Positions 1 through 64,000 of a stretch of DNA of 64,000 bases are shown piece by piece (within the stretch, counting starts at the first letter, position 1; the number at the start of each line of letters is the position of its first letter). The DNA comes from Heligmosomoides polygyrus polygyrus. Its lineage: Eukaryota > Nematoda > Chromadorea > Rhabditida > Heligmosomidae. The DNA is taken from positions 86,284,408 to 86,348,407 of the forward strand of contig OX377202.1 in NCBI GenBank assembly GCA_947396885.1, given 5' to 3'. A program made the position numbers and the translations under genes. The notes below the pieces were generated by a model, which had not been told where the DNA came from, did not search any database, and saw only the letters and a program-made list of their open reading frames with translations.

Positions 1-16
1 GTTCAGTAATTAGTAG

Positions 17-305
17 CCGGGCGCGTGTAGTGCAGTCGGAGGAGGCGCGAGTGTCGCGTGCACCCGATACCAGGTTCCTGGTTCGGATTTCCCGTCCAGG
101 CCAACCAAGCATTCCATCCCTCCAGGTTCGGTGAATGAGTACCAGACGTGTCTGTGAAGGATAAAGTGCTGACTTGTTCATCGGCTGGCTACTGCAAGTC
201 ATTGTGTGGCCAAATGCGCATTCAACGCCTCCACGATAGAAGTAGAACGCGTGGCGCATCCCAAAAGGAATTGAATAAAGCCGTCATTTATCCTTATTCT
301 TTAGG
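17..305 (+). repeat. tRNA-derived SINE, copy 1
   Basis: The head carries Pol III box A-like (TAGTGCAGTCGG) and box B-like (GGTTCGGATTTCC) motifs. A body follows with a TGACTTG/CAAGTCA hairpin, then a 3' part containing GAATGCG and GGCGCATCCC and a TTTATCC-rich tail. The same unit recurs near 22311, 28436, 30059, 30384(-), 38400(-), 51122 and 54262(-). No protein is encoded; short ORFs here are incidental. The SINE call is an inference from the tRNA-like head, dispersed copies and about 290 bp length. Confidence 0.75.
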
Positions 306-429
306 TAGTAGTCATTTCACTATACTTGTTTGATGTGGTCTACTTAAGTGTTTACAAATAACATTCTTACTGAAGTGTTTGAAATAAGGACGTGACTTAA
401 CTCAACCAAAGACCAGGGACGAAACACCG

Positions 430-1330
430 GAATTGCCACTGAAATGGAAACAGTCAACAAAATTCCTTTCATACAGGAGTCTTCAAAAATTACTACTCTC
501 ACAAACCAAGGCTTTCCAGCCACGTGTATGCTTTGTTAACCAAATTGCTATCCTCAGAAATGCTGTTAAGCTGTTTGATGTCTGCTCATTTGCCTTTGTC
601 ACTTATGCCTTCTAATAGTTGCTCACCGTTGAGCGATTTGAATACCTCGTATCACCCATAGTACATAAAAGTCATTCCATTGCTTGACGCTTTGACTAGA
701 AACAAAAATTCAACAAATCAATGATAGAATTACCAAATCATTGCGTGATTTCTGTGGTCGTGGCTACGTAGCCGGAGGCGCCGGCTGTAACATGCACGCG
801 ATTAAAAGTTCGGATACCCCACCCAGTCCAGTCAAGTCTTACATCTCTTCGGGGTCGGAAATTGGTACTAGGCTTGTCTGGGAAGAATAAAATGCAATAC
901 CGGCCGCATCTTTTGATCTTTTAGCGGAGAAAACGCAAAAAAGCCATTTTCGCTGAAAATGAAATAGTTTTTTTGCGTTTTTTCCGCTTTTGGGTGGCAC
1001 AGTTCAACTCGCATACTTTTAAAAAAATTTCTATATAATGGATAAAGAACGACGTTGTTAAATCTTTTTTGGGATGTTCCACGTTTTCTACTTTTACGGT
1101 ATTTCGTGGAAGTTATTTGAGTGCGTATTTGGCCTATACACACAATGACTTAGGATGAACACGTCACCGCTTTTTCCTTCCCGGACAAGTCTGGTGCCAA
1201 TTCACCGACCCGGAGGGATGGAAGGCTTGGTTGGCCTGGGCGGGAACTCCGGGCCAGTAACCTGGTATCGGGTGCACGCGACAACCGGCACCTCCTTCGA
1301 CTACGCTCCACGCATCTAGTTTTAAAAATA
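430..1330 (+). repeat. Segment duplicated upstream of both GPCR genes
   Basis: This stretch aligns by eye, in the same order and orientation, with 28120-28980. Both copies hold an unclassified AT-rich part, a decayed + strand SINE head (about 758-890 here) and a - strand SINE copy (about 1040-1320 here). One copy precedes each GPCR paralogue. Either the segment duplicated together with the receptor gene, or the same composite repeat inserted twice. Shared order over about 900 bp favours the first. Confidence 0.6.
1040..1320 (-). repeat. tRNA-derived SINE, copy 2 (inverted)
   Basis: Read on the - strand this has the SINE head (box B-like stretch near 1230-1275) and the CGCATTC/GAATGCG body. 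It faces the + strand head fragment at 758-890. The paralogous segment at 28690-28970 has the same arrangement. It is more diverged than the copies at 22311 or 38400. Confidence 0.6.
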
Positions 1331-1619
1331 GATCCGATGTTTGAGATCAACAACGGATTCGGTGAAGTGAAAACGCCCAAAGAATGTTTATAATGCTGAT
1401 CGAGTGTGTTGTATTCTATAAATGACCTTTGGGTGTAATTATCTTGGGCAAGAAAGGAGATCCGCCGCGACGAACAGAATATGGTTCATCGAATCAACAT
1501 TTTTTCGGATTTATTTTTAAAACATCGCAATTTGAAGAAGGATATCAAGAAGCGGCAGAAAAGGGGTTTTTGCGATTTTCCGCCCAAAGGCAGAAAATAT
1601 TCGGTGGGAACTGTGCTAA

Positions 1620-1760
1620 AATATTGACTTGTTCCATCGGCTCACCGCAAGTTGTTCCATAGGCCAAATACGCGTTCTAGCCGGTTCCATAACATCTCGT
1701 TAAATAGAAGTGGATTCCAAAGGGGATTGACCAACGTCTATCATCTTTTATCATTCTACA
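1620..1760 (+). repeat. SINE 3' fragment
   Basis: The tail half of the SINE is recognisable: ATTGACTTGTTC, then a GCAAGTTG stretch, then GCCAAATACGCG and a TTTTATC tail. The tRNA-like head is missing. It lies about 250 bp upstream of GPCR-A exon 1. Confidence 0.5.
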
Positions 1761-2002
1761 TTAAGATTTCTTCAGTAGCCTTTATATTCGACTGAGAATC
1801 TCTTTGCCAACATGTGTGCATAAGCCTATATTGATGACATAGGGCACCTTCCCTCATTTTGTAACGATAATATCTCTGCTTGTCTACTATTTATTTAAAC
1901 TGTTTAAACGAAGCTTTGTTCTGTTAAGAACTATTTACTCATGTTCAGAAGGAGGATGCCGTTTCCTCTTCGTTTATTCTACATATTATACTTTATGTGC
2001 CC

Positions 2003-2014
2003 TTGTTTTCAGGA
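2003..2014 (+). other. Splice or trans-splice acceptor before GPCR-A start
   Basis: TTGTTTTCAG lies two bases before the ATG of GPCR-A. GPCR-B has AGTTTTCTAG three bases before its ATG. In nematodes this spacing fits spliced-leader addition or a 5' UTR intron. RNA data would be needed to distinguish the two. Confidence 0.55.
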
Positions 2015-2392
2015 ATGAGTGATCTGTCCAGTTGTTTCCACGCCATTCACCCAGAAGGAGCCTCGCCAGAGGAACGCTACATTTTCGGCACTACTGTGTT
2101 GCTAATATCCGTCGGGTCCATCATACTAAATACCTTGCTCGCAGTTGTGCTGTGCCGATCGGCTGCCATCGAGAAGTCCGTTCGACCTCACATTGTGAGC
2201 ATGGTTGCGGGTAGCCTACTATGCCTGTTCACAAACTGTTGGATCTTGGTGCCCACTATATTGGGACAGATAATCATACTTGATCCCTACAACGTGGTGC
2301 TGGCAACGCCTGATACTGTTGGATATTTGATGGTCATGTTCACCACAACGACTATGGCTGTAGACAGATTCTTGATATTCTTCATGCCCCAG
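2015..2392 (+). CDS. GPCR-A exon 1 (N-terminus, TM1-TM3)
   Basis: This exon has 126 codons and ends in phase 0 at a GTGAGC donor just after DRFLIFFMPQ. The ATG at 2015 follows a TTTTCAG acceptor and aligns with the GPCR-B start, giving exactly 378 nt in both. An upstream in-frame GTG at 1997 would read through the acceptor and is rejected. Confidence 0.88.
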
Positions 2393-5300
2393 GTGAGCAG
2401 TGGCGAGTAACAAAGGAATAATGCGATACTATAGGGCTTCCAGCTGTTAAACTTTACATCACACAGCATTCCTTTATTTTATTATACCAGACGTTCAGCG
2501 GTCTAGCAGTCGCCAAACATCTTGTTCGTGGTATCGCCCCTAAGCCCCGAAAATAGAACACTCCGACCGTCTTATTTTTAAAGCAAAACGTCCTCCCCTC
2601 TGTCAATACTAGAGATGCAACGCATGCTTCCCACACAATTTCTTTATTTACTTGCTACGCAAAGTCTTATCTGTGGCACATCTTCTAGATCTGAACGCAT
2701 GTTGCATAACGTCTATGACACATTTGCTCAGTCCCAACGCGCGTGTCACGATCTCATGAGCTCTGTGACACGTCTTCTGCATCTCGAACTGGTTCAACGA
2801 TACCAACTGGTTCCCTTACTGCCCCCTCCCCGCTTAATGGTTTAACCTTTAAGGCTTTCCCTTACAGGTGCCCGTCATTCTTCTGACAAGGGACGGGTCT
2901 GAAGCGTATGTCTGAACGGGGAGCGAGTCATATAGGGAGAATCCTCACCCCTCAATTGGTTTAAAAATGCGTTTATTTTTTGCCAAGTCGCTAAACCCAA
3001 GGAGTAGGAGGTCACAATGGGGTACGGCGCAGCACGCGATTGTGGGCCTTGTACGACCGCGAAGGGTCTCCAGCCAGTCGATCGCAGCGCAGGTGGGTAG
3101 AGGGTTGACTCGTGCGCGAGTGTCAGGAGATTGGTTTCTCTGCGCTGATGCATTCTTTGCATCTCAACTGATTGGTTGAGATTTGGGGGATTTTGACGTC
3201 TATACCATTTTCAGACGTTTTCTGCGCGTTTTCCAGCTGTATGCTGTGGAATTCAACGTGGTGATAAATGTTCTGCACCAGTGAATCGCGGTGTCTTCCT
3301 CCATGGTTATGAGCACGCAACGGAAATCCAATTGATGACGTACTGTTTCCTCCGAAACAAGAGTTCCAGCCGAAAACGTTATCATTTGCCCACTGCTTGC
3401 TTGTCTCTCCACGTCCATCAGTTCATCCTGCGGATCCCAATCTTCCCATTCTTCTTCCACCACTTCCAGCTGCTCGTCTTCGTCAACTTCAAGTTGACGT
3501 GCTTCGAAGTCCTTGAATATGCTGGCCATCCGTTCGGCCAACATGATTTCTTCCCTCGAAGATTCCTTGTGTAAAGGTGGGCCACAAGCAGGTGGATCAC
3601 CACGTGACTGTCAGCGGACATTGTTGGTGTTAGGTTTTAGAAAACCTTCAGCAGACCTCTGATTTCCAGGTGACAGGCAGACATGAGGGAAAGAGGGTAT
3701 CGATGCCGTTTAGCTTAATTTGCGGGATCCACACACCTTGTTTCTCATTTGAACCACCTCCGACGTCACAACGTGGTCTCCTTTGAAAATCCGAGCAGGA
3801 TGGTTTTTTCCCGAGGTCGTTGGTCCATGTATGGAAACAGACTTCATGCACTTTGTATCTGTGTATCACTGGTGTTGAACATTTATACATCTCCATCTTG
3901 AATACCACAACCACAACCAATTGAGGGAATTCTCCCTGTATGACTCGCTCCCCCCTTTCAGACATACGCACGCTTCAGACCTTTCCCTTGTGAATCCCGA
4001 ATCAAATTGGACACTTTTCAAATCAAATTGTACACTCTTCTAAGCTGGCCTATTAACTTTGAAATCAAATTGAACATCTTCCAAATCGAGACGGGCTTCC
4101 TACAGGTTAAGCTAAAAACACTCTAAGATGGTTAGAATAATTTTTTTCAATGAACTCTTGGAATCATTTTTTTGAAATTTCTTACTTTACATAGCTGCCG
4201 AATGAGTGAATCAATTTTATAAAATTTTGATTTTGTGAGAAAAAATCATAAATTAAATTTGTGTTAAGGCGCGCGCGGCAAGGCAACAATTATGTCCTGC
4301 ATCAAAAGACTGGTGCGCGCCATGCACTCAAAAAGTTCAACTCAACGTTAATTCGATTGCTTGTGTAAATGCTGCTTACCTGCAGCAAGAAAGTCAGAAC
4401 ATGTGCATTTTTTACAATTGTTTGCGTTGCATCCTGTGTGGAAGTGCATGCGAACAGAAATTTTGCGAATAAAAATCGCGAAGTTCCGGACGGGGGCATG
4501 GCGCATTCTCCGCTTTGGCTGTAGAAAATGGCTTCAATGAAAGTTATACTAAAACTTTTCTTCAACAAAAAAATTATTCTAACATTTTTGGAGAAATTTT
4601 ACTTTAGTGTAGAAGAAGTTCGTTTCGATTTGGAAGAGTTTGCTTTAATTTGAAAAGTCTTAGGTCAGCTTAGAAAAGTGTCCAATTCGATTTGAAGATG
4701 GTATATATAGTGAGAGAAGATATGAAAATCTCGCGAGCAATCTCCATCATCAGAAAATCCAAGAAAAATTAAATAAGAAAACACTACTAACTTGACGAGT
4801 TCTCCTCATCACGTTCTTGGGCTTATAGGCAATGTTTTCGTTACATCAGCAGTGCATTACGGAACCAACTTAATGAGATGTATACATTGTCTTCCAGATC
4901 CGGCAATCAATATCAGGCAGTTTTTTGCTGTACATAATGGCACTGATACCTTTCTCACTCTCGATGATATTCACTGCGCACATGAATATCATTGGCTGCC
5001 GAAAGCGGGTAAATCCCTACACTATGTCCTACACTTATGCATGCAGGTGGGTGACGTAGCTATTGCACTGAGACAGCGAATATCGGTAGTTAGCAAATTG
5101 CATTTTTTCAAAGGCATGATATTTAAACACTTAAAGTTTAAAAAATTATAGAGTTGTACAGGGTGTCCCAAAAAACGTAGGCACTGTTTACAACTTTGCT
5201 TTCAGTAAAGGTGCTAAAGAAGTTAAGAGCTCACATGAAAGCGCAAGAAAATAGAAATTTTCTAACATATAAAGCTAGGGATTGCACCACGCCTTCGTCT

Positions 5301-8300
5301 GTTTTCTTGCATTTTACACTCGATTTGTTGTGCTTCTCTGGAATTTTGGGCATAATTTTTCTGCAGAATGGCTGCATTGATTGATTTGTGTTTTCTTTAA
5401 AATTTAAAAACACTACAGCTTGCGACAAATGAAAGATACCGTAAAAATTAGGAACTGTTTGAAGTATTCTAACATTGCTGCTTGTGATGCTCTTGAAGAC
5501 GTTTGAGAGTCATATGAAAGCGAATGGCAATGGTTATTCTGCGACGTGATGTAAATGGTCATGATTGCGGTACAGACGCGTCTGAAACCTTGCATTTCAC
5601 ACTCGATTGGTTGTGCATGGTCAAAATGCTCGCTGCAATCTTGTTATTGATTGACCACAGTATCTTCAAAAGCTTGTCTAGCAGCAATGTTAAAACGTTT
5701 CAAACGTGCATTTTTTCAGGATACCCTACCATTTTGAACAAATTAGAGCAGTGTGTTTTTAAGTTTTGAACTTTAAGGGAAGCCCAAGTAAATCCATTGG
5801 ACAAATTATGACAAATATTCAAGCGAAATGCAATCAGTCGAGTGCAAAATGCAAGAATTCAGGTGAGTGCGTGACGCAATTTCCGCCGCTCAAATGTAGA
5901 AAACTTGTATCCGTATTTTTTCGATATATTTTTGTATTGTTTGCGCTTCACATGTGTTTTTAACGTCTTCAGTAGCTTTACTGGCAGCAAAGTTATCCCC
6001 TTTCAAACTGCGTTTACATTTTTTACAACACCCTATACCCTGTTGCTTTTTCTGCTATTACGGATAGTTTTGGATCTATCCTAGTCCGGGGGCCACATAA
6101 GCAAAAAGTAGGTAACAAAATGAATTGAGACTTAACGAGCGGCTTCTAAAGAACGAGATGGAACCTAAAAGAAACCAAAAGCGAACGAACAAACAAAAAA
6201 ATAAATAAAAAAATCGCCGCGGTTCACAACCGTCTCGGCGGGCAAGGAGCGACGGAATAGAAGCATGCCGCGTGCTGACCGCCGGCTCACATGTTATAGC
6301 CAAGATCTAACATGGTGAGGAGGGCATTCAACTTTGCCTGCCTACAACCGCAACAAATTTTTCTTTGTAACTTTTCTTGTTTAGGTCCCACGCTGTTCCA
6401 TAGAGGCCGCTTGGTAAGTCTCAAGTGGATTTGCTACATATAATACTTTTTACTTATGTGCCCCCCCCCCGGACTAGGATAGATCCACGGTTTTTCCTTC
6501 GCCTACTGCAGCAATTCGTAAGGAGCCGAGTTAGCCTAGTGGTTAGTAGTGTAGTTTCATGCACAAACGGTCACAGGTTCGACTCCCAGCTCGGGCACGC
6601 CATGAACTGCAAAAATTGCAAAAATGGCAACGGTTCCAGCGTCAGGCCCAGGTTGACAGGCCGGCTGATGGAGAAACCTCGTCACAAAACTATGATCACA
6701 AGTCGCAATAGAATCAGTGTAAAGGCTAGGACGTCACCCGGAAGTGGCGCACAGAACCCCCGCCCGAGTTCTGTGGTCAGTATGCGAGGGCTACCGAGGG
6801 CCGAACGACCTCGGCTAAAGAAGCTAGTTCGACTGGGGACTCTGAATGTGGGAACACTGACCGGGAGATCTAGGGAAGTGGCTGACCTGATGAAGCGCAG
6901 AAGGATACAAGTCCTGTGTCTGCAGGAAACGCGATGGAAAGGGGCGAAAGCCAAGGAGATCGGAGAAGGGGTCAAGCTGTACTACAACGGAGAGGACACC
7001 AAGAGGAACGGGGTAGGGATAGCTGTCGCGGAGTCCCTCAAGGATTCAGTAGCGGCTGTCCAAAGAATAAACGACCTCATCATGTCACTACGGCTGGACA
7101 CGAAGGAGGGTTACTGGACCATCATGTCTGTCTACGCTCCGCAGACCGGATGCTCCGAGCACGACAAGGATGACTTCTACCTCTCGCTCGAGGAAGCCAT
7201 AAGGTCCGTACCAGAAGGCGACTACCTCTCCATAGCAGGGGACATGAACGGGCATGTGGGGAGTAGCAGAAGAGGAGTGGAAAGGGTGCATGGAGGAAAA
7301 GGGATCGGCTTGGTAAACCCGGATGGAGAACGAATTCTGGATCTGGCTATCGCCCACGACCTGGCTGTCTGTAGCACCTTCTTCGCGAAGAGGGAGAGCC
7401 AGAAGGTGACCTATGCTAGCGGAGGAAGAAGAACTGAGGTCGACCACATCCTGGTTCGAAGGGCTGCCCTGAAAACAGTCCGGAATGTGAAGGTTATTCC
7501 GGGAGAAGACGTGGCATCACAGCACAGACCCTTGGTAGCCGACCTTAGCATACCTCTACCCACCAGGCCCAAAGTGAGGACGGAACCCAGGATCCGATGG
7601 TGGAGACTGCGGGGTTCAGAGCGGAACGAGCTACGAAGGGCAGTGCTCGAAGCAGGCCTTCCAGATCCAGCTGGTCCCGTGAATGAGACCTGGAGGAGGG
7701 TAGCCGAAACAATCCTGAGATGTGCCAAGGAAACCCTGGGAGAAACAAAGGGAGGAACCAGAGGGAATAAATCGGCATGGTTCTGGAACGAAGAGGTGCA
7801 GGCTGCGGTGAAGAGGAAGAAGGAGGCCTACAAGCTGTGGCAAAAGACGAGGGCACCCGAGCATCTCACAGCCTACAGGAAGCTGAAGAGGCTGGCAAAA
7901 ACAGCTGTAGCGAAGGCAAAGAACGCGGAAATAGATGCCCTGTACGAGAAACTAGACGGGCCAGAGGGAGAGAAGTTCGCCATCCGCCTGGCCAAGGCGC
8001 GTCATAGAGCTAGCCTCGACATTCGAGTAGTGAAGACTGTGAAGAGTGCTGACGGTAGGGTGTTACGGAAGCCGATCGAGGTCAGAGAGAGATGGGAGGA
8101 GTACTTCAAGGAACTCCTGAACGAGGAGTTCCCTCGTCGGGAGGCCGAGGAAGAACAGCCAACGGAAGGACCCATCCCACCCTGGACGCAAGAAGGGGTT
8201 CGCAAGGCCATACGGAAGATGAAACTCGGAAAGGCAGCAGGGCCTGACGGTGTGCCAGTAGAGGCTTGGAAGGTGCTCGGAAACCTCGGAATCAACTGGC

Positions 8301-11300
8301 TGACGCAGTTCCTCAACAGAATCACAAAAGAAGGTAAGATGCCGGATGACTGGAGGAACAGCACCATAGTCCCCATCTTCAAGCAGAAGGGAGACGCTTC
8401 CAAATGCTCCAACTATCGAGGGATAAAACTGATCTCACACACGATGAAGATCTACGAACGACTGGTAGACTCAAGGCTGAGGGAGATGGTACCCATCTCC
8501 CAGGTGCAGTGGGGCTTCATGCCTGAGAGGTCCACCACAGACGCCATCTTTATCGCTCGTCAGGTGATGGAGAAATATCGGGAGAAACGAAAACCCTGCT
8601 ACCTGGCATTCTTGGATCTGGAGAAGGCCTACGACAGGCTAGCTCGGACCGTAATCTGGAATGCCCTTTGAGGGAGGGGTGCCCCGGAACGTCTGATCAC
8701 GGTCATAAGGGACATGTACGAGGGCTCGAAAGCGGCGATACGAACTCCACACGGGGTGACAAGGAAAGTGGACATCACAGTGGGGGTACACCAAGGGTCG
8801 GCTCTGAGCCCGTTCCTCTTCCTGCTGACGCTTGACTCTATAGTGAACCACCTTGAGAAAGGCCCTCTCAGAACGATCCTCTACGCGGACGACATCGCCC
8901 TAGTAGCCGACAACCAGGAGGAGCTGGAGGAGAAGGTGCAGCTGTGGCAGAAAGCCCTTGCGGACAACGGCCTACGGCTGAACGTGAAGAAGACGAAGTT
9001 CATCAGCTCTGAGCAGTGCGCTGGATCGATCCTAGACTGCCAAGGGGAAACGATCGAGAAGGTGGAAGAATTCCGCTACCTCGGAAGTGACCTATCCGAG
9101 GAAGGAAGTGTGGACCAGGCGGTCAGGGACGGATAAACGCAGCCTGGCTCAAGTGGAGGGAGTCCACAGGGATCCTCTGCGACCGTAGATGCTCCAGGAC
9201 GCTCAAAGACAAGCTCTATAGAACAGTTGTAAGACCTGCCCTCCTCTACGGCAGTGAGTGCTGGGCCCTGGGTAAGGCGCAGGAGCGGCAACTGCACGCG
9301 GCAGAGATGAGGATGCTGAGGTGGGCATGTGGATGGACCCGTCGGGACAGGGTGCGAAACGAGGATGTTAGGGCAGTGATGAAGACTGTCCCGATCCAGC
9401 TGAAGATGAGGGAGCAGCGCCTAAGGTGGTACGGACACGTCCTCAGAAGGCCAGAGAATCACCCCGTAAGGTTGGCCCTAGATTACGAGGCACCCGGAAA
9501 GCGTCCGAGAGGAGCCCCTAGGAAAAGATGGAAGGACGTCATCAAGAGAGATCTCGCCGAAGTCGGCGCCACGGCAGATGACGCCCTTGATAGGATGAGG
9601 TGGCGACAGATCACAAGAACAGCGGACCCTGCGACTGCGCGGGACTAAACGCTCAGGAGAAGAAGAAGAAGAAGAAGAAGAAGAAGACTGCAGCACTTCG
9701 TAAACAACTTTGCACTTTTCACTGTAACAAGGGTAAAGCGGATCTCAAAAACTAGTAAGGGATACATGCAGGTTGGATTCCTAAGGATCACGGATTATTT
9801 TTACAGGAATTTCAAAAATTGTGTTGGCTTACTCGACGAAGCAGTTGCGCGATGGGCTCTCCAATTCCGCCTCATTCCCACATTGTTCAAATCTTGTTCT
9901 ACAGGGTGTCTCAAAAATGTATACACTGTTCGAAAGGTGACAACTTTGCTCGCAGTAGAGGTACTGAAGAAGTTAGAGGCTCATAGCAAAGCTTAGGAAA
10001 TTAAACATTTCTGACGTATGAGCAGTATGGAATGCGATATGCTCTCGTCTGAAACCTTGCGTTTTACACATGATTGATTGTGCTTCGTTTGAATACTTGT
10101 TATAATCTCTCCACAAAGTGGCCGTATCGATTTATTTGTGCTTTCTTTAAGGTTTAGAATTTGAAAACACACCATGGCTTGAGAAAAATGCAGGGTATCG
10201 TAAAAAAATGCGGGTACTATTCGTAAGGTTTCAACATTGGTGCTAGTGAAGGTTTTGAAGAGATCTGAAGAGTTTGAGGCTCATATGAAAACAAACGGAA
10301 ACAAGATTTCTGTGGCGTGTGAAAAAACAAGATCGCTCTGTGCTCTTGCATGAAACCTTGTACAGTACCGGACGCGCCTTTTGAATAGACGCCGAAAAAA
10401 CCGCACTTTTGCGGTTTTTGCGTCTTTTTGCTATAACTCGCCCAAAATTCATATTTTTGAAAAACCAAGAGTATATTTGAGCTCAGGAGATCGAGCTCTA
10501 TCGTTTGGTATATACATTTCATATGAAAGATCAAAAATGGCCAAAATTGAAAACTTGCGCTCCATTGAGAAGACCGGCCGCGGACGAGTTGTCGGCCGCA
10601 AGGCGTCAAAAACAGTTTTGCCAAACCACCGCATTTTCGACTTTGCCAAACCACCGAATTTTCGCAGTGGGTGGTCAAAGATGACTGGAGCAGACTTTTT
10701 GGTATTGGAGACGCTTATATTCCAGGACTTGCATGTTCTCGGAGCATCTCAAGCATGGCGTAAAGTGTTTTGTCATGCCAGGAATCCTCTGAGAGTGCGC
10801 CGTGCACAATGCATATAGGACCGAACCTATCAATCGAGGGGGGGGGGGGACGGCGGGGGGTGGCGTTCTACCCCCGGCCCTTTGAACAGGGGCGTGGCAA
10901 ATGTCTGCGTCTCCACTATCTCGCAAGGCAGCCACTGGACTCTCGAGCAAGCCCAGGGGGTTGGGGGGTGGGCGGGACATGGGGACGAGGGGGAAGAACG
11001 CTCGACCTCCGGGGGGGGGGGACGGTTTGTAGAGTGAGCATTTAGGGAGTTTTATGAATTTCTCATAAAATTCTCAGCCGGCCTACTCAGAAATTGCGAT
11101 ACTCTGCTCCGGCGACACTTTGGAGTGCGCTGCGCACAATGTATATAAAATCGAACCTATCAATCGACTGGGCGCGACAGCTCGCAAATTGCACGCGCGG
11201 GCGTGTTCGGAGCGCGATAACTTTGTCAGCTTCCAATCTTTCTGGCTGGAACGTGTGGATTCCGCAGAGAGTGATATGCTCTAGTAAAGCGCTAAAGCAT

Positions 11301-14300
11301 AGCAAATTATCTTACGAATTGCTAAGGTTACGGCTGTACGAAAATGCAGGCTGGGCATGTGTGACACGATTTTTTCAGATTTCGGTCGACCGCTGTGGGT
11401 ACACGAGGCGAGCTAACAGCATACAAACTCGCGAACGAGCAAAGCACCAAAGGCACTTTACGATGATCTGCTCCTAATTCTCCAGCTGCCTAAACTGCCT
11501 TAGCCCCATCTGTCATTTTAGAGCGGCGGAGGGTAGCGGTAAAGCTTCTTCCGCGCTTACTTGCCCAAGTTCGAGCTTTCGGGCCCCAACCAGGGTACCG
11601 TTCTGTTCAGCACGAAAAATCCCTATCGAACGGTTTTAATTTCGACCAATTTTGAAAACATCGATTTTTGAGAGGTTCTCATCGAAGACGGCCTCTAGGC
11701 CGCGCCAGATGGACGATGAAGTCATCGAAAATCGATGTTTCCGAAATTGGTCGAGTTCGATACCGTTTCATAGAGCTTTTTGTGCTGAATTGAAAGGTGT
11801 AACTATGAGTGGCGAGAATTCGAGAATTGTTATCTGGACGAGTAAGAGCACGGAGAACATAGACCGTTATTGTGCTAAATTGCACGCGCGGGCGTGTTCG
11901 GAGCGCGATAACTCTGTCAGCATCCAATCTTTCTGGCCGGAACGTGTGGAAAACGTAGGCAGTAATATGCTCTAGTAAAGCGCCAAAGCACAGCAAATTA
12001 TCTTTCGAAATTTGCAAGGTTACAGCGGTGCGAAAATGCAGGTTAGGCATGTGTGACACGGTTTTTTTCAGATTTCAGTCGAGCACTGTAGGAACACGGA
12101 TCAGCTTGCGGCCTACGAATGCGTAGGCTAGCGAACTAGCTAAGGTACTTTACGATGAAGTGCCCATAACTCTCCAGCTGCCTAAACTGCCTTAGTCCCA
12201 GCTGCCATTTTAGAGCTGCGGAGGGCAGGCAGCGGTGAAGATTCTTCCGCCCTTACTCGCCCACATTTGAGTTTTTGACACAACAGATGGTACAGTTTTG
12301 TTCAACTCGAAAAGCTCTATCGAACGGTATTAATCACGGCCAATTCCGGGCAAATTGATTTTTTTTTACTTTTTTTTCCCTAGAGGACCAATGCGCTCGC
12401 TCTTCGCCTAGCCTGCCCGGACGATGACGTCATCGAAAGGCGACGATTTCGAAAATTGCCAAATGTTCTTGTCCAAGCTTCGTTCAAATTCATCTAGGTG
12501 GTTATTTGGTGCGCTGATTACGAATCCGATATCCGTTTTTGAAAATTCTGCCGATTTCGACAGGTCTTCTGGATAACTGAGGGTGGTCGGGAGAGGAACA
12601 CCGATTTTGCTCAAACTTCCTCTAAGGGCAGGGGTTATTCAGGGTGCCGAATACGATGCCGAAGTCCATTTGGCCGGCAGGAGACCACCCATACCGATAA
12701 CTGAGGATATACCTACCAACCTCAAATGGCTGCAACATGCCAAAATCGGCGCAATTTTCAAAAACGGACATCGGATTCGTAATCAGCGCACCAACTAACC
12801 CCCAGATGAATTTGAACGAAGTTTGGACAAGAACATTTGGGAATTTTCGAAATCGTCGACTTTCGATGACGTCATCGCCCGAGCAGGCTCGGCGAAGAGC
12901 GGCCTCGTCCTCGAGGGAAATTGTCAAAAAATCAATTCTCCCGGAATTGGCCAACATTAATACCGTTCGATAGAGCTTTTTGAGTTGAACAAAACTGTAC
13001 CATCTGTTGTGTCAAAAACTCATATGTGGGCGAGTAAGGGCGGAAGAATCTTCACCGCTGCCCTCCGCAGCTCTAAAATGGCAGCTGGGACTAAGGCAGT
13101 TTAGGCATCTGGAGAGCTGCGAGCACGTCGTCGTAAAGTGCATTCGGTGCTTTACTCGTCGTCGAGTTTGCATGCCGTTAACTCGCCTCGTGCACCCGCA
13201 GCGGTTGACCGAAATCTGAAAAAATCGTGTAACACATGCCTAACCTGCATTTTCGCACCGCTGTAACCTTGCCAATTCGTAAGATAATTTGCTATGCTTT
13301 AGCGCTTTACTGGAGCATATTACTGCCTACATTTCCACACGTTCGGGCCAGAAAGATTGGATGCTGACAGAGTTATCGCGCTCCGAACACGCCCGCGTGT
13401 GCAATTTGCGAGCTGTCGCGCCCAGTCGATTGATAGGTTCGATCCTATATACATTGTGCACAGCGCACTCCAAAGTCTCGCTGGAGCAGAGTACAGCAAT
13501 TTCTGAGTAGGGCGGCTGAGAATTTCTCATAAAACTACGTAAATGCTCACTCTACAAACTGTCCCCCCCTCGATTGATAGGTTCGGTCCTATATACATTG
13601 TGCACGGCGCACTCTCAGGAGGTTCCTGGCATGACAAAACACTTTACGCCATGCTTGAAATGCTCCGAGAACATGCAAGCCCTGGAAGATAAGCTTTTCC
13701 AATAGCAAAAGTCTGCTCCAGTCATCTTTGACCACCCACTGCGAAAATGCTGTGGTTTGGCGAAGTTGTGTACATATATGGTTGTGTAGATCTCGATGAG
13801 ACGAATCGAACGGTACCAACCGTTTCTCAAAAAACATTAAATTAGAGGAATTGTGAGCATGCAACTGTTTTTGATGTCTTGCGGCCGACAACTCGTCCGT
13901 GGCCGGCCTTCTCAATGGAGCGCAAGTTTTCAATTTTGGCCATTTTTGATCTTTCATATGAAATGTATATACCAAACGATAGAGCTCGATCTTCTGAGCT
14001 CAAATGTACTCTTGGTTTTTCAAATGGATGACCTTTGGGCGAGTAATAACAAAAAGACGCAAAAACCGCAAAAATGCGGTTTTTTCGGCGTCTATTCAAA
14101 AGGCGCGTCCGGTACTGTATCTCAGACACGATCGATTGTGCATGGGCCGAATGCTTGTTACAAACTTGCAACTACTTGGTCGTATTCACCTGTACTGTGC
14201 TTCTTTTAATGTTTAGAACTTGACAATGAAGGACACGTGACATGCGAGTTGATTGGTTGCACAATTTAAATGTGTGCAAGAGCCCCATTTTCCAAGACGG

Positions 14301-16859
14301 ATTCTGTGAAGTGGTGAGGCAACAATCAAACCGAACGGAGATGTTAATCGGCATAATTACAGCTACTGGGCAAAGGAAAACGTTAAAATTAAAGTTTAAA
14401 ATCCCAGCACAGGTTAAGGTGACCAAGTAGCAGCAAGATTGAATCAAGCGTTCAGGCCATGCACAATCAATCAAGACGGAACTGCAGGAGCGCTTTTAGC
14501 GGAGGCATGGCGAAGACTTAACTATTCGCACTCTCCAGAAACCTCGTTACCCCTTGCTTTTATATGAGCCTCAAATATCTTCAAAAGCTTTACTAGCAGC
14601 AATGTTAGAACCTTTCAATTAGTACTGGCAATTTTGGGACACCCTGCATTTTTCGCCAGCATTAGTGTGATTTTAGGTTTTAAACCTTAAAAGAAGCTAA
14701 ACCAATTCAAACAGCTACTTTGTGAAGAAATTATAGCAAGTATTCAAACGAAACACAATCAATCGAGTGTAAAGTGCACGGTGCAACGCATAGCGCTCAT
14801 GTGTTAGAAAATTTCTATTTTCTTAAGCTTTAATATAAGCTCTTAACTTTTTCAGTGCCTCTACTGTCAGCAAGGTTATCACGTTTCAAACACAGGAAAC
14901 TTTTCTTAAAGACACCCTGTATTTCTTTAAACAAATCAGTGGAGTAATAGCGAGCTCTTCACTTCTGGGCATCAATATACGGTTAAGCTACTCTTTGCAG
15001 TGAGTGTGGCCTTTACGATACGATGTTGAATGTGTTCGCGTTGGCTTTTCCGGGAGCTAATTTTGTGCTATACTTTGCTGTTTTTGCCAAGATATTCTAC
15101 CTGAAGCGCTCGTCTCCAAGGCATACACGTGCCGCTTTTAAGCTTGGATACGAGATAAAAGTGGTGAGTTGTTTACCGTTGCTGTTGACGAAGAAAAGCT
15201 TATGTTTCTGCCTTTAGCATTGCGTGTCCTCAACTTTTTTTCGAGTTCATAATGCTGCACAAAATGAGTGGAACAGAATTGCATTGCGTAATTGAAATGT
15301 CTAGATCCTGACCGTTTTCTTTAAGTTTAAATTGGCTGCTACCAAGTTTGTAGGCCGTTACAACGAGCAGTGGTACGAGATTCTGTTACAGATTTAAATT
15401 TTTTGTGACCTCAAATGGGTTCTGGTTTACAGTTTCATAGGCCTATGGTATAGTCCCGAGGAAGTATCCGCGGAACGGGAATAATCTAGTCGGGACCCAA
15501 CGCGCGCCCAATAGCCGCATTCCGCAGCATCCATTTTCCGCGGATCGTCGGCGGCGGTCGGTGAAGGGGCTGGTATAGTTCCCGTCCGCGGGACGACGGA
15601 CAGCCTCCCGCAGTGCAATGCACCGCGGGAGGATGTCCGTCGGCGTCAACAAAAACGTTATAAAAAGTAAACGTGCTCCAATTCGAAAACGACCGATTCC
15701 GTGAACTTGGAACGTTCCTAATTCATGGAGTGATAAAGCGCTCCAACGCGATAATCATTCAGTATCTGCCGTCGACCGTGACGGGTCGGCGGCCACCTTC
15801 CGCGGTGCACTTCCCGCCCGCGGATGTCCCGCCTTCTCCGTCATCCTACGTTTTTTTGCATGGATCGACTCCGTTGTCTTTATGCATGAGAAGAATTACC
15901 GTGCGCCGCAAGCATCGGGTTGACTTCGATGCGCTGTCGAAACCACAACCGAAACCTGATCAAGCAAAACGAGTTGCCTTCTTGTGGTGAAACAACAATG
16001 GCCTGGTCTTTTGGGAATTAGTTTTTCACAGTTCACGGTAGCTTCGGACAAATTCTGTACCCAATAGGAGAAGACGGGTGAAATCCTGCACAGACGCAGG
16101 CTCTGCAAGAAAAATTTTCAATCTCATGGATAACGCCAGACCACACACCCTGAAGGACACTTAGGTCACATTGGAGAGGCTCGGAATTCAACTTGTGTCA
16201 AACCCACCATACTCATTCGACCTTGCACTCACTTATCATGTCTTCCAGTGACTTCGGCCCCTTTACCGGAACAACTTTCAATAATTGGGAGGAGGTCGAA
16301 GGCTCTGCCGATTCTTTCTCGCCATCTAAGTCTTTGAAGTTTTTCGCTCACTGAATTTGCTCTTTACCGGATGGGTGAAAATATGTGATAATACATAATT
16401 GTGAGTGTTTACTTGAATGATAGCGGCTAATAATACGCTTGTTGGCGAAACATCTCGCTCTGCCACTTGTCTAAAAAAATTCGAACAACCTTATAAAAAG
16501 GCCTTGGAAAACATCATAAAACCGTTAAAATCTTCGATGCACTGCCTTTCCAGGTAGCCCAGTTCTCGCTCATCTGTGCAGCGCAGCTGGCCAGCAGTGC
16601 GTTCTTCTATGTTTTGCCGCCGCTGATGAATGGCAGCGACACAGCATACCACATATCCATGGTATTCTCTACAATGAATACGGCCGTGAATCCGTGCGTT
16701 ATCATAGTTTTCCAATCAAAGGCACGACATGCGTTTCGAACACTCATCGTGAATAGGAAGATCAGCAGTTCGAGTGCCTGGAACGCCGCCGTGATTCACA
16801 TACCACAGTACCAAGTAATGAACACTATTGCTCACAATAAACCTATGTGCTCGGTTTAG
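2015..16859 (+). CDS. Rhodopsin-like nematode GPCR, paralogue A (4 exons)
   Basis: The predicted chemoreceptor-like seven-transmembrane receptor is 331 aa: exons 2015-2392, 4898-5046, 15001-15163 and 16554-16859. Introns are GT-AG, in phases 0, 2 and 0. TM1 is near residues 22-48 with an Asn, TM2 59-85 and TM3 101-123 ending in DRF (117-119) in place of DRY. TM4 is near 134-155, TM5 185-210, TM6 231-253, and TM7 262-283 with NP at 276-277. A basic C-tail of about 45 residues follows. Exons were chosen by reading-frame continuity with GPCR-B; exons 1-3 match it in length. Introns are 2505, 9954 and 1390 bp, and intron 2 is swollen by transposons. The family looks like the nematode serpentine receptors (Srx/Srsx type); ligand and exact family are unknown. 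No stops or frameshifts were seen, so the gene is probably functional. Confidence 0.85.
2886..3992 (+). mobile_element. Non-autonomous DNA element with long terminal inverted repeats, copy 1
   Basis: Terminal inverted repeats of about 80 bp (2886-2963 and 3907-3992) share CAAGGG, CTGAAGCG, GAGCGAGTCATA and GGGAGAAT blocks. The interior has no transposase. A second copy lies at 20390-21622 with the same internal blocks, for example TTAGGTT...AGAAAACCTTCAGCAG. This copy sits in intron 1 of GPCR-A. The superfamily is not recognisable. Confidence 0.6.
4001..4695. repeat. AT-rich inverted repeat in GPCR-A intron 1
   Basis: The arms begin and end with repeated AAATTGGACACTTTTC-type motifs and their complement (AAAAGTGTCCAATTCGA). 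The inner sequence GGTTAGAATAATTTTTTT is mirrored by AAAAAAATTATTCTAAC. A related stretch lies in the same place in GPCR-B (about 32690-32880, just before exon 2). The element may therefore predate the gene duplication. Confidence 0.5.
4898..5046 (+). CDS. GPCR-A exon 2 (TM4)
   Basis: The 149-nt exon begins after CTTCCAG and ends at a GTGGGT donor in phase 2. It encodes IRQ...SF...LYIMALIP and the conserved MNIIGCRKRVNPYTMSYTYA stretch. The GPCR-B counterpart has the same length and frame. A longer open frame over this region reads a different phase and is not the coding frame. Confidence 0.85.
5157..6035. mobile_element. Foldback DNA element 1 (ACAGGGTGTC termini)
   Basis: The element starts TACAGGGTGTCCCAAAAA and ends in its near-complement (TTTTACAACACCCTATA). 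The two halves are imperfect inverted copies of about 430 bp, with repeated motifs CTCGATTGGTTGTGC, AGCAGCAATGTTA and TCATATGAAAGCG. TA at each end is the likely target duplication. It has no coding capacity. The termini and arm motifs match the outer arms of the giant foldback at 9900-14921. It lies in intron 2 of GPCR-A. Confidence 0.65.
6072..6486. mobile_element. MITE with GGATCTATCCTAGTCC inverted ends
   Basis: The ends are GGATCTATCCTAGTCC (6072-6087) and the exact complement (6471-6486). The match extends inward through the poly-G/poly-C and CACATAAG...AAAAAGTA blocks, giving about 37-bp inverted repeats. The total is about 415 bp with no ORF. The LINE at 6522 inserted just beside it. 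Similar ATCCTAGTC ends occur near 20067 and 20235. Confidence 0.55.
6522..6598 (+). promoter_or_regulatory. tRNA-like box A/box B at the RTE 5' end
   Basis: The first 77 bases of the element carry TTAGCCTAGTGG, which fits the Pol III box A consensus, and GGTTCGACTCC, which fits box B, about 45 nt apart. A full cloverleaf does not form convincingly: the acceptor and T-stem pairings are poor. I read this as an internal promoter of tRNA origin and not as a tRNA gene. Confidence 0.55.
6602..9648 (+). pseudogene. RTE endonuclease-reverse transcriptase polyprotein, two lesions
   Basis: The first in-element ATG is at 6602. An APE-type endonuclease follows (LGTLNVGTLTG near 6834, LQETRWKG, SVYAPQ, GDMNGHVG, QHRPLV). 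The RT domain has AAGPDG, FLDLEKAYD (motif A), HQGSALSP (motif B) and YADD (motif C). The C-terminal part has LRWYGHVLRR. An in-frame TGA at 8669-8671 interrupts the RT between motifs A and B. A one-base frameshift near 9130 separates the last 170 codons. The protein would nick target DNA and reverse-transcribe its own RNA there. As read, this copy cannot do so unaided. Confidence 0.85.
9900..14921. mobile_element. Giant foldback element (5 kb palindrome)
   Basis: The ends are TACAGGGTGTCTCAAAAA and the complementary GACACCCTGTA. The whole interval is an imperfect palindrome centred near 12590-12680. Matching pairs include 9900-10300 with 14921-14540, 10368-10620 with 14117-13870, 11090-11560 with 13500-13030, and 12250-12590 with 13030-12680. 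The left arm has an extra partial duplication (11160-11560 repeated at 11860-12250) and a G-rich insert at 10839-11022. No transposase was recognised. It lies in intron 2 of GPCR-A and shares termini with foldback 1. Confidence 0.7.
10839..11022 (+). repeat. G-run-bounded insert inside the giant foldback
   Basis: A run of ten or more G followed by ACGGCGGGG begins the stretch, and a second run of eleven or so G followed by ACGG ends it. Several G3-G6 tracts lie between. The opposite arm near 13562 has only one C-run followed by TCGATTG. The 180 bp between the G-runs is therefore extra, apparently a duplication or insertion bounded by the G-run. Confidence 0.5.
15001..15163 (+). CDS. GPCR-A exon 3 (extracellular Cys, TM5)
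   Basis: The 163-nt exon starts after CTTTGCAG and ends at a GTGGTGAGT donor in phase 0. The first base completes Ser176, followed by ECGLYD and a hydrophobic TM5. Cys178 is conserved in GPCR-B and may form the usual extracellular disulfide. No stops are present. Confidence 0.85.
15430..15870 (+). repeat. GC-rich block with strong hairpin in GPCR-A intron 3
   Basis: Base composition shifts sharply to GC against the AT-rich surroundings. A hairpin pairs ACGGACAGCCTCCCGC (15596-15611) with GCGGGAGGATGTCCGT (15625-15640) with one mismatch. Other CCGCGG-type inverted motifs surround it. No coding potential was recognised; it is probably a decayed DNA element. Confidence 0.4.
16554..16859 (+). 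CDS. GPCR-A exon 4 (TM6, TM7, C-tail)
   Basis: The exon begins after CTTTCCAG in phase 0 and ends at TAG. It encodes QFSLICAAQLASSAFFY (TM6) and the TM7 motif AVNP, then a basic and polar tail 14 residues longer than in GPCR-B. A possible AATAAA polyadenylation signal lies at 17095-17100, about 240 bp downstream. Confidence 0.87.
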   Translation, partial: VAQFSLICAAQLASSAFFYVLPPLMNGSDTAYHISMVFSTMNTAVNPCVIIVFQSKARHAFRTLIVNRKISSSSAWNAAVIHIPQYQVMNTIAHNKPMCSV

Positions 16860-17094
16860 GTCATTGAACTATTTGACGTTTATCTTGTACATAAACTGTG
16901 GCAACCTGAAATGCTCTTGCTGCTGGAATATGTATGTATCTTTAGCATGAGGAGGTCCTGAAATGTTATCGCTTCCTTGCCATAGCATCAGGTTGCGTGT
17001 GCAATGTCTTCCACACATACATGCTTTAATTTCTATTTGAAAATTGCTAAGTACCTTCAGTCTAGAATGGATGAGAAGCGTTCTTCCTTGCTGT

Positions 17095-17100
17095 AATAAA
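17095..17100 (+). terminator. Candidate polyadenylation signal for GPCR-A
   Basis: AATAAA is the first canonical signal downstream of the stop at 16859. The intervening 235 bp has no other recognisable feature and fits a 3' UTR. Confidence 0.4.
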
Positions 17101-17741
17101 AGTCGATTACTTTCCTTACCAGGAAAAGGTCTCAGGTGTAGGTCTGAACGGGGAAACGGATAGTACTACGAGAATCTCCACCCTTCATAAAGTAAAAAGA
17201 ACTCGTTTTTGCTGAGTACTTGAACAAAAAGGGCTACGGGCCCTTGAAGGAGGGGTACAGTAGCGCACCGTCAGCGCGTGCCCAAGTGCATGCGCGCGCT
17301 GTTGTGTATGGGACGCGGCGGAAGGCTCTGCAGCAAGCGAGTCGGTGGCTCAGCAGGGTGCGATGCTGCTTCGAGGGTGCTAGATCAGATGTTCGACTCC
17401 TGTGTTATGCAATGCTTTTGCATTTTTCATAACCGCTGCCTCCTTCACCAATTTGCTTCCTACGCATCTCCTACACATTTATTTCACTCTAAATTGACAA
17501 AAGGGTTAGATTCGTGATCAACACCCCATGTCTTCCCCAGCCCTAGCCACCCGTGCCTGCTGTAATCTACCGTAATCAGCCAAAATTTCAAAAACGAATG
17601 TTAGATTCGTGATTAGCACCCCAAATAACCCCTATGGGAGAAGTTTGAGCAAAATCGGTGACCCCGCCAGCCCTGGTTATTCGCACCTGCTGTAATCCGT
17701 AACTGTTTAACAACGATGTTTTGTTGCGATCAAAACTTCTA

Positions 17742-17816
17742 GCGCCAGGCGGGACTCGAACCCGCACCTCCCTCCGACCGGGCAGAAATGCTCTACGCCA
17801 TTACACCATCGGCGCC
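17742..17816 (-). repeat. tRNA-like SINE head, family 2
   Basis: On the - strand this reads GGCGCCGATGGTGTAATGG through a perfect T-arm (GCGGG TTCGAGT CCCGC) to GCGCT. The acceptor pairing is partial and the anticodon stem is not canonical, so it is not called as a functional tRNA. It is followed by a TTGATCGCAACAAAACATCG tail. A near-identical + copy lies at 17873-17950. Confidence 0.55.
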
Positions 17817-17872
17817 GTTTGAACGCAACATCCACACCTCGTGGGACCGATCAGCACCCACCCGTATCCGGG

Positions 17873-17990
17873 ATGGCGCCGGTGGTGTAATGGCGTGGAG
17901 CATTCCCGCCCGGTCAGAGGGAGGTGCGGGTTCGAGTCCCGCCTGCCGCTAGGAGTTTTGATCGCAACAAAACATCGTAGTGACAGCTTA
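17873..17990 (+). repeat. tRNA-like SINE, family 2 (+ copy)
   Basis: Box A-like GGTGTAATGGCG and box B GGTTCGAGTCCC with a perfect T-arm are present. The same GATCGCAACAAAACATCG tail follows, then CCAGCCAATTGAGGC. With the - copy at 17742 it forms a divergent inverted pair. A truncated head recurs at 19148-19195, and relatives at 22206-22270 and 44463-44555(-). Confidence 0.55.
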
Positions 17991-18599
17991 CAACCTCGAT
18001 ACCAGCCAATTGAGGCTTAAAGGAACTGATTTGAATTGCGACCGTTTAACATTCACTGAAAAACACAAAACTTTGTAAAATACAAAAAGTGGGAGAAGTG
18101 ACTGAAGCACAGCTTATAGTAACCCCTAATTTGAGAATTTAGAGTGAAATAAATGTGTAGATGTCTAGAAAATAAATTGATTTAAACCACCATCAAGGCA
18201 CTATTGCACTTTCACGACTCCAGAGGTCGAGGAGAGGTCGAAAAAAAATTTCGCCAACCTCCCCAAGAGGGTGGTTATTTGGGGTGCTGATCACGAATCT
18301 GACCCTTTTGATAATTTAGAGTGAAATATATGTGTACGAGATGTAGAGGAAGCAAATTGGTGAAGGACACAGCGATTATGAAAAATTGCAAAAATAGTGC
18401 ATAGCACGGGAGTTGAACATCCGGCCTAGCACCTTTGAAGCAGCTTCGCACCTTCGAGGGCCCGTAGCTCTTTGGGTTCAAGGACTCAGCAAAACCGAAA
18501 CGTGTTTTCTACTGTATGAAGAGTGGAAATTTTCGCAGTACTATCCATTTTCCCCGTTCAGACCTACTCCTGAGACCCTTCTCTGGTTAGCTCCTATAT

Positions 18600-19140
18600 G
18601 TGGCTTGTTACCCAGCAGATGACTTATATCGACGCATCTTGAATCGTTTATTTTTTCTCGCCTGCTTTAATTGCTTTATTTTCTAACAATTCTATAAACA
18701 AATACTACTATCCGCTAAATGTTTTCAACGATTTCCTTATGCACGTGCAGTAAACATAAACATAAATATAGACATTGACTTCTTGTCAATTCTTGTCTCC
18801 GTTGTATGTAATTAACCGAGAACATGTCAACAGGCATGTTTCGAATCTTGTCAGTGGCAATGGTCTGTTCGCTACGCATTTATTTGATTGTTTATCTGGT
18901 TATTTACCTTGTTTGTATTGAAGCGTTATTGCCACTTCGCATTCCAATAAATGATATGAAAACTATAACGAAAGCGAATAAAAACAGTCAAAATAAATAG
19001 TTTTTTAGTAGCAGAAGGTAAACACAGACAAACGATAAGAGGACAAAGGACGGCGTTAAATGCAGTCCCCTCCAATTCAATCAGTTTCTTTAAGCCTCAA
19101 TTGGCTGGTATCGAGGTTGTAAGCTGTGACAGCTTCGATC
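18600..19140. other. No gene recognised (AT-rich spacer)
   Basis: No open frame with coding character, splice-site set or strong repeat boundary was seen. The end (from about 19085) matches the CCTCAATTGGCTGGTATCGAGG stretch that follows the tRNA-like repeat at 17990, in the opposite orientation. Confidence 0.4.
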
Positions 19141-19207
19141 AAAGAGCGCCGGTGGTGTAATGGCGTAGAGCATTCCCGCCCGGTTCCCGCCCGGCTGTGA
19201 AAAAAAT

Positions 19208-19320
19208 GGCGCTCCAGTGAGATCAGCTACTCTTGCGACAGTCGTAGTTGTACCTTACCCTGATTCCTTTCATGAATACAAATCGTACCCACTACCAGCT
19301 GCTGGTAGTGGGTACGATTT
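19208..19320 (+). repeat. Near-perfect 41-nt palindrome and flank
   Basis: Twenty bases (19280-19299) are followed by one T and their exact reverse complement (19301-19320); the core is CCACTACCAGC T GCTGGTAGTGG. The flank GGCGCTCCAGTGA...ATTCCTTTCATGAATAC occurs in reverse at about 63650-63750 next to a less perfect version of the palindrome. It is a short foldback family of unknown type. Confidence 0.55.
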
Positions 19321-19494
19321 CCTTACGGTGTCTCTACCTATACTCATTGCTTGATGAATCAGGGCGCGGTCCCATACGGAAATCGAAGATAAGCAAGATA
19401 CTGACTGTGTTTGAGATCAAACCTACCATTATGTTGCCTCGTTCATAGTCGCGAGCGGCATCCGCGTAGCAATGCGTTGAATACATATCGACAA

Positions 19495-19612
19495 GAGATG
19501 TGCGGAATTTCCGTTTCCGCGTTCCGAATTCCATTTTCCGGCCGCTTTGACGACTTCAGTATTGTTCCGTGTTCCGTTTTCTTATGGGGCGGAAGACGGA
19601 ACGGAAATGGTG
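19495..19612. repeat. GGAA-rich dispersed repeat, copy 1
   Basis: The stretch is dense in GGAA/TTCC words built around CCGTTTCCG, TTCCGAATTCC and GGAACGGAAA. Related stretches occur at 21700-21800, 39465-39565 and 40890-41010. Most copies border a CACATC(T/C)CTGAT-like word. It is non-coding. Confidence 0.5.
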
Positions 19613-19711
19613 ACTGATCATTACCTGACTGGAAATGCTGAAGAAATATATCAACTATTCGTTGCCTCTTTTGTGACTGTGATGTTTTCAAACCCGTTGG
19701 TGCATCTTGAG

Positions 19712-19836
19712 GCCAGATTCATCAACCGCTTACCGACTTTTAACGGTGAAAATACCGCGAGCAACACATTCATTAGCGCTAGGTTTGGTGGTGTTTTCAC
19801 CGTTAGAGGACGCTAAGCGGTTGGAGAATCTGGTGG
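19712..19836. repeat. Small inverted repeat
   Basis: CCAGATTCATCAACCGCTTA and TAACGGTGAAAATACC at the left are mirrored by GGTGTTTTCACCGTTA and TAAGCGGTTGGAGAATCTGG at the right. The arms are about 45 bp around a 35-bp centre. This is likely a short MITE. Confidence 0.45.
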
Positions 19837-20389
19837 CTGATGTCAAAACAGTGTAAAAACCAAATTGGACTCTTTTCGTTTCTTGAAACGATGAAGTGCC
19901 GAATACTGTAACGCCAAGGAAGGTTTCATGAGTATCTGAACCAAGAATCAATTTCCTTATCTGGAGCGTGCTTATCTCTTTCCCTAATAATCTTAGGTCT
20001 GGCCTGGAACACCAGTTCTACTGTAGATCAGAGTTCTTGCTTAGGCTGCTAGCATTGATTTCCATTGGGCCTATCCTAGTCGGAGCGCATGCGCTGTCTT
20101 GCCTCTCCCCCCTTGAGTTTATTTCAGAGCTTCACCTACTGCCAGATGGTATTATGGTACCCATGTGAACTCAGAGGGTGTGTCGTGGGTGCTGAACGCA
20201 ACTGCAGCCTTAGCGTTGCCCCCTTCGAATTAGGATAGATACGGGATATTCAATAAGACCGGCTAAGTACTACATTATGAGCGGCAAAATCTCTGGCATC
20301 TTTCTCGTCAGCTGGATTCATCGCTTTCTTTCAATTTACAGAAAGATTAAACTTCGATTTGTTACACTAGTAATCTGAAAATTCATCTT

Positions 20390-21622
20390 ACAAGGGAAGG
20401 GCCTGAAGCGTATGTCTGAGCGGGGGGAGCGAGTCATATAGGGAGAATCCTCACACCTCAATTAGTATTAAAATGTGTTTGTCTTTTGCCAAGTCGTTAA
20501 TCCAAGGAGTAGGGGGTCCTTGAAGTCACATGGAATACGGCGCATCGCGAGTTTGGGAGTCTTGTACGCCCGCGGTGCTTCTGTCGGTAAGCGGCTCGCA
20601 GCGCAGTGGAAGTGGGATTGCTTCATGCAAGGAAGGTCGGGAGTTTGGTTCTTGTGCGCTGCTGCATTTTTGCATTTCGACTGACTGGTTGGGATTTGGG
20701 GATTCTGACGTCTATAACATTTTCAAACGTTTTCTGCGCATTCTCTAGCTGTACGCTGTGGAGAGTATCTTTCCTGCGACTTGTTTAATACTGACTGGTT
20801 TTCTAACCACAAGACAATTAGAAAGCTATTCAACATAACAATGTATAAATGCTCAACACCTTCGAAGTACCTTAGTATGCAGACCATCTGTTCGGCCAGC
20901 TTGATTTCTTCCCTCGAATTTCTCCTTGTCTAAAGGTGGGCCACAATTCAACGTGAGCAGGTGGATCACCACTCGAGCATGGGCGGACACTGTTGGTGTT
21001 AGGTTCTAGAAAACCTTCAGCAGGCCTCTGATTTCCAGGTGACAGGCAGACATAAGGGAAAGAGTGTACCGTTTAGGTTAATTTGCGTCATGCACAAACC
21101 TCGTTTCTCATTTTAACCAACTCCTGATCCCTTTTGAAAATCCAAGTAGGATGGTTTTCCCGAGGTAATTGGTCCATGTATGGAAACAGACTGTGAGGAG
21201 AATGTAGCCTTTATACGTTGCCCTATTGTGCCCAGTGGTGCTTCATCCACTTTGTACCTGTGTATCACTGATGTTGAACACTTCTATATCATCATGTTGA
21301 ATACCACAACATTCAGCTGAAAAATGAGGTACAAAAACGTCTGAAATGGTATGGACGAATCCTCAAATCTCAACCAGTCAGATGAAATGCAAAAATGCAG
21401 CAACGCACAAGAACCAAACCCCCGACGTTCCTCTCATGAAGCAGCCCACCTCCACTGCGCACCGAACCGCTTGCCAGGAGGCATCGCGAGCGTATAATGC
21501 ACCCACCCAATCTCGCGACGCGCCGTATTCCGTTGTGACTTCAAGGACCCCTACTCCTTGAGTTAACGACTTGGCAAAAAATAAACACATTTTTATACGA
21601 ATCGAGGTGTGAGGATTTCTCA
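20390..21622 (+). mobile_element. Non-autonomous DNA element with long terminal inverted repeats, copy 2
   Basis: The left end (CAAGGGAAGGGCCTGAAGCG onward) and internal blocks (GAAAACCTTCAGCAG, CCAGGTGACAGGCAGACAT) match the element at 2886-3992. The right half (about 21330-21622) is an inverted copy of 20440-20760, so the arms here exceed 250 bp. The left-terminal 50 bases are absent from the right end. Confidence 0.55.
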
Positions 21623-21699
21623 TTTATTGCTACTATTATTAGTATTTCATGATATTTCACGATTCATGAAAAATTAAATGAAGTAATGCGTTTTGAGAC

Positions 21700-21800
21700 A
21701 TTTCCGTCTCCGTATTTCGTATTCCGGTTTACGCCAATCTTTGAGCGTTCCGTTTCGTATTCCATGTTCTCGAAAAAAAATCCGCACATCTCTGATATCC
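21700..21800. repeat. GGAA-rich dispersed repeat, copy 2
   Basis: It contains CATTTCCGTCTCCG, TATTCCGGTTT, CGTTCCGTTTCG and TCCGCACATCTCTGATATCC. The wording matches copies at 19495, 39465 and 40890. Confidence 0.45.
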
Positions 21801-22205
21801 ACGTTTTTCGCGCGTGCGCATCCACTAAAGCGCTCATAGTCGAGCGCAATGGAAGACTTCTGGTAGTCGTTAGAACTTGCCGCATGTTTGGAGAGTTCCT
21901 TTATCAGGAACGACAGAAAATGTGGATTAGAACTCAGTTTGCTTAGAACATTGCCGTACACATTTGTGTTGAGCTTAGAGCAGCTGGTATAGAGGTTATG
22001 CATGCTGGAGTGGTTTTCACTTCGACCAGAACCCGGTGCAATGCGGGATTTGTACCTTCACCCTTTGCCTTCTGGACAGGATTACAGCAACAGCGCGGTT
22101 TGATTGCACCCAACATTCCCAAATCATAGGAGAGTGATGATAGACCATCCGCAACGAGGATATAGCGGATGTGGTGCGCGGTTTACCAACGCTGATAGTA
22201 TAGTG

Positions 22206-22270
22206 GGCTAAGACCCCGCCCTGAAAGCAGGGGGTACGGGTTCGAGTCCGCCCGGCGCGAGAGTTTCGAT
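22206..22270 (+). repeat. tRNA-like SINE fragment, family 2
   Basis: Box B GGTTCGAGTCC is preceded by TATAGTGGGCTAAGACC and followed by GAGTTTCGATCGCAACAAA, the same tail as the repeat at 17873. The tRNA-like part is too decayed for a tRNA call. Confidence 0.45.
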
Positions 22271-22310
22271 CGCAACAAATGATCTAACAGCATCAGTTTA
22301 CACATTTCCT

Positions 22311-22615
22311 TTGATGACCAGGGCGCGTGTAGCGCACTTGGAGGAGGCGCCGGCTGTCGCGTGCACCCGATACCAGTTCGTGGTTCGGATTTCTCGCCCA
22401 GGCCAACCAAGCCTTCCATCCCTCCGGTTCGGTGAATTGACACCAGAATTGTCTGGGAAGAGCAAAGTGTTGACTTGTTCATCGGCTGGCCACCGCAAGT
22501 CACTGCATCGCCAAACACGCATTCAACTCTCCTCCACGACGTCCCGTAGAAGTAGAATGCGTGGCGCATCCCAAAAGGGACTGAGTAATGCCGTCATTTA
22601 TCCTTATCCTTTGGT
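22311..22615 (+). repeat. tRNA-derived SINE, copy 3
   Basis: This is one of the best-preserved copies. It has GCGCGTGTAGCGCA (box A), GGTTCGGATTTC (box B), the TGACTTG/CAAGTCA hairpin, GAATGCGTGGCGCATCCC and the TTATCCTTATCC tail. Confidence 0.75.
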
Positions 22616-23055
22616 GACCATGTCTAACCTATGTCTAGTACTCGTTACTCCTCACACATTTCTGTCATACTTAAGCATACAAGAGAGAGTATCTCTAAAG
22701 ACAGGGCTTCATTAACAATCTAAAGTTGACGTATGCCTTCTCACGTTCTTCACGGTCATATAAATCTGCACGTAAATGAGTGTAAAAAATGCCAGCTACG
22801 GTTATGTCGTGTCCCGTTATAATGCGGAATTTCTACGGTCCCTTCTGCGTTATAACGAGAGGGGACTGTCACCTCTGCTTGGGATAGGCCACGCATTCTA
22901 TTTCCTCGTCGCATTGTGGAGGCAAGTTGACTGCAGGCAATGACTTACCGTGACCTACAGGTGAACAGGGCAGTGCTTTATTCAATGTCACGAGTGTGCT
23001 GCTACGAACCCCAGGCAGATACAAATCTTCTTCTTCTTCTTCTTCTTCTTATTCT

Positions 23056-24195
23056 TCAGCGTTTGTCCCGCATCGTCGCGGGGTCCGCTCTTCTGGTGTT
23101 ACGACGCCACCTTTCCCGATCCTGCGCTTTATCAGGGTGGACACCAGCTACTTTCATGTCCGTGTGTAACGTATCGGACCAACGCTGCTCCGGGCGTCCT
23201 CTAGGCCGCTTTCCAGATACTTCCAACTCAAGGCCTATCTTGCGGACGCTGTATTCTTTCCCACGCAGAACGTGGCCGTACCATCGCAAGCGAGCTTCGC
23301 GCATCTTGTCGACTATCGGTGCGATACCGAACTTTTGCCGAATAGCATCATTTCGAATGCGGTCCATGCGCGTGACTCCAGCCGTCCAGCGCAGCATCTT
23401 CGTCTCCATGACGCTGAGGCGCGTTTCAACTTCTTTGGTCGCAGGCCAACTCTCAGCGCCGTACATCGCTACCGGGCGCACGACGGCTCTGTAAATCTTC
23501 GACTTCAGGTGCTCTGGTATCTTCCTATAGCAGAGCACGCCAGTCAGCGAACGCCACTTGGACCAAGCTGCACTCACGCGTGAGTTCACTTCAACCATCA
23601 GACCGCCGTCAGACGCTATTGCTGATCCCAGGTATTTAAACACCGAAGTGCGTGCAAGTTCAGTACCGTCAATCTTAATAGAGCCGAACTCGTTCACGTC
23701 AGTCGTTAGGTACTCGGTCTTTTTGACGTTCAATTTAAGTCCGAACCTCGCCAGACGGTCGCACCAAGCTTGCACCTGCCGCTCGAGATCGTCTTTCTCT
23801 TCGCAAGCGAGCATCACGTCATCAGCATAAAGCAGCGTCCATGGAACGGGCTGCTGAAGATCTCGCGTAATGGCATCCATGACGACAACAAAGAGGAGTG
23901 GAGAAAGCGCAGAACCCTGGTGCACCCCAACAGAGATGGGAAACTCCATTGAGGTTCCAGCTGCAGCTTGCACTCTACTATTTGGGAAAGAATAGAGCAT
24001 CCGCACCCACTCTATGAGTTCCTCAGGTACGTTGTGTTGTCGCAAGGCGTACCATATAACCTCACGCGGTACGCGGTCGAAAGCCTTCTCCAAGTCGAGA
24101 AAGGCGATATGCACCGGCTCCTGTCTCTCGCGATGCTTCTCCACAAGGAGGCGGGCGACGTGTATAGCATCAATGGTCCCACAACCAGATACAAA
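23056..24195 (-). pseudogene. RTE reverse transcriptase, C-terminal part
   Basis: The frame reads FVSGCGTIDAIH, FLDLEKAFDRVP (motif A), HQGSALSPLLF (motif B), LLYADDV (motif C) and LRWYGHVLRG, and ends at a stop at 23056. It is open throughout but lacks its N-terminal part, which continues at 26597 beyond the nested insertion. Compared with the RTE at 6522 it is a different subfamily. Confidence 0.8.
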
Positions 24196-26241
24196 TAAAG
24201 AAAGAGAAATGAAAAGAATAAACAAAAAGGACTAATATCCGTTTCGTTCCTACCCTTAGACGGATATCAGCAAGAACAAAAATAAAAGAATAGGGTCTTT
24301 CCCGGAACTCCTCAGTAAGGAGGAAAGACCCTTAGAATGTTTGAACATAACTCACCTTCAAATCGTATACGCTCCACAAAAATATACAGGATCACAGTAG
24401 AATAGATAGAGTAGTAGTAGGATAGATAAATCACAGGCTGTATAGGTAAGAAGTCTCTAAAAACGATGAAATCTCAAGAAAATCTTCAACAGTGGTGAAC
24501 CAGCGAATACCTAGTATCCAACGAGAATATAAGGTAAATAGAGGAAAAGACATAACTGCTGATATTAGGAACTAAGAGGTATTTATAGGCTAAAGTAATA
24601 CTCAGCGTGAAAAAGGCGCGGAAAAACAATTGTTATTGGAGCAGATAAACTACCACAACAAGGGCAACTGTCAACTAGATCGGCTAAATGGCAAGCGTGC
24701 TCCGAATAAGACACAGCGCTACGCCCTTAAGTGCAATTACACTACCTTCACCATAAAACGTTACATAATTTAAAATACTTCCAAAAACGATAGAAATGCA
24801 AGGAAAAGGTGTATATGCACAAAATACAATAAATGAAGTAGGCAGAGATCGTATAAGAAGGCAAGTACATCTAATATAAATTTGGAAAGTTATACTGATG
24901 AAATATTGTGTTATGGAACTAGGAAGATTAAATATTATGACTTGGCTGTAAAGTATTAAAAAAGCTTCTCTAGTATTTTATGTTTACAATATTTAACATC
25001 GAAAAGTTTGTATTTATACAAGATAAACTTATTTTTAGTTAAACATTTGAAAAGATTATTAACTATCACTAATCTAGTGTAACCATTAGCAATAAGAAGT
25101 TTATAAAGTGTATTGATACGTTCTAAGAAATCTTCTAAACATGTACAAGTTCTGGAGATTCTCAAAATTTCTGTATAAATTGTGGCATTTTTAACACCTA
25201 AGCTGATTAGAGATGTAGCATGTGGAAGTCTTTTAACCTCAAAATTAAAACTATCAGTTTTGTTATAATTTTTTGTGCGAATTATGTTGTTATCAATAAC
25301 TATGTCTAAATCTAGATAGCAACTGTGGTAATCATTAATGTGAGTAGATTCTATTTTAAGAGTATTACCATACACATTATTGAGGATTTCTTTGATATTG
25401 TTAGCATCACTATTATAATGATAAGTATATCATCCATATATCTAAATGGTTTAAATACTACGTTATTATATGTTCTATTTGCAATGGAATAACCATATTC
25501 AAAATAGGACAATGTTAAGTCAGCTAGCAATGGGCTAAAGTTACCTCCCTGTGGAACTCCTATAGTTTGTCTAAAAATAACTTTACCTAATTGACAAAAA
25601 CTGTTATTGATAAGAAAATCTACATAATACATTAAATCATGAATGTCATAAAGGTTATATTTAATATCACATATATCAGTGTAAAATATTTTATGATTGT
25701 AGCTATTATAAGCAATGTATTTTTTACCTGAATTTTTAAAGCATAATTTAAGTATATTTTTTATGTTGTTGATTATTACCCTATGTGGTAAATTTGTAAA
25801 CATGTTAGTAAAGTCTGCAGTGAAAATTTTCAAGTTAGTTACATAAATGCTAATTAAATTATTACTAATATTTATGTCATCTATGGCCCAGTAACCAGTA
25901 ATATTTTTATTTCTTTTGTTAATAGAATTTACATATCTACGAAAATGAACTTTAACAAATGAAAAGATATTTTTAAGTTCTACTGCTAACGGTTTAATAC
26001 TACTATTATAAGCACCTGTAATAAACCTAAATTTAACCGGTGTTTTGTGAAGTTTGGGTATGCAGTACAAAAGTGGTATATCTGCCTTATTAATACTACC
26101 TATTCTCATTTTATTACAAATATTGGCATGTCTGTGTAGAATCTCTCTTTCAGATTCTTTATTGTAAATAACATATGTATTATTATCAACTGCATTATCC
26201 ACATTCATTTCTTTAATAAGCGTAGAAATGTAAAATTGGAA
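24196..26241 (-). mobile_element. Penelope-like retroelement inserted in the RTE, 5'-truncated
   Basis: This 2046-bp AT-rich block lies between two copies of a 356-bp RTE segment (23840-24195 and 26242-26597, about 1% different by eye). It encodes a Penelope-type RT on the - strand. About 760 bp follow the stop codon, including a hairpin pairing GGGTCTTTCC with GGAAAGACCC near 24295-24332. The base composition is distinctly more AT-rich than the flanks. The N-terminal part is missing. Confidence 0.7.
24956..26241 (-). pseudogene. Penelope-like reverse transcriptase, frameshifted
   Basis: The first frame (26244-25351) has IPLLYCIPKLHKTPVKFRFI (RT fingers), FTADFTNMFTNLP (motif A), GVPQGGNFSPLLADL (motif B) and FRYMDD (motif C). 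Just after YMDD, near 25405-25415, the frame shifts. The thumb-like part then continues in 25375-24956 and stops after about 130 more residues. No GIY-YIG endonuclease follows the RT. That excludes classical Penelope/Neptune layout and fits families with the endonuclease at the N-terminus (Naiad/Chlamys type) or with none; the truncation prevents a decision. Confidence 0.75.
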
Positions 26242-26597
26242 CATGGAACGGGCTGCTGAAGATCTCGCGTAATGGCATCCATGACGACAACAAAGAGGAG
26301 TGGAGAAAGCGCAGAACCCTTGTGCACCCCAACAGAGATGGGAAACTCCATTGAGGTTCCAGCTGCAGCTTGCACTCTACTCTTTGGGCAAGAATAGAGC
26401 ATCCGCACCCACTCTATGAGTTCCTCAGGTACGTTGTGTTGTCGCAAGGCGTACCATATAACCTCACGCGGTACGCGGTCGAAAGCCTTCTCCAAGTCGA
26501 GAAAGGCGATATGCACCGGCTCCTGTCTCTCGCGATGCTTCTCCACAAGGAGGCGGGCGGCGTGTATAGCATCAATGGTCCCACAACCAGATACAAA
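26242..26597 (-). repeat. 356-bp direct duplication, second copy
   Basis: It matches 23840-24195 end to end (CATGGAACGGGCTGC to CAGATACAAA). Only a few substitutions are visible, for example GAACCCTTGTG versus GAACCCTGGTG, CTACTCTTTGGGCAAG versus CTACTATTTGGGAAAG, and GGGCGGCG versus GGGCGACG. Both copies encode the same RTE motif A-motif B segment. Confidence 0.85.
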
Positions 26598-27950
26598 GCC
26601 GCACTGGTTGTCGGAGAGCTTGACGATTTCACGGATTCTTCTATCGAGGATTCGCCGAAGATCTTCATGCTGTGCGAAAGCAAGCGAATCGAACGGTAAT
26701 TGCAGCAGTCTGCAGGACTGTCTTTCTTCTTCCAAATCGGAATCGTCGTACTGTTGTCCCAACACTCCGGTACTTTCTTCTCCTTTACTACCTGATTGAA
26801 GAATTCAGCCAACCACTCAGCAGGATACCAGAGCTTCGACTTCCAAACATCGGCTGCCAGATCATCCGGCCCTGTCGCCTCACCGGGCTTCATCTTCTTC
26901 AGAGGCGCTTCTGTTTCCTCACCGATGATCTTGTGAACGGGACCATGAACAGAAGCCACAGAAGGGATGACCGGATGAGGAAATTCCATAGTGGAAGTTT
27001 CCTCAAAGTAATCACGCCATCGCTTCAGCGCCTTTTTGCGGTCTCTCAGAAGATGGCCGCTCTCATCATTGATGCAGCCAACTTTTCAATGTCCTCGGTT
27101 TGGCGATGGCGGGTCTTAGCAAGTCGGAACAAATACCGCTCACCATCGCGCGATTCGAGCTTTCGGTAGACATCACCATAATTAGTGGCTTTCGCAACAG
27201 CCACGGCTTTCTTTGCAGCCTTCTTCGCCTTCTGATACTCCTGCCAGTTGTCGGCTGTTCTGTCGCCGAGAAACACATGATACAGCGACTTCTTCTCTCG
27301 AACCTTCGCTTTCACATCGTCTGTCCACAGCCATGCCTGCTTGTCGACTTTGCGTCGTCCAGGCTTCGTAGTGCCGAGTTCCAACCTTGCAGCTTGGCGT
27401 ATCGCGTCGGTTGCTCTCTTCCAAGTTTCATCGACAGTCGTAACTGTCGGTAACCGCACGCGAGAGATCACAGCTGCTTCCTTCTCGTTCATTCGCCACC
27501 ACTTTATCCTTGCAGCACCGCATCGCTCGACCTGCTTCAGGCTCGGTGAGGCGATCTTCAAAGTACAGATCAGCGGTCGGTGCTGTGGGGTGACCGTCTC
27601 ATACGGCACGACCTTCGCGTCTGTGACAAGGCTCCGGTCGCGATCCTTCACAAGCACAAAGTCTATCTAAGACTTGGAGCTCCCACTATAATATGAGATG
27701 AGGTGGGAGTCGCGTTTTCGGAAAACGGTGTTCACAATGGTGAGGCTATGCGATTCCGTATACTCAAGAATACGCTCACCATCGGCGTTACGAGACCCGT
27801 ATCCGAAACCACCATGACAGCTGTACCCGTCCTTCGCAGCACCTACGTGCCCATTAAGTCACCAGCGACTATGATGACATCTTTCGACGGTACCTCTGCT
27901 GTCTTCTCATCAAGCAGGTTCCAAAACTCATCCTTGGCTTTATCGGAGCA
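26598..27950 (-). pseudogene. RTE endonuclease/linker/RT N-terminal part
   Basis: On the - strand this contains the end of the endonuclease (IDFVLVKDRD, PQHRPLICTLK), the linker with AWLWTDDVKAKV, and the RT start (GEATGPDDLAADVWK, IPIWKKKDSPADCCNYRSI). Lesions include a stop replacing the residue before IDFVL (near 27668), a frameshift near 27045 and another near 26690. It joins directly to the RT at 26597. Confidence 0.75.
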
Positions 27951-28119
27951 CAGGCAGATACAAATGAAAGGCTTAATCCACATAATGCCGCATGAAACTG
28001 CCAAATATACTGCTTCATCCCTTCACCCACAATTTCCACCTTTCATACAATTCGAGGACTAAAAGAGAGTGCTTTCAGAGAATGCAAAAAAATCTGATTT
28101 TATACTCTTCACTTTCACT

Positions 28120-28980
28120 TTATTACCACTGAAAGGGAAGCACTGAACAAAATTCCTGACATACAGGAGTCTTTAAAATTACTACTCACGCAAAACAAAG
28201 ACACTGAAGGCATGTCTATGTTTTTGTTAACTAAATTGCTATCTTTGGAAATGTAATTAAGCTGTTGATGTTTGCTCATTTGTCTTTGTCGCTTATGTCT
28301 TCTAATAGCCGCTCAACGTTGAGCGATTTGGATACCTCGTATTCCCCTTTTCTATACATCAAGCCCTTTTATTACGCTATCGCTTTGACTAGATAAATAA
28401 ACAAATAGTTTTACCAAGCCATTGCGTGACTTCTGTGAGCGTGGTGGCGCAGTCGAAGGAGGTGCGGCTGTCGCGTGCACCCGATACCAGGCACTTGGTT
28501 CGGATTTCCCGCCCGGGCCAGTCAAGCCTTCCACCTCTTCGGGGTTGGAAGTTAGTACCAGGCTTGTCTGGGAAGGATAAAATACAATACGACCGCATTT
28601 TTTGGCCTTTTGGCGGAAAAACGCAAAAATACCATTTTTGTCGTCCTGGATGGCACTGTTTAAATTGCATACCTATAAAAATGAAGCATAAAGAACTGCG
28701 TTACCCATCATCTATTGGAATCCGCCACGCATTCAACTTCTACGGGGTGTCGCGGAGGTGATTTGAATGCGTATTTGATTATACATACTAGCGGTGGGCA
28801 GCCGATGAACAAGTCAGTGCTTTATCCTTCCCAAACTATTCTGGCACCAATTCGCCCTCCCCTTGGAGATGGAAGGCTTGGTTAGCCTGGTCGGAAAATC
28901 TGAGCCAGAAACCTGGTATCGGGTGTGTGAGACAGCCGGCACCTCCTACAACTGCGCTACATGCCACCAAAATCAAAGGT
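28120..28980 (+). repeat. Segment duplicated upstream of GPCR-B
   Basis: It matches 430-1330 in order and orientation: CATACAGGAGTCTT, CTCATTTG, GCTCA.CGTTGAGCGATTTG.ATACCTCGTAT, then a + strand SINE head (28436-28600) and a - strand SINE (28690-28970). It lies 2.4 kb upstream of GPCR-B; its partner lies 0.7 kb upstream of GPCR-A. Confidence 0.6.
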
Positions 28981-28984
28981 TTTA

Positions 28985-30055
28985 TTTTTAAAAAATTGTC
29001 TGCTGGACGGAAGATGGCTACTGCCTCTCGGCATAACAATGCTTCTTCGATCCAAATCTTCACCATTTATAAAGTATCAGTTTCTGCCGGTGTTAAAAAT
29101 TAATTGAAATAGATACATGACAAACTAATATGGTATTTATATCATTAATATTCCCGCTGGTGAAGACCGCTTTCGAGCTTTCCTTCAGAAGCTCGAGCTG
29201 CGACAAGAGCATGAACAGTTGCAAGACTTGTTTGGCTGTTAGAATCGCTTATAAGACACCTCGAAACAAAAGAAATAGACACAAAGGCACATCCAGCCTC
29301 AGTATTGAGCTCAATTGCATGGTCTAGATTGGGCGGATGATTACGGAAAAGAGGCTCCGCCAGTTCCATAGTGACCAGGGCACAATTCACGTTATGCATG
29401 CTTCGCAGTTTTCTCACACTGGTCTAACAATAGAAACGAAACAAATGGTGAATTTTTTACCTTGTGATGTATTGTTTTAATTATAAAAATTTTAAAAATT
29501 TATTCACTCAAGTGCCTCGAGAAAGATCTATTCCAAACCTGAACTCATTGTTCGTCAGCTCGCCCATTGAATCAACATCCTGCACGTGCTAAAAGGCCTT
29601 CCGCGATATCATGTGGGATAGGAATGCAGGTGCGCTCCGTGCAGTAATTAATATGCTAGTTTTCCTCGTTTTTTTACCACCTGCCTCTGTTCAGTCGATT
29701 TACTCAACGGGCTTCATCGTCCAAACTCTCTTATAATGCCTCCGCTCAATTGGTTTCAGTGACAAAAATCTGCTTTCTAATTTTCCATTTAAGCGCGCTA
29801 GTGCTTTTAGATTCGCGTTGAACCATGTGAATTGAAAAAGCCGTTACCCCACGCTTTCAAAATCGTAACCTTTTTCTTTGATCACATCAAAAGGCAATAT
29901 TTCTTAGATCTCGAGCTATCTCACTTTTTGAATCAATGTCTTTTGTGAATTGGAGGTGGAGAAGCTTTATATTGAACGGGAGAACCCTTGTGAGCCATCT
30001 TTTTGCAGGAGCCTTCTAGTCCAACCAAGAACCCATTTTTGAGAGTACTTTCTCG
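28985..30055. other. No gene recognised
   Basis: Short ORFs here show no family motif and no splice pattern matching either GPCR. I see no strong inverted repeat in this kilobase. Confidence 0.35.
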
Positions 30056-30058
30056 TTC

Positions 30059-30672
30059 GGACGCGTGGTAGGGCAGTCGGACGGCTGTCGCCTGCACCCG
30101 ATACCAGGTTTCAGGTTCGGATGTCCAGCCTACGCCAAGCAAGCCTTCCATTCTTCGGTGAGTTGGTATAGCGCTGATTTGTCTATCGGAAGGCTACAGC
30201 ATAGCCCAAATACGCATTGAAATCGACTCCACGATATGCCGTGCAAGTAGAATGCGTGGCGCATCCTAAAACGGAATGAGTAAATCCCTCCTTTTTCTTT
30301 ATCCTTATCCTTTGTAGCCCTTACATGTCCATTACCTTGCTTTAAACCTGAAGCTGTATAATCTGTTACCCACGGCTTTATAATAAAAGGATAAAGGATG
30401 GCACTATTCAGTCCCCTTTGGGATGCGCCACGCATTCTACCTCTACGGGATGTCGTGGAGGCGACATGAATGCGTATTTGGCCATACAATGACTTGCGGT
30501 GGCCAGCCGATGAACAAGTCAGCACTTTGCTCTTCCCAGACACGTCTGGTACCAATTCACCGACCCCGGAGGGATGGAAGGCTCGGTTGGCCTGGGCGAG
30601 AAATCAGAACCAAGAACCTGGTTTCGGGTGCAGGTCACAGCCGGCACCTCCTCCGACTGCTCTCCACGCGAT
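30059..30672. repeat. Inverted pair of SINEs, copies 4 (+) and 5 (-)
   Basis: The + copy (30059-30318) ends in TTTATCCTTATCC. The - copy (30384-30672) begins AAAAGGATAAAGGATGG and ends with the box A region near 30660. The two tails face each other across about 65 bp. A transcript through both would form a long hairpin. Confidence 0.7.
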
Positions 30673-30699
30673 CAACTCATGGCTTTATATGAACTGATT

Positions 30700-31425
30700 A
30701 TTCGCCGTTTCCCGGAATTTCAGTGGAGACCTAACCTTTGTAAGGCAAACCTGAAAAATCGGTAGTACTACACATGCAAATATGTAAATAGGCAATTAAC
30801 TGTCTAATTGCCTATTTATTTGCTTGGACTGGTAGATATAAATATCCACGGAAAAAAGAAAAAACCTAAGAAACTTGTACTCTACAATACAACGTAAAAT
30901 AAAAAGTTATCCGTTAAATACAAAAGTTAAATACATTGAAAGATATCCATTAACGAGCCTCTTAGGTTGAGGTAATGAATTAGGGAGCACGTTGTTTGAG
31001 CATCTTAAGAAATCAGACCCATCCCTTTCGATAAAATAGGAAGCTACGAAAGACATTTTTGCATAGGAGAAATAGATTTCCTGCTGATTTCCTTACTTCT
31101 TGCATTAGAATTCCGTAACGTGTGTGTTGAAAATTGTTACCATCTGAAACACGAGAAATTCAAACCGCACATCTTCTAAAACAGAATGCGCAACTTAGGC
31201 ATAAAGTAATGCATTGCTACGAAAACAGGTTATGAAAATAATGAAAATTTTGAAATTGCCTTAATGAAATAGCACTGTTCCAATCCAAAGTATTCGCATT
31301 TTATCTACTAAACCAAAATCACTCGTTGCGACATCAACCTCTTTGTTCTAGCGTTTTAATCCGATAGGCCGCATTAGTCGTTTAGCCTATACGGATTGTT
31401 TTAAAAGTCGAGCAGTTTTCTAGAA
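30700..31425 (+). other. Upstream region of GPCR-B
   Basis: The spacer is AT-rich. AATTGCCTATTTA... near 30792-30826 contains a short inverted repeat (AGGCAATTAACTG / CTAATTGCCT). No TATA box or operator can be claimed. The last ten bases before the ATG hold the TTTTCTAG acceptor. Confidence 0.35.
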
Positions 31426-31803
31426 ATGGAGAAGACTTTCGACTGTCTCCAAGCGATTCATCCACAGGAAGCCTCTTTAGAGGAACGGTACCTTTTCGGG
31501 ACTACACTGCTGCTCGTATCAGTCGGCTCTATCGCACTCAACGTCCTACTGGCATTTGTGCTGTGCCGATCGAACGTCATCGACAAGTCCGTCCAGCCCC
31601 ATATCGCGAGCATGGTAGCCGGAAGCCTGCTGTGCCTGTTCACAAACTGCTGGATTCTGGTGCCAACCATTCTTGCCCATGTGATCATCGCCGATCCATA
31701 CAACGTCATTTTATCAACGCCTGATAGCATTGGGTATTTGATGGTTATGTTCACCACCACAACTATGGCTGCCGACAGATTTTTGATATTCTTCACCCCC
31801 AAA
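31426..31803 (+). CDS. GPCR-B exon 1 (N-terminus, TM1-TM3)
   Basis: The exon has 126 codons and ends in phase 0 at GTGAGC, just after DRFLIFFTPK. The N-terminus MEKTFDCLQAIHP aligns with MSDLSSCFHAIHP of GPCR-A, sharing Cys7. There is no signal peptide, as expected for this type of receptor. Confidence 0.88.
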
Positions 31804-34800
31804 GTGAGCTTCTAGTACTGAGGGAATCTGAGCTATTGAAGCTTCCCTACGGACAGCGAAGCGACAAAAACACACTACACGTTCACGTTTTGGTAACAAT
31901 AGTCCTACAGATGGCGGTCTTTATGTGTTTATGTGCCATTTTCACTTCAAGTTGGCTCATCTTCTAAACAAAGATGTTTTTGAGATCAAAGTGAAGAAAG
32001 ATTGTAAACGAATTTTTTATTTAAGAAAAATTTTTTGCCACTTATTTTTTTCTTTATTCTTTTTTCTGTTATTTTTTGTTTTTTCTCGGCATTTTTAGTT
32101 TGACTTTTTTAAAGAGTATAACAATTCTATATTTTTTCGAAAATAATTTTAAAATTGAAAATAATTAAAAATTGAAATATCGAGCTGAATTTTGTTTTAA
32201 AACGCAACAAGGCAGCAATCACTTAGCGAATTAAACAACGAGATCAGATCGCGCCACGCAGTTGAAAAGCGCGGTTTTTAAGCGTCATTAGAAGCTAATC
32301 TCGGTCAATACATCACTAGATCAATAGACCCTCCACTCTAACAGGCATGTAGCTTGTCACGACTCACTTCTGCATGCAATTTCGCAGCTGCCACACCTTT
32401 TTCTCTTCATTTTCTCCCCTATTCCTAAGGATTTCTATCGTTTTTTGTTGTTGCAAGGAGCCAATTATTGGCCAAACTCTTCCGCTATTTGATTTTGCAT
32501 ACAATTTTTTGTTGGCTAAAATAAATAAATAAATAAATATATAAATAAATAATAGATGGCCGCTTTTCCGCTATTTAAACATGCTTCAAACCGTTATTTT
32601 TCCTCAAAAACAAAATGAGATTTTTACAAAAGTTATATGTCCCTTCTTAGGTATATGAATTGAAACGTCAAAGCAATTCGCACTTAAATTGTCTTTGAAC
32701 AAAAAAATTCCAACGTTTTTGAAAATTCTCTAGTTTAATGTAGAGCGAGCTCGTATTCGTTTGGAAGATGCTCAAATTGGTTGTAAAAGCGCTAAGCTTG
32801 TAGAAAAGAGTGTCCAATTTTACGCGAAAAGTGTCCAGTTTGATGTGAAATACGCCCATTTCAACGTGCAAATGGTACTTGCTGTCGAAACCTATCGAAC
32901 ACGAGTCGCTGGACTTAAAGTGCAAAAGCAAGCTACTACTTACTTAGCCGATGTATAGTAGTATCATCTACAACCTTCCTTGGACTGATTATTGGTCACA
33001 GGGCTGTTGCTACGAAGATGGGCAAACTGATTCTGAAAACACTCACATTCTGTGATCAAAACTCTGTTGTGTAAGAAACTCGTGACTTCTTTCAGACTCG
33101 GCAGTTCATATCGAATAGTTTCGCTCTGTATATTTTATCGCTTATCCCTTGCTCAATGTCGTTAATAGTCACAGTGCACATGAATATTATCGGATGTCGA
33201 AAACGAGTTAATCCTTTCACTATGTCCTACACTTACGCATGCAGGTACGTCAATCTTGCTTTCTTAACATCGATTAGCTGCTTATTTTCACCACTTTCAA
33301 TTTTCATAATCTAAAATGTCGCAGTTGTTAATTACGTGTGTGCAAAAACTTTTTCGCATACCGGATCTTATTCAGTTACGAGATCGAGGTAAAATTCAGG
33401 CGTTGATCTTGCGTAACATTTTTAAAACAGAAATCACCTGTATCACCTGTCGTCCCGTTGATCATCTACTTGCTCGAGCGGGCGCCCGCAGCGTTTCCAT
33501 TGTCCCTCTCGCGTGCCAGAGTGCTCCAGTGGATCCTCCTCGCTCGAGGAACGCGAAGAGCGTCATATCGGTCGTTTAGGGCTTTCACGAAGAAGTCCGA
33601 CCAACGCGTTGGTGGGCGTCCCGGTGTTCTCGTGACATCCCGCGGAATCCAGTCGGTAACGGCTCTCGTCAAGCGGGTGTCTGCGAAGCGCATTACGTGG
33701 CCGGCCCACCTAATTTTCGACAACTTGGCCCACGCGACAGCGTCTCTGAACTTCGAACGTCGGCGAAGCTCGGAACACCGGAGGCCTTTACTCACTTGCG
33801 TGAGTCGTGTCACTCCGAGCATCGTCCTCTCGATTCCTCACTGAGCGACGCTGATCGCGTGCTCATCCTGCTTTCGTATAGCCCAGGTCTCTGAGGCGTA
33901 TGTCAGGGCAGGAAGAACGGTAGAGTTGAATAGGTGGGTACGAAGTCGGACGCTCATCATCTTCTTCACGACTTCTTCGAACCTCTTGAGTGCTGCCCAA
34001 GACGCACGTTTCCTCCTGCTCAGCTCCGGCGCTAGGTCATTGGCCATATTGACTTCGCGACCCAGATTCACGTAGCTGGAGCATTCGGAGATGTTCGTTC
34101 CGTTGAGCGAGAATGGGCATCAGAAACTCGTCCGTTCCTCATGAACATCGTCTTCGTAAGATTCAGTTGCAGCCCAACGTTCCCACATACACTATCGAAG
34201 TCGGCCAGCATTCGCTCCGCCTGGCTGATGCTCGGTGTTATGAGCACGATGTCGTCAGCGAAGCGAAGATGGTGCAGTTGCTGGCCGTCGACTTTCACTC
34301 CCATGTCTTCCTATTCTAGTTCGCGCATGACGTTTTCGAGAGTGGCGCTGAAGAGTTTCGGGGATATGGTATCCCCCTGCCGAACCCCTCTCTTCACGTC
34401 GATGACGACGTCGTTGTAGAATGGAGAGATCTTGGTCGTGAATCCATTGTACAGCTCTCGAAGGATTCTGATGTACTTAACAGGAACCCCCTGAGTGAGC
34501 AGGGCGTTGATGACCGCTTCAGTTTCGACGGAGTCGGAGTCGAACGCCTTCTTCAGGTCGATGAACGTAAGGCACAGCGTCAGCTTGTACTCTCGCGACA
34601 CTTCGATGAGCTTCGTAATGGTGTGTATGTGGTCGATCGTGCTGAATCCTCTCCGAAATCCTGCTTGTTCGCATGGCTGTCCTTCGTCCAGCGTTCTGCT
34701 GATCCTTTTCAGGATGACTCGAGTGAACAGCTTGTAGACTACGGACAGCAGGCAGATAGGGCGATAGTTGCCAATGTCGTGCACGTCTCCCTTCTTGTAC

Positions 34801-37800
34801 AGCAAGACGGTCCTGCTGGTCTCCCACTGAGATGGAACCTTGCACTCCGTCAGGTATCGTGTGAAGAGCCGCGCCAAGGTGTTGATGAGCGTTGACGGGA
34901 GATTCTTCAGGTGTTCGGCTCTGATCCTGTCGGGACCGGGTGCTGTACGCTTCTTCACCGACGAGATGGCGTATCGGATCTCGGAAGGGAGAACAGAGAG
35001 AACGACGTATCCATCCTGCGGAAGATGGCATGGGGGCAGCTGGACGTGGCATCGAAGAGATCGGAGTAGAAGTCGTGAATGACCTTCTCCATGATCCTTC
35101 TGGAAGAGGTGATGGTTCCGTCAGGACGTCGGAGAGCGGTCATCTTAGTCTTGAAGTTGGCGAAGTTCCGGCGGGCATTGCGGATGCTTAACCCTGCCTC
35201 TGCTGCTTCAGCCAACACTTCCGCCCTTATCTCCTTGAGACCTTCCTTTATCGCCGCTCTGCATAGCCTCGCAAGCTGGGACGTCAGTTGGTATTTGCCT
35301 GACGCTCGTGCTGCTCCACGCTGGCATGTAGGCTCGAGAGTTTCCGGAGACAGACGTCTCTTGGTGGTCTTCAAGCTCTCGGCTCCCTTAGCACTATCGC
35401 GGTGATGGTGCACGAAGCGGTCGTATTCCACGTTCTACACGGGATCGGACCACCGCCTCCTTCGCGCGAGGTTCCGCTTTTCGCGTCAAGGAGAGAAGGC
35501 CGCGACGTTCAAGAAGAGGAATCCCAGAACGACCATCAACTGGGACCTTTACACCTCCCTTGCCGGCCTTTGGGAAGATACCGTCATGGACAACATCGAC
35601 GAGGAATACGAGGAAAACAGAAATACTGCTTAAAATTTAATAATGCCGGGATTTGCAACTTTTTCTGAAAGGCTTCAATAACGTTGAACTTGGAGATCTA
35701 ACAAAACCCCTGAAAGAGTTATACCTCCAGCCAGTGGTAAAAAGAGTTAAGGTGCTTGGTTGCTTTTGAACCAGTTGCAATTGTACCGAGCTCAAATAAG
35801 TATGCCTGTCTAGAGGTCACTATGCGTTCACGAATACGTTTTTTAACGCTGATGATCGTACAAATGTTCGTTCGTTCGCAGTCCACTAGATCCCAACTTT
35901 TGTCCGTGTGCCATGTGTCTTCCGAAACGTTCATTTATGCACTGTCCACGTCCGACTTTTCACAAATCTTGGCAATGTTAGCACTGAATCCAATCTTGGT
36001 CAACAGCTGCAGTCAACATCATCGCATCAGTTCATTTTTGCTTCAAAGTATTTGGTTGCATGTCAGAATCCTCAATTTCAATCAATTTTCAATTTTCAAT
36101 CCTTTATTTTGCAATGCTCAAACTCTATGTACTGCGTGCATATTTCAAGAAATTTGTCAACCAAGATGTAAAGAGATTAGCCTACCATTAAGGGGGGGGG
36201 GGCAAAGGTAATGAGACACCCCATGCCATGTCTATATATCTCGTGGCTGGAGCCTGGTTTCGTGCTTGTCGTATTTGTATGATTGTATGCTACTTACTGA
36301 AGCCCATCTGAGAAGTTACCACTTCCGCCCTTTCCAGAAGCATGCCAAAACCCCAGCCTGTCTCATGCCGAAACCCCACTCTGACGAGTCGACCTGTGTC
36401 GCGCAAATCTCGACCAATTCCCAACCCCGAGCAGCCTGGGCTCAATATTCACGCAGGATGAGAAGTACGTCTTCTACCTTAACCCTGCCAAGCAGCGAGT
36501 CTAGTTGAGGCCTGGTGACCTGTTACCGACCTTCGTTCGGCGAGATGTTCACGGCGAGAAGCACCTTTGGAGCTTTTGCGCCTGCGCCCATGGATCGGTT
36601 TACCGGAAGCTGTTTCCCAAGAGCACTATGATGAACTCCAAGGCCACGGTGAACGAAATGGAGGAGATGGGCCGGCGAGTCGCTCTTATTCATTCGAAGC
36701 GCTTCAAGAAGGTTCTCCTCTTCGACAACGCCGCACCCCATCGGGAACAAGTAACCACGGATAAGCTTGGCCAGCTGGGCTACGTTCACATGCCTCACCC
36801 ACCGTATTCTCTGGACATCTCTCCATGCGACTACCACTACTACTTGAGTCTACAGGACTTCCTAGTCGGAAGGGACACAAGAATCCAATCAGTCCTTGGC
36901 AACCATGTCGAGCAGTTGATCAACACCAGGCCCAAGCAGTTCTGGAAGGATGGGATCAGGAAGTTGGCTGAGCGATGGCAGCAAGGTCCTTGCCCTTAAT
37001 GGCAAATACATTCCTCAGCATCGTTGAGTTGTAATCGAGTTATAAAGAGATAAAGATTTTTTTCATTTTGTCTCATTACTTTTGGCCCCCCTCCTAATTG
37101 TTCAAAAGGGGCGGTTGGCGCCATAACCGATCGTTTCGTTCGTGTCCTTGTTATTGTTCAGCGAGATATGATTGTTTTTCACTTTACGCGTCTTCCACTA
37201 GACAGTCGAAGTCCAGTTATTATCCCGTTACTGCTCACCACATGCTCCTGATGCTTACTGCTGCCTGATTACAAATAGAACAATAACGCTAACACGATTT
37301 GTTGTTCATAAGCCACTGAGTGATTTCCTTCTAAATGATGACTCCGAGTATCTCCGTGCAAAAAACATCCATTCTAAAATAAGAGGAGAAACAATATACT
37401 TCAAAGCATTCATTCATTGCTTCTACTTTTGCGCATTAGTACAACAGCACCATCGATGTCCTCAGTTTCCAGCGACTGCGGATTCTACGATCCCATGCTG
37501 AATGCGTTTGCATTCGCATTTCCTACGGCAAATTTTATACTATATCTCGCAGTTTACTCGAAGATCGTTCATCTGAAGTACTCGTCACGGAGTAGCGCAC
37601 GTGCAGTATTTCAACTGAGTTACGAAATAACACTGGTCAGTTGTTTTCCAAGCCGTTAACGTCGTGATAGATTTACGCTTCCAACAATCAAACGTGCAGG
37701 TGTAAATGCTTCTCCAACCTAATCAAAACACTGGAAGGAACATGTGAACCGGAATCCTTCAGGATAGAGGAGTCCATACATGAATGGAAAGTTGTGTGTT

Positions 37801-40800
37801 GAGCAAGGATTGCATCGATCAGCTCACAAACCGTCGCCGACAGGAAAGCATCGAAACGCATTTTTAGTATCGGAACGCAGTGTACTAATAGAAGTATGGG
37901 GCAGTGTTGAGCATTTAACGACTATTGAGTTACCGATTTAAAGAATTTACCAGCATTTTCGTTAAATTTCTTTATTGGAGCGAATTAGCGTCGCGCTTAA
38001 TTTAGTTTCGATCGCGTCAATCACGCGAAGCGATCCACTTAAGACCCATGTTATACTTCGGCGACGCTGCTGCCGACGACGTCGGCGACAGTGTTACGCG
38101 ACGCCAAAGTATAACATAGGCCTAAGGCCTCTGTTATACTTCGGCGACAGGTCGCCGACGCTGTGACCCGTCACCGACGTCGCCGACAGGAAAGCATCGA
38201 AACGCATTTTTAGTATCGGAACGCAGTGTACTAATAGAAGTATGGGGCAGTGTTGAGCATTTAACGACTATTGAGTTACCGATTTTAAGAGTTTACCAGC
38301 ATTTTTGTTAAATTTCTTTATTGGACTTTAGCAAAAACCTTTTTCGTTAAATCGTATTGAAGTTATATTTACGCGGAATTTCCGAAGTTCACAGGGAAAT
38401 TTAAAAGGATAAAAGGATAAAGGACGGCGTTACTCAATCCCTTCTGGGATGCGCCAGCGCATTCTATTCTACGGGATCTCGTGGAGGTGACATGAATGCG
38501 TATTTGGTCATACAATGACTTGCGGTGGCCAGCCGATGAACAAGTCAGCGTTTTATCCTTCCCAGACAAGTCTGGTACCAATTCACCGACCCCGGAGGGA
38601 TGGAAGGCTTGGATGGCCTGGGTGGGAAATCCGAACCAGGAACCTGGTATCGGAAGCACGCGACAGTCGCGCCTCCTCCGACTGCGCTACACGCGCCCCA
38701 GGGAAATTTAACTCTTAATTAATGTAAATTGTAGTTCGAAACAGCTCTTCATAGGGGTTTGGCAGCATCATTTCAGAAAGTAAGAAAACACTACTTATCT
38801 GGATCAGTTTCTCTACTGCGTTTTGGCCTGCCTCAGTTCCCTATCAGTTTTTCGCAGTTCTTCACCGTTCTCTTCACGTCTTCAATTTTCTTCACAGATT
38901 TATTTTGTGTTACTTGCTCTGCAAGGAAGCGAAAAGACCTAGAAAACGCTAATTAAATGGGTGAGAAGGAGTGAATAGCGAGGAAATGTGACAAAGCGAA
39001 GGGAACGCAAGGATTACGCTCCCACTCCTTCCCCAACACTCACAAGGGAACTGCCTCAACGGTACGCCTGAAGGGCAATAACGAATACTATATAACGAGT
39101 CCCCGTCCTTCACGTAGTAACAGAACATGTTTTTGCCGAATCCTTGAGGCAAACGAGTAAGACGGTATAATGGTTAAGGGTCCGCAGCGCCAAGCTTGCC
39201 ATGACGGTGCAAGGAAGTTCTGCTGTTGCCTTGGTGGCGCAGTGGTAGAGGTGCTGCCTCATGGTCGTGACGTCGAGGGCTCGGTTTGCGTTTTTGCACT
39301 TTTACCACAGTATCGGATGTCCATAAAGATTTTCATATCTGAATCTTTTTTAGATTTGATGCTGTTTTCACTTATTATTGCTTGTTGACATCTCTGATGC
39401 AACTGCAATGTCCCAAATATGCAAAAAACGATTGCATATGGAACAGGGATGGGGAAATTTTTCTGGAAAAATCGGAAGACGGAAGACGGAACGGAAACGC
39501 TCAAAAATGGCCGGAAACAGGAATACGAAACGCGGAAACGGAAATGACACATGTTCGCCATTTTTTCAAAAGTGCATCAGAAACGGCGTCAGAAGCGGCT
39601 TCTATTGCACCTTTTCTTGCTCGGAATTTTGCGAGCAGCAGAATTTTCCACAGATTAAGGCTCATCCTCATCATAACACAACATAACATATCGCCTTCCA
39701 ACGCGATGAACAGGGATTCAGAAGACGTGCTGAAGACGTCTTCCAACGTGATGAACAGGGATTCAGAAGACGTGCTGAATATCCACGTACTATAAATAAA
39801 TAAATAACATAACGAAGCATGAATTCATAATATTGTTATGATAACCTTTATCTATGGCTGAACAATAAACGAAAACAAATCCAGGGACTTATTACACTAT
39901 TTCTCACTACTTCAACATTCAGTCTTTCCATATCTAGTTCCTGCGACGGGCTTTTCGTTGACTTTTTCGATGCTGATATTTTTTAAACGGTAGACTTAAC
40001 CGCCTTAATCACCTGAGGTTACTTACGCGCCCACATCTAAAACTGACTCGGGTAAAGTCTAAAACTGGAGCAGCCACCTAAACCATTGCCCGACCGGAAT
40101 AGAGACTGCTCTCAACACTTTTTGAAACCAACTGCATGGATGACGTGGTGACTGCACAGATATCAGCATACTCAAGATTAGCAGTTACATTGTGATCACC
40201 AAAACTAGTACTCAGAATTCATTCTGGGATCTAAGACGTTAACTGGATGACTGATTAGTCATGGTGATATTCTCTTCCACAGGGATATTTAGTCTGTGGC
40301 AGCCTAGAAACCCTACGCACAAGGAGACACAGCTGAACAGTTCCAAGATGGTTCTCGAAGCAATACTTTTGTGAATTCAAATCCAATAAGCCACCATAGT
40401 CAGTCAAAATAACAGCTCATGCTAGATATTCGTGATGCTTCAATAAGAATGCATCGCATAACGGGTTAATCGGATGGATGAATATCACACCTAACGAAAC
40501 TAAAAATTGAAATTTGCACCTTTGATCAGGAACACTGATGTAATTTTGGAGCAGACAACCGTATGCCACATCCTTCACTGAACCCTTTGTTTTATGATAC
40601 TGCGCTATATGCTTACTAAGTTTTTGTGGCTATTTGTAACTAATGGATCAAGAATTTCGTGATCATTCAAATGCAGTGTGCATTTTCTTAGCACACAATG
40701 CATACATAGCCTTTGTGGTTCATTAGTTTTGCGCTGCACCCTTGTCATTTTTGATTGCTCTTTTGGTAGTCTAACCAATTTCGAAAATATTAATACTAGA

Positions 40801-42750
40801 GTTGTCGAACAGTATTTCGCTCACAATTATATGAAAGAGAAATCCTTTAAACTGATACGCTGATTGTGTTCAGTAGAAAACTAGTGTGGAACAGTGCCAT
40901 TTCCGTTTCCGCCCAAAAACAGGCGGAACACGGAACGGAACGGAAGAGCTCAAAATGGCCGGAAACCGGAATTCGGAACATGGAAACGGAAATCCCGCAC
41001 ATCCCTGATATGGAATACTTGTGAAAAACCTTCAACACCAGCTATGCACAGGCCCAAAGTGCATAAAACAGTAAGACCGATCACAGTATGGGCAACGTAT
41101 GAAGGCTACAGTTTCCTCACATCTTAACTCATCACATGGGCTAGGTCTTCCGGCAATGCCATTCCACTCGGGTTTTCGAAGCAACAAGGAGATGTGTTGA
41201 TGATGACGTTTCATTTTCTTCATTTTCTTTCACTGAAATCTAAAGCAGCGGCTAGTACCTTCTCTGCTGCAGCCCAAGCCTGGAATCGCAATACAGTCCC
41301 ATTTTCCACCGTTGTCAACCTTGTGTAAGATGACAGTTCTAGTGTAGCCAAACCTTTTCTTCCGAAACGATCCGTCCTTCCGAAAACGTGATTGTGCCTA
41401 CGCTGGTGAGTGGCGTCGTATCTTCGGCACAACCCTCTTCTGGTTGCCTCCTGCCGCTGTTTCACGTTGTTCCCACGTCAAAAATTTCTTACTCTGACAA
41501 TGAGAACCATTTATTGGCGTAGCCTTCATACGTTGCCCATACTGCGATCGGTTTTAGTGTTTTATGCACTTTGGGCTTGTGCATAGCTGGTGTTGAAGAT
41601 TTTTCACAAGTATTCCATATGCAATCGCTTTTTGCATATTTGGGACATTGCTGGTGCATCACGAGATGTCAACAAGGAATAAGAGTTGAAAACAGCATCA
41701 AACTCCAAAAAAGATTCAGATAAGAAAATTTCTACGGAAATCCGATACTGTGGTAAAAGTGCAGAAAGGCGACGCAGCTCGGGAATCGAACCCCCAACGT
41801 CACGACCATGAGGCAGCACCTCTACCACTGCGCCACCAAGGCAACAGCAGAACTTCCTTGCGCCGTCGTGGTAAGCTTGACTCTGCGGATCTTTGACCAT
41901 TACACCTTCTTACTCGTTTGCCTCAAGGATTCGGCAAAACAAAACATGTTCTGTTGCTATTTGGAGGACGGGGATTCTCCTTATAGTACTCGTTCTTGCC
42001 GTTCCGGTGTACCGTTGAAGCAGTTTCCTTGTCAGTCGATCCGCCAACGGGAAGCACCCGCCATGTAAAAGGCAGTATTCGCCCTACAATGTAGCCGCCG
42101 AGGCAAGGGTCGAACCTCGGTATTTCCATCAACCTTTCGAGGCTGTTTTAATGCCCTCTACGGACACTACAATATCAGCGCGACCAGAGTCACCATTTTT
42201 TGTTGCTGTTCAAGGATTGGTTTTATTTTCCCACTTGGACATTGAAGTAGCCCACCTGCTGTTGCTACTTTTTCCGCTGACTACATACCTGCGCCAATTC
42301 ACTTGCTATGAAGTGTCCATCACAGGGTTTCGGAGCAATTTCTCTCCCCAAGTGTTTCATGTGATGTGCAGCCACTAGTTCAAACTCCTGGAATGAGTTT
42401 TTCACATTGTTCAGCTTTTCAGTGAACCTGCGAAATGTGTTTAGTTAGAAAAATTGTTGCCGCACCGATACTATCGATTTCAGGTCTTGCAATTCTCCCT
42501 GATTTGCGCAGCCCAGTTGGCCAGCAGTGCCTTCTTCTATATCCTCCCTCCGTTGATGGATGGCAGCGACGTCTCATACCACATGACCATGATATTCTCC
42601 ACATTCAATGCAGCAGTCAACCCCTTACTGATCATTGCTTTCCAATCGAATGTGCGCAGAGAGATTCGTAATCTTTTCACTGCCGAAAAGACCCGCAGTT
42701 CGAGCATCTTGGGTGTAACCGCAGTTCCAGCTCAAACCTTCATTACGTGA
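31426..42750 (+). CDS. Rhodopsin-like nematode GPCR, paralogue B (4 exons)
   Basis: The predicted chemoreceptor-like seven-transmembrane receptor is 318 aa: exons 31426-31803, 33096-33244, 37473-37635 and 42484-42750. Intron phases 0/2/0 equal those of GPCR-A. TM1 22-48, TM2 59-85 (GSLLCLFTNCWILVPTIL) and TM3 101-123 with DRF at 117-119. TM4 is near 134-155, TM5 185-210, TM6 231-253, and TM7 has AVNP at 274-277. The tail is 14 residues shorter than in A. Introns are 1292, 4228 and 4848 bp; intron 2 holds an antisense RTE-1-like LINE and a mariner, intron 3 large inverted repeats. All exons are open. Family assignment (Srx/Srsx-like serpentine receptor) and sensory role are inferences. Confidence 0.85.
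32500..32960. repeat. AAAT microsatellite and AT-rich repeat in GPCR-B intron 1
   Basis: (AAAT)n at about 32519-32552 is followed by a stretch with repeated GTGTCCAATTT and GTGTCCAGTTTGATGTGAAA motifs (32805-32860). It is related to the arms of 4001-4695 in the equivalent intron of GPCR-A. Confidence 0.45.
33096..33244 (+). CDS. GPCR-B exon 2 (TM4)
   Basis: The exon is 149 nt, after CTTTCAG and before GTACGT, ending in phase 2. It encodes TRQFISNSFALYILSLIP and the conserved MNIIGCRKRVNPFTMSYTYA, matching GPCR-A exon 2 codon for codon in length. Confidence 0.86.
33435..35613 (-). mobile_element. RTE-1-like LINE with 5' inversion (twin priming)
   Basis: An 11-bp target duplication AAAACAGAAAT lies at 33424-33434 and 35614-35624. 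The main part (33435-35437) reads on the - strand and ends in ACAGGTGATACAGGTGA-type repeats. The 5' part (about 35440-35613) is inverted and reads on the + strand. The break falls at the codons for EEY/EYDRF, which occur on both sides. This is the classic outcome of twin priming. The element lies antisense in intron 2 of GPCR-B. Confidence 0.85.
33466..35431 (-). pseudogene. RTE-1-like reverse transcriptase, broken
   Basis: Fragments in order on the - strand: the linker (ETLEPTCQRGAARASG, FYSDLFD), the RT (APGPDRIRAEHLKNLP, LTFIDLKKAFDS, GVRQGDTISP, LRFADDIVL) and the C-terminal part (VSDAHS..., NISECSS-like, WAGHVMRF, GRPPTRWSDFF). Frames change at about 34960-35040, 34310, 34070 and 33830. 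The inverted 5' piece encodes NPRTTINWDLYTSLAGLWED on the + strand. It would have encoded the nicking and reverse-transcription enzyme; this copy is dead. Confidence 0.8.
36191..37094 (+). mobile_element. Mariner transposon, DD34D type
   Basis: The 904-bp element has inverted ends AGGGGGGG..CAAAGGTAATGAGACA and its complement TGTCTCATTACTTTTGGCCCCCC. TA dinucleotides flank it at 36189-36190 and 37095-37096. It encodes a decayed transposase and lies in the sense direction in intron 2 of GPCR-B. The element is about 400 bp shorter than an intact mariner, so it is internally deleted. Confidence 0.8.
36505..36999 (+). pseudogene. Mariner transposase, catalytic C-terminal part
   Basis: The open frame contains LLFDNAAPHR and, 34 residues after that Asp, HPPYSLDISPCDYHYY. 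This is the DD34D spacing of mariner. QFWKDGIRKLAERWQQ is the usual C-terminal helix. The DNA-binding N-terminus is not recognisable, and the first catalytic Asp region (WSFCACAHGSVY...) is altered. Confidence 0.8.
37473..37635 (+). CDS. GPCR-B exon 3 (extracellular Cys, TM5)
   Basis: The exon is 163 nt, starting after GTTTCCAG so that the first base completes Ser176. SDCGFYDPMLNAFAFAFP follows. The donor is GTCAGT, a weaker version of the GTGAGT in GPCR-A. The frame is open and ends in phase 0. Confidence 0.83.
37833..38325 (+). repeat. 147-bp direct duplication around a GC-rich foldback
   Basis: 37833-37979 is repeated at 38179-38325 with only three or so differences near its end. The 199 bp between contain ATGTTATACTTCGGCGACG and its near-complement CGACGCCAAAGTATAACAT, plus further CGCCGAC words. 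The near-identity points to a recent event. It lies in intron 3 of GPCR-B. Confidence 0.65.
38398..38697 (-). repeat. tRNA-derived SINE, copy 6
   Basis: This is a nearly complete copy on the - strand, from the tail AAAAGGATAAAAGGATAAAG (38404 onward) to the box A region near 38690 (GCGCTACACGCGCC). It lies in intron 3 of GPCR-B. Confidence 0.75.
39228..39300 (+). repeat. tRNA-like unit, family 3 (left arm)
   Basis: It reads GCCTTGGTGGCGCAGTGGTAGAGG with a good box A, but box B is damaged (GGCTCGGTTTGCG). The right-arm partner at 41768-41842 is better preserved. This is not a functional tRNA gene. Confidence 0.5.
39465..39565. repeat. GGAA-rich dispersed repeat, copy 3
   Basis: GGAAGACGGAAGACGGAACGGAAACGC, broken by short spacers, runs into ATGGCCGGAAACAGG and GCGGAAACGGAAATGACACATG. 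It parallels 40890-41010 word for word in places (TCAAAAATGGCCGGAAAC). Confidence 0.5.
39693..39782 (+). repeat. 45-bp tandem duplication
   Basis: The unit beginning CTTCCAACGCGATGAACAGG and ending in GTGCTGAA occurs twice head to tail with one clear substitution. Confidence 0.6.
39800..40880. other. No gene recognised
   Basis: About 1.1 kb of AT-rich sequence between the arms of the large inverted repeat. No family motif, exon matching the GPCRs or transposase fragment was seen. Confidence 0.35.
40890..41010. repeat. GGAA-rich dispersed repeat, copy 4
   Basis: It contains GGCGGAACACGGAACGGAACGG, interrupted by short words, then CAAAATGGCCGGAAACCGG and GGAAACGGAAATCCCGCACATCCCTGATA. The right side adjoins the inverted pair at 41003. 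Confidence 0.5.
41768..41842 (-). repeat. tRNA-like unit, family 3 (right arm)
   Basis: On the - strand 75 nt run from GCCTTGGTGGCGCAGTGG to GGGGGTTCGATTCCCGAG, with intact box A and box B. The acceptor ends do not pair. It converges with 39228-39300. Confidence 0.5.
42484..42750 (+). CDS. GPCR-B exon 4 (TM6, TM7, C-tail)
   Basis: The exon begins after GATTTCAG in phase 0 and ends at TGA. It encodes LQFSLICAAQLASSAFFY, the TM7 motif AAVNP and a tail ending PAQTFIT. The aligned part is strongly similar to GPCR-A exon 4. No canonical AATAAA was found within 200 bp downstream. Confidence 0.87.
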   Translation, partial: VLQFSLICAAQLASSAFFYILPPLMDGSDVSYHMTMIFSTFNAAVNPLLIIAFQSNVRREIRNLFTAEKTRSSSILGVTAVPAQTFIT

Positions 42751-42945
42751 CCAGAGTAAATCGTCTGTGGTCTCGTTATTGCACTGAGTTGTTAAGTTCT
42801 TTTTTGTCAATTTCAGTTATGATATGCTATATCTCATATTATGACTTCATAGATGTCCAAGTTCGACTTTCTTGAAACCTGGGCATTTTGTAACTATGTT
42901 TTGCTCTTCTTTGCCTGACAGGTTTGGTATAAATTCCTTTATCGC

Positions 42946-42981
42946 GACCGACGTTTCGACGAACTCGCCTTTCTCATGGTC
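42946..42981 (-). ncRNA. Possible decayed hammerhead-ribozyme-like motif
   Basis: On the - strand GACC and GGTC pair around ATGAGAAAGG...GTCGAAACGTC. The GAAAC-GTC core and closing stem fit a hammerhead, but the CTGANGA box is altered. See the better example at 60429. Low confidence. Confidence 0.2.
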
Positions 42982-43022
42982 TGAAAGAAGCTCGAAATGT
43001 TTGGTTCTGCAGAGTTCATTGG

Positions 43023-43590
43023 ATCAGAAACGTCGCGTCTACCCTTACACGAACAACATGCCCTTAAGAGTGTTAAAGAAGAAAGGCCATATCCGCTCCC
43101 AACTAACTCACCGATATCCCACCAGCGCCAAGAAACCGGCTCAACTGGTCGCCTTGAAGCAAGTGAGACATACTGGTCCGGTCAGATATACTGCTCTGAG
43201 CACAGCGGTATTGAGAATGTATGCGAAGCAGTATACGACATCTCATAGCTCATATAAAGGGGTAAAAGGCAAGAATTCACTGGTAATGGAGATGCACTCG
43301 TTCCTGTTGTTCATGTATGGATTGCGCCAGTGAATCCAGAAGGCTTCAAGAGCTTTTCTGGTCCCTATTTCGCTCACATGATAAAGCACTGTTCACTTCA
43401 CATTAAAATCGTCACCGGAGTGGCTTCCCTTCGGTGTTTTCCAAGCGGAGTTAACAAGCTTTGTTTCCTCACCAGTTGAGCCGGTTTCTTGGCGCTGATG
43501 GGATATCGGTCAGTTAGTTGGGGCGGATGTGGCCTTTCTTCTTTAACACTCTTAAGCGCATATTGTTCGTGTAAGGGTAGACGCGACGTT
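43023..43590. repeat. Inverted repeat with about 130-bp arms
   Basis: AAACGTCGCGTCTACCCTTA...AACCGGCTCAACTGG (43023-43152) is mirrored at about 43468-43590 with a few mismatches. The 315-bp centre is not palindromic. A 153-codon ORF overlapping the left arm has no known motif and is mirrored in part, so it is treated as chance. Confidence 0.55.
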
Positions 43591-43599
43591 TATGACTTC

Positions 43600-44460
43600 A
43601 TAGAATTTTCCAGGTTCGGCTTTCCATAAATCTTGTCATGACGTTGTTCAACTATGAGGTAACCTTTAGAAGCTGTTGTCCAAGACGGTTGACAGCTTTA
43701 TTTCAGCTGAAATTTCGGTAACTTTGCCTTCTTTGCAGTCCGGAAAAGATGTAAATACTCACCACGCAACTCGCTCAAGCATCATTTCATCTTCCTGACC
43801 AATTTTCTTAAAGAGACCAGAGGCAGAAGCAGTGATAGAAGTTGCAGAGGATGGCTAACCTGAAAGGTGGTGGCCGAAGGAGACCATCGATCATCTGCAG
43901 ATGGAAGTAACGTGGACGAATGAATTTTATCCAGTAACCGTTGAATTCCTCTACAGTTTATATCAATTTAATACATAGGAGCCTGCTTTAATGGGAAAAT
44001 TGCTTGTCTAGCTGAGAACTTTTGTCTCAGTAGCAGTGCATTCGCAACAAGTCAAAATCAGTCAGCTGGAACATTTTCCTCTCTCCATCTCTCTAGTGCC
44101 AAACATGGTATTGCTAAAAAATATGTTTCGAACAGCTAGTTCAGTTTACGACACCAAACAAAAGGCTTTCTCACGGAGAAAAGCAGCTGATATTGCAGAA
44201 CCAAGTGAGCATTCTATGCAACATTGGGAAAAGGATGATAAGCTGAGAGAACGATAACATAACAAGAGAAGTGGAGAAGTTGTGAGAGCAAAGCATGAAA
44301 ATCTGATGAAAATAATTATATTTCGCTTGGCTAATTGAAGAGTTCCCACCCATTCAAAGGGAAACTCCAAACTACACGTTGCTGAAGTCGATAGAATGTA
44401 TTTTTCATTTTTGCTTAAGGCTAGAGCGGCTGTTATAGAAGATAGAAGGTGTTAGAAGAA
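43600..44460. other. No gene recognised
   Basis: Unclassified non-coding sequence. The ORF at 44036-44257 lacks motifs and splice context. Confidence 0.35.
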
Positions 44461-44462
44461 TG

Positions 44463-44555
44463 TTTAGTTGCGCCTGCTCCAGGCGGGACTCGAACCCGCG
44501 CCTTCTGCATTCCGGGCAGCGATGCTACCTACGCCTTACACCATCAGCGCTGTTT
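44463..44555 (-). repeat. tRNA-like SINE head, family 2
   Basis: On the - strand CAGCGCTGATGGTGTAAGGCG leads to a perfect T-arm GCGGG TTCGAGT CCCGC. It is the same family as 17742 and 17873. The anticodon arm is not canonical. Confidence 0.5.
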
Positions 44556-45039
44556 GACCGAACAAAAAAATTCGACGATATCTTCCTAGAAGCAATCACC
44601 TATCATCAATCTATAGAATTTCTATTTAAAAGTTATATTTTTTGTAAGCAGAGCAGCTTCGGATTATACGAAACTTGGCAAAACACACAGTCCATACAAG
44701 CTTCTTCCATACAAGCTGAAGCCATTTATTGAGAACGTAAGTCGATTCATAAATAATTCTAGGGCATAACGGGATCTTGCGGCAGTGCCCCTCTTGGTTT
44801 GTTCACTTTTCTAATCTTCAATTATCTTTGGGTGTTTGTTATTGCATGTTTTTTCTAATTATTCTATCTACTTTGTACTTGATCGCTAGCCAATGTAATA
44901 CGGATGCTACTCTGTACTGTTTCCAATTGCATTGTTTTTCACATGGAATTTATCCATGTAATAAACAATAATAGTATTCTGCTAGATTATAACCTACGCT
45001 TTTCTGACGACATGCTCATTACACCAAACACCACCCAGG

Positions 45040-45190
45040 CAAAGTGAATGCTGGTCGACTTTAACTATGGATGTGGGGACGTTGGGATGAATCATACGAA
45101 GTCGATGTTCATGAGAGACGCACGGGTTTTTGATGCCCCATTCTCGGTCAACGGAGCGAACATCTCCGAATGCTCCAGTTCCCGAACAAA
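45040..45190 (+). pseudogene. RTE-1-like fragment
   Basis: The translation contains KSMFMRDARVFDAPFSVNG and NISECSS, which match the block after the RT catalytic motif in the RTE-1-like copies at 33435 and 59237. Both ends are truncated. The fragment abuts the left arm of the palindrome around the assembly gap. Confidence 0.65.
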
Positions 45191-46770
45191 GTCAATGGGC
45201 AATGTTCATTCTGTTCATTGGCGCTTAGACGATGTTTGCACCAGAAGTGGCTACACGTGGCGTCGTAATTCATGTGAATGATAGCCTTGCACGAGCCGAA
45301 GCAATCCTCGCCCAGCACATCTGCTCATTTGTTGCATACTCATTGAAGAAGACGAGCTTTTTTCGTTGAAGCAAAAGCAGGGGATAGGAGGTTGAAATAA
45401 CATGTATGTGTCACCCAGCTCACGGTCGAATATAACTCATAAGTTTTCGAGCATTTACGAGTGTCTTCATTAAACAATTTCCTACTATAGAGGGCAGGCC
45501 CAGACTTTGCGAGAAACACACGAGAACAGAAAGAAAGCCAAACATTTCCCGCCGCTAACTTCGATATAGCTTCTAGTCGCTAGTACTAGGTAGCACTGAA
45601 GGTTTCCTCCATTTTCTTGATCGCAGTTCAAATGGTCATAACTTCGGATAAAACTAATCTCTTCTATTAATGTAAGAACTATTACATTTGATACATCACC
45701 ATCAGTGAAAACCATAAGAATGTGCTAGTTGTACCAGTTGAGCAATTAGAGCTCATCAACTGTTGCAAGGTAGTTATTTCAGGTTCCTGCACACGGTGAG
45801 AGTTCGAATCTATGTATCTATTCGGAGGGGCTATCGCTAGAAAAGCGGAACAAATGGGAACGACGTGGCTTCCGGCTAGGAATTTGCAAGGAACGGTTCT
45901 CTCGTTGGTTAATTCTCGCGTTAAAAAGTCAGAGTGGAGGGCCTCCCTCCACCTCACCACATTAAGATAGATCCGAGAGTTCTCCNNNNNNNNNNNNNNN
46001 NNNNNNNNNNNNNNNNNNNNNNNNNNNNNNNNNNNNNNNNNNNNNNNNNNNNNNNNNNNNNNNNNNNNNNNNNNNNNNNNNNNNNNNNNNNNNNNNNNNN
46101 NNNNNNNNNNNNNNNNNNNNNNNNNNNNNNNNNNNNNNNNNNNNNNNNNNNNNNNNNNNNNNNNNNNNNNNNNNNNNNNNNNNNNAGTTGATGAGCTCTA
46201 ATTGCTCAACTGGTACAACTAGCACATTCTTATGGTTTTCACTGATGGTGATGTATCAAATGTAATAGTTCTTACATTAATTGAAGAGATTAGTTTATTC
46301 GAAGTTATGACCATTTGAACTGCGATCAAGAAAATGGCGGAAACCTTCAGTGCTACCTAGTAATAGCGACTAGAAGCTATATCGAAGTTAGCGGCGGGAA
46401 ATGTTTGGCTTTCTTTCTGTTCTCGTGGTGTTCTCCCAAAGTCTGGACCTTGCCCGCAATAGTAGGAAATTGTTTAATGAAAACACTCGTAAATGTTCGA
46501 GAACTTATGAGTTATATTCGACGGTGAGCTGGGTGACTCGTACATGTGTTTTCAACCTCCTATCCCCTACTTTTGCTTCAACGAAAAAAGCTCGTCTTCT
46601 TCAACGAATATGCAACAAATGAGCAGATGGGCTGGGCGAGAATTGCTCTCGGCTCGTGCAAGGCTATCATTCACATGAATTACGACGCCACGTGTAGCCA
46701 CTTCTGGTGCAAACATCGTCTAAGCGCCAATGAACAGAATGAACATTGCCCATTGACTTTGGTCGGGACA
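45190..46770. repeat. Large palindrome interrupted by an assembly gap
   Basis: The left arm 45190-45768 is the reverse complement of 46186-46770 at high identity (for example TTCCCGCCGCTAACTTCGAT against ATCGAAGTTAGCGGCGGGAA). Sequence between 45769 and the gap (to 45985) is the unmatched centre as assembled. The palindrome probably caused the gap. Confidence 0.75.
45986..46185. other. Assembly gap (200 N)
   Basis: Exactly 200 N, a conventional placeholder size, so the true length is unknown. Any translation through it is meaningless. Confidence 0.99.
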
Positions 46771-46944
46771 ATCAAGCCAGCTTAACATTTAGGTCGCTGT
46801 AAATGAATTCCCTTTTTTGCTACCTCAAATTCTGGTCTGTTTCTGAGAGCGCAGAGTCTCCTATTTCTTACCATATATAGCTTTTGTGACGTAATTGCCT
46901 CTCGCCGAGTTTTTGAATTCGTTTTTACAAAATGAATCAACGCT

Positions 46945-47660
46945 CACGCTCGTCAGGTGGGACGTCGCTGGTTCGGTCCCCATTGCCGCGGGTTTTTTTG
47001 CAAAACATAGATTATCTTCAAAAACCTTTTGTTCTGAATTATGACACGTGTCTGATTAAATAGCCGGGAAAACTACCATGTTCAAGTTTTCTTCGCCCTC
47101 GTCATCGCAATGGCCCCAATTGGACTCGCCATCAGTAGACACATCTGATCCCAAATTTTCATCCGTTTCGACACCAACTGAAGCGCAGCAGTTGGTGTCG
47201 AAACGGATGAAAATTCGCGTAGAATAGCTATTAATTTTCCAGCGTTCTTCTTCTCTTCACGAGGTGCATCGTTGTCACCACCTGGCACCCCAAATTCAGC
47301 GAGAAGAATGGACACCACCGTTGCTGGTGAAAAGGGCATAGTGAGTGAAGAAAAAGCAGTAGATCAACGACATTCTGGGCTTCCTCATCATACATTCTAC
47401 TTACCTTTTTGCTTTGCTCCATGAATGAACAGTAAATAGAAATTTGACCATACCAGTTTTGTGCCTTCAAACATTTTTACAAATGTGTATGGTAGTCTTC
47501 CCCGGTATCTTATCAGACACGTGTCATAATTCAGAACAACATATTATTTCAAAGATAAATTATAATTTGCAAAAAAAAAACAGCAGCAACGGGAACCGAA
47601 CCAACGACGTCGCACTCGACGAGCGTGAGCACTACCCCCGCGCCACCACGACAGCGGGTT
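46945..47660. mobile_element. Inverted-repeat element with tRNA-like arms, family 4
   Basis: The left arm (46945-47060, + strand) has GGTTCGGTCCCC and runs to GACACGTGTCTGAT. The right arm (47505-47660, - strand) starts at ATCAGACACGTGTC and contains TGGCGCGGGGGTAG (box A-like) and GGTTCGGTTCCCG (box B-like). Both arms share TTTGCAAA..., TTATCTT and AATTATGACACGTGTC. The centre holds the perfect hairpin at 47154-47215. Confidence 0.5.
47154..47215. repeat. Perfect 27-bp stem hairpin
   Basis: Bases 47154-47180 (…TTCGACACCAACTG) are followed by an 8-nt loop AAGCGCAG and the exact complement at 47189-47215. There are no mismatches, which suggests recent origin. Confidence 0.75.
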
Positions 47661-47825
47661 GGCCCTTTTTTACGGAGGCCCGATGTCTCACCACTCTCGC
47701 GCCCGGTGTGTCGCACAGTCAGCCTGTGCTAAGAGCACCGATTTCGGCAGGCCATAACTCGCTCAGGAGTTTCATTTTGCAATTTTGACACCCATATTCG
47801 TAATCAGCATTCCGAGCTCTTTCTA

Positions 47826-48645
47826 ATGATCCTGGTCTCAGCTTCAAGCTCCACGGGAGGTCGAAACCCTTCCCTTGTAAGGAACGCGCAATTCGTCACT
47901 GGTTCCAAAAGTTTCGATCTGGAGATAAGAGTCTCGAAGTTGAAGATCGAGGTAGGCCCTCTATCACTCCTTAGCGACGACCAACTCAAAGCCATGGTGG
48001 AAGCGGATCCGCGTCAAACTGTGAGGGAGCCAGTGCAGCACTTCGACTTGACGGCAGCACTATCATTAGCCACATGAAAGCAATCGGAAAAGTAAAGCGA
48101 GTGGATAAATGGAACTCGCACGTGCTGACTGCCGGGCAGATGCAGAAACGTCAGGACACATGTGTTTCGTGGAGGCTGCACAATCTAAGGGAGCTTTTTT
48201 GGAAGGGATCGTGACATGCGACGACAAACGAATCCTCAATGAAAACCGCCACCGCTCTGCACAATGGCTGCACAAGGATGAGAGTCCCAAGGAGTTGCGA
48301 AAACCAGTCTTCGTCCAAAGAAGACCATGGTGACCGTATTGTGGACAATGGCTGGTATGATCTATTACAAGTGCTTGAAGACTGCAGAGGCTAACACAGC
48401 GGAGAACTACTGTGCACGAAACTCTGCCACCAGCATATTCACCAGGTCTGTTCCCTACCGATTATCATTTTCAAGCATTTAGATCGTCATGTAAAGATTA
48501 AAAAATTCAGCAATCACGATGATGTCGAAAATGGCTTCTTACGTTCTGATTTTTATAAACGTGGAATGCCTAAGCTGTTGTCGCGTTGGGAAAAGTGTAT
48601 TAATTGTAATGGTGCTTATTTATATTTATTAAATTGCTTCTAAGC
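47826..48645 (+). pseudogene. Mariner transposase remnant
   Basis: Three frames give mariner blocks in order. First comes LLSDDQLKAMVEADPRQTVRE (helix-turn-helix). Next is HMKAIGKVKRVDKW and the TCDDKRIL equivalent of the first catalytic region. Last is a tail with FYKRGMPKLLSRWEKCINCNGAY. The second and third catalytic Asp regions are deleted between about 48420 and 48450. The inverted ends were not identified. Confidence 0.7.
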
Positions 48646-49331
48646 AAAGTAATGATCTGTCAACGTTTTCTATCAAAATCGGCTATTTCATATGCAACGA
48701 CCTAATAATTCAGCTGTTTTTTAAGCATTGATTCATGGAGTTACAGGATGCGTAAAAAGTATTGACGCACTAAACGTTAGAAATAACAACACGTTATAAA
48801 ATTTAACAAGTTGATATACAAAATGTCAACAATGATCTAGCGAACAGAATAGCATCACTCGTATTTTATATGGGCTTCTTTGCTGCGAATGCAGGGTCGA
48901 AGACGACGAGGAAAGGCATCGACGGTGCAAAGCAAGTAGCGACGTCGATTTCGTTCCACGCTTTGACCTTCAGTGACTTGATACTTTTGTGCATTCAACT
49001 TGTAAAAGTGGCGAAACGAACCTTTTAGTGTTTTTTAATTTGTGACATATCATCCTTTTAATTAATTAAAAAATTCTATTATTTTACACCTTTCTTTGCT
49101 TCTTTGAATTTTACATTTCGTTACGTTTTATATTGTAAAAGTGTTACATGCTCTTTAAGGGCCTCCAAAGTGCTAATTCTAGCGGAGGCCTCCTTGCAAG
49201 GGAGGCGCATCCGGCCAGTATCATGGTTTGTGCATTCATCATAAGCGTCTCTCGTTTTCGTGGATGCAGAAGTGAAGGTAGAACAGTAGAACTATTGTAT
49301 TGACGTCTTAAAGAAGCAAACTTTGACCAGG

Positions 49332-49544
49332 TCATCCTTCACTGACTTCATACTTTGGTGGGAAGTAGCGCAAGCGTTGTTCTCCAAAATTTCCCCATAC
49401 AGTGTGATTCAGCGGATTCAAATCCGGTCTATACAGAGGGTCTATACATTCCTCTGCCGAAATGAAGTCCTTCAAGTTGGCGTGGCACCAGTCCTGAACA
49501 ATCCTCGACTCTGCGCAGGAGTCTAATCCTGCTGGAAGACACAC
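49332..49544 (-). pseudogene. Tc1-like transposase remnant
   Basis: On the - strand RIVQDWCHANLKDFISAEE is followed by DPLYRPDLNPLNHTVWG. This matches the third catalytic block of Tc1-type transposases (PDLNPxDYSVW). Only this block remains, at the centre of the foldback. Confidence 0.7.
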
Positions 49545-49928
49545 GGCATACTCTCAAGGTGGCATTCGAGCCAAGAAACCAGTTGCTTCTTTAAGACATC
49601 AATGCAATAGTTCTACTGATCTACCTTCACTTCTGCATCCACGAAAACGAGAAACGCTTATGACGAATGCACAAACCATAATACTGGCCGGAGGCGCCTC
49701 CCTTGCAACGAGCCTTTCGCCAGAATTAGCCCTTTGGAGGCCCTTGGAGAGTATGTAACACTTCACAAGTGGAATGCACAAATGTATCAAGTCACTGAAG
49801 GTCAAAGCGTGGAACGAAATTGACGCGGACTACCTGCGGCGCACCGTCGATGCCTTTCCTCGGCGTCTTCGCCCCTGCTTTCGTAGCAAAGAAGCCCATA
49901 TAAAATACAAGTGATGCTATTCTCTTCG

Positions 49929-49997
49929 CTAAGTGATTGTTGACATTTTGTATATAAACTTGTTAAATTTATATACAAAATGTCAACAATCACTTAG
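49929..49997. repeat. Perfect 30-bp stem hairpin at LINE 5' junction
   Basis: Arms 49929-49958 and 49968-49997 are exact complements with a 9-nt loop. The left arm belongs to the Tc1-like element; the right arm directly precedes the CR1-like LINE. Confidence 0.8.
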
Positions 49998-50890
49998 GTC
50001 GAGGTTGACCAAATATCTCATAGTTGCACCCCGAGGCAAAAGATCAAAAGATATTATACAACTTACAGGGATCTATTCTACAACCTGTCAAGGAAGTTCG
50101 CGACTTAGGTTTTTTGATATCCCTCGACTTCAAAAACCACTACAACGCAATCGTGAAGAAAGCAAATTACAAGACCTACTTGTTGTTTAAGATTCTGCGT
50201 ACGGATGACCCAAAATTTCTTTTACAAGCATACAAATCCTACGTTCGTCCGATAGCGGAGTTTGGAATAACAGTATGTAACCCATTTAGAAAGAAGGACA
50301 TAGAGCTGTTCGAAAGTGTCCAAAATAGTTTCACTCAGAAGCTATATATGAGATGTTTTGAAAGAGATTATAACGCCGTTCCTAACGGCATAAGGAGGGC
50401 CAGGCACCTTGGCCTTCAAACCCTTCAGAACAGACGTAGAAAAGTAGATCTGATTATGATGTTTAAGATCCTGACAAAAAGCGTTTCAATTGATCCAGTA
50501 ACTTTTTTTGGTGCACCACTGACGACGTCAAGAAGGGGAAGGCTCAGACTTTATATTCCTGTGGCAAAATCCCAGATTAGGTCAAATTTCTTTACGTATA
50601 GAAACCTACGGGAGTTCAACAAATTACTTCGTGAAGAGTAAGATATCCTAGGACTATCTGTTCAAGCTTTTCAAAATCTTATTGCTCGCTAAATGTTTGG
50701 TTAAATTTGATGGTTGCTGCTCTGTTCAGATCTGTTTGTCAATAGCTTATATTATCCCAACAAGGCTAACTAAATTCTCTTTTCTTCTCTCCGTCTCCTG
50801 TTGGTTTTTTAAGTGTTACTGTTTGTCTGATGTTTGTTTTTGACACGTATCTTTTTAGATTTTTTTACGTGTGTTTATATTGCACGTCAG

Positions 50891-50929
<39 letters not shown>

Positions 50930-50931
50930 AT
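49998..50931 (+). mobile_element. CR1-like LINE 3' fragment
   Basis: It encodes the last part of a CR1/Jockey-type RT ORF and ends in (TAAA)n at 50891-50931. It is inserted in the right arm of the Tc1-like foldback at GTTAAATTT/TTTAATAATG, restoring continuity with the left arm. It is 5'-truncated after the RT catalytic core. Confidence 0.75.
50024..50641 (+). pseudogene. CR1-like reverse transcriptase, C-terminal portion
   Basis: The frame of about 200 codons contains VRDLGFLISLDFKNHYNAIV, LLQAYKSYVRPIAEFG, FESVQNSFTQKLYMR and a terminal NLREFNKLL. These are the post-catalytic thumb and C-terminal blocks of CR1/L2-type LINEs. No catalytic FADD box remains, so no activity is possible. The frame is otherwise intact. 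Confidence 0.8.
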
Positions 50932-51121
50932 TTAATAATGTGTTGTTATTTCTAACGTTTACGTTTAGTGCGTCAATACTTTTTGCGCACCCTGTAAATG
51001 GCGGTAAATGCTGGCATCAAACAGTCGCTGATTGGGATGCAGCACGCGGTCCACAACCCGTCTAAAAATGTGGGCGCTGTTTTATTATTAGTCATGGAAT
51101 TTATATCTTCTACGCTATACT

Positions 51122-51415
51122 AGGCGCGCATAGCGCAGTCATAGGGGTAGCCGGTTGTCGCATTCCACCAGACACAAGGTTTCTGGTTCAGATTTCGCGC
51201 CCAGGCCAACCAAGCACTCCATCCTTCCGAGGTCGGTGAATTGGTACCAGCCTTGTCTGGGAAGGATAAAGCGTTAAATTGGGCATCGGCTGGCCTCCGT
51301 ATGTCATTGTGTGGGCAAACACGTATTCAAATCGCCTCCACAACATCCCGTAGAAAAATGCGCGGCGCATCCCAGGAATTCAGTAATGTTGTCCTTTATC
51401 ATTTATCCCATACAC
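51122..51415 (+). repeat. tRNA-derived SINE, copy 7
   Basis: GGCGCGCATAGCGCAGTC (box A) and GGTTCAGATTTCGCG (box B) are present, with a body like the other copies, ending in TTATCATTTATCC. It is more diverged than copies 3 and 6. Confidence 0.7.
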
Positions 51416-51419
51416 GCTG

Positions 51420-52738
51420 TCGCAAAGTCTCATAATTCAAATAATTAATTTAAATAAGGTAAAATAAAAAGTGAAAGCCATTTCTTACCTGGCAACCTTT
51501 TTTTAAGATCGCGCCATGCACTCACGTAGCGTTTTGCGATGTATACTTGATCGGCAGTGAAAATGTCAGCATATATAATGTAATGCTTCACGACACCGAT
51601 ATAGGTTTTCAACTATGCTGAGCATTTTGTTTGTTGAGTCGCAAAATTTTAAAGCAGCGCATTTTTGAGATTAGCTAGAAAATGGGGTAGCCACCTTACT
51701 CTTAGTTCAACGCTAAAATCTTGGCACAATCGGATTAGGTCGGAGTTTGATTAGAGAGGCAACTTGGATACGCACACCCTTACAGCACAGTTCTCGATTT
51801 CTCACTCGGTCACGGACTTCTTGCTATTTGCCACGCGGGTGCCTCAAGCGTGGGTAACTAAGGGTTATTTCAATTTATTCACAGCAATTGTAAAGGAAAA
51901 GGGATAATTGAAAACGGTAGATGGATGAAAAAGCTGAATGTAGAGGAGATTTGACGGGACGGGATCCGTCTCCTTCATACTATTGTAGATTCCGCTTTAT
52001 ACAACATTCTTGAGAACTGATACGGGATAAACTAAAGAATTCGTGATAATCACACAAATTCAAACCAACACTTCTTCTATAAATACTTCACATAACAGCG
52101 ATAGAATGTACTAAAATGCTATGTGAGAAAGATGTATTCTCAACAGACTTAACAGGTACCGAAATGGCTTTCTTCAAACAGACTTCGATTTCTCAAGCTG
52201 GAGAGCGGCGAATCACGCGGCACCTAACTAATAATCCGCTTCCTCGCATTCAAGGTAAGTACTAAATGGGATCGACATGGGATTGAAGAAACTATTCGCA
52301 GTAGATACGACGGTTAATATACCATCGCAGTGTAATTTATAACACTTCTAATGCGTCGTTTAATGTTAGAGAAATCTGGAGGCTGTTTCGTTGACTTCGT
52401 CACTTCCTCATTTCTTTGAAGCATTGCCTCAACAGGAATTTGAATTTGCACTGTTCGTAATGTATTTGAATTCTGAGTTTTCCGTCAGGGTCTCCTCTAC
52501 CTTGCCTCTTTCCCGTGGCAAGCGTGGGAGTTCTCATCCAAAGTGCACCTCTCGCTCCTTATGCCACTCCCACTTCAGCATCTACGTCAACTTGCTGACC
52601 AGCACCGCATCCAAAAAGCGTATAAATAGCAGTTTGAAGTTAGTATTGGCACTTATTCTCTTCTACCTACGGACTGCACTGCTCCTATTTACTGCCACCA
52701 ACAAATCTGTGAACCTGCCATCAACTGCACACTACAAG
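51420..52738. other. No gene recognised
   Basis: A 123-codon ORF at 52391-52762 has no motif and runs into the SINE, so it is not called. The rest is unclassified. Confidence 0.35.
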
Positions 52739-52802
52739 TGCCGCGAAGCACGATCGTTCTGATTCTGCGGGATATCTTGGAGGCGATTTGAATGCGTATG
52801 TA

Positions 52803-54061
52803 TTAGGTTGGAAAAAAAGTCTTTTCATTTTTTTCAAAGATTTATTACTTCACAACTACAAAGTTAAATCAATTGAGATAAACTCTATTTTGTTCTACTA
52901 CACTTTTCCAAAGACTGGGTGATTTTCCAATTCCTCTCGCTCAAAAGACTGCAGTTCTGGAGTCGAACCATTGATAAATCCAATTTTTGAGGTCTTCATC
53001 CGTTCCAAAATATTTTTCTCCAATTTCTTGCTTGAGAGCACGGAAGAGATGGTAGTCGGTAGGGGCGAGATCAGGGCTATACGGTGGATGTGGCATTACC
53101 TCCCAGCCCATCCCCTTTATTGTTTCTCTTGTGAGTCTTGCAACATGTCACTTTGCGTTGTCATGCAGAATCATCACCTTCGACTTCTCCGGCCTGTTTT
53201 CTTGGAGAGTTGCGACGACTTTGTGGAGTTGGCCGCAGTATGTGACAGCAGTAAGTGTCTCTCCACTTCTGAGAGTTTGCCGATAAATCACTGCTCTGAT
53301 ATCCACCAAACACTCAAGAGAATCTTCCGTTCGTGAACATTGGGCTTGAGATCAGACTTAGGGCTCTCTCCCTTTTGTACCCATTGCCTTTTCCTCGGAA
53401 GTTGGCACACAGAACCCAGGACTCTTCGCCTGTCACAATCCGCGGAAGAAACGATTTTCTTCCTTATCTGGACAGAAGAGAAGCAGCGATGGAGAGCCGT
53501 CGACCTTTCTGAGTGTCTGACAGGGCATGTGGAATCCAAGCTCCAAATTTCCATGAAAGCCAAGATTCTTCAGATGGATCCCCACTATCCTATGAGACAC
53601 TTCGAGCTTCTCTGCCAGCTGACGTGTCGTCTGCCAACTATCGGTACGAAGAAGATGGCGTAGTTCACTGTCGTCCAATCCAGTTGGCCTTCCTGACCAT
53701 GCTTTGCCCTCAGTGAATAATTTCCCTTTAAAGACTTTCCGAACCACTCATAACAGGCGCGATGAGTAGTAGATCCCAAGCCATATATGTGGTTAATTTG
53801 GTCTGCTGCCTGACGTGCTTTGGATTCTTTAATGAATTCATGAAGAATGCCGTGCTGAAAACGGCCATTAGGTAGATCTGGCATTGAGTTCGGAAGATTG
53901 GATGGATAACGAATTACAAGAAGAGTCTTAACCTGTGTCTGCGTGCGAACGGTAGACAAGTGTGATAGGATTACGAAATCGGCAATCAACATTGGCTAGT
54001 GCGTTTACAAGGGAAGGGTAAAAAAAATTTCCAAGTGTGAAGAGACTTTTTTTCAACCTAA
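52803..54061 (-). mobile_element. Mariner transposon inserted into a SINE
   Basis: The 1259-bp element has ends TTAGGTTGGAAAAAAAGTC and its complement GACTTTTTTTCAACCTAA, with flanking TA. This is near full mariner length. The insertion postdates SINE copy 8. Confidence 0.82.
52950..53960 (-). pseudogene. Mariner transposase, multiply broken
   Basis: In order on the - strand: an N-terminal block (QAADQINHIYG, ARHGQEGQ-like linker), LDDSELRHLLRTDSWQTTRQL and EVSHRIVGIHLKNLG, then a catalytic region. LHDNA and PPYSPDLAPTDYHLFR are spaced for DD34D. A stop follows HDNAK, and several frameshifts lie between 53290 and 53600. Confidence 0.75.
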
Positions 54062-54381
54062 TATTTTGGCCATACAATGACCTGCGGTGGCCAGCCGATG
54101 AACAAATCAGCTCTTTATCCTTCCCAGACAAGTCTGGTAGCAATTCACCGACCCCGGAGGGATGGAAGGCTTAGTTGGCCTGGGCGGGAAATCCGAACCA
54201 GGAACCTGGTATCGGGTGCACGCGACAGTCGCGCCTCCTCCGACTGCGCTACACGCGCCCCATGAAGATTATCGTAGAAATATTTCATTCCAAACCCGAA
54301 GGGGCTGGTATTTTCACTATCGACCGAAAAAACATCACTTGGTGTTGCGCGAGCACATTGCGCGATCTTGACTTCTAAGTA

Positions 54382-55607
54382 TTAGGCTGTCGCAAATTAA
54401 TTTCCTTAATTAAATAATTAAATAAATAAATAATTTTTTAAACCTAAATCTTCTGTCTCAGGGGAAACCACACATGCCGTTCGGTAAGCTTTTTCCTGCT
54501 CTCTCAAAGAGCATATGTGGATGTCGCTATAGTTTCTCTAGCCGACCTTTTCGAGGGCTCCGTAAAATCATGAACCGACTCATCATGCTTTACGAATTTA
54601 TGATAAATATTGAGATTCTGCAGCAGAGGCATGCCGTAACCTTAGCAGCGTTTTTGGAACGGAATGCGAACGAACGGTGTGAGGCTTTGCTTCCAAAAAT
54701 TCGCTTCCGGCGATTTCGATCTCGACGAAAAACCGGGTCGCGAACGCAGCTCCTTGCTTGACGATGAAGTTTTGAAGAGAGTCGTCGATGCAAATCCGGA
54801 GACGAGTACACGTTCGTTAGCAGAGGACATTGGCGTACATCATAGTGCGGTAGCTAGAATCGGCAGGGCGAAGAAGATGTCGACGTGGTGGTGCTCACGG
54901 ATGAGCAGCGTCTGGCACGTTTCGACACTTGCTCCAACCTGCTAGTTCGATTTAAAAGTGAGCCTCTTGTAAGTCGTCTTAGAACTGTAGATGAAAAATG
55001 AATCACAGAAAGCGGGATTTGTCTGGGTAGACAAGGACACTTCCCCAACATCCTTTCCCAAACCCGACCTCCACCCTAAAAAAGTTATGCTTACTTTGTG
55101 TTGTAAAGGTGTAACCTATAACAACTTTTGCGACCTGCTCAAGCAGTCACAGCGGAGTCCTGCTGCTGTGACATAGACCAAATATATAAAAAGTTGCAAA
55201 AGTTGTGGCCGGTAGTGGTGAGTAGAGGAGGGCCGCTCCTGCTGCAGGACAACGCGAAGCCACAGTCCTCATAAATCTCACGGCGAAAATTGACTCATTT
55301 AGGTATCAAAATTTTCCCTCACCCACCATATTTTCTAGACCTTTTCCCCTGACTGTCATTTTTTCCAAGCTCTCATTTGCGTGAGAAACAATTCACTAAT
55401 TTGGCCGATGTTTAATGTGCTCTCTTTGATTCCGTCCATTCCTGTGACCTCAGTTTTATTATAAAGAATGATATTCGTTACCACTTTGTTGGCCAAAATG
55501 TATAGGTTCTGGGGTTTTTATTTTGTTTAACAGAGTTGCGTTTAGGCTGAGTTATAGCAGTTTGAAGTTGGCAGTCCGTTTGGGCGATTAATTTTGGGAC
55601 AGCCTAA
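54382..55607 (+). mobile_element. Second mariner transposon
   Basis: The 1226-bp element has ends TTAGGCTGTCGCAAATTAATT and the complement AATTTTGGGACAGCCTAA, with flanking TA (54380-54381, 55608-55609). It lies about 320 bp from the preceding mariner but has different ends, so it is a separate subfamily. Confidence 0.8.
54590..55420 (+). pseudogene. Mariner transposase, broken
   Basis: Blocks in order: GDFDLDEKPGRERSSLLDDE and STRSLAEDIGVHHSAV (helix-turn-helix), then FVWVDKDTSP, then LLQDNAKPH and HPPYFLDLFP-D. The second catalytic Asp is visible in QDNAKPH. Frameshifts occur near 54680, 54870, 55130 and 55350, and a stop follows the KPHSS block. Confidence 0.75.
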
Positions 55608-55609
55608 TA

Positions 55610-56850
55610 TTTCAGCGTGATATCGGTGACTCAGTTAATGTTCGTATTCAGTGTTACCACTTTCGACAGTTAGCTGTTGAGACGGTGGAACAGACAGTGG
55701 TTTGGTCCTCTGGCAAGTCTAGTACAAATCTGACGATTCCGAGTGAAATAATGCTCGACTGAACTAGATCTTACCCGGACCTTCGGTCGAATCAGGTTGC
55801 AGACGAGAACCGACCCCTTAAATGGCTGTGCGGCACGATTTTCGGATCTGAATAATAACCCAGGAGGTGTGAAGGCAATTAGGATATGAGCTGAGCTAAG
55901 GATGTGATTCGCGAAGCAATTCACTCCCCCAACTCGTTACAGCTAGATTAGGTGCTGCAGCAAATACTACTTCAGCGGCGTTGTCCCCTTGATAGCCTCC
56001 AGATTTAATAGGATTTTCTGTCGGACTGTGGCCGATCGAGAATTTACTGCCCGACCTGAAGCAATGTCTAGTTCCGCCCTGCAAGTCGAGCAGTTTCTTT
56101 ACAGCAAGCTCACAAAGTGCTGGTTTCTGAATCTCTTCCCCATCGGCTTCCTTTCGTTTTTTTTGCGAAATTTTCGGGCCTTAGGAGCGTATCTTTTTCT
56201 ATGAAAATGGATAAGGCACACTGTAATTATGAATGAAATGTAGCTAATTTCAGCAGTTAACCTTTTAGACTAATATTTGTAAGAGAAACACAGCGGAAAA
56301 TCAAAAGTACTTGCAGCGTTATTACTCGAGTGCGACAAATTTATTAAGCTATTGGCATTCAACAGGCATTCAAACAAGAAATAATCAAGGGGATTGTGAT
56401 TATCTACGCTGTACAAAACCATAAATTAGATATTCTAGCTGGTAAATGAATGTCCATACAATTTCTATTAGACGGCTGAATTGCCAATGCAATCAGAAAG
56501 TTCTGACAAGCCTCGTCAATAAGGCATACCTGGAAGATCCCTCTGAAAGAGTTCAAGATCAGATGACAATTCCAAGAGCACCTTCTACTGCATCGCTACT
56601 GATTCTTATAATAAAGGTCGTTAGGATAAAGGAGAAACAGCCATAGCCAACGTTCGAACTAACCAAGTTTATGCGCTCACACTGCTTCTCGAAAAAGGAG
56701 ATAGAGAGGGAAGAGGTGAGTCGACTCACTGCTCTCACTTCGTTTTTGACACCTGTCGCTGGACCTACTACATCTCCTCAACCTGCTCGCTGTATTGTTG
56801 ATCGGTAGTATCGTTTTGCTCGAATGACTATTCGAATAGGCATTCGAATT
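55610..56850. other. No gene recognised
   Basis: Unclassified sequence. ORFs here are under 90 codons and lack motifs. Confidence 0.35.
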
Positions 56851-57154
56851 CGAACACTATGAATCAATATTGCCGCTGCTGCGCTTGCGGCGCCGCTGGG
56901 GGGGGGGGGGGAGCAGTCGTTCTGTACACCCCTGCCCGCCGCCCTATTTGGACAAGTTTGCTATGCGCGAAACCGTCGTTAATTGGCGTGACGTCGTCCA
57001 AAAACCTAACAGCTGATAGGAGACGATTGGGAGCGCATCTCGGGGAACTCTGGAGTCATTTTCCAGTCGGTTCGATTATGGAGGCAGTTGAGGAAAAGAG
57101 AGCGTCGCTCTTCTCTCTCGATTTTTTCAGTTTTCACCACAATCCTTTAAATTT

Positions 57155-57397
57155 TTGCCTCAACAAGAGACTATGGGTGACTCCGGTAAGGAGTTCTACA
57201 TTGATGGCTTATCCGTAATTGTGCGCAAAACCAGCTCACCGTCCTTTCTTTCCAAGGATCATACAATTCTCCTTGTGTTGAAGAGCTTTCTAGTGGATGG
57301 TCGCGTTGTTGTCATGACATATCTCGCTAAGATGTTGTTCTACTTGTCGGAAAATGCGGACGACGCCCTAGTACTGAGCAATCTGGCGGGGATCTGA
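57155..57397 (+). CDS. Hypothetical ORF, unknown function
   Basis: An 80-codon frame contains GKEFYIDGLSVIVRK, KDHTILLVLKSFLVDGRVV and SENADDALVLSNLAGI. It has better coding character than its neighbours. It is preceded by a TTTTTCAG acceptor (57123-57130) that could join it to nothing I can see. A second frame at 57440-57649 may continue it after a frameshift or short intron. It could be an exon of an unrecognised gene or a transposon relic. Confidence 0.25.
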   Translation: MPQQETMGDSGKEFYIDGLSVIVRKTSSPSFLSKDHTILLVLKSFLVDGRVVVMTYLAKMLFYLSENADDALVLSNLAGI

Positions 57398-57599
57398 AGG
57401 AAGCTTGGCGCTGCAGCTGAAAACTCTTTTCCTCCAAATATGGTTAACAAGATTCTGACTCTTGTCTCAAGAACGAAATCAGTTCAGGATAGGGCTACAG
57501 AGCTAAGGGAAGTGATTAGAAATGCGATGCCTCCATGTGATGGCATGGACCCGGATATCTCGCCCCGCCCCTTTCTGAGAGCGATGAATGCAACGGCTC

Positions 57600-57780
57600 T
57601 CCGCCGCGCCGCTGCCACCCAACATCTTGCCGCAAAAGTGTGCGGCTGAGGCACGACACAGCTTACCGCCGTGTGCTGCCGGCAGCAAGCTCTGCGGCTC
57701 TGCCCTATGGTTGAGATGATAGGGCCGCCGCTTTGCCGCAAAGTGTGCGCAGCCTTTATTCTCTTCTCATGTAGACAGAT
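57600..57780. repeat. Inverted GCCGC-rich repeat
   Basis: Words such as CTTGCCGCAAAAGTGTGCGGC and CTTTGCCGCAAAGTGTGCGCAGCC recur, and GCCGCGCCGC/GCGGC pairs occur throughout. The style resembles the GC-rich blocks at 61790-61990 and 62755-62960. Confidence 0.35.
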
Positions 57781-58319
57781 TCTGAAGATACTTGAAACAT
57801 GCTCCTCTTCTTCGCTGAAGAGCCACGGGAGGAGCATAACAAAAATGCTCCTCTAAAGATAGTGGCGAAACAAACCTTTTATATCTTTGCTATGTAACTT
57901 TGTTTCGTTTATTAAGTGGAAAATACACTCACTACATCCTTTTTGACTTTTTTGAACATCTATATTTTCTTTCGTTCTATATTATAACAGTAATTGAACT
58001 AGAATGCTTCTCAATCCTGTTGGTCCAATTACTTAAAGTTTGTTCCATTGGAATAAAAAATCGCAGCAAATCAAGCTCACAGCTCATAACAGAGGAAAGA
58101 TGAAGCAAGGTGAATAGGAAATTTATTTAGGTATGCACAGGATAGGGCTACAGATTGACAGGTGCTTATATGACTGACATATATCGGGGGAAAACTAAGT
58201 CTCTGCCGCAATTTTCACTTCTGATCGTGATCAGGCCACATCCGTACTTGATATACCAATGGCGTCTTCTTATGTTGTTGGTCGGTCTTTATTTGCACAC
58301 CAACCTTCCCTTGGATTGG

Positions 58320-59192
58320 TTTGCTGCTACCAAAGTTATGATGGACAAATGCAAGAGGATCGCTGTCATCGAGTTACACAGACGCAGTGTATCAAACAAG
58401 ATCATCTATCAGCAGCTTCAAATGTCAGAACTGTCCGATCGATCGCCCAGATGAAAATCGTCCAAGTAGTAGAAAGAGATAGGAAGAAGCACAAGAATTT
58501 CTTACATTGCTGTTTGAAAATTTGTCAAGAACCAGTTACAGCTTCGTTCTCGTTGACAGATGCTATGAAGGCAATAGGATGAGAAGGGCGCAGACGATGC
58601 TTCGCTTGCTCGCCAATGGTTGTCATAACCTATTTACGGACGAGTAGATTTTTACGGTGGGAAGATCTCACAACTGGAATAAGAGCCGTGTTTGCTCAGA
58701 CCTGGCTCAGCGAATTCATCGGTAGTCATTCGAAGCCATTTCGCAGCAATCGTCATGATTTGGGCAGGGGTGGTGCCACCGGAAAACTCCTCTCATTCTA
58801 GTGGAGAAATAAGCGAAAATCGGCGCGGAGTGCTATGTACCAGAGACGAATTCTTTGAGAGGTCCTTCTACCGTGGGTGCACATCGGTGAGGACGAATGA
58901 CACCTGTAACAAGACTGAGCACCTGCTCATGCAGCGACATCTGGCACCTTGCAACGAGCTGTTTCCGAAAAATTGGGCCAAGGACGTTTCTTCGGGGACG
59001 TTTCTTCTTGGACATTGGGCAAAGGACGAAAGCTGGCCAATCCCAGCATTCAATCGCTGCGGAACAGAAAAAGGGTCTGCTCAAAGCTTAGGAAGAAAAT
59101 ACCGTGGATACAACAGCGATCACCGTCGACAATTTCGTCAAGTGCTTGAAAGCATACAGGAAGGCCAAAGAAGGATATTTCGAAATTTGTGA
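58320..59192 (+). pseudogene. Tc1/mariner-family transposase remnant
   Basis: Recognisable blocks are KRIAVIELHRRSVSNKIIYQ (N-terminal helix-turn-helix), a FTDE-like stretch near 58634, MIWAGVVPPE near 58760, and the C-terminal block NFVKCLKAYRKAKEGYFEI ending at 59192. The reading frame changes many times. The C-terminus resembles Tc1-like elements more than mariner. The inverted ends were not found. Confidence 0.6.
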
Positions 59193-59236
59193 CTTCGTGT
59201 TTGCACATGTATTGTTAAGTAAACTGCTGAGAGATT

Positions 59237-60193
59237 CACCTGTATCACCTGTCGTCCCGTTGATCATCGACTTGCTCGAGCGGCTGCCAGCAGCGTTCCA
59301 TTCGTCCCTGTCGCGTGCCAGAGTACTCCAATGGATCCTCCTCGCTCGAGGGACACGAAGAGCGTCATAGCGGTCGTTCAGGGCTTTCACGAAGAAGTCC
59401 GACGAACGCGTTGGTGGGCGTCCTGGTGTTCTCTTGACATCCCGCGGAATCCAGTCGATGACGGCTCTCGTCCAGCGGGTGTCTGCGAAGCGCACTACGT
59501 GGCCGGCCCACCTAATTTTCGACAACTTGGCCCATGCGACAGCGTCTCTGATCTTCAAACGTCGGCGAAGCTCGGAACTCCGGAGGCCTTCTCTCACTTG
59601 CGTGAGTCGTGTCACTCCGAGCATCGTCCTCTCGATTCCACGCTGCGCGACGCTGATTGCGTGTTCATCCTGCTTTCGTATAGCTCAGGTCTCTGAGGCG
59701 TATGTTAGGGCAGGAAGAACGGTAGAGTCGAATAGGTGGCCACAGAGTCGAACGTTCTTCGTCTTCTTCGCGACTTCTTCGACGCTCTTGAAAGCTCCCC
59801 AAGCCGCTCGTTTCTTCCTGCTCAGCTCCGGCGCTAGGTCGTTGGCCATATTGACTTCGCGACCCAGATACACGTAGCTGGAGCATTCGGAAATGTTCGT
59901 TCCGTTGAGCGAGAACGGGGCATCGGAAACTTGTCCGTTCCTCATGAACATCCTCTTCGTAAGATTCAGCTGCAGTCCAACGTTCCCACATCCACGATGG
60001 CGCTGAAGAGCTTCGGGGACATGTTATCACCCTGCCGAACCCTTCTCTTCACGTCGATGACGACGCCGTTGTAGAATGGTGAGATCTTGGTCGTGAATCC
60101 ACTGTACAGCTCTCGAAGGACTCTGATTTACTGAATAGGAACACCCTGAGTGAGCAGGGCGTCGATGACCGCTTCAGTTTCGACAGAGTCGAA
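59237..60193 (-). mobile_element. RTE-1-like LINE, 5'-truncated
   Basis: A 12-bp target duplication TGCTGAGAGATT lies at 59225-59236 and 60194-60205. The 3' end ACAGGTGATACAGGTGA matches the copy at 33435. About 190 bp that include the catalytic YADD/FADD region are deleted near 59990, where CCCACATCCACGATGGCGC joins two blocks separated in the other copy. Confidence 0.85.
59240..60190 (-). pseudogene. RTE-1-like reverse transcriptase fragment
   Basis: The - strand frames carry GVRQGD-region remnants, VSDAPFSLNGTNISECSSY, VYLGREVNMANDL, LTYASET, WAGHVVRFADTRW and GRPPTRSSDFF. The catalytic Asp pair is lost in the internal deletion. Confidence 0.8.
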
Positions 60194-60428
60194 TGCTGAG
60201 AGATTACTGTTTTTGAATGTTTTGGAGTACGGCTATAGTCAGTTATATCGTGGCTCTCCATCCTCCCTGTACTTCTGTATATGTATTGTAGTTGTAGATC
60301 ATTACAGAAACTTCTCTGTGACAGGCATATGTAGCTTGAAATCAAGTCAAAAATGGGTCAAAAATGCTAGGGCGGCTAAGGCGCTTGGTGGAGTAGAGCG
60401 CAGGTATAAACCTGTTGCTCCACTTTCA

Positions 60429-60465
60429 GGCCTCTGAAGACGACGGAAAGTCGAAACGTCAGGCC
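60429..60465 (+). ncRNA. Candidate hammerhead-ribozyme-like motif
   Basis: GGCCT (60429-60433) pairs perfectly with AGGCC (60461-60465). Between them are CTGAAGA (60434-60440), a CGAC/GTCG helix, and GAAAC-GTC (60453-60460). This order matches the hammerhead core. Stem II overlaps the first G of GAAA, and stem III has no loop, so a monomer would be weak or inactive. A dimer could pair through ACGT. Confidence 0.35.
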
Positions 60466-60599
60466 GCAATAATAAAGATCCACCTAAAGACCTCGTCTGG
60501 CACAGCATACTGACAGCAATCTCTCTTGTTTTTGGTGGCGCAATCCATGGATCGTTTTCTACGAGACCATCTTTGAATCTCTTTCCTTGTTACGATTTA

Positions 60600-61780
60600 C
60601 GACGGTTTTGTCGTAATTACGATTTACGATTTACGAAATTTCGGATTTCATTTACGCACACTCCTGATCCCGAGCGCCATTGTTGTGGCGGCCGCGGCGA
60701 AGTTTCCTTTAACCATTCGACCGCTTGCGGCAGAATGGCCATGAACTGAGCGCCGCGGTAACATCGCGGCGATGAAAGTATGCCCCCGGCCTTAGGAGCG
60801 GGAATGTAGCGACTGTCGGTCGCGATAATGCTGTTCGGTACATCCCATTGTGGTCTAAAGGAAAACCAAACAAGGGAAAATATTCAGTGCTCAATAATTT
60901 TTGACAAAACTAACATTTCAGAGCGAGACCCTTTGCGAAAGCTTCCATTCCTTCTCTGATAGGCTGTATGGTGTGGCACGTAGTGGCTTCATAGCGCTGC
61001 ACCGGCCGACGATTGAATTATAAATCTTTTACTAGTTCTGCCTTTTTGGCAGTTTAGCAATCGTATGCAAAGAAGCAGTTTCTATTGTAACGATTACAAG
61101 AGACCTGCATTAAGCGATTTCTTTAACTTTTCGATTTCGAGAAGCAGACACTCAGGCGCGATGGACAGAGCTCAAAGGTGATGTGAGAAAAACGAACTAT
61201 CTCACACATGGCCAAGGCTGTGTTTAGTCTCAATGATAGCAATCATCACGTGACTATTATAGAGCGTCATCCTTGCGTTGATTAATGTTTTTGCCTAAAA
61301 GTATAGCAATGTGAATGACATCTGGACTGTTTCTTGTGCCTTTGTAACGAAAAGATTAAATTCTCTTTTGAAGTTCAGAAAGGCGTCGCAAACTTCCGTT
61401 TAAAAGTTTTATTTACTTATTCAATAATACATTTCTTTTATCGCCACGGTATGAACAAGAATCTTCGTGCTTCTTTTGCGAAGAGTTCAGCGTTCTTATT
61501 CGGACTCACTTCAATCAGAGCAGCCGAATTTTTCATGACTTCTTTTGTTCATGTCCACCTTTATCTTGCAATGTCGTCCAGGCATCTTGTTCATGGTCTT
61601 CCTTTACTTCCTTTTTATCAGGTATCCTATCGCATGCAGTGCGCGCTCATGTACAGCTCATTTACGAACAGCTACATTCTTTTGAACGCGTGGTGAGCGT
61701 TACTGAGTCTTGGGGCAGGACTCATCAAGCATAGGTATAGGTAGAAATACCGTAAGGTATTCCACCATATGTGCTATACT
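60600..61780. other. No gene recognised
   Basis: A GC-rich block near 60660-60800 contains GCGCCG/CGGCGC inverted words. The 120-codon ORF at 61334-61696 lacks motifs and is not called. Confidence 0.35.
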
Positions 61781-61787
61781 TCGTCGA

Positions 61788-63590
61788 CACGTATTAGGGT
61801 CTCTACAGAGTCTCGCGGCAGCACCCCGAGAACTCGTCCATATCGCTCCCGCCGCAGTGGGACCCATGCTGCCACTATGGTTGAAGCCGCGGCGCGGACG
61901 AGTTGTCGCGGAACCGCCGCACGCAGAGGTTCCCGAGGGCTGCCGCAGTTCACGGCGGCTCTCACCCGCAGCGCCAGGAGCTGCGGGTGAGGCCCGCCGG
62001 AGGGCGTGATAGATGGGTGTCCATTATGGTTCATCTATTCTAAACATTTTTAAAACGAATCTACATGCTAGGGATACAGTAGGTTGGTGCATAATTTCTG
62101 TCCATAAAGGAGCTTGACAACCAACAATATAATCACCGGTAGTGTCGACAAATAGTGGCGTATGGAATCTTGCACTCAAAACGTAACGCAAAAAAACCTT
62201 ACTACGATATTAGGTAACCTTAAGTGCACTGAAATTCTCCGTGTCCCTAAAGTCACAAGTTAGACGTCTGAGGCTTAAGGAAAACCTTTGCACAGAAATG
62301 CAACAACAAAGCAGACAGTTCTTTTTAGTATGAGCTATAACTGTACCGGACAGATCTCCCGGACTCAACAAGGCATCGGAGGGAATGCTGTCATCACAAG
62401 GGCTACCACATTATCTTCGAGCTGCTTGCCAACCGAGGAATTTTTAGTGGAGGTAGAACGACAGAAGTGAGAGCAAGCGCAAAATGGCACAGAACTGTTG
62501 AGTTATAAGGAATGTTCTTTTAGATTTCGGGGCTTAGATTCAAGAGCTCCTAACTTGACTTAGAAAACGCTTCTTCACAAAAAAGCGTTTTTCTACATCT
62601 TTGACATTCCGAGAGGTCGCAACTGCCGGCAAAAGTACGCAGTATTGCGTATAGTAACACTCGCAGCGCCGCACCACCCGCCGTTGTCATAGCGGGTCCG
62701 CGGCACCCGCAAGACTCTGCTGCTGCCCTTAACGCAGTGTGTAGCAACCCGCCTTGGGCCCCTACAGTCTTGCGGCAGCGCCCGGAGAACGCGTCCATAT
62801 CGCTCCCGCCGCAGTGGGGACAAACGTTGTCACTGTGTTGGAGGCCGCATGCGGACGAGTTGTCGCGGAGCCGCTGGTCGCGAAGACCCCGATGGCTGTC
62901 GTAGTTCATGGCGGCTCTCACTCGCAGAGCCAGGAGCTGCGAGTGAGACCCGCCGGGGTGGGGGGGGGTGGCATGATAGAAGGGTGTCAACTACGGTTCA
63001 TCTATTTGGGAAAAATTTTTAACGAATCTTGCTAGGAACATAATAGGTTGGTGCATAATTTCTGTCCATAAAAGAGCATGACAACCAACAATATAATCAC
63101 AGTTGGTGTCGACAAATGGAGGCGTATGGAATCCTGCACTCAAAACGTAGTGCAACAACAAATCAGAAAGTTCTTTTTAGTATGAGCTATAACTGTATCG
63201 GACAGACCTCCCGAACTCAACAAGGCATCGGACGGAATTCTGTCGTTGTAACGGCTATCACATTATCTTCGAGCTGCTTGCCAACCGAGGAATTTTTAGT
63301 GGAGGTAGAACGACAGAAGTGAGAGCAAGTGCAAAATAGTACAAAACTGGTGAGTTATGAGGAGTGTTCTATTAGATTTCGGGGCATACATTCAAGAACT
63401 CCTAACTTGGCATAGAAAACGTTTAATCACAAATGAAAAAGGTATTTTGCTTACTACATCTCTGACATTCTTAGAGGTCGCAACTGCCGGAAAAAGTACG
63501 CAGTATTGCGTACAGTAACCCTCGCGGCGCCGCGCTACCCACCGTTGTCATGGCGGGTACGCGGCACCCGCTAGACTCTGCTGCCGGCCT
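61788..63590 (+). repeat. Tandem duplication of a roughly 970-bp unit
   Basis: 61788-62757 is repeated by 62758-63590 in the same order. The unit has a GCCGC-rich block, the mariner-like end TAGGTTGGTGCATAATTTC (62084 and 63044), GAGCTATAACTGTA.CGGACAGA, and GTCGCAACTGCCGG...GTACGCAGTATTGCGTA. Divergence is about 10% by eye. No transposase frame was found in either unit. Confidence 0.6.
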
Positions 63591-63629
63591 GACGCTGTTG
63601 CCGACCGCGCGGCCGAGCTATAACATATA

Positions 63630-63750
63630 CCTAAGGAATCGTATCCACTACCCGCAGTGGGTAACGGGTACGATTCGTATTCATGAAAGGAATCAAGTGT
63701 ATGTTAGAACCAAGGCTCCTACGAGAACTGATTTCACTGGAGCGCCATTT
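63630..63750 (-). repeat. Second copy of the 19208-19320 palindromic repeat
   Basis: ATCGTATCCACTACCCGCAG and TGGGTAACGGGTACGAT form an imperfect palindrome. It is followed by GTATTCATGAAAGGAATCA and TTTCACTGGAGCGCC, the reverse of the flank at 19208-19280. Confidence 0.5.
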
Positions 63751-64000
63751 TGTACAAAGAATCCTCGTGGGTACGCGGATATATCTATGACGATAGTCGA
63801 GTACTTTGTATCGACTGATATGTCCACGATGTGGCGGGTAAGGTTTATCATAATGCCTTGTCGATACGTCTATCCCTTATACCTCGCAGACCCACGGATA
63901 TAGGCGTTAACGAATCCGGCCTCTGGGCGAATAACTCTCGACAGTATTCTAACGCCTAAACGAACACATAACTGTTCTACATGCACATAAGTCATATTTG
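63751..64000. other. No gene recognised
   Basis: The last 250 bp hold no recognisable feature; the window ends here. Confidence 0.35.

Follow-up and report, generated by a model that had tools for sequence, protein, structure and literature searches.

Long flanking duplications at some insertions of a Naiad-like Penelope-like element in Heligmosomoides polygyrus

The window analysed here, a 64,000-nt stretch of Heligmosomoides polygyrus polygyrus contig OX377202.1, contains a Penelope-like element (PLE) inserted in a non-LTR element of the RTE type, and the same 356-bp segment of the host stands on both sides of the insert. How could an insertion leave so long a duplication behind, when target-primed reverse transcription (TPRT) is expected to give target-site duplications (TSDs) of ~5-20 bp? 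The two segments, at 23840-24195 (3'-side copy) and 26242-26597 (5'-side copy), both on the minus strand, form a direct repeat whose copies are each exactly 356 bp long and align without gaps, with 352/356 bases identical (98.9%, 4 mismatches). The preliminary description, in which the insert lay between ~99% identical RTE segments of this length, was thus exact in its borders. The host RTE lies on the minus strand at 23027-27950, as defined by homology to 28 other fetched RTE copies. It is 5'-truncated at 27950 and split by the insert, with Pfam RVT_1 matches at 23059-24231 and 26208-26804, and it has an exact 15-bp TSD of its own, CAGGCAGATACAAAT, at 23012-23026 (3' side) and 27951-27965 (5' side). 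When one of the 356-bp segments is used to join the flanks, the RTE reverse-transcriptase (RT) frame is open across the site, indicating that only the insert and one copy of the segment were gained and that nothing was lost.

The 28 RTE copies used for comparison were the closest ones fetched, taken from the best 40 scored of 3756 candidates. The two segments differ from each other at 4 positions and from each of these 28 copies at 6 to 12, which rules out a chance likeness or two unrelated RTE copies. The bases that both segments have at 24120 and 24145 are found in 0/28 of the other copies, and the base shared at 24190 in only one. Three of the four differences are changes of the 3'-side copy (23980, 23987 and 24158, the last base also being present in 1/28 other copies), and the fourth, at 26321, is a change of the 5'-side copy. 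Based on the rare variants that they share, the segments are true duplicates of the host RTE copy.

The inserted element is a 5'-truncated PLE on the minus strand at 24194-26237, as judged by family homology. It had previously been placed at 24196-26241; these positions are correct as the borders of the repeat, but not as those of the element itself, since the homology common to family copies begins at ~24193-24194 with AATAAAG, which puts the 3' end at ~24194-24196, and stops at the 5' truncation at 26237. At the 3' junction, the dinucleotide AA belongs to target and element alike. At the 5' junction, GGAA (26238-26241) lies outside the element homology and is either a 4-nt filler or a short templated stretch, the neighbouring target being ATGGAAC. 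The RT is spread over two minus-strand frames: a fragment with GVPQGGNFSPLLADL and YMDD stretches at 25354-26241 (ORF 25351-26376), and the C-terminal region of the disrupted RT ORF at 24959-25429 (ORF 24956-25429 in the ORF list). The RVT_1 match of the former (E=4e-4) is below the Pfam cut-off; of its eight homologous proteins, which include proteins of Cooperia, Anisakis and Ancylostoma, seven contain PF00078 and four contain PF26215. The kinship of this RT with PLE and telomerase RTs, a mark of PLEs, is putative. Searches of the PDB yielded no relative of the RT fragment (to E 0.1) or of the endonuclease ORF of the family (to E 1). The stretch at 24959-25429 also matched Pfam Rep_fac_C below the threshold (E=0.0037), probably by chance. 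A 3'-terminal hairpin is predicted on the minus strand at 24293-24331, with a perfect 10-bp stem in the window copy, and also in diverged copies, with some mismatches; this hairpin could be a candidate recognition signal for the RT. The hairpin was also considered as a potential hammerhead, but none was among the Rfam matches to E 10 for window positions 20000-32000, which contain the truncated copy only.

Copies of the element occur throughout the genome, with at least 50 matches listed in one search (best 40 of 268 candidates) and at least 42 in another (best 40 of 264). The 3' end, AATAAAG on the plus strand, is common to most of the loci examined, and the 5' ends are variable; a common 3' end with variable 5' truncation is a feature of TPRT retroelements. 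A common 5' end is found in two longer copies, C1a at C1:28.18 Mb and C52b at C52:29.3 Mb; in the translations of both, which contain frame breaks, the RT is preceded on its strand by a GIY-YIG domain (PF01541 in C52b, E=2.6e-5, above the cut-off). The window copy, being 5'-truncated, lacks this domain. Between the two domains, a CxC stretch was recognised by eye, which reads CDCACN in C52b and DCACN in C1a. C52b is split by ~1.9 kb that include a tandem array of ~7 copies of 145-bp units (L034/L063, joined positions 3141-5036).

Naiad and Chlamys PLEs have an endonuclease N-terminal to the RT with a CxC motif between the domains, and typically possess pseudo-LTRs (pLTRs); a domain inserted in the fingers is a feature of Naiad and other N-terminal EN+ PLEs, for which we know of no hammerhead ribozyme. 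The GIY-YIG domain of Naiad and Chlamys was reportedly placed upstream of the RT in the 2021 work of Craig and colleagues, from which we know of no long duplications. The present family resembles these elements in its domain order, with GIY-YIG preceding the RT on one strand, and in the CxC motif (CDCAC) in between, whereas a self-repeat search of the 13.5-kb stretch with C1a, the longest copy, revealed no pLTR or other terminal repeat. The family therefore appears to be Naiad-like, an assignment made from domain order and the CxC motif, and is filed as Naiad-like only since no pLTR was found. According to excerpts of the published work, the canonical EN+ Penelope elements of Adineta vaga also combine GIY-YIG with RT and show 5' truncation, and one of them is inserted in a non-LTR element (PMC3846280). 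However, canonical EN+ elements differ from the present family in their C-terminal endonuclease (PMC11167929, in part), their pLTRs and their TSDs, given in the same excerpts on A. vaga as 8-10 bp or none (PMC3846280).

The long duplication looks like a recurrent companion of this PLE. Among 15 family copies with placeable ends, a non-random set taken as the searches gave them, three have long duplications (162, 356 and 1605 bp), one has a duplication of 14 bp, and none was found at the other 11; a short TSD of the kind expected from TPRT is therefore present in only 1/15. The 5' ends were set where homology to longer copies stops or, for L043, where the RTE resumes. At C52a (C52:5.24 Mb), the duplicates 5237388-5238992 and 5241712-5243328 adjoin both ends of the element and measure 1605 bp (1617 bp in the second copy), with 4 substitutions and 2 indels between them. 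The C52a element, at 99.1% identity a close sister of the window copy, differs from it by 16 substitutions in 2043 columns. An ungapped scan of the flanks missed this duplication, which rests on separate comparisons. C52b is flanked by a 162-bp duplication of 100% identity (160 bp without a shared TA), and Ns are confined to the first 12 bases of its stretch, away from the duplication. At all three loci, target and element have AA or AATA in common at the 3' junction, and the 5' junctions show no clear homology. The duplicates differ at 4/356 positions in the window, 4/1605 at C52a and 0/162 at C52b, and a comparison with the divergence between sister elements (16/2043) suggests that they are roughly as old as the insertions. 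The survey of relatives for recurrent duplications that the preliminary description had proposed, run here on a small scale, thus added two copies with 162 and 1605 bp, and this recurrence supports its view that a Penelope element left an abnormally long duplication on insertion. It had also reasoned that relatives with short duplications only would speak against that view; this is not what was found, yet L043, an older relative in an old RTE, has a 14-bp TSD (13/14), and 11 of the 15 copies have none. The L043 site is ~200 bp from the window site within the RTE, which may be chance given the abundance of RTE.

For the 11 copies at which no flanking duplication was found, the search covered 1.5 kb of flank on either side (L053, L060, L057 and L049) or 4.0-5.0 kb on the 5' side and at least 1.5 kb on the 3' side (C60a, C27a, C13c, C60b, C52c, C1a and C13b). 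C27a showed no duplication although its 1.1 kb match the window copy at 99% identity. All three copies with long duplications belong to the younger group, and duplications in older copies may have decayed. Several weak matches were rejected and not counted: a 7-bp match at L049, slightly above its 12 controls, is 22 nt off the junction, junction matches at L060 (6 bp) and C60b (7 bp) are within controls, and an 80% flank repeat at C13c, 366 bp and 4.1 kb from the junctions, is a dispersed repeat. Outside the count of 15 are seven older copies (L073-L079) and a further set of older loci covered by a self-repeat scan (L044-L048, L050-L052, L054-L056, L058 and L059), all with undefined 5' ends and no flanking duplication found. 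L038 was also left out as a duplicate of L037: both stretches carry one and the same element copy, its internal gap included, and may represent a haplotypic or segmental duplication.

The RTE copies of the same genome behave differently. Of 29 copies, 11 were examined as a non-random sample, and 10 of these, the host RTE included, have TSDs of 14-20 bp, those of the six copies reaching the common 5' end being 14 to 18 bp; none of the 11 has a long TSD. Three TSDs were found by eye and then checked (L006, 13/14 bases; L007, 19/20; L009, 15/16), and at L023 a TSD was sought but not found. In these non-random sets, short TSDs are significantly rarer in the PLE than in the RTE copies (1/15 vs 10/11, Fisher p=2e-5), and the excess of long TSDs is non-significant (3/15 vs 0/11, Fisher p=0.24). 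The control of 11 RTE copies rules out that long TSDs are a habit of all retroelements in this genome.

The common 3' end, the 5' truncation and the 2-4 bases shared at the 3' junctions fit with TPRT, and under TPRT the length of a TSD is the distance between the first and the second strand break, here 160 to 1605 bp. We therefore propose, as the probable explanation, that the Naiad-like element inserts by TPRT and that the break of the second strand is uncoupled from the first nick. At the window locus, a 5'-truncated element would have entered the RTE copy after a first nick behind ...CAAA on the plus strand; the 3' AA of the nicked strand might have annealed to the UU at which the element RNA ends. 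The second break would then have fallen 356 bp away on the other strand, where ~15 bp is usual, and the interval would have been duplicated as the long overhangs were filled in. The distance to the second break would be broad, 162, 356 or 1605 bp on the duplicating side, with no duplication in other cases, perhaps as a result of deletion or blunt joining. The nick positions, the primer pairing and the uncoupled break are what we infer from the junctions and duplication lengths, and the uncoupling is ascribed to the nature of the element because the RTE copies of this genome have TSDs of ordinary length. The 11 of 15 copies without a duplication, the 14-bp TSD of L043 and the short or missing TSDs of the A. 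vaga PLEs speak against this mechanism.

The main rival, to which we give a much smaller but still appreciable chance, is a replication-coupled capture, in which a fork breaks or collapses and the cDNA of the element is joined between two of the resulting ends, on sister chromatids. The outcome would be a tandem duplication that has the element at its junction, and the element would not need to make a second nick. The footprint would be identical, and both the broad range of duplication sizes (162 to 1605 bp) and the three 5' junctions without clear homology, with the 4-nt filler in the window, agree with it. However, AA or AATA at all three 3' junctions points to target priming, which a capture would not need.

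An artefact of assembly or amplification, through collapsed alleles or chimeric long-range PCR, is improbable. It is true that the published H. polygyrus assembly was, according to the available part of its description, built from PCR-amplified single worms (PMC10682056), and that L037 and L038 (C13:80.80 and 80.87 Mb), near-identical and 66 kb apart, may be a residual haplotypic duplication. Yet the duplicates abut both element ends exactly at three loci and differ in sequence at two of them, the collapse of alleles of one insertion cannot on its own account for two overlapping junctions at a distance of 356 bp, and the same part of the description gives an assembly QV of 53.9 (PMC10682056). 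Even less credit can be given to ectopic recombination between two element copies that occupied different RTE copies at sites 356 bp from each other. In its favour, the genome is rich in RTE (3756 candidates at first look) and L043 also lies in an RTE close to the window site; against it, both 356-bp copies have variants absent or nearly so from 28 other RTE copies, and the C52a and C52b stretches gave no match to the host RTE. That the element hit the border of a pre-existing tandem duplication is the least credible of all: such duplications do occur elsewhere in the fetched loci, but the border would have to be hit to the base at three loci, and the duplicates are about as diverged as sister elements or less.

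TPRT with an uncoupled second break has a parallel in human L1. In NER-deficient cells, L1 TPRT gave TSDs that ranged from 5 bp up to 5.3 kb, had a median of 1495 bp and were longer than 100 bp at most inserts, and a distal, unrelated nick was suggested; in HeLa cells, no more than 10% of events ever had TSDs above 100 bp, and complemented cells had 3/9 (excerpts of PMC5223499). Because these excerpts document long TSDs for L1 in some cells, we count the present family as TPRT-like despite its few short TSDs. Whereas the L1 inserts described there arose in cultured mutant cells, those described here are genomic copies of another element class beside RTE copies with ordinary TSDs. Long TSDs are thus already known for L1, and what appears to be new is their presence in a Penelope-like family; in the open-licence PMC literature, we found no report of such duplications for PLEs, about whose transposition relatively little is known (PMC11167929, abstract). 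The finding of 160-1600-bp next to 14-20-bp duplications in one genome separates the second-strand step of the element from that of the host, and makes the second-strand question testable by genome survey and biochemistry. Insertions with long duplications could also duplicate exons or regulatory DNA. One might speculate, tentatively and with more doubt than confidence, that Naiad-like PLEs in general lack coordinated second-strand cleavage and characteristically leave either no duplication, by deletion or blunt joining, or one of between 100 and several thousand bases, so that each insertion could act as a small germ-line generator of segmental duplications. A long direct repeat around a nematode retroelement may also exist in C. 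elegans, in which Rte-1 is reportedly flanked by a direct repeat of ~200 bp. Rte-1 is, however, an RTE, and in the present genome 10 of the 11 RTE copies examined show 14-20 bp.

Elsewhere in the window, the sole run of N, at 45986-46185 and hence away from 23840-26597, is a 200-N scaffold gap flanked by inverted repeats (45180-45761 and 46186-46768, 95%), and because of these repeats it probably lies within a palindrome.
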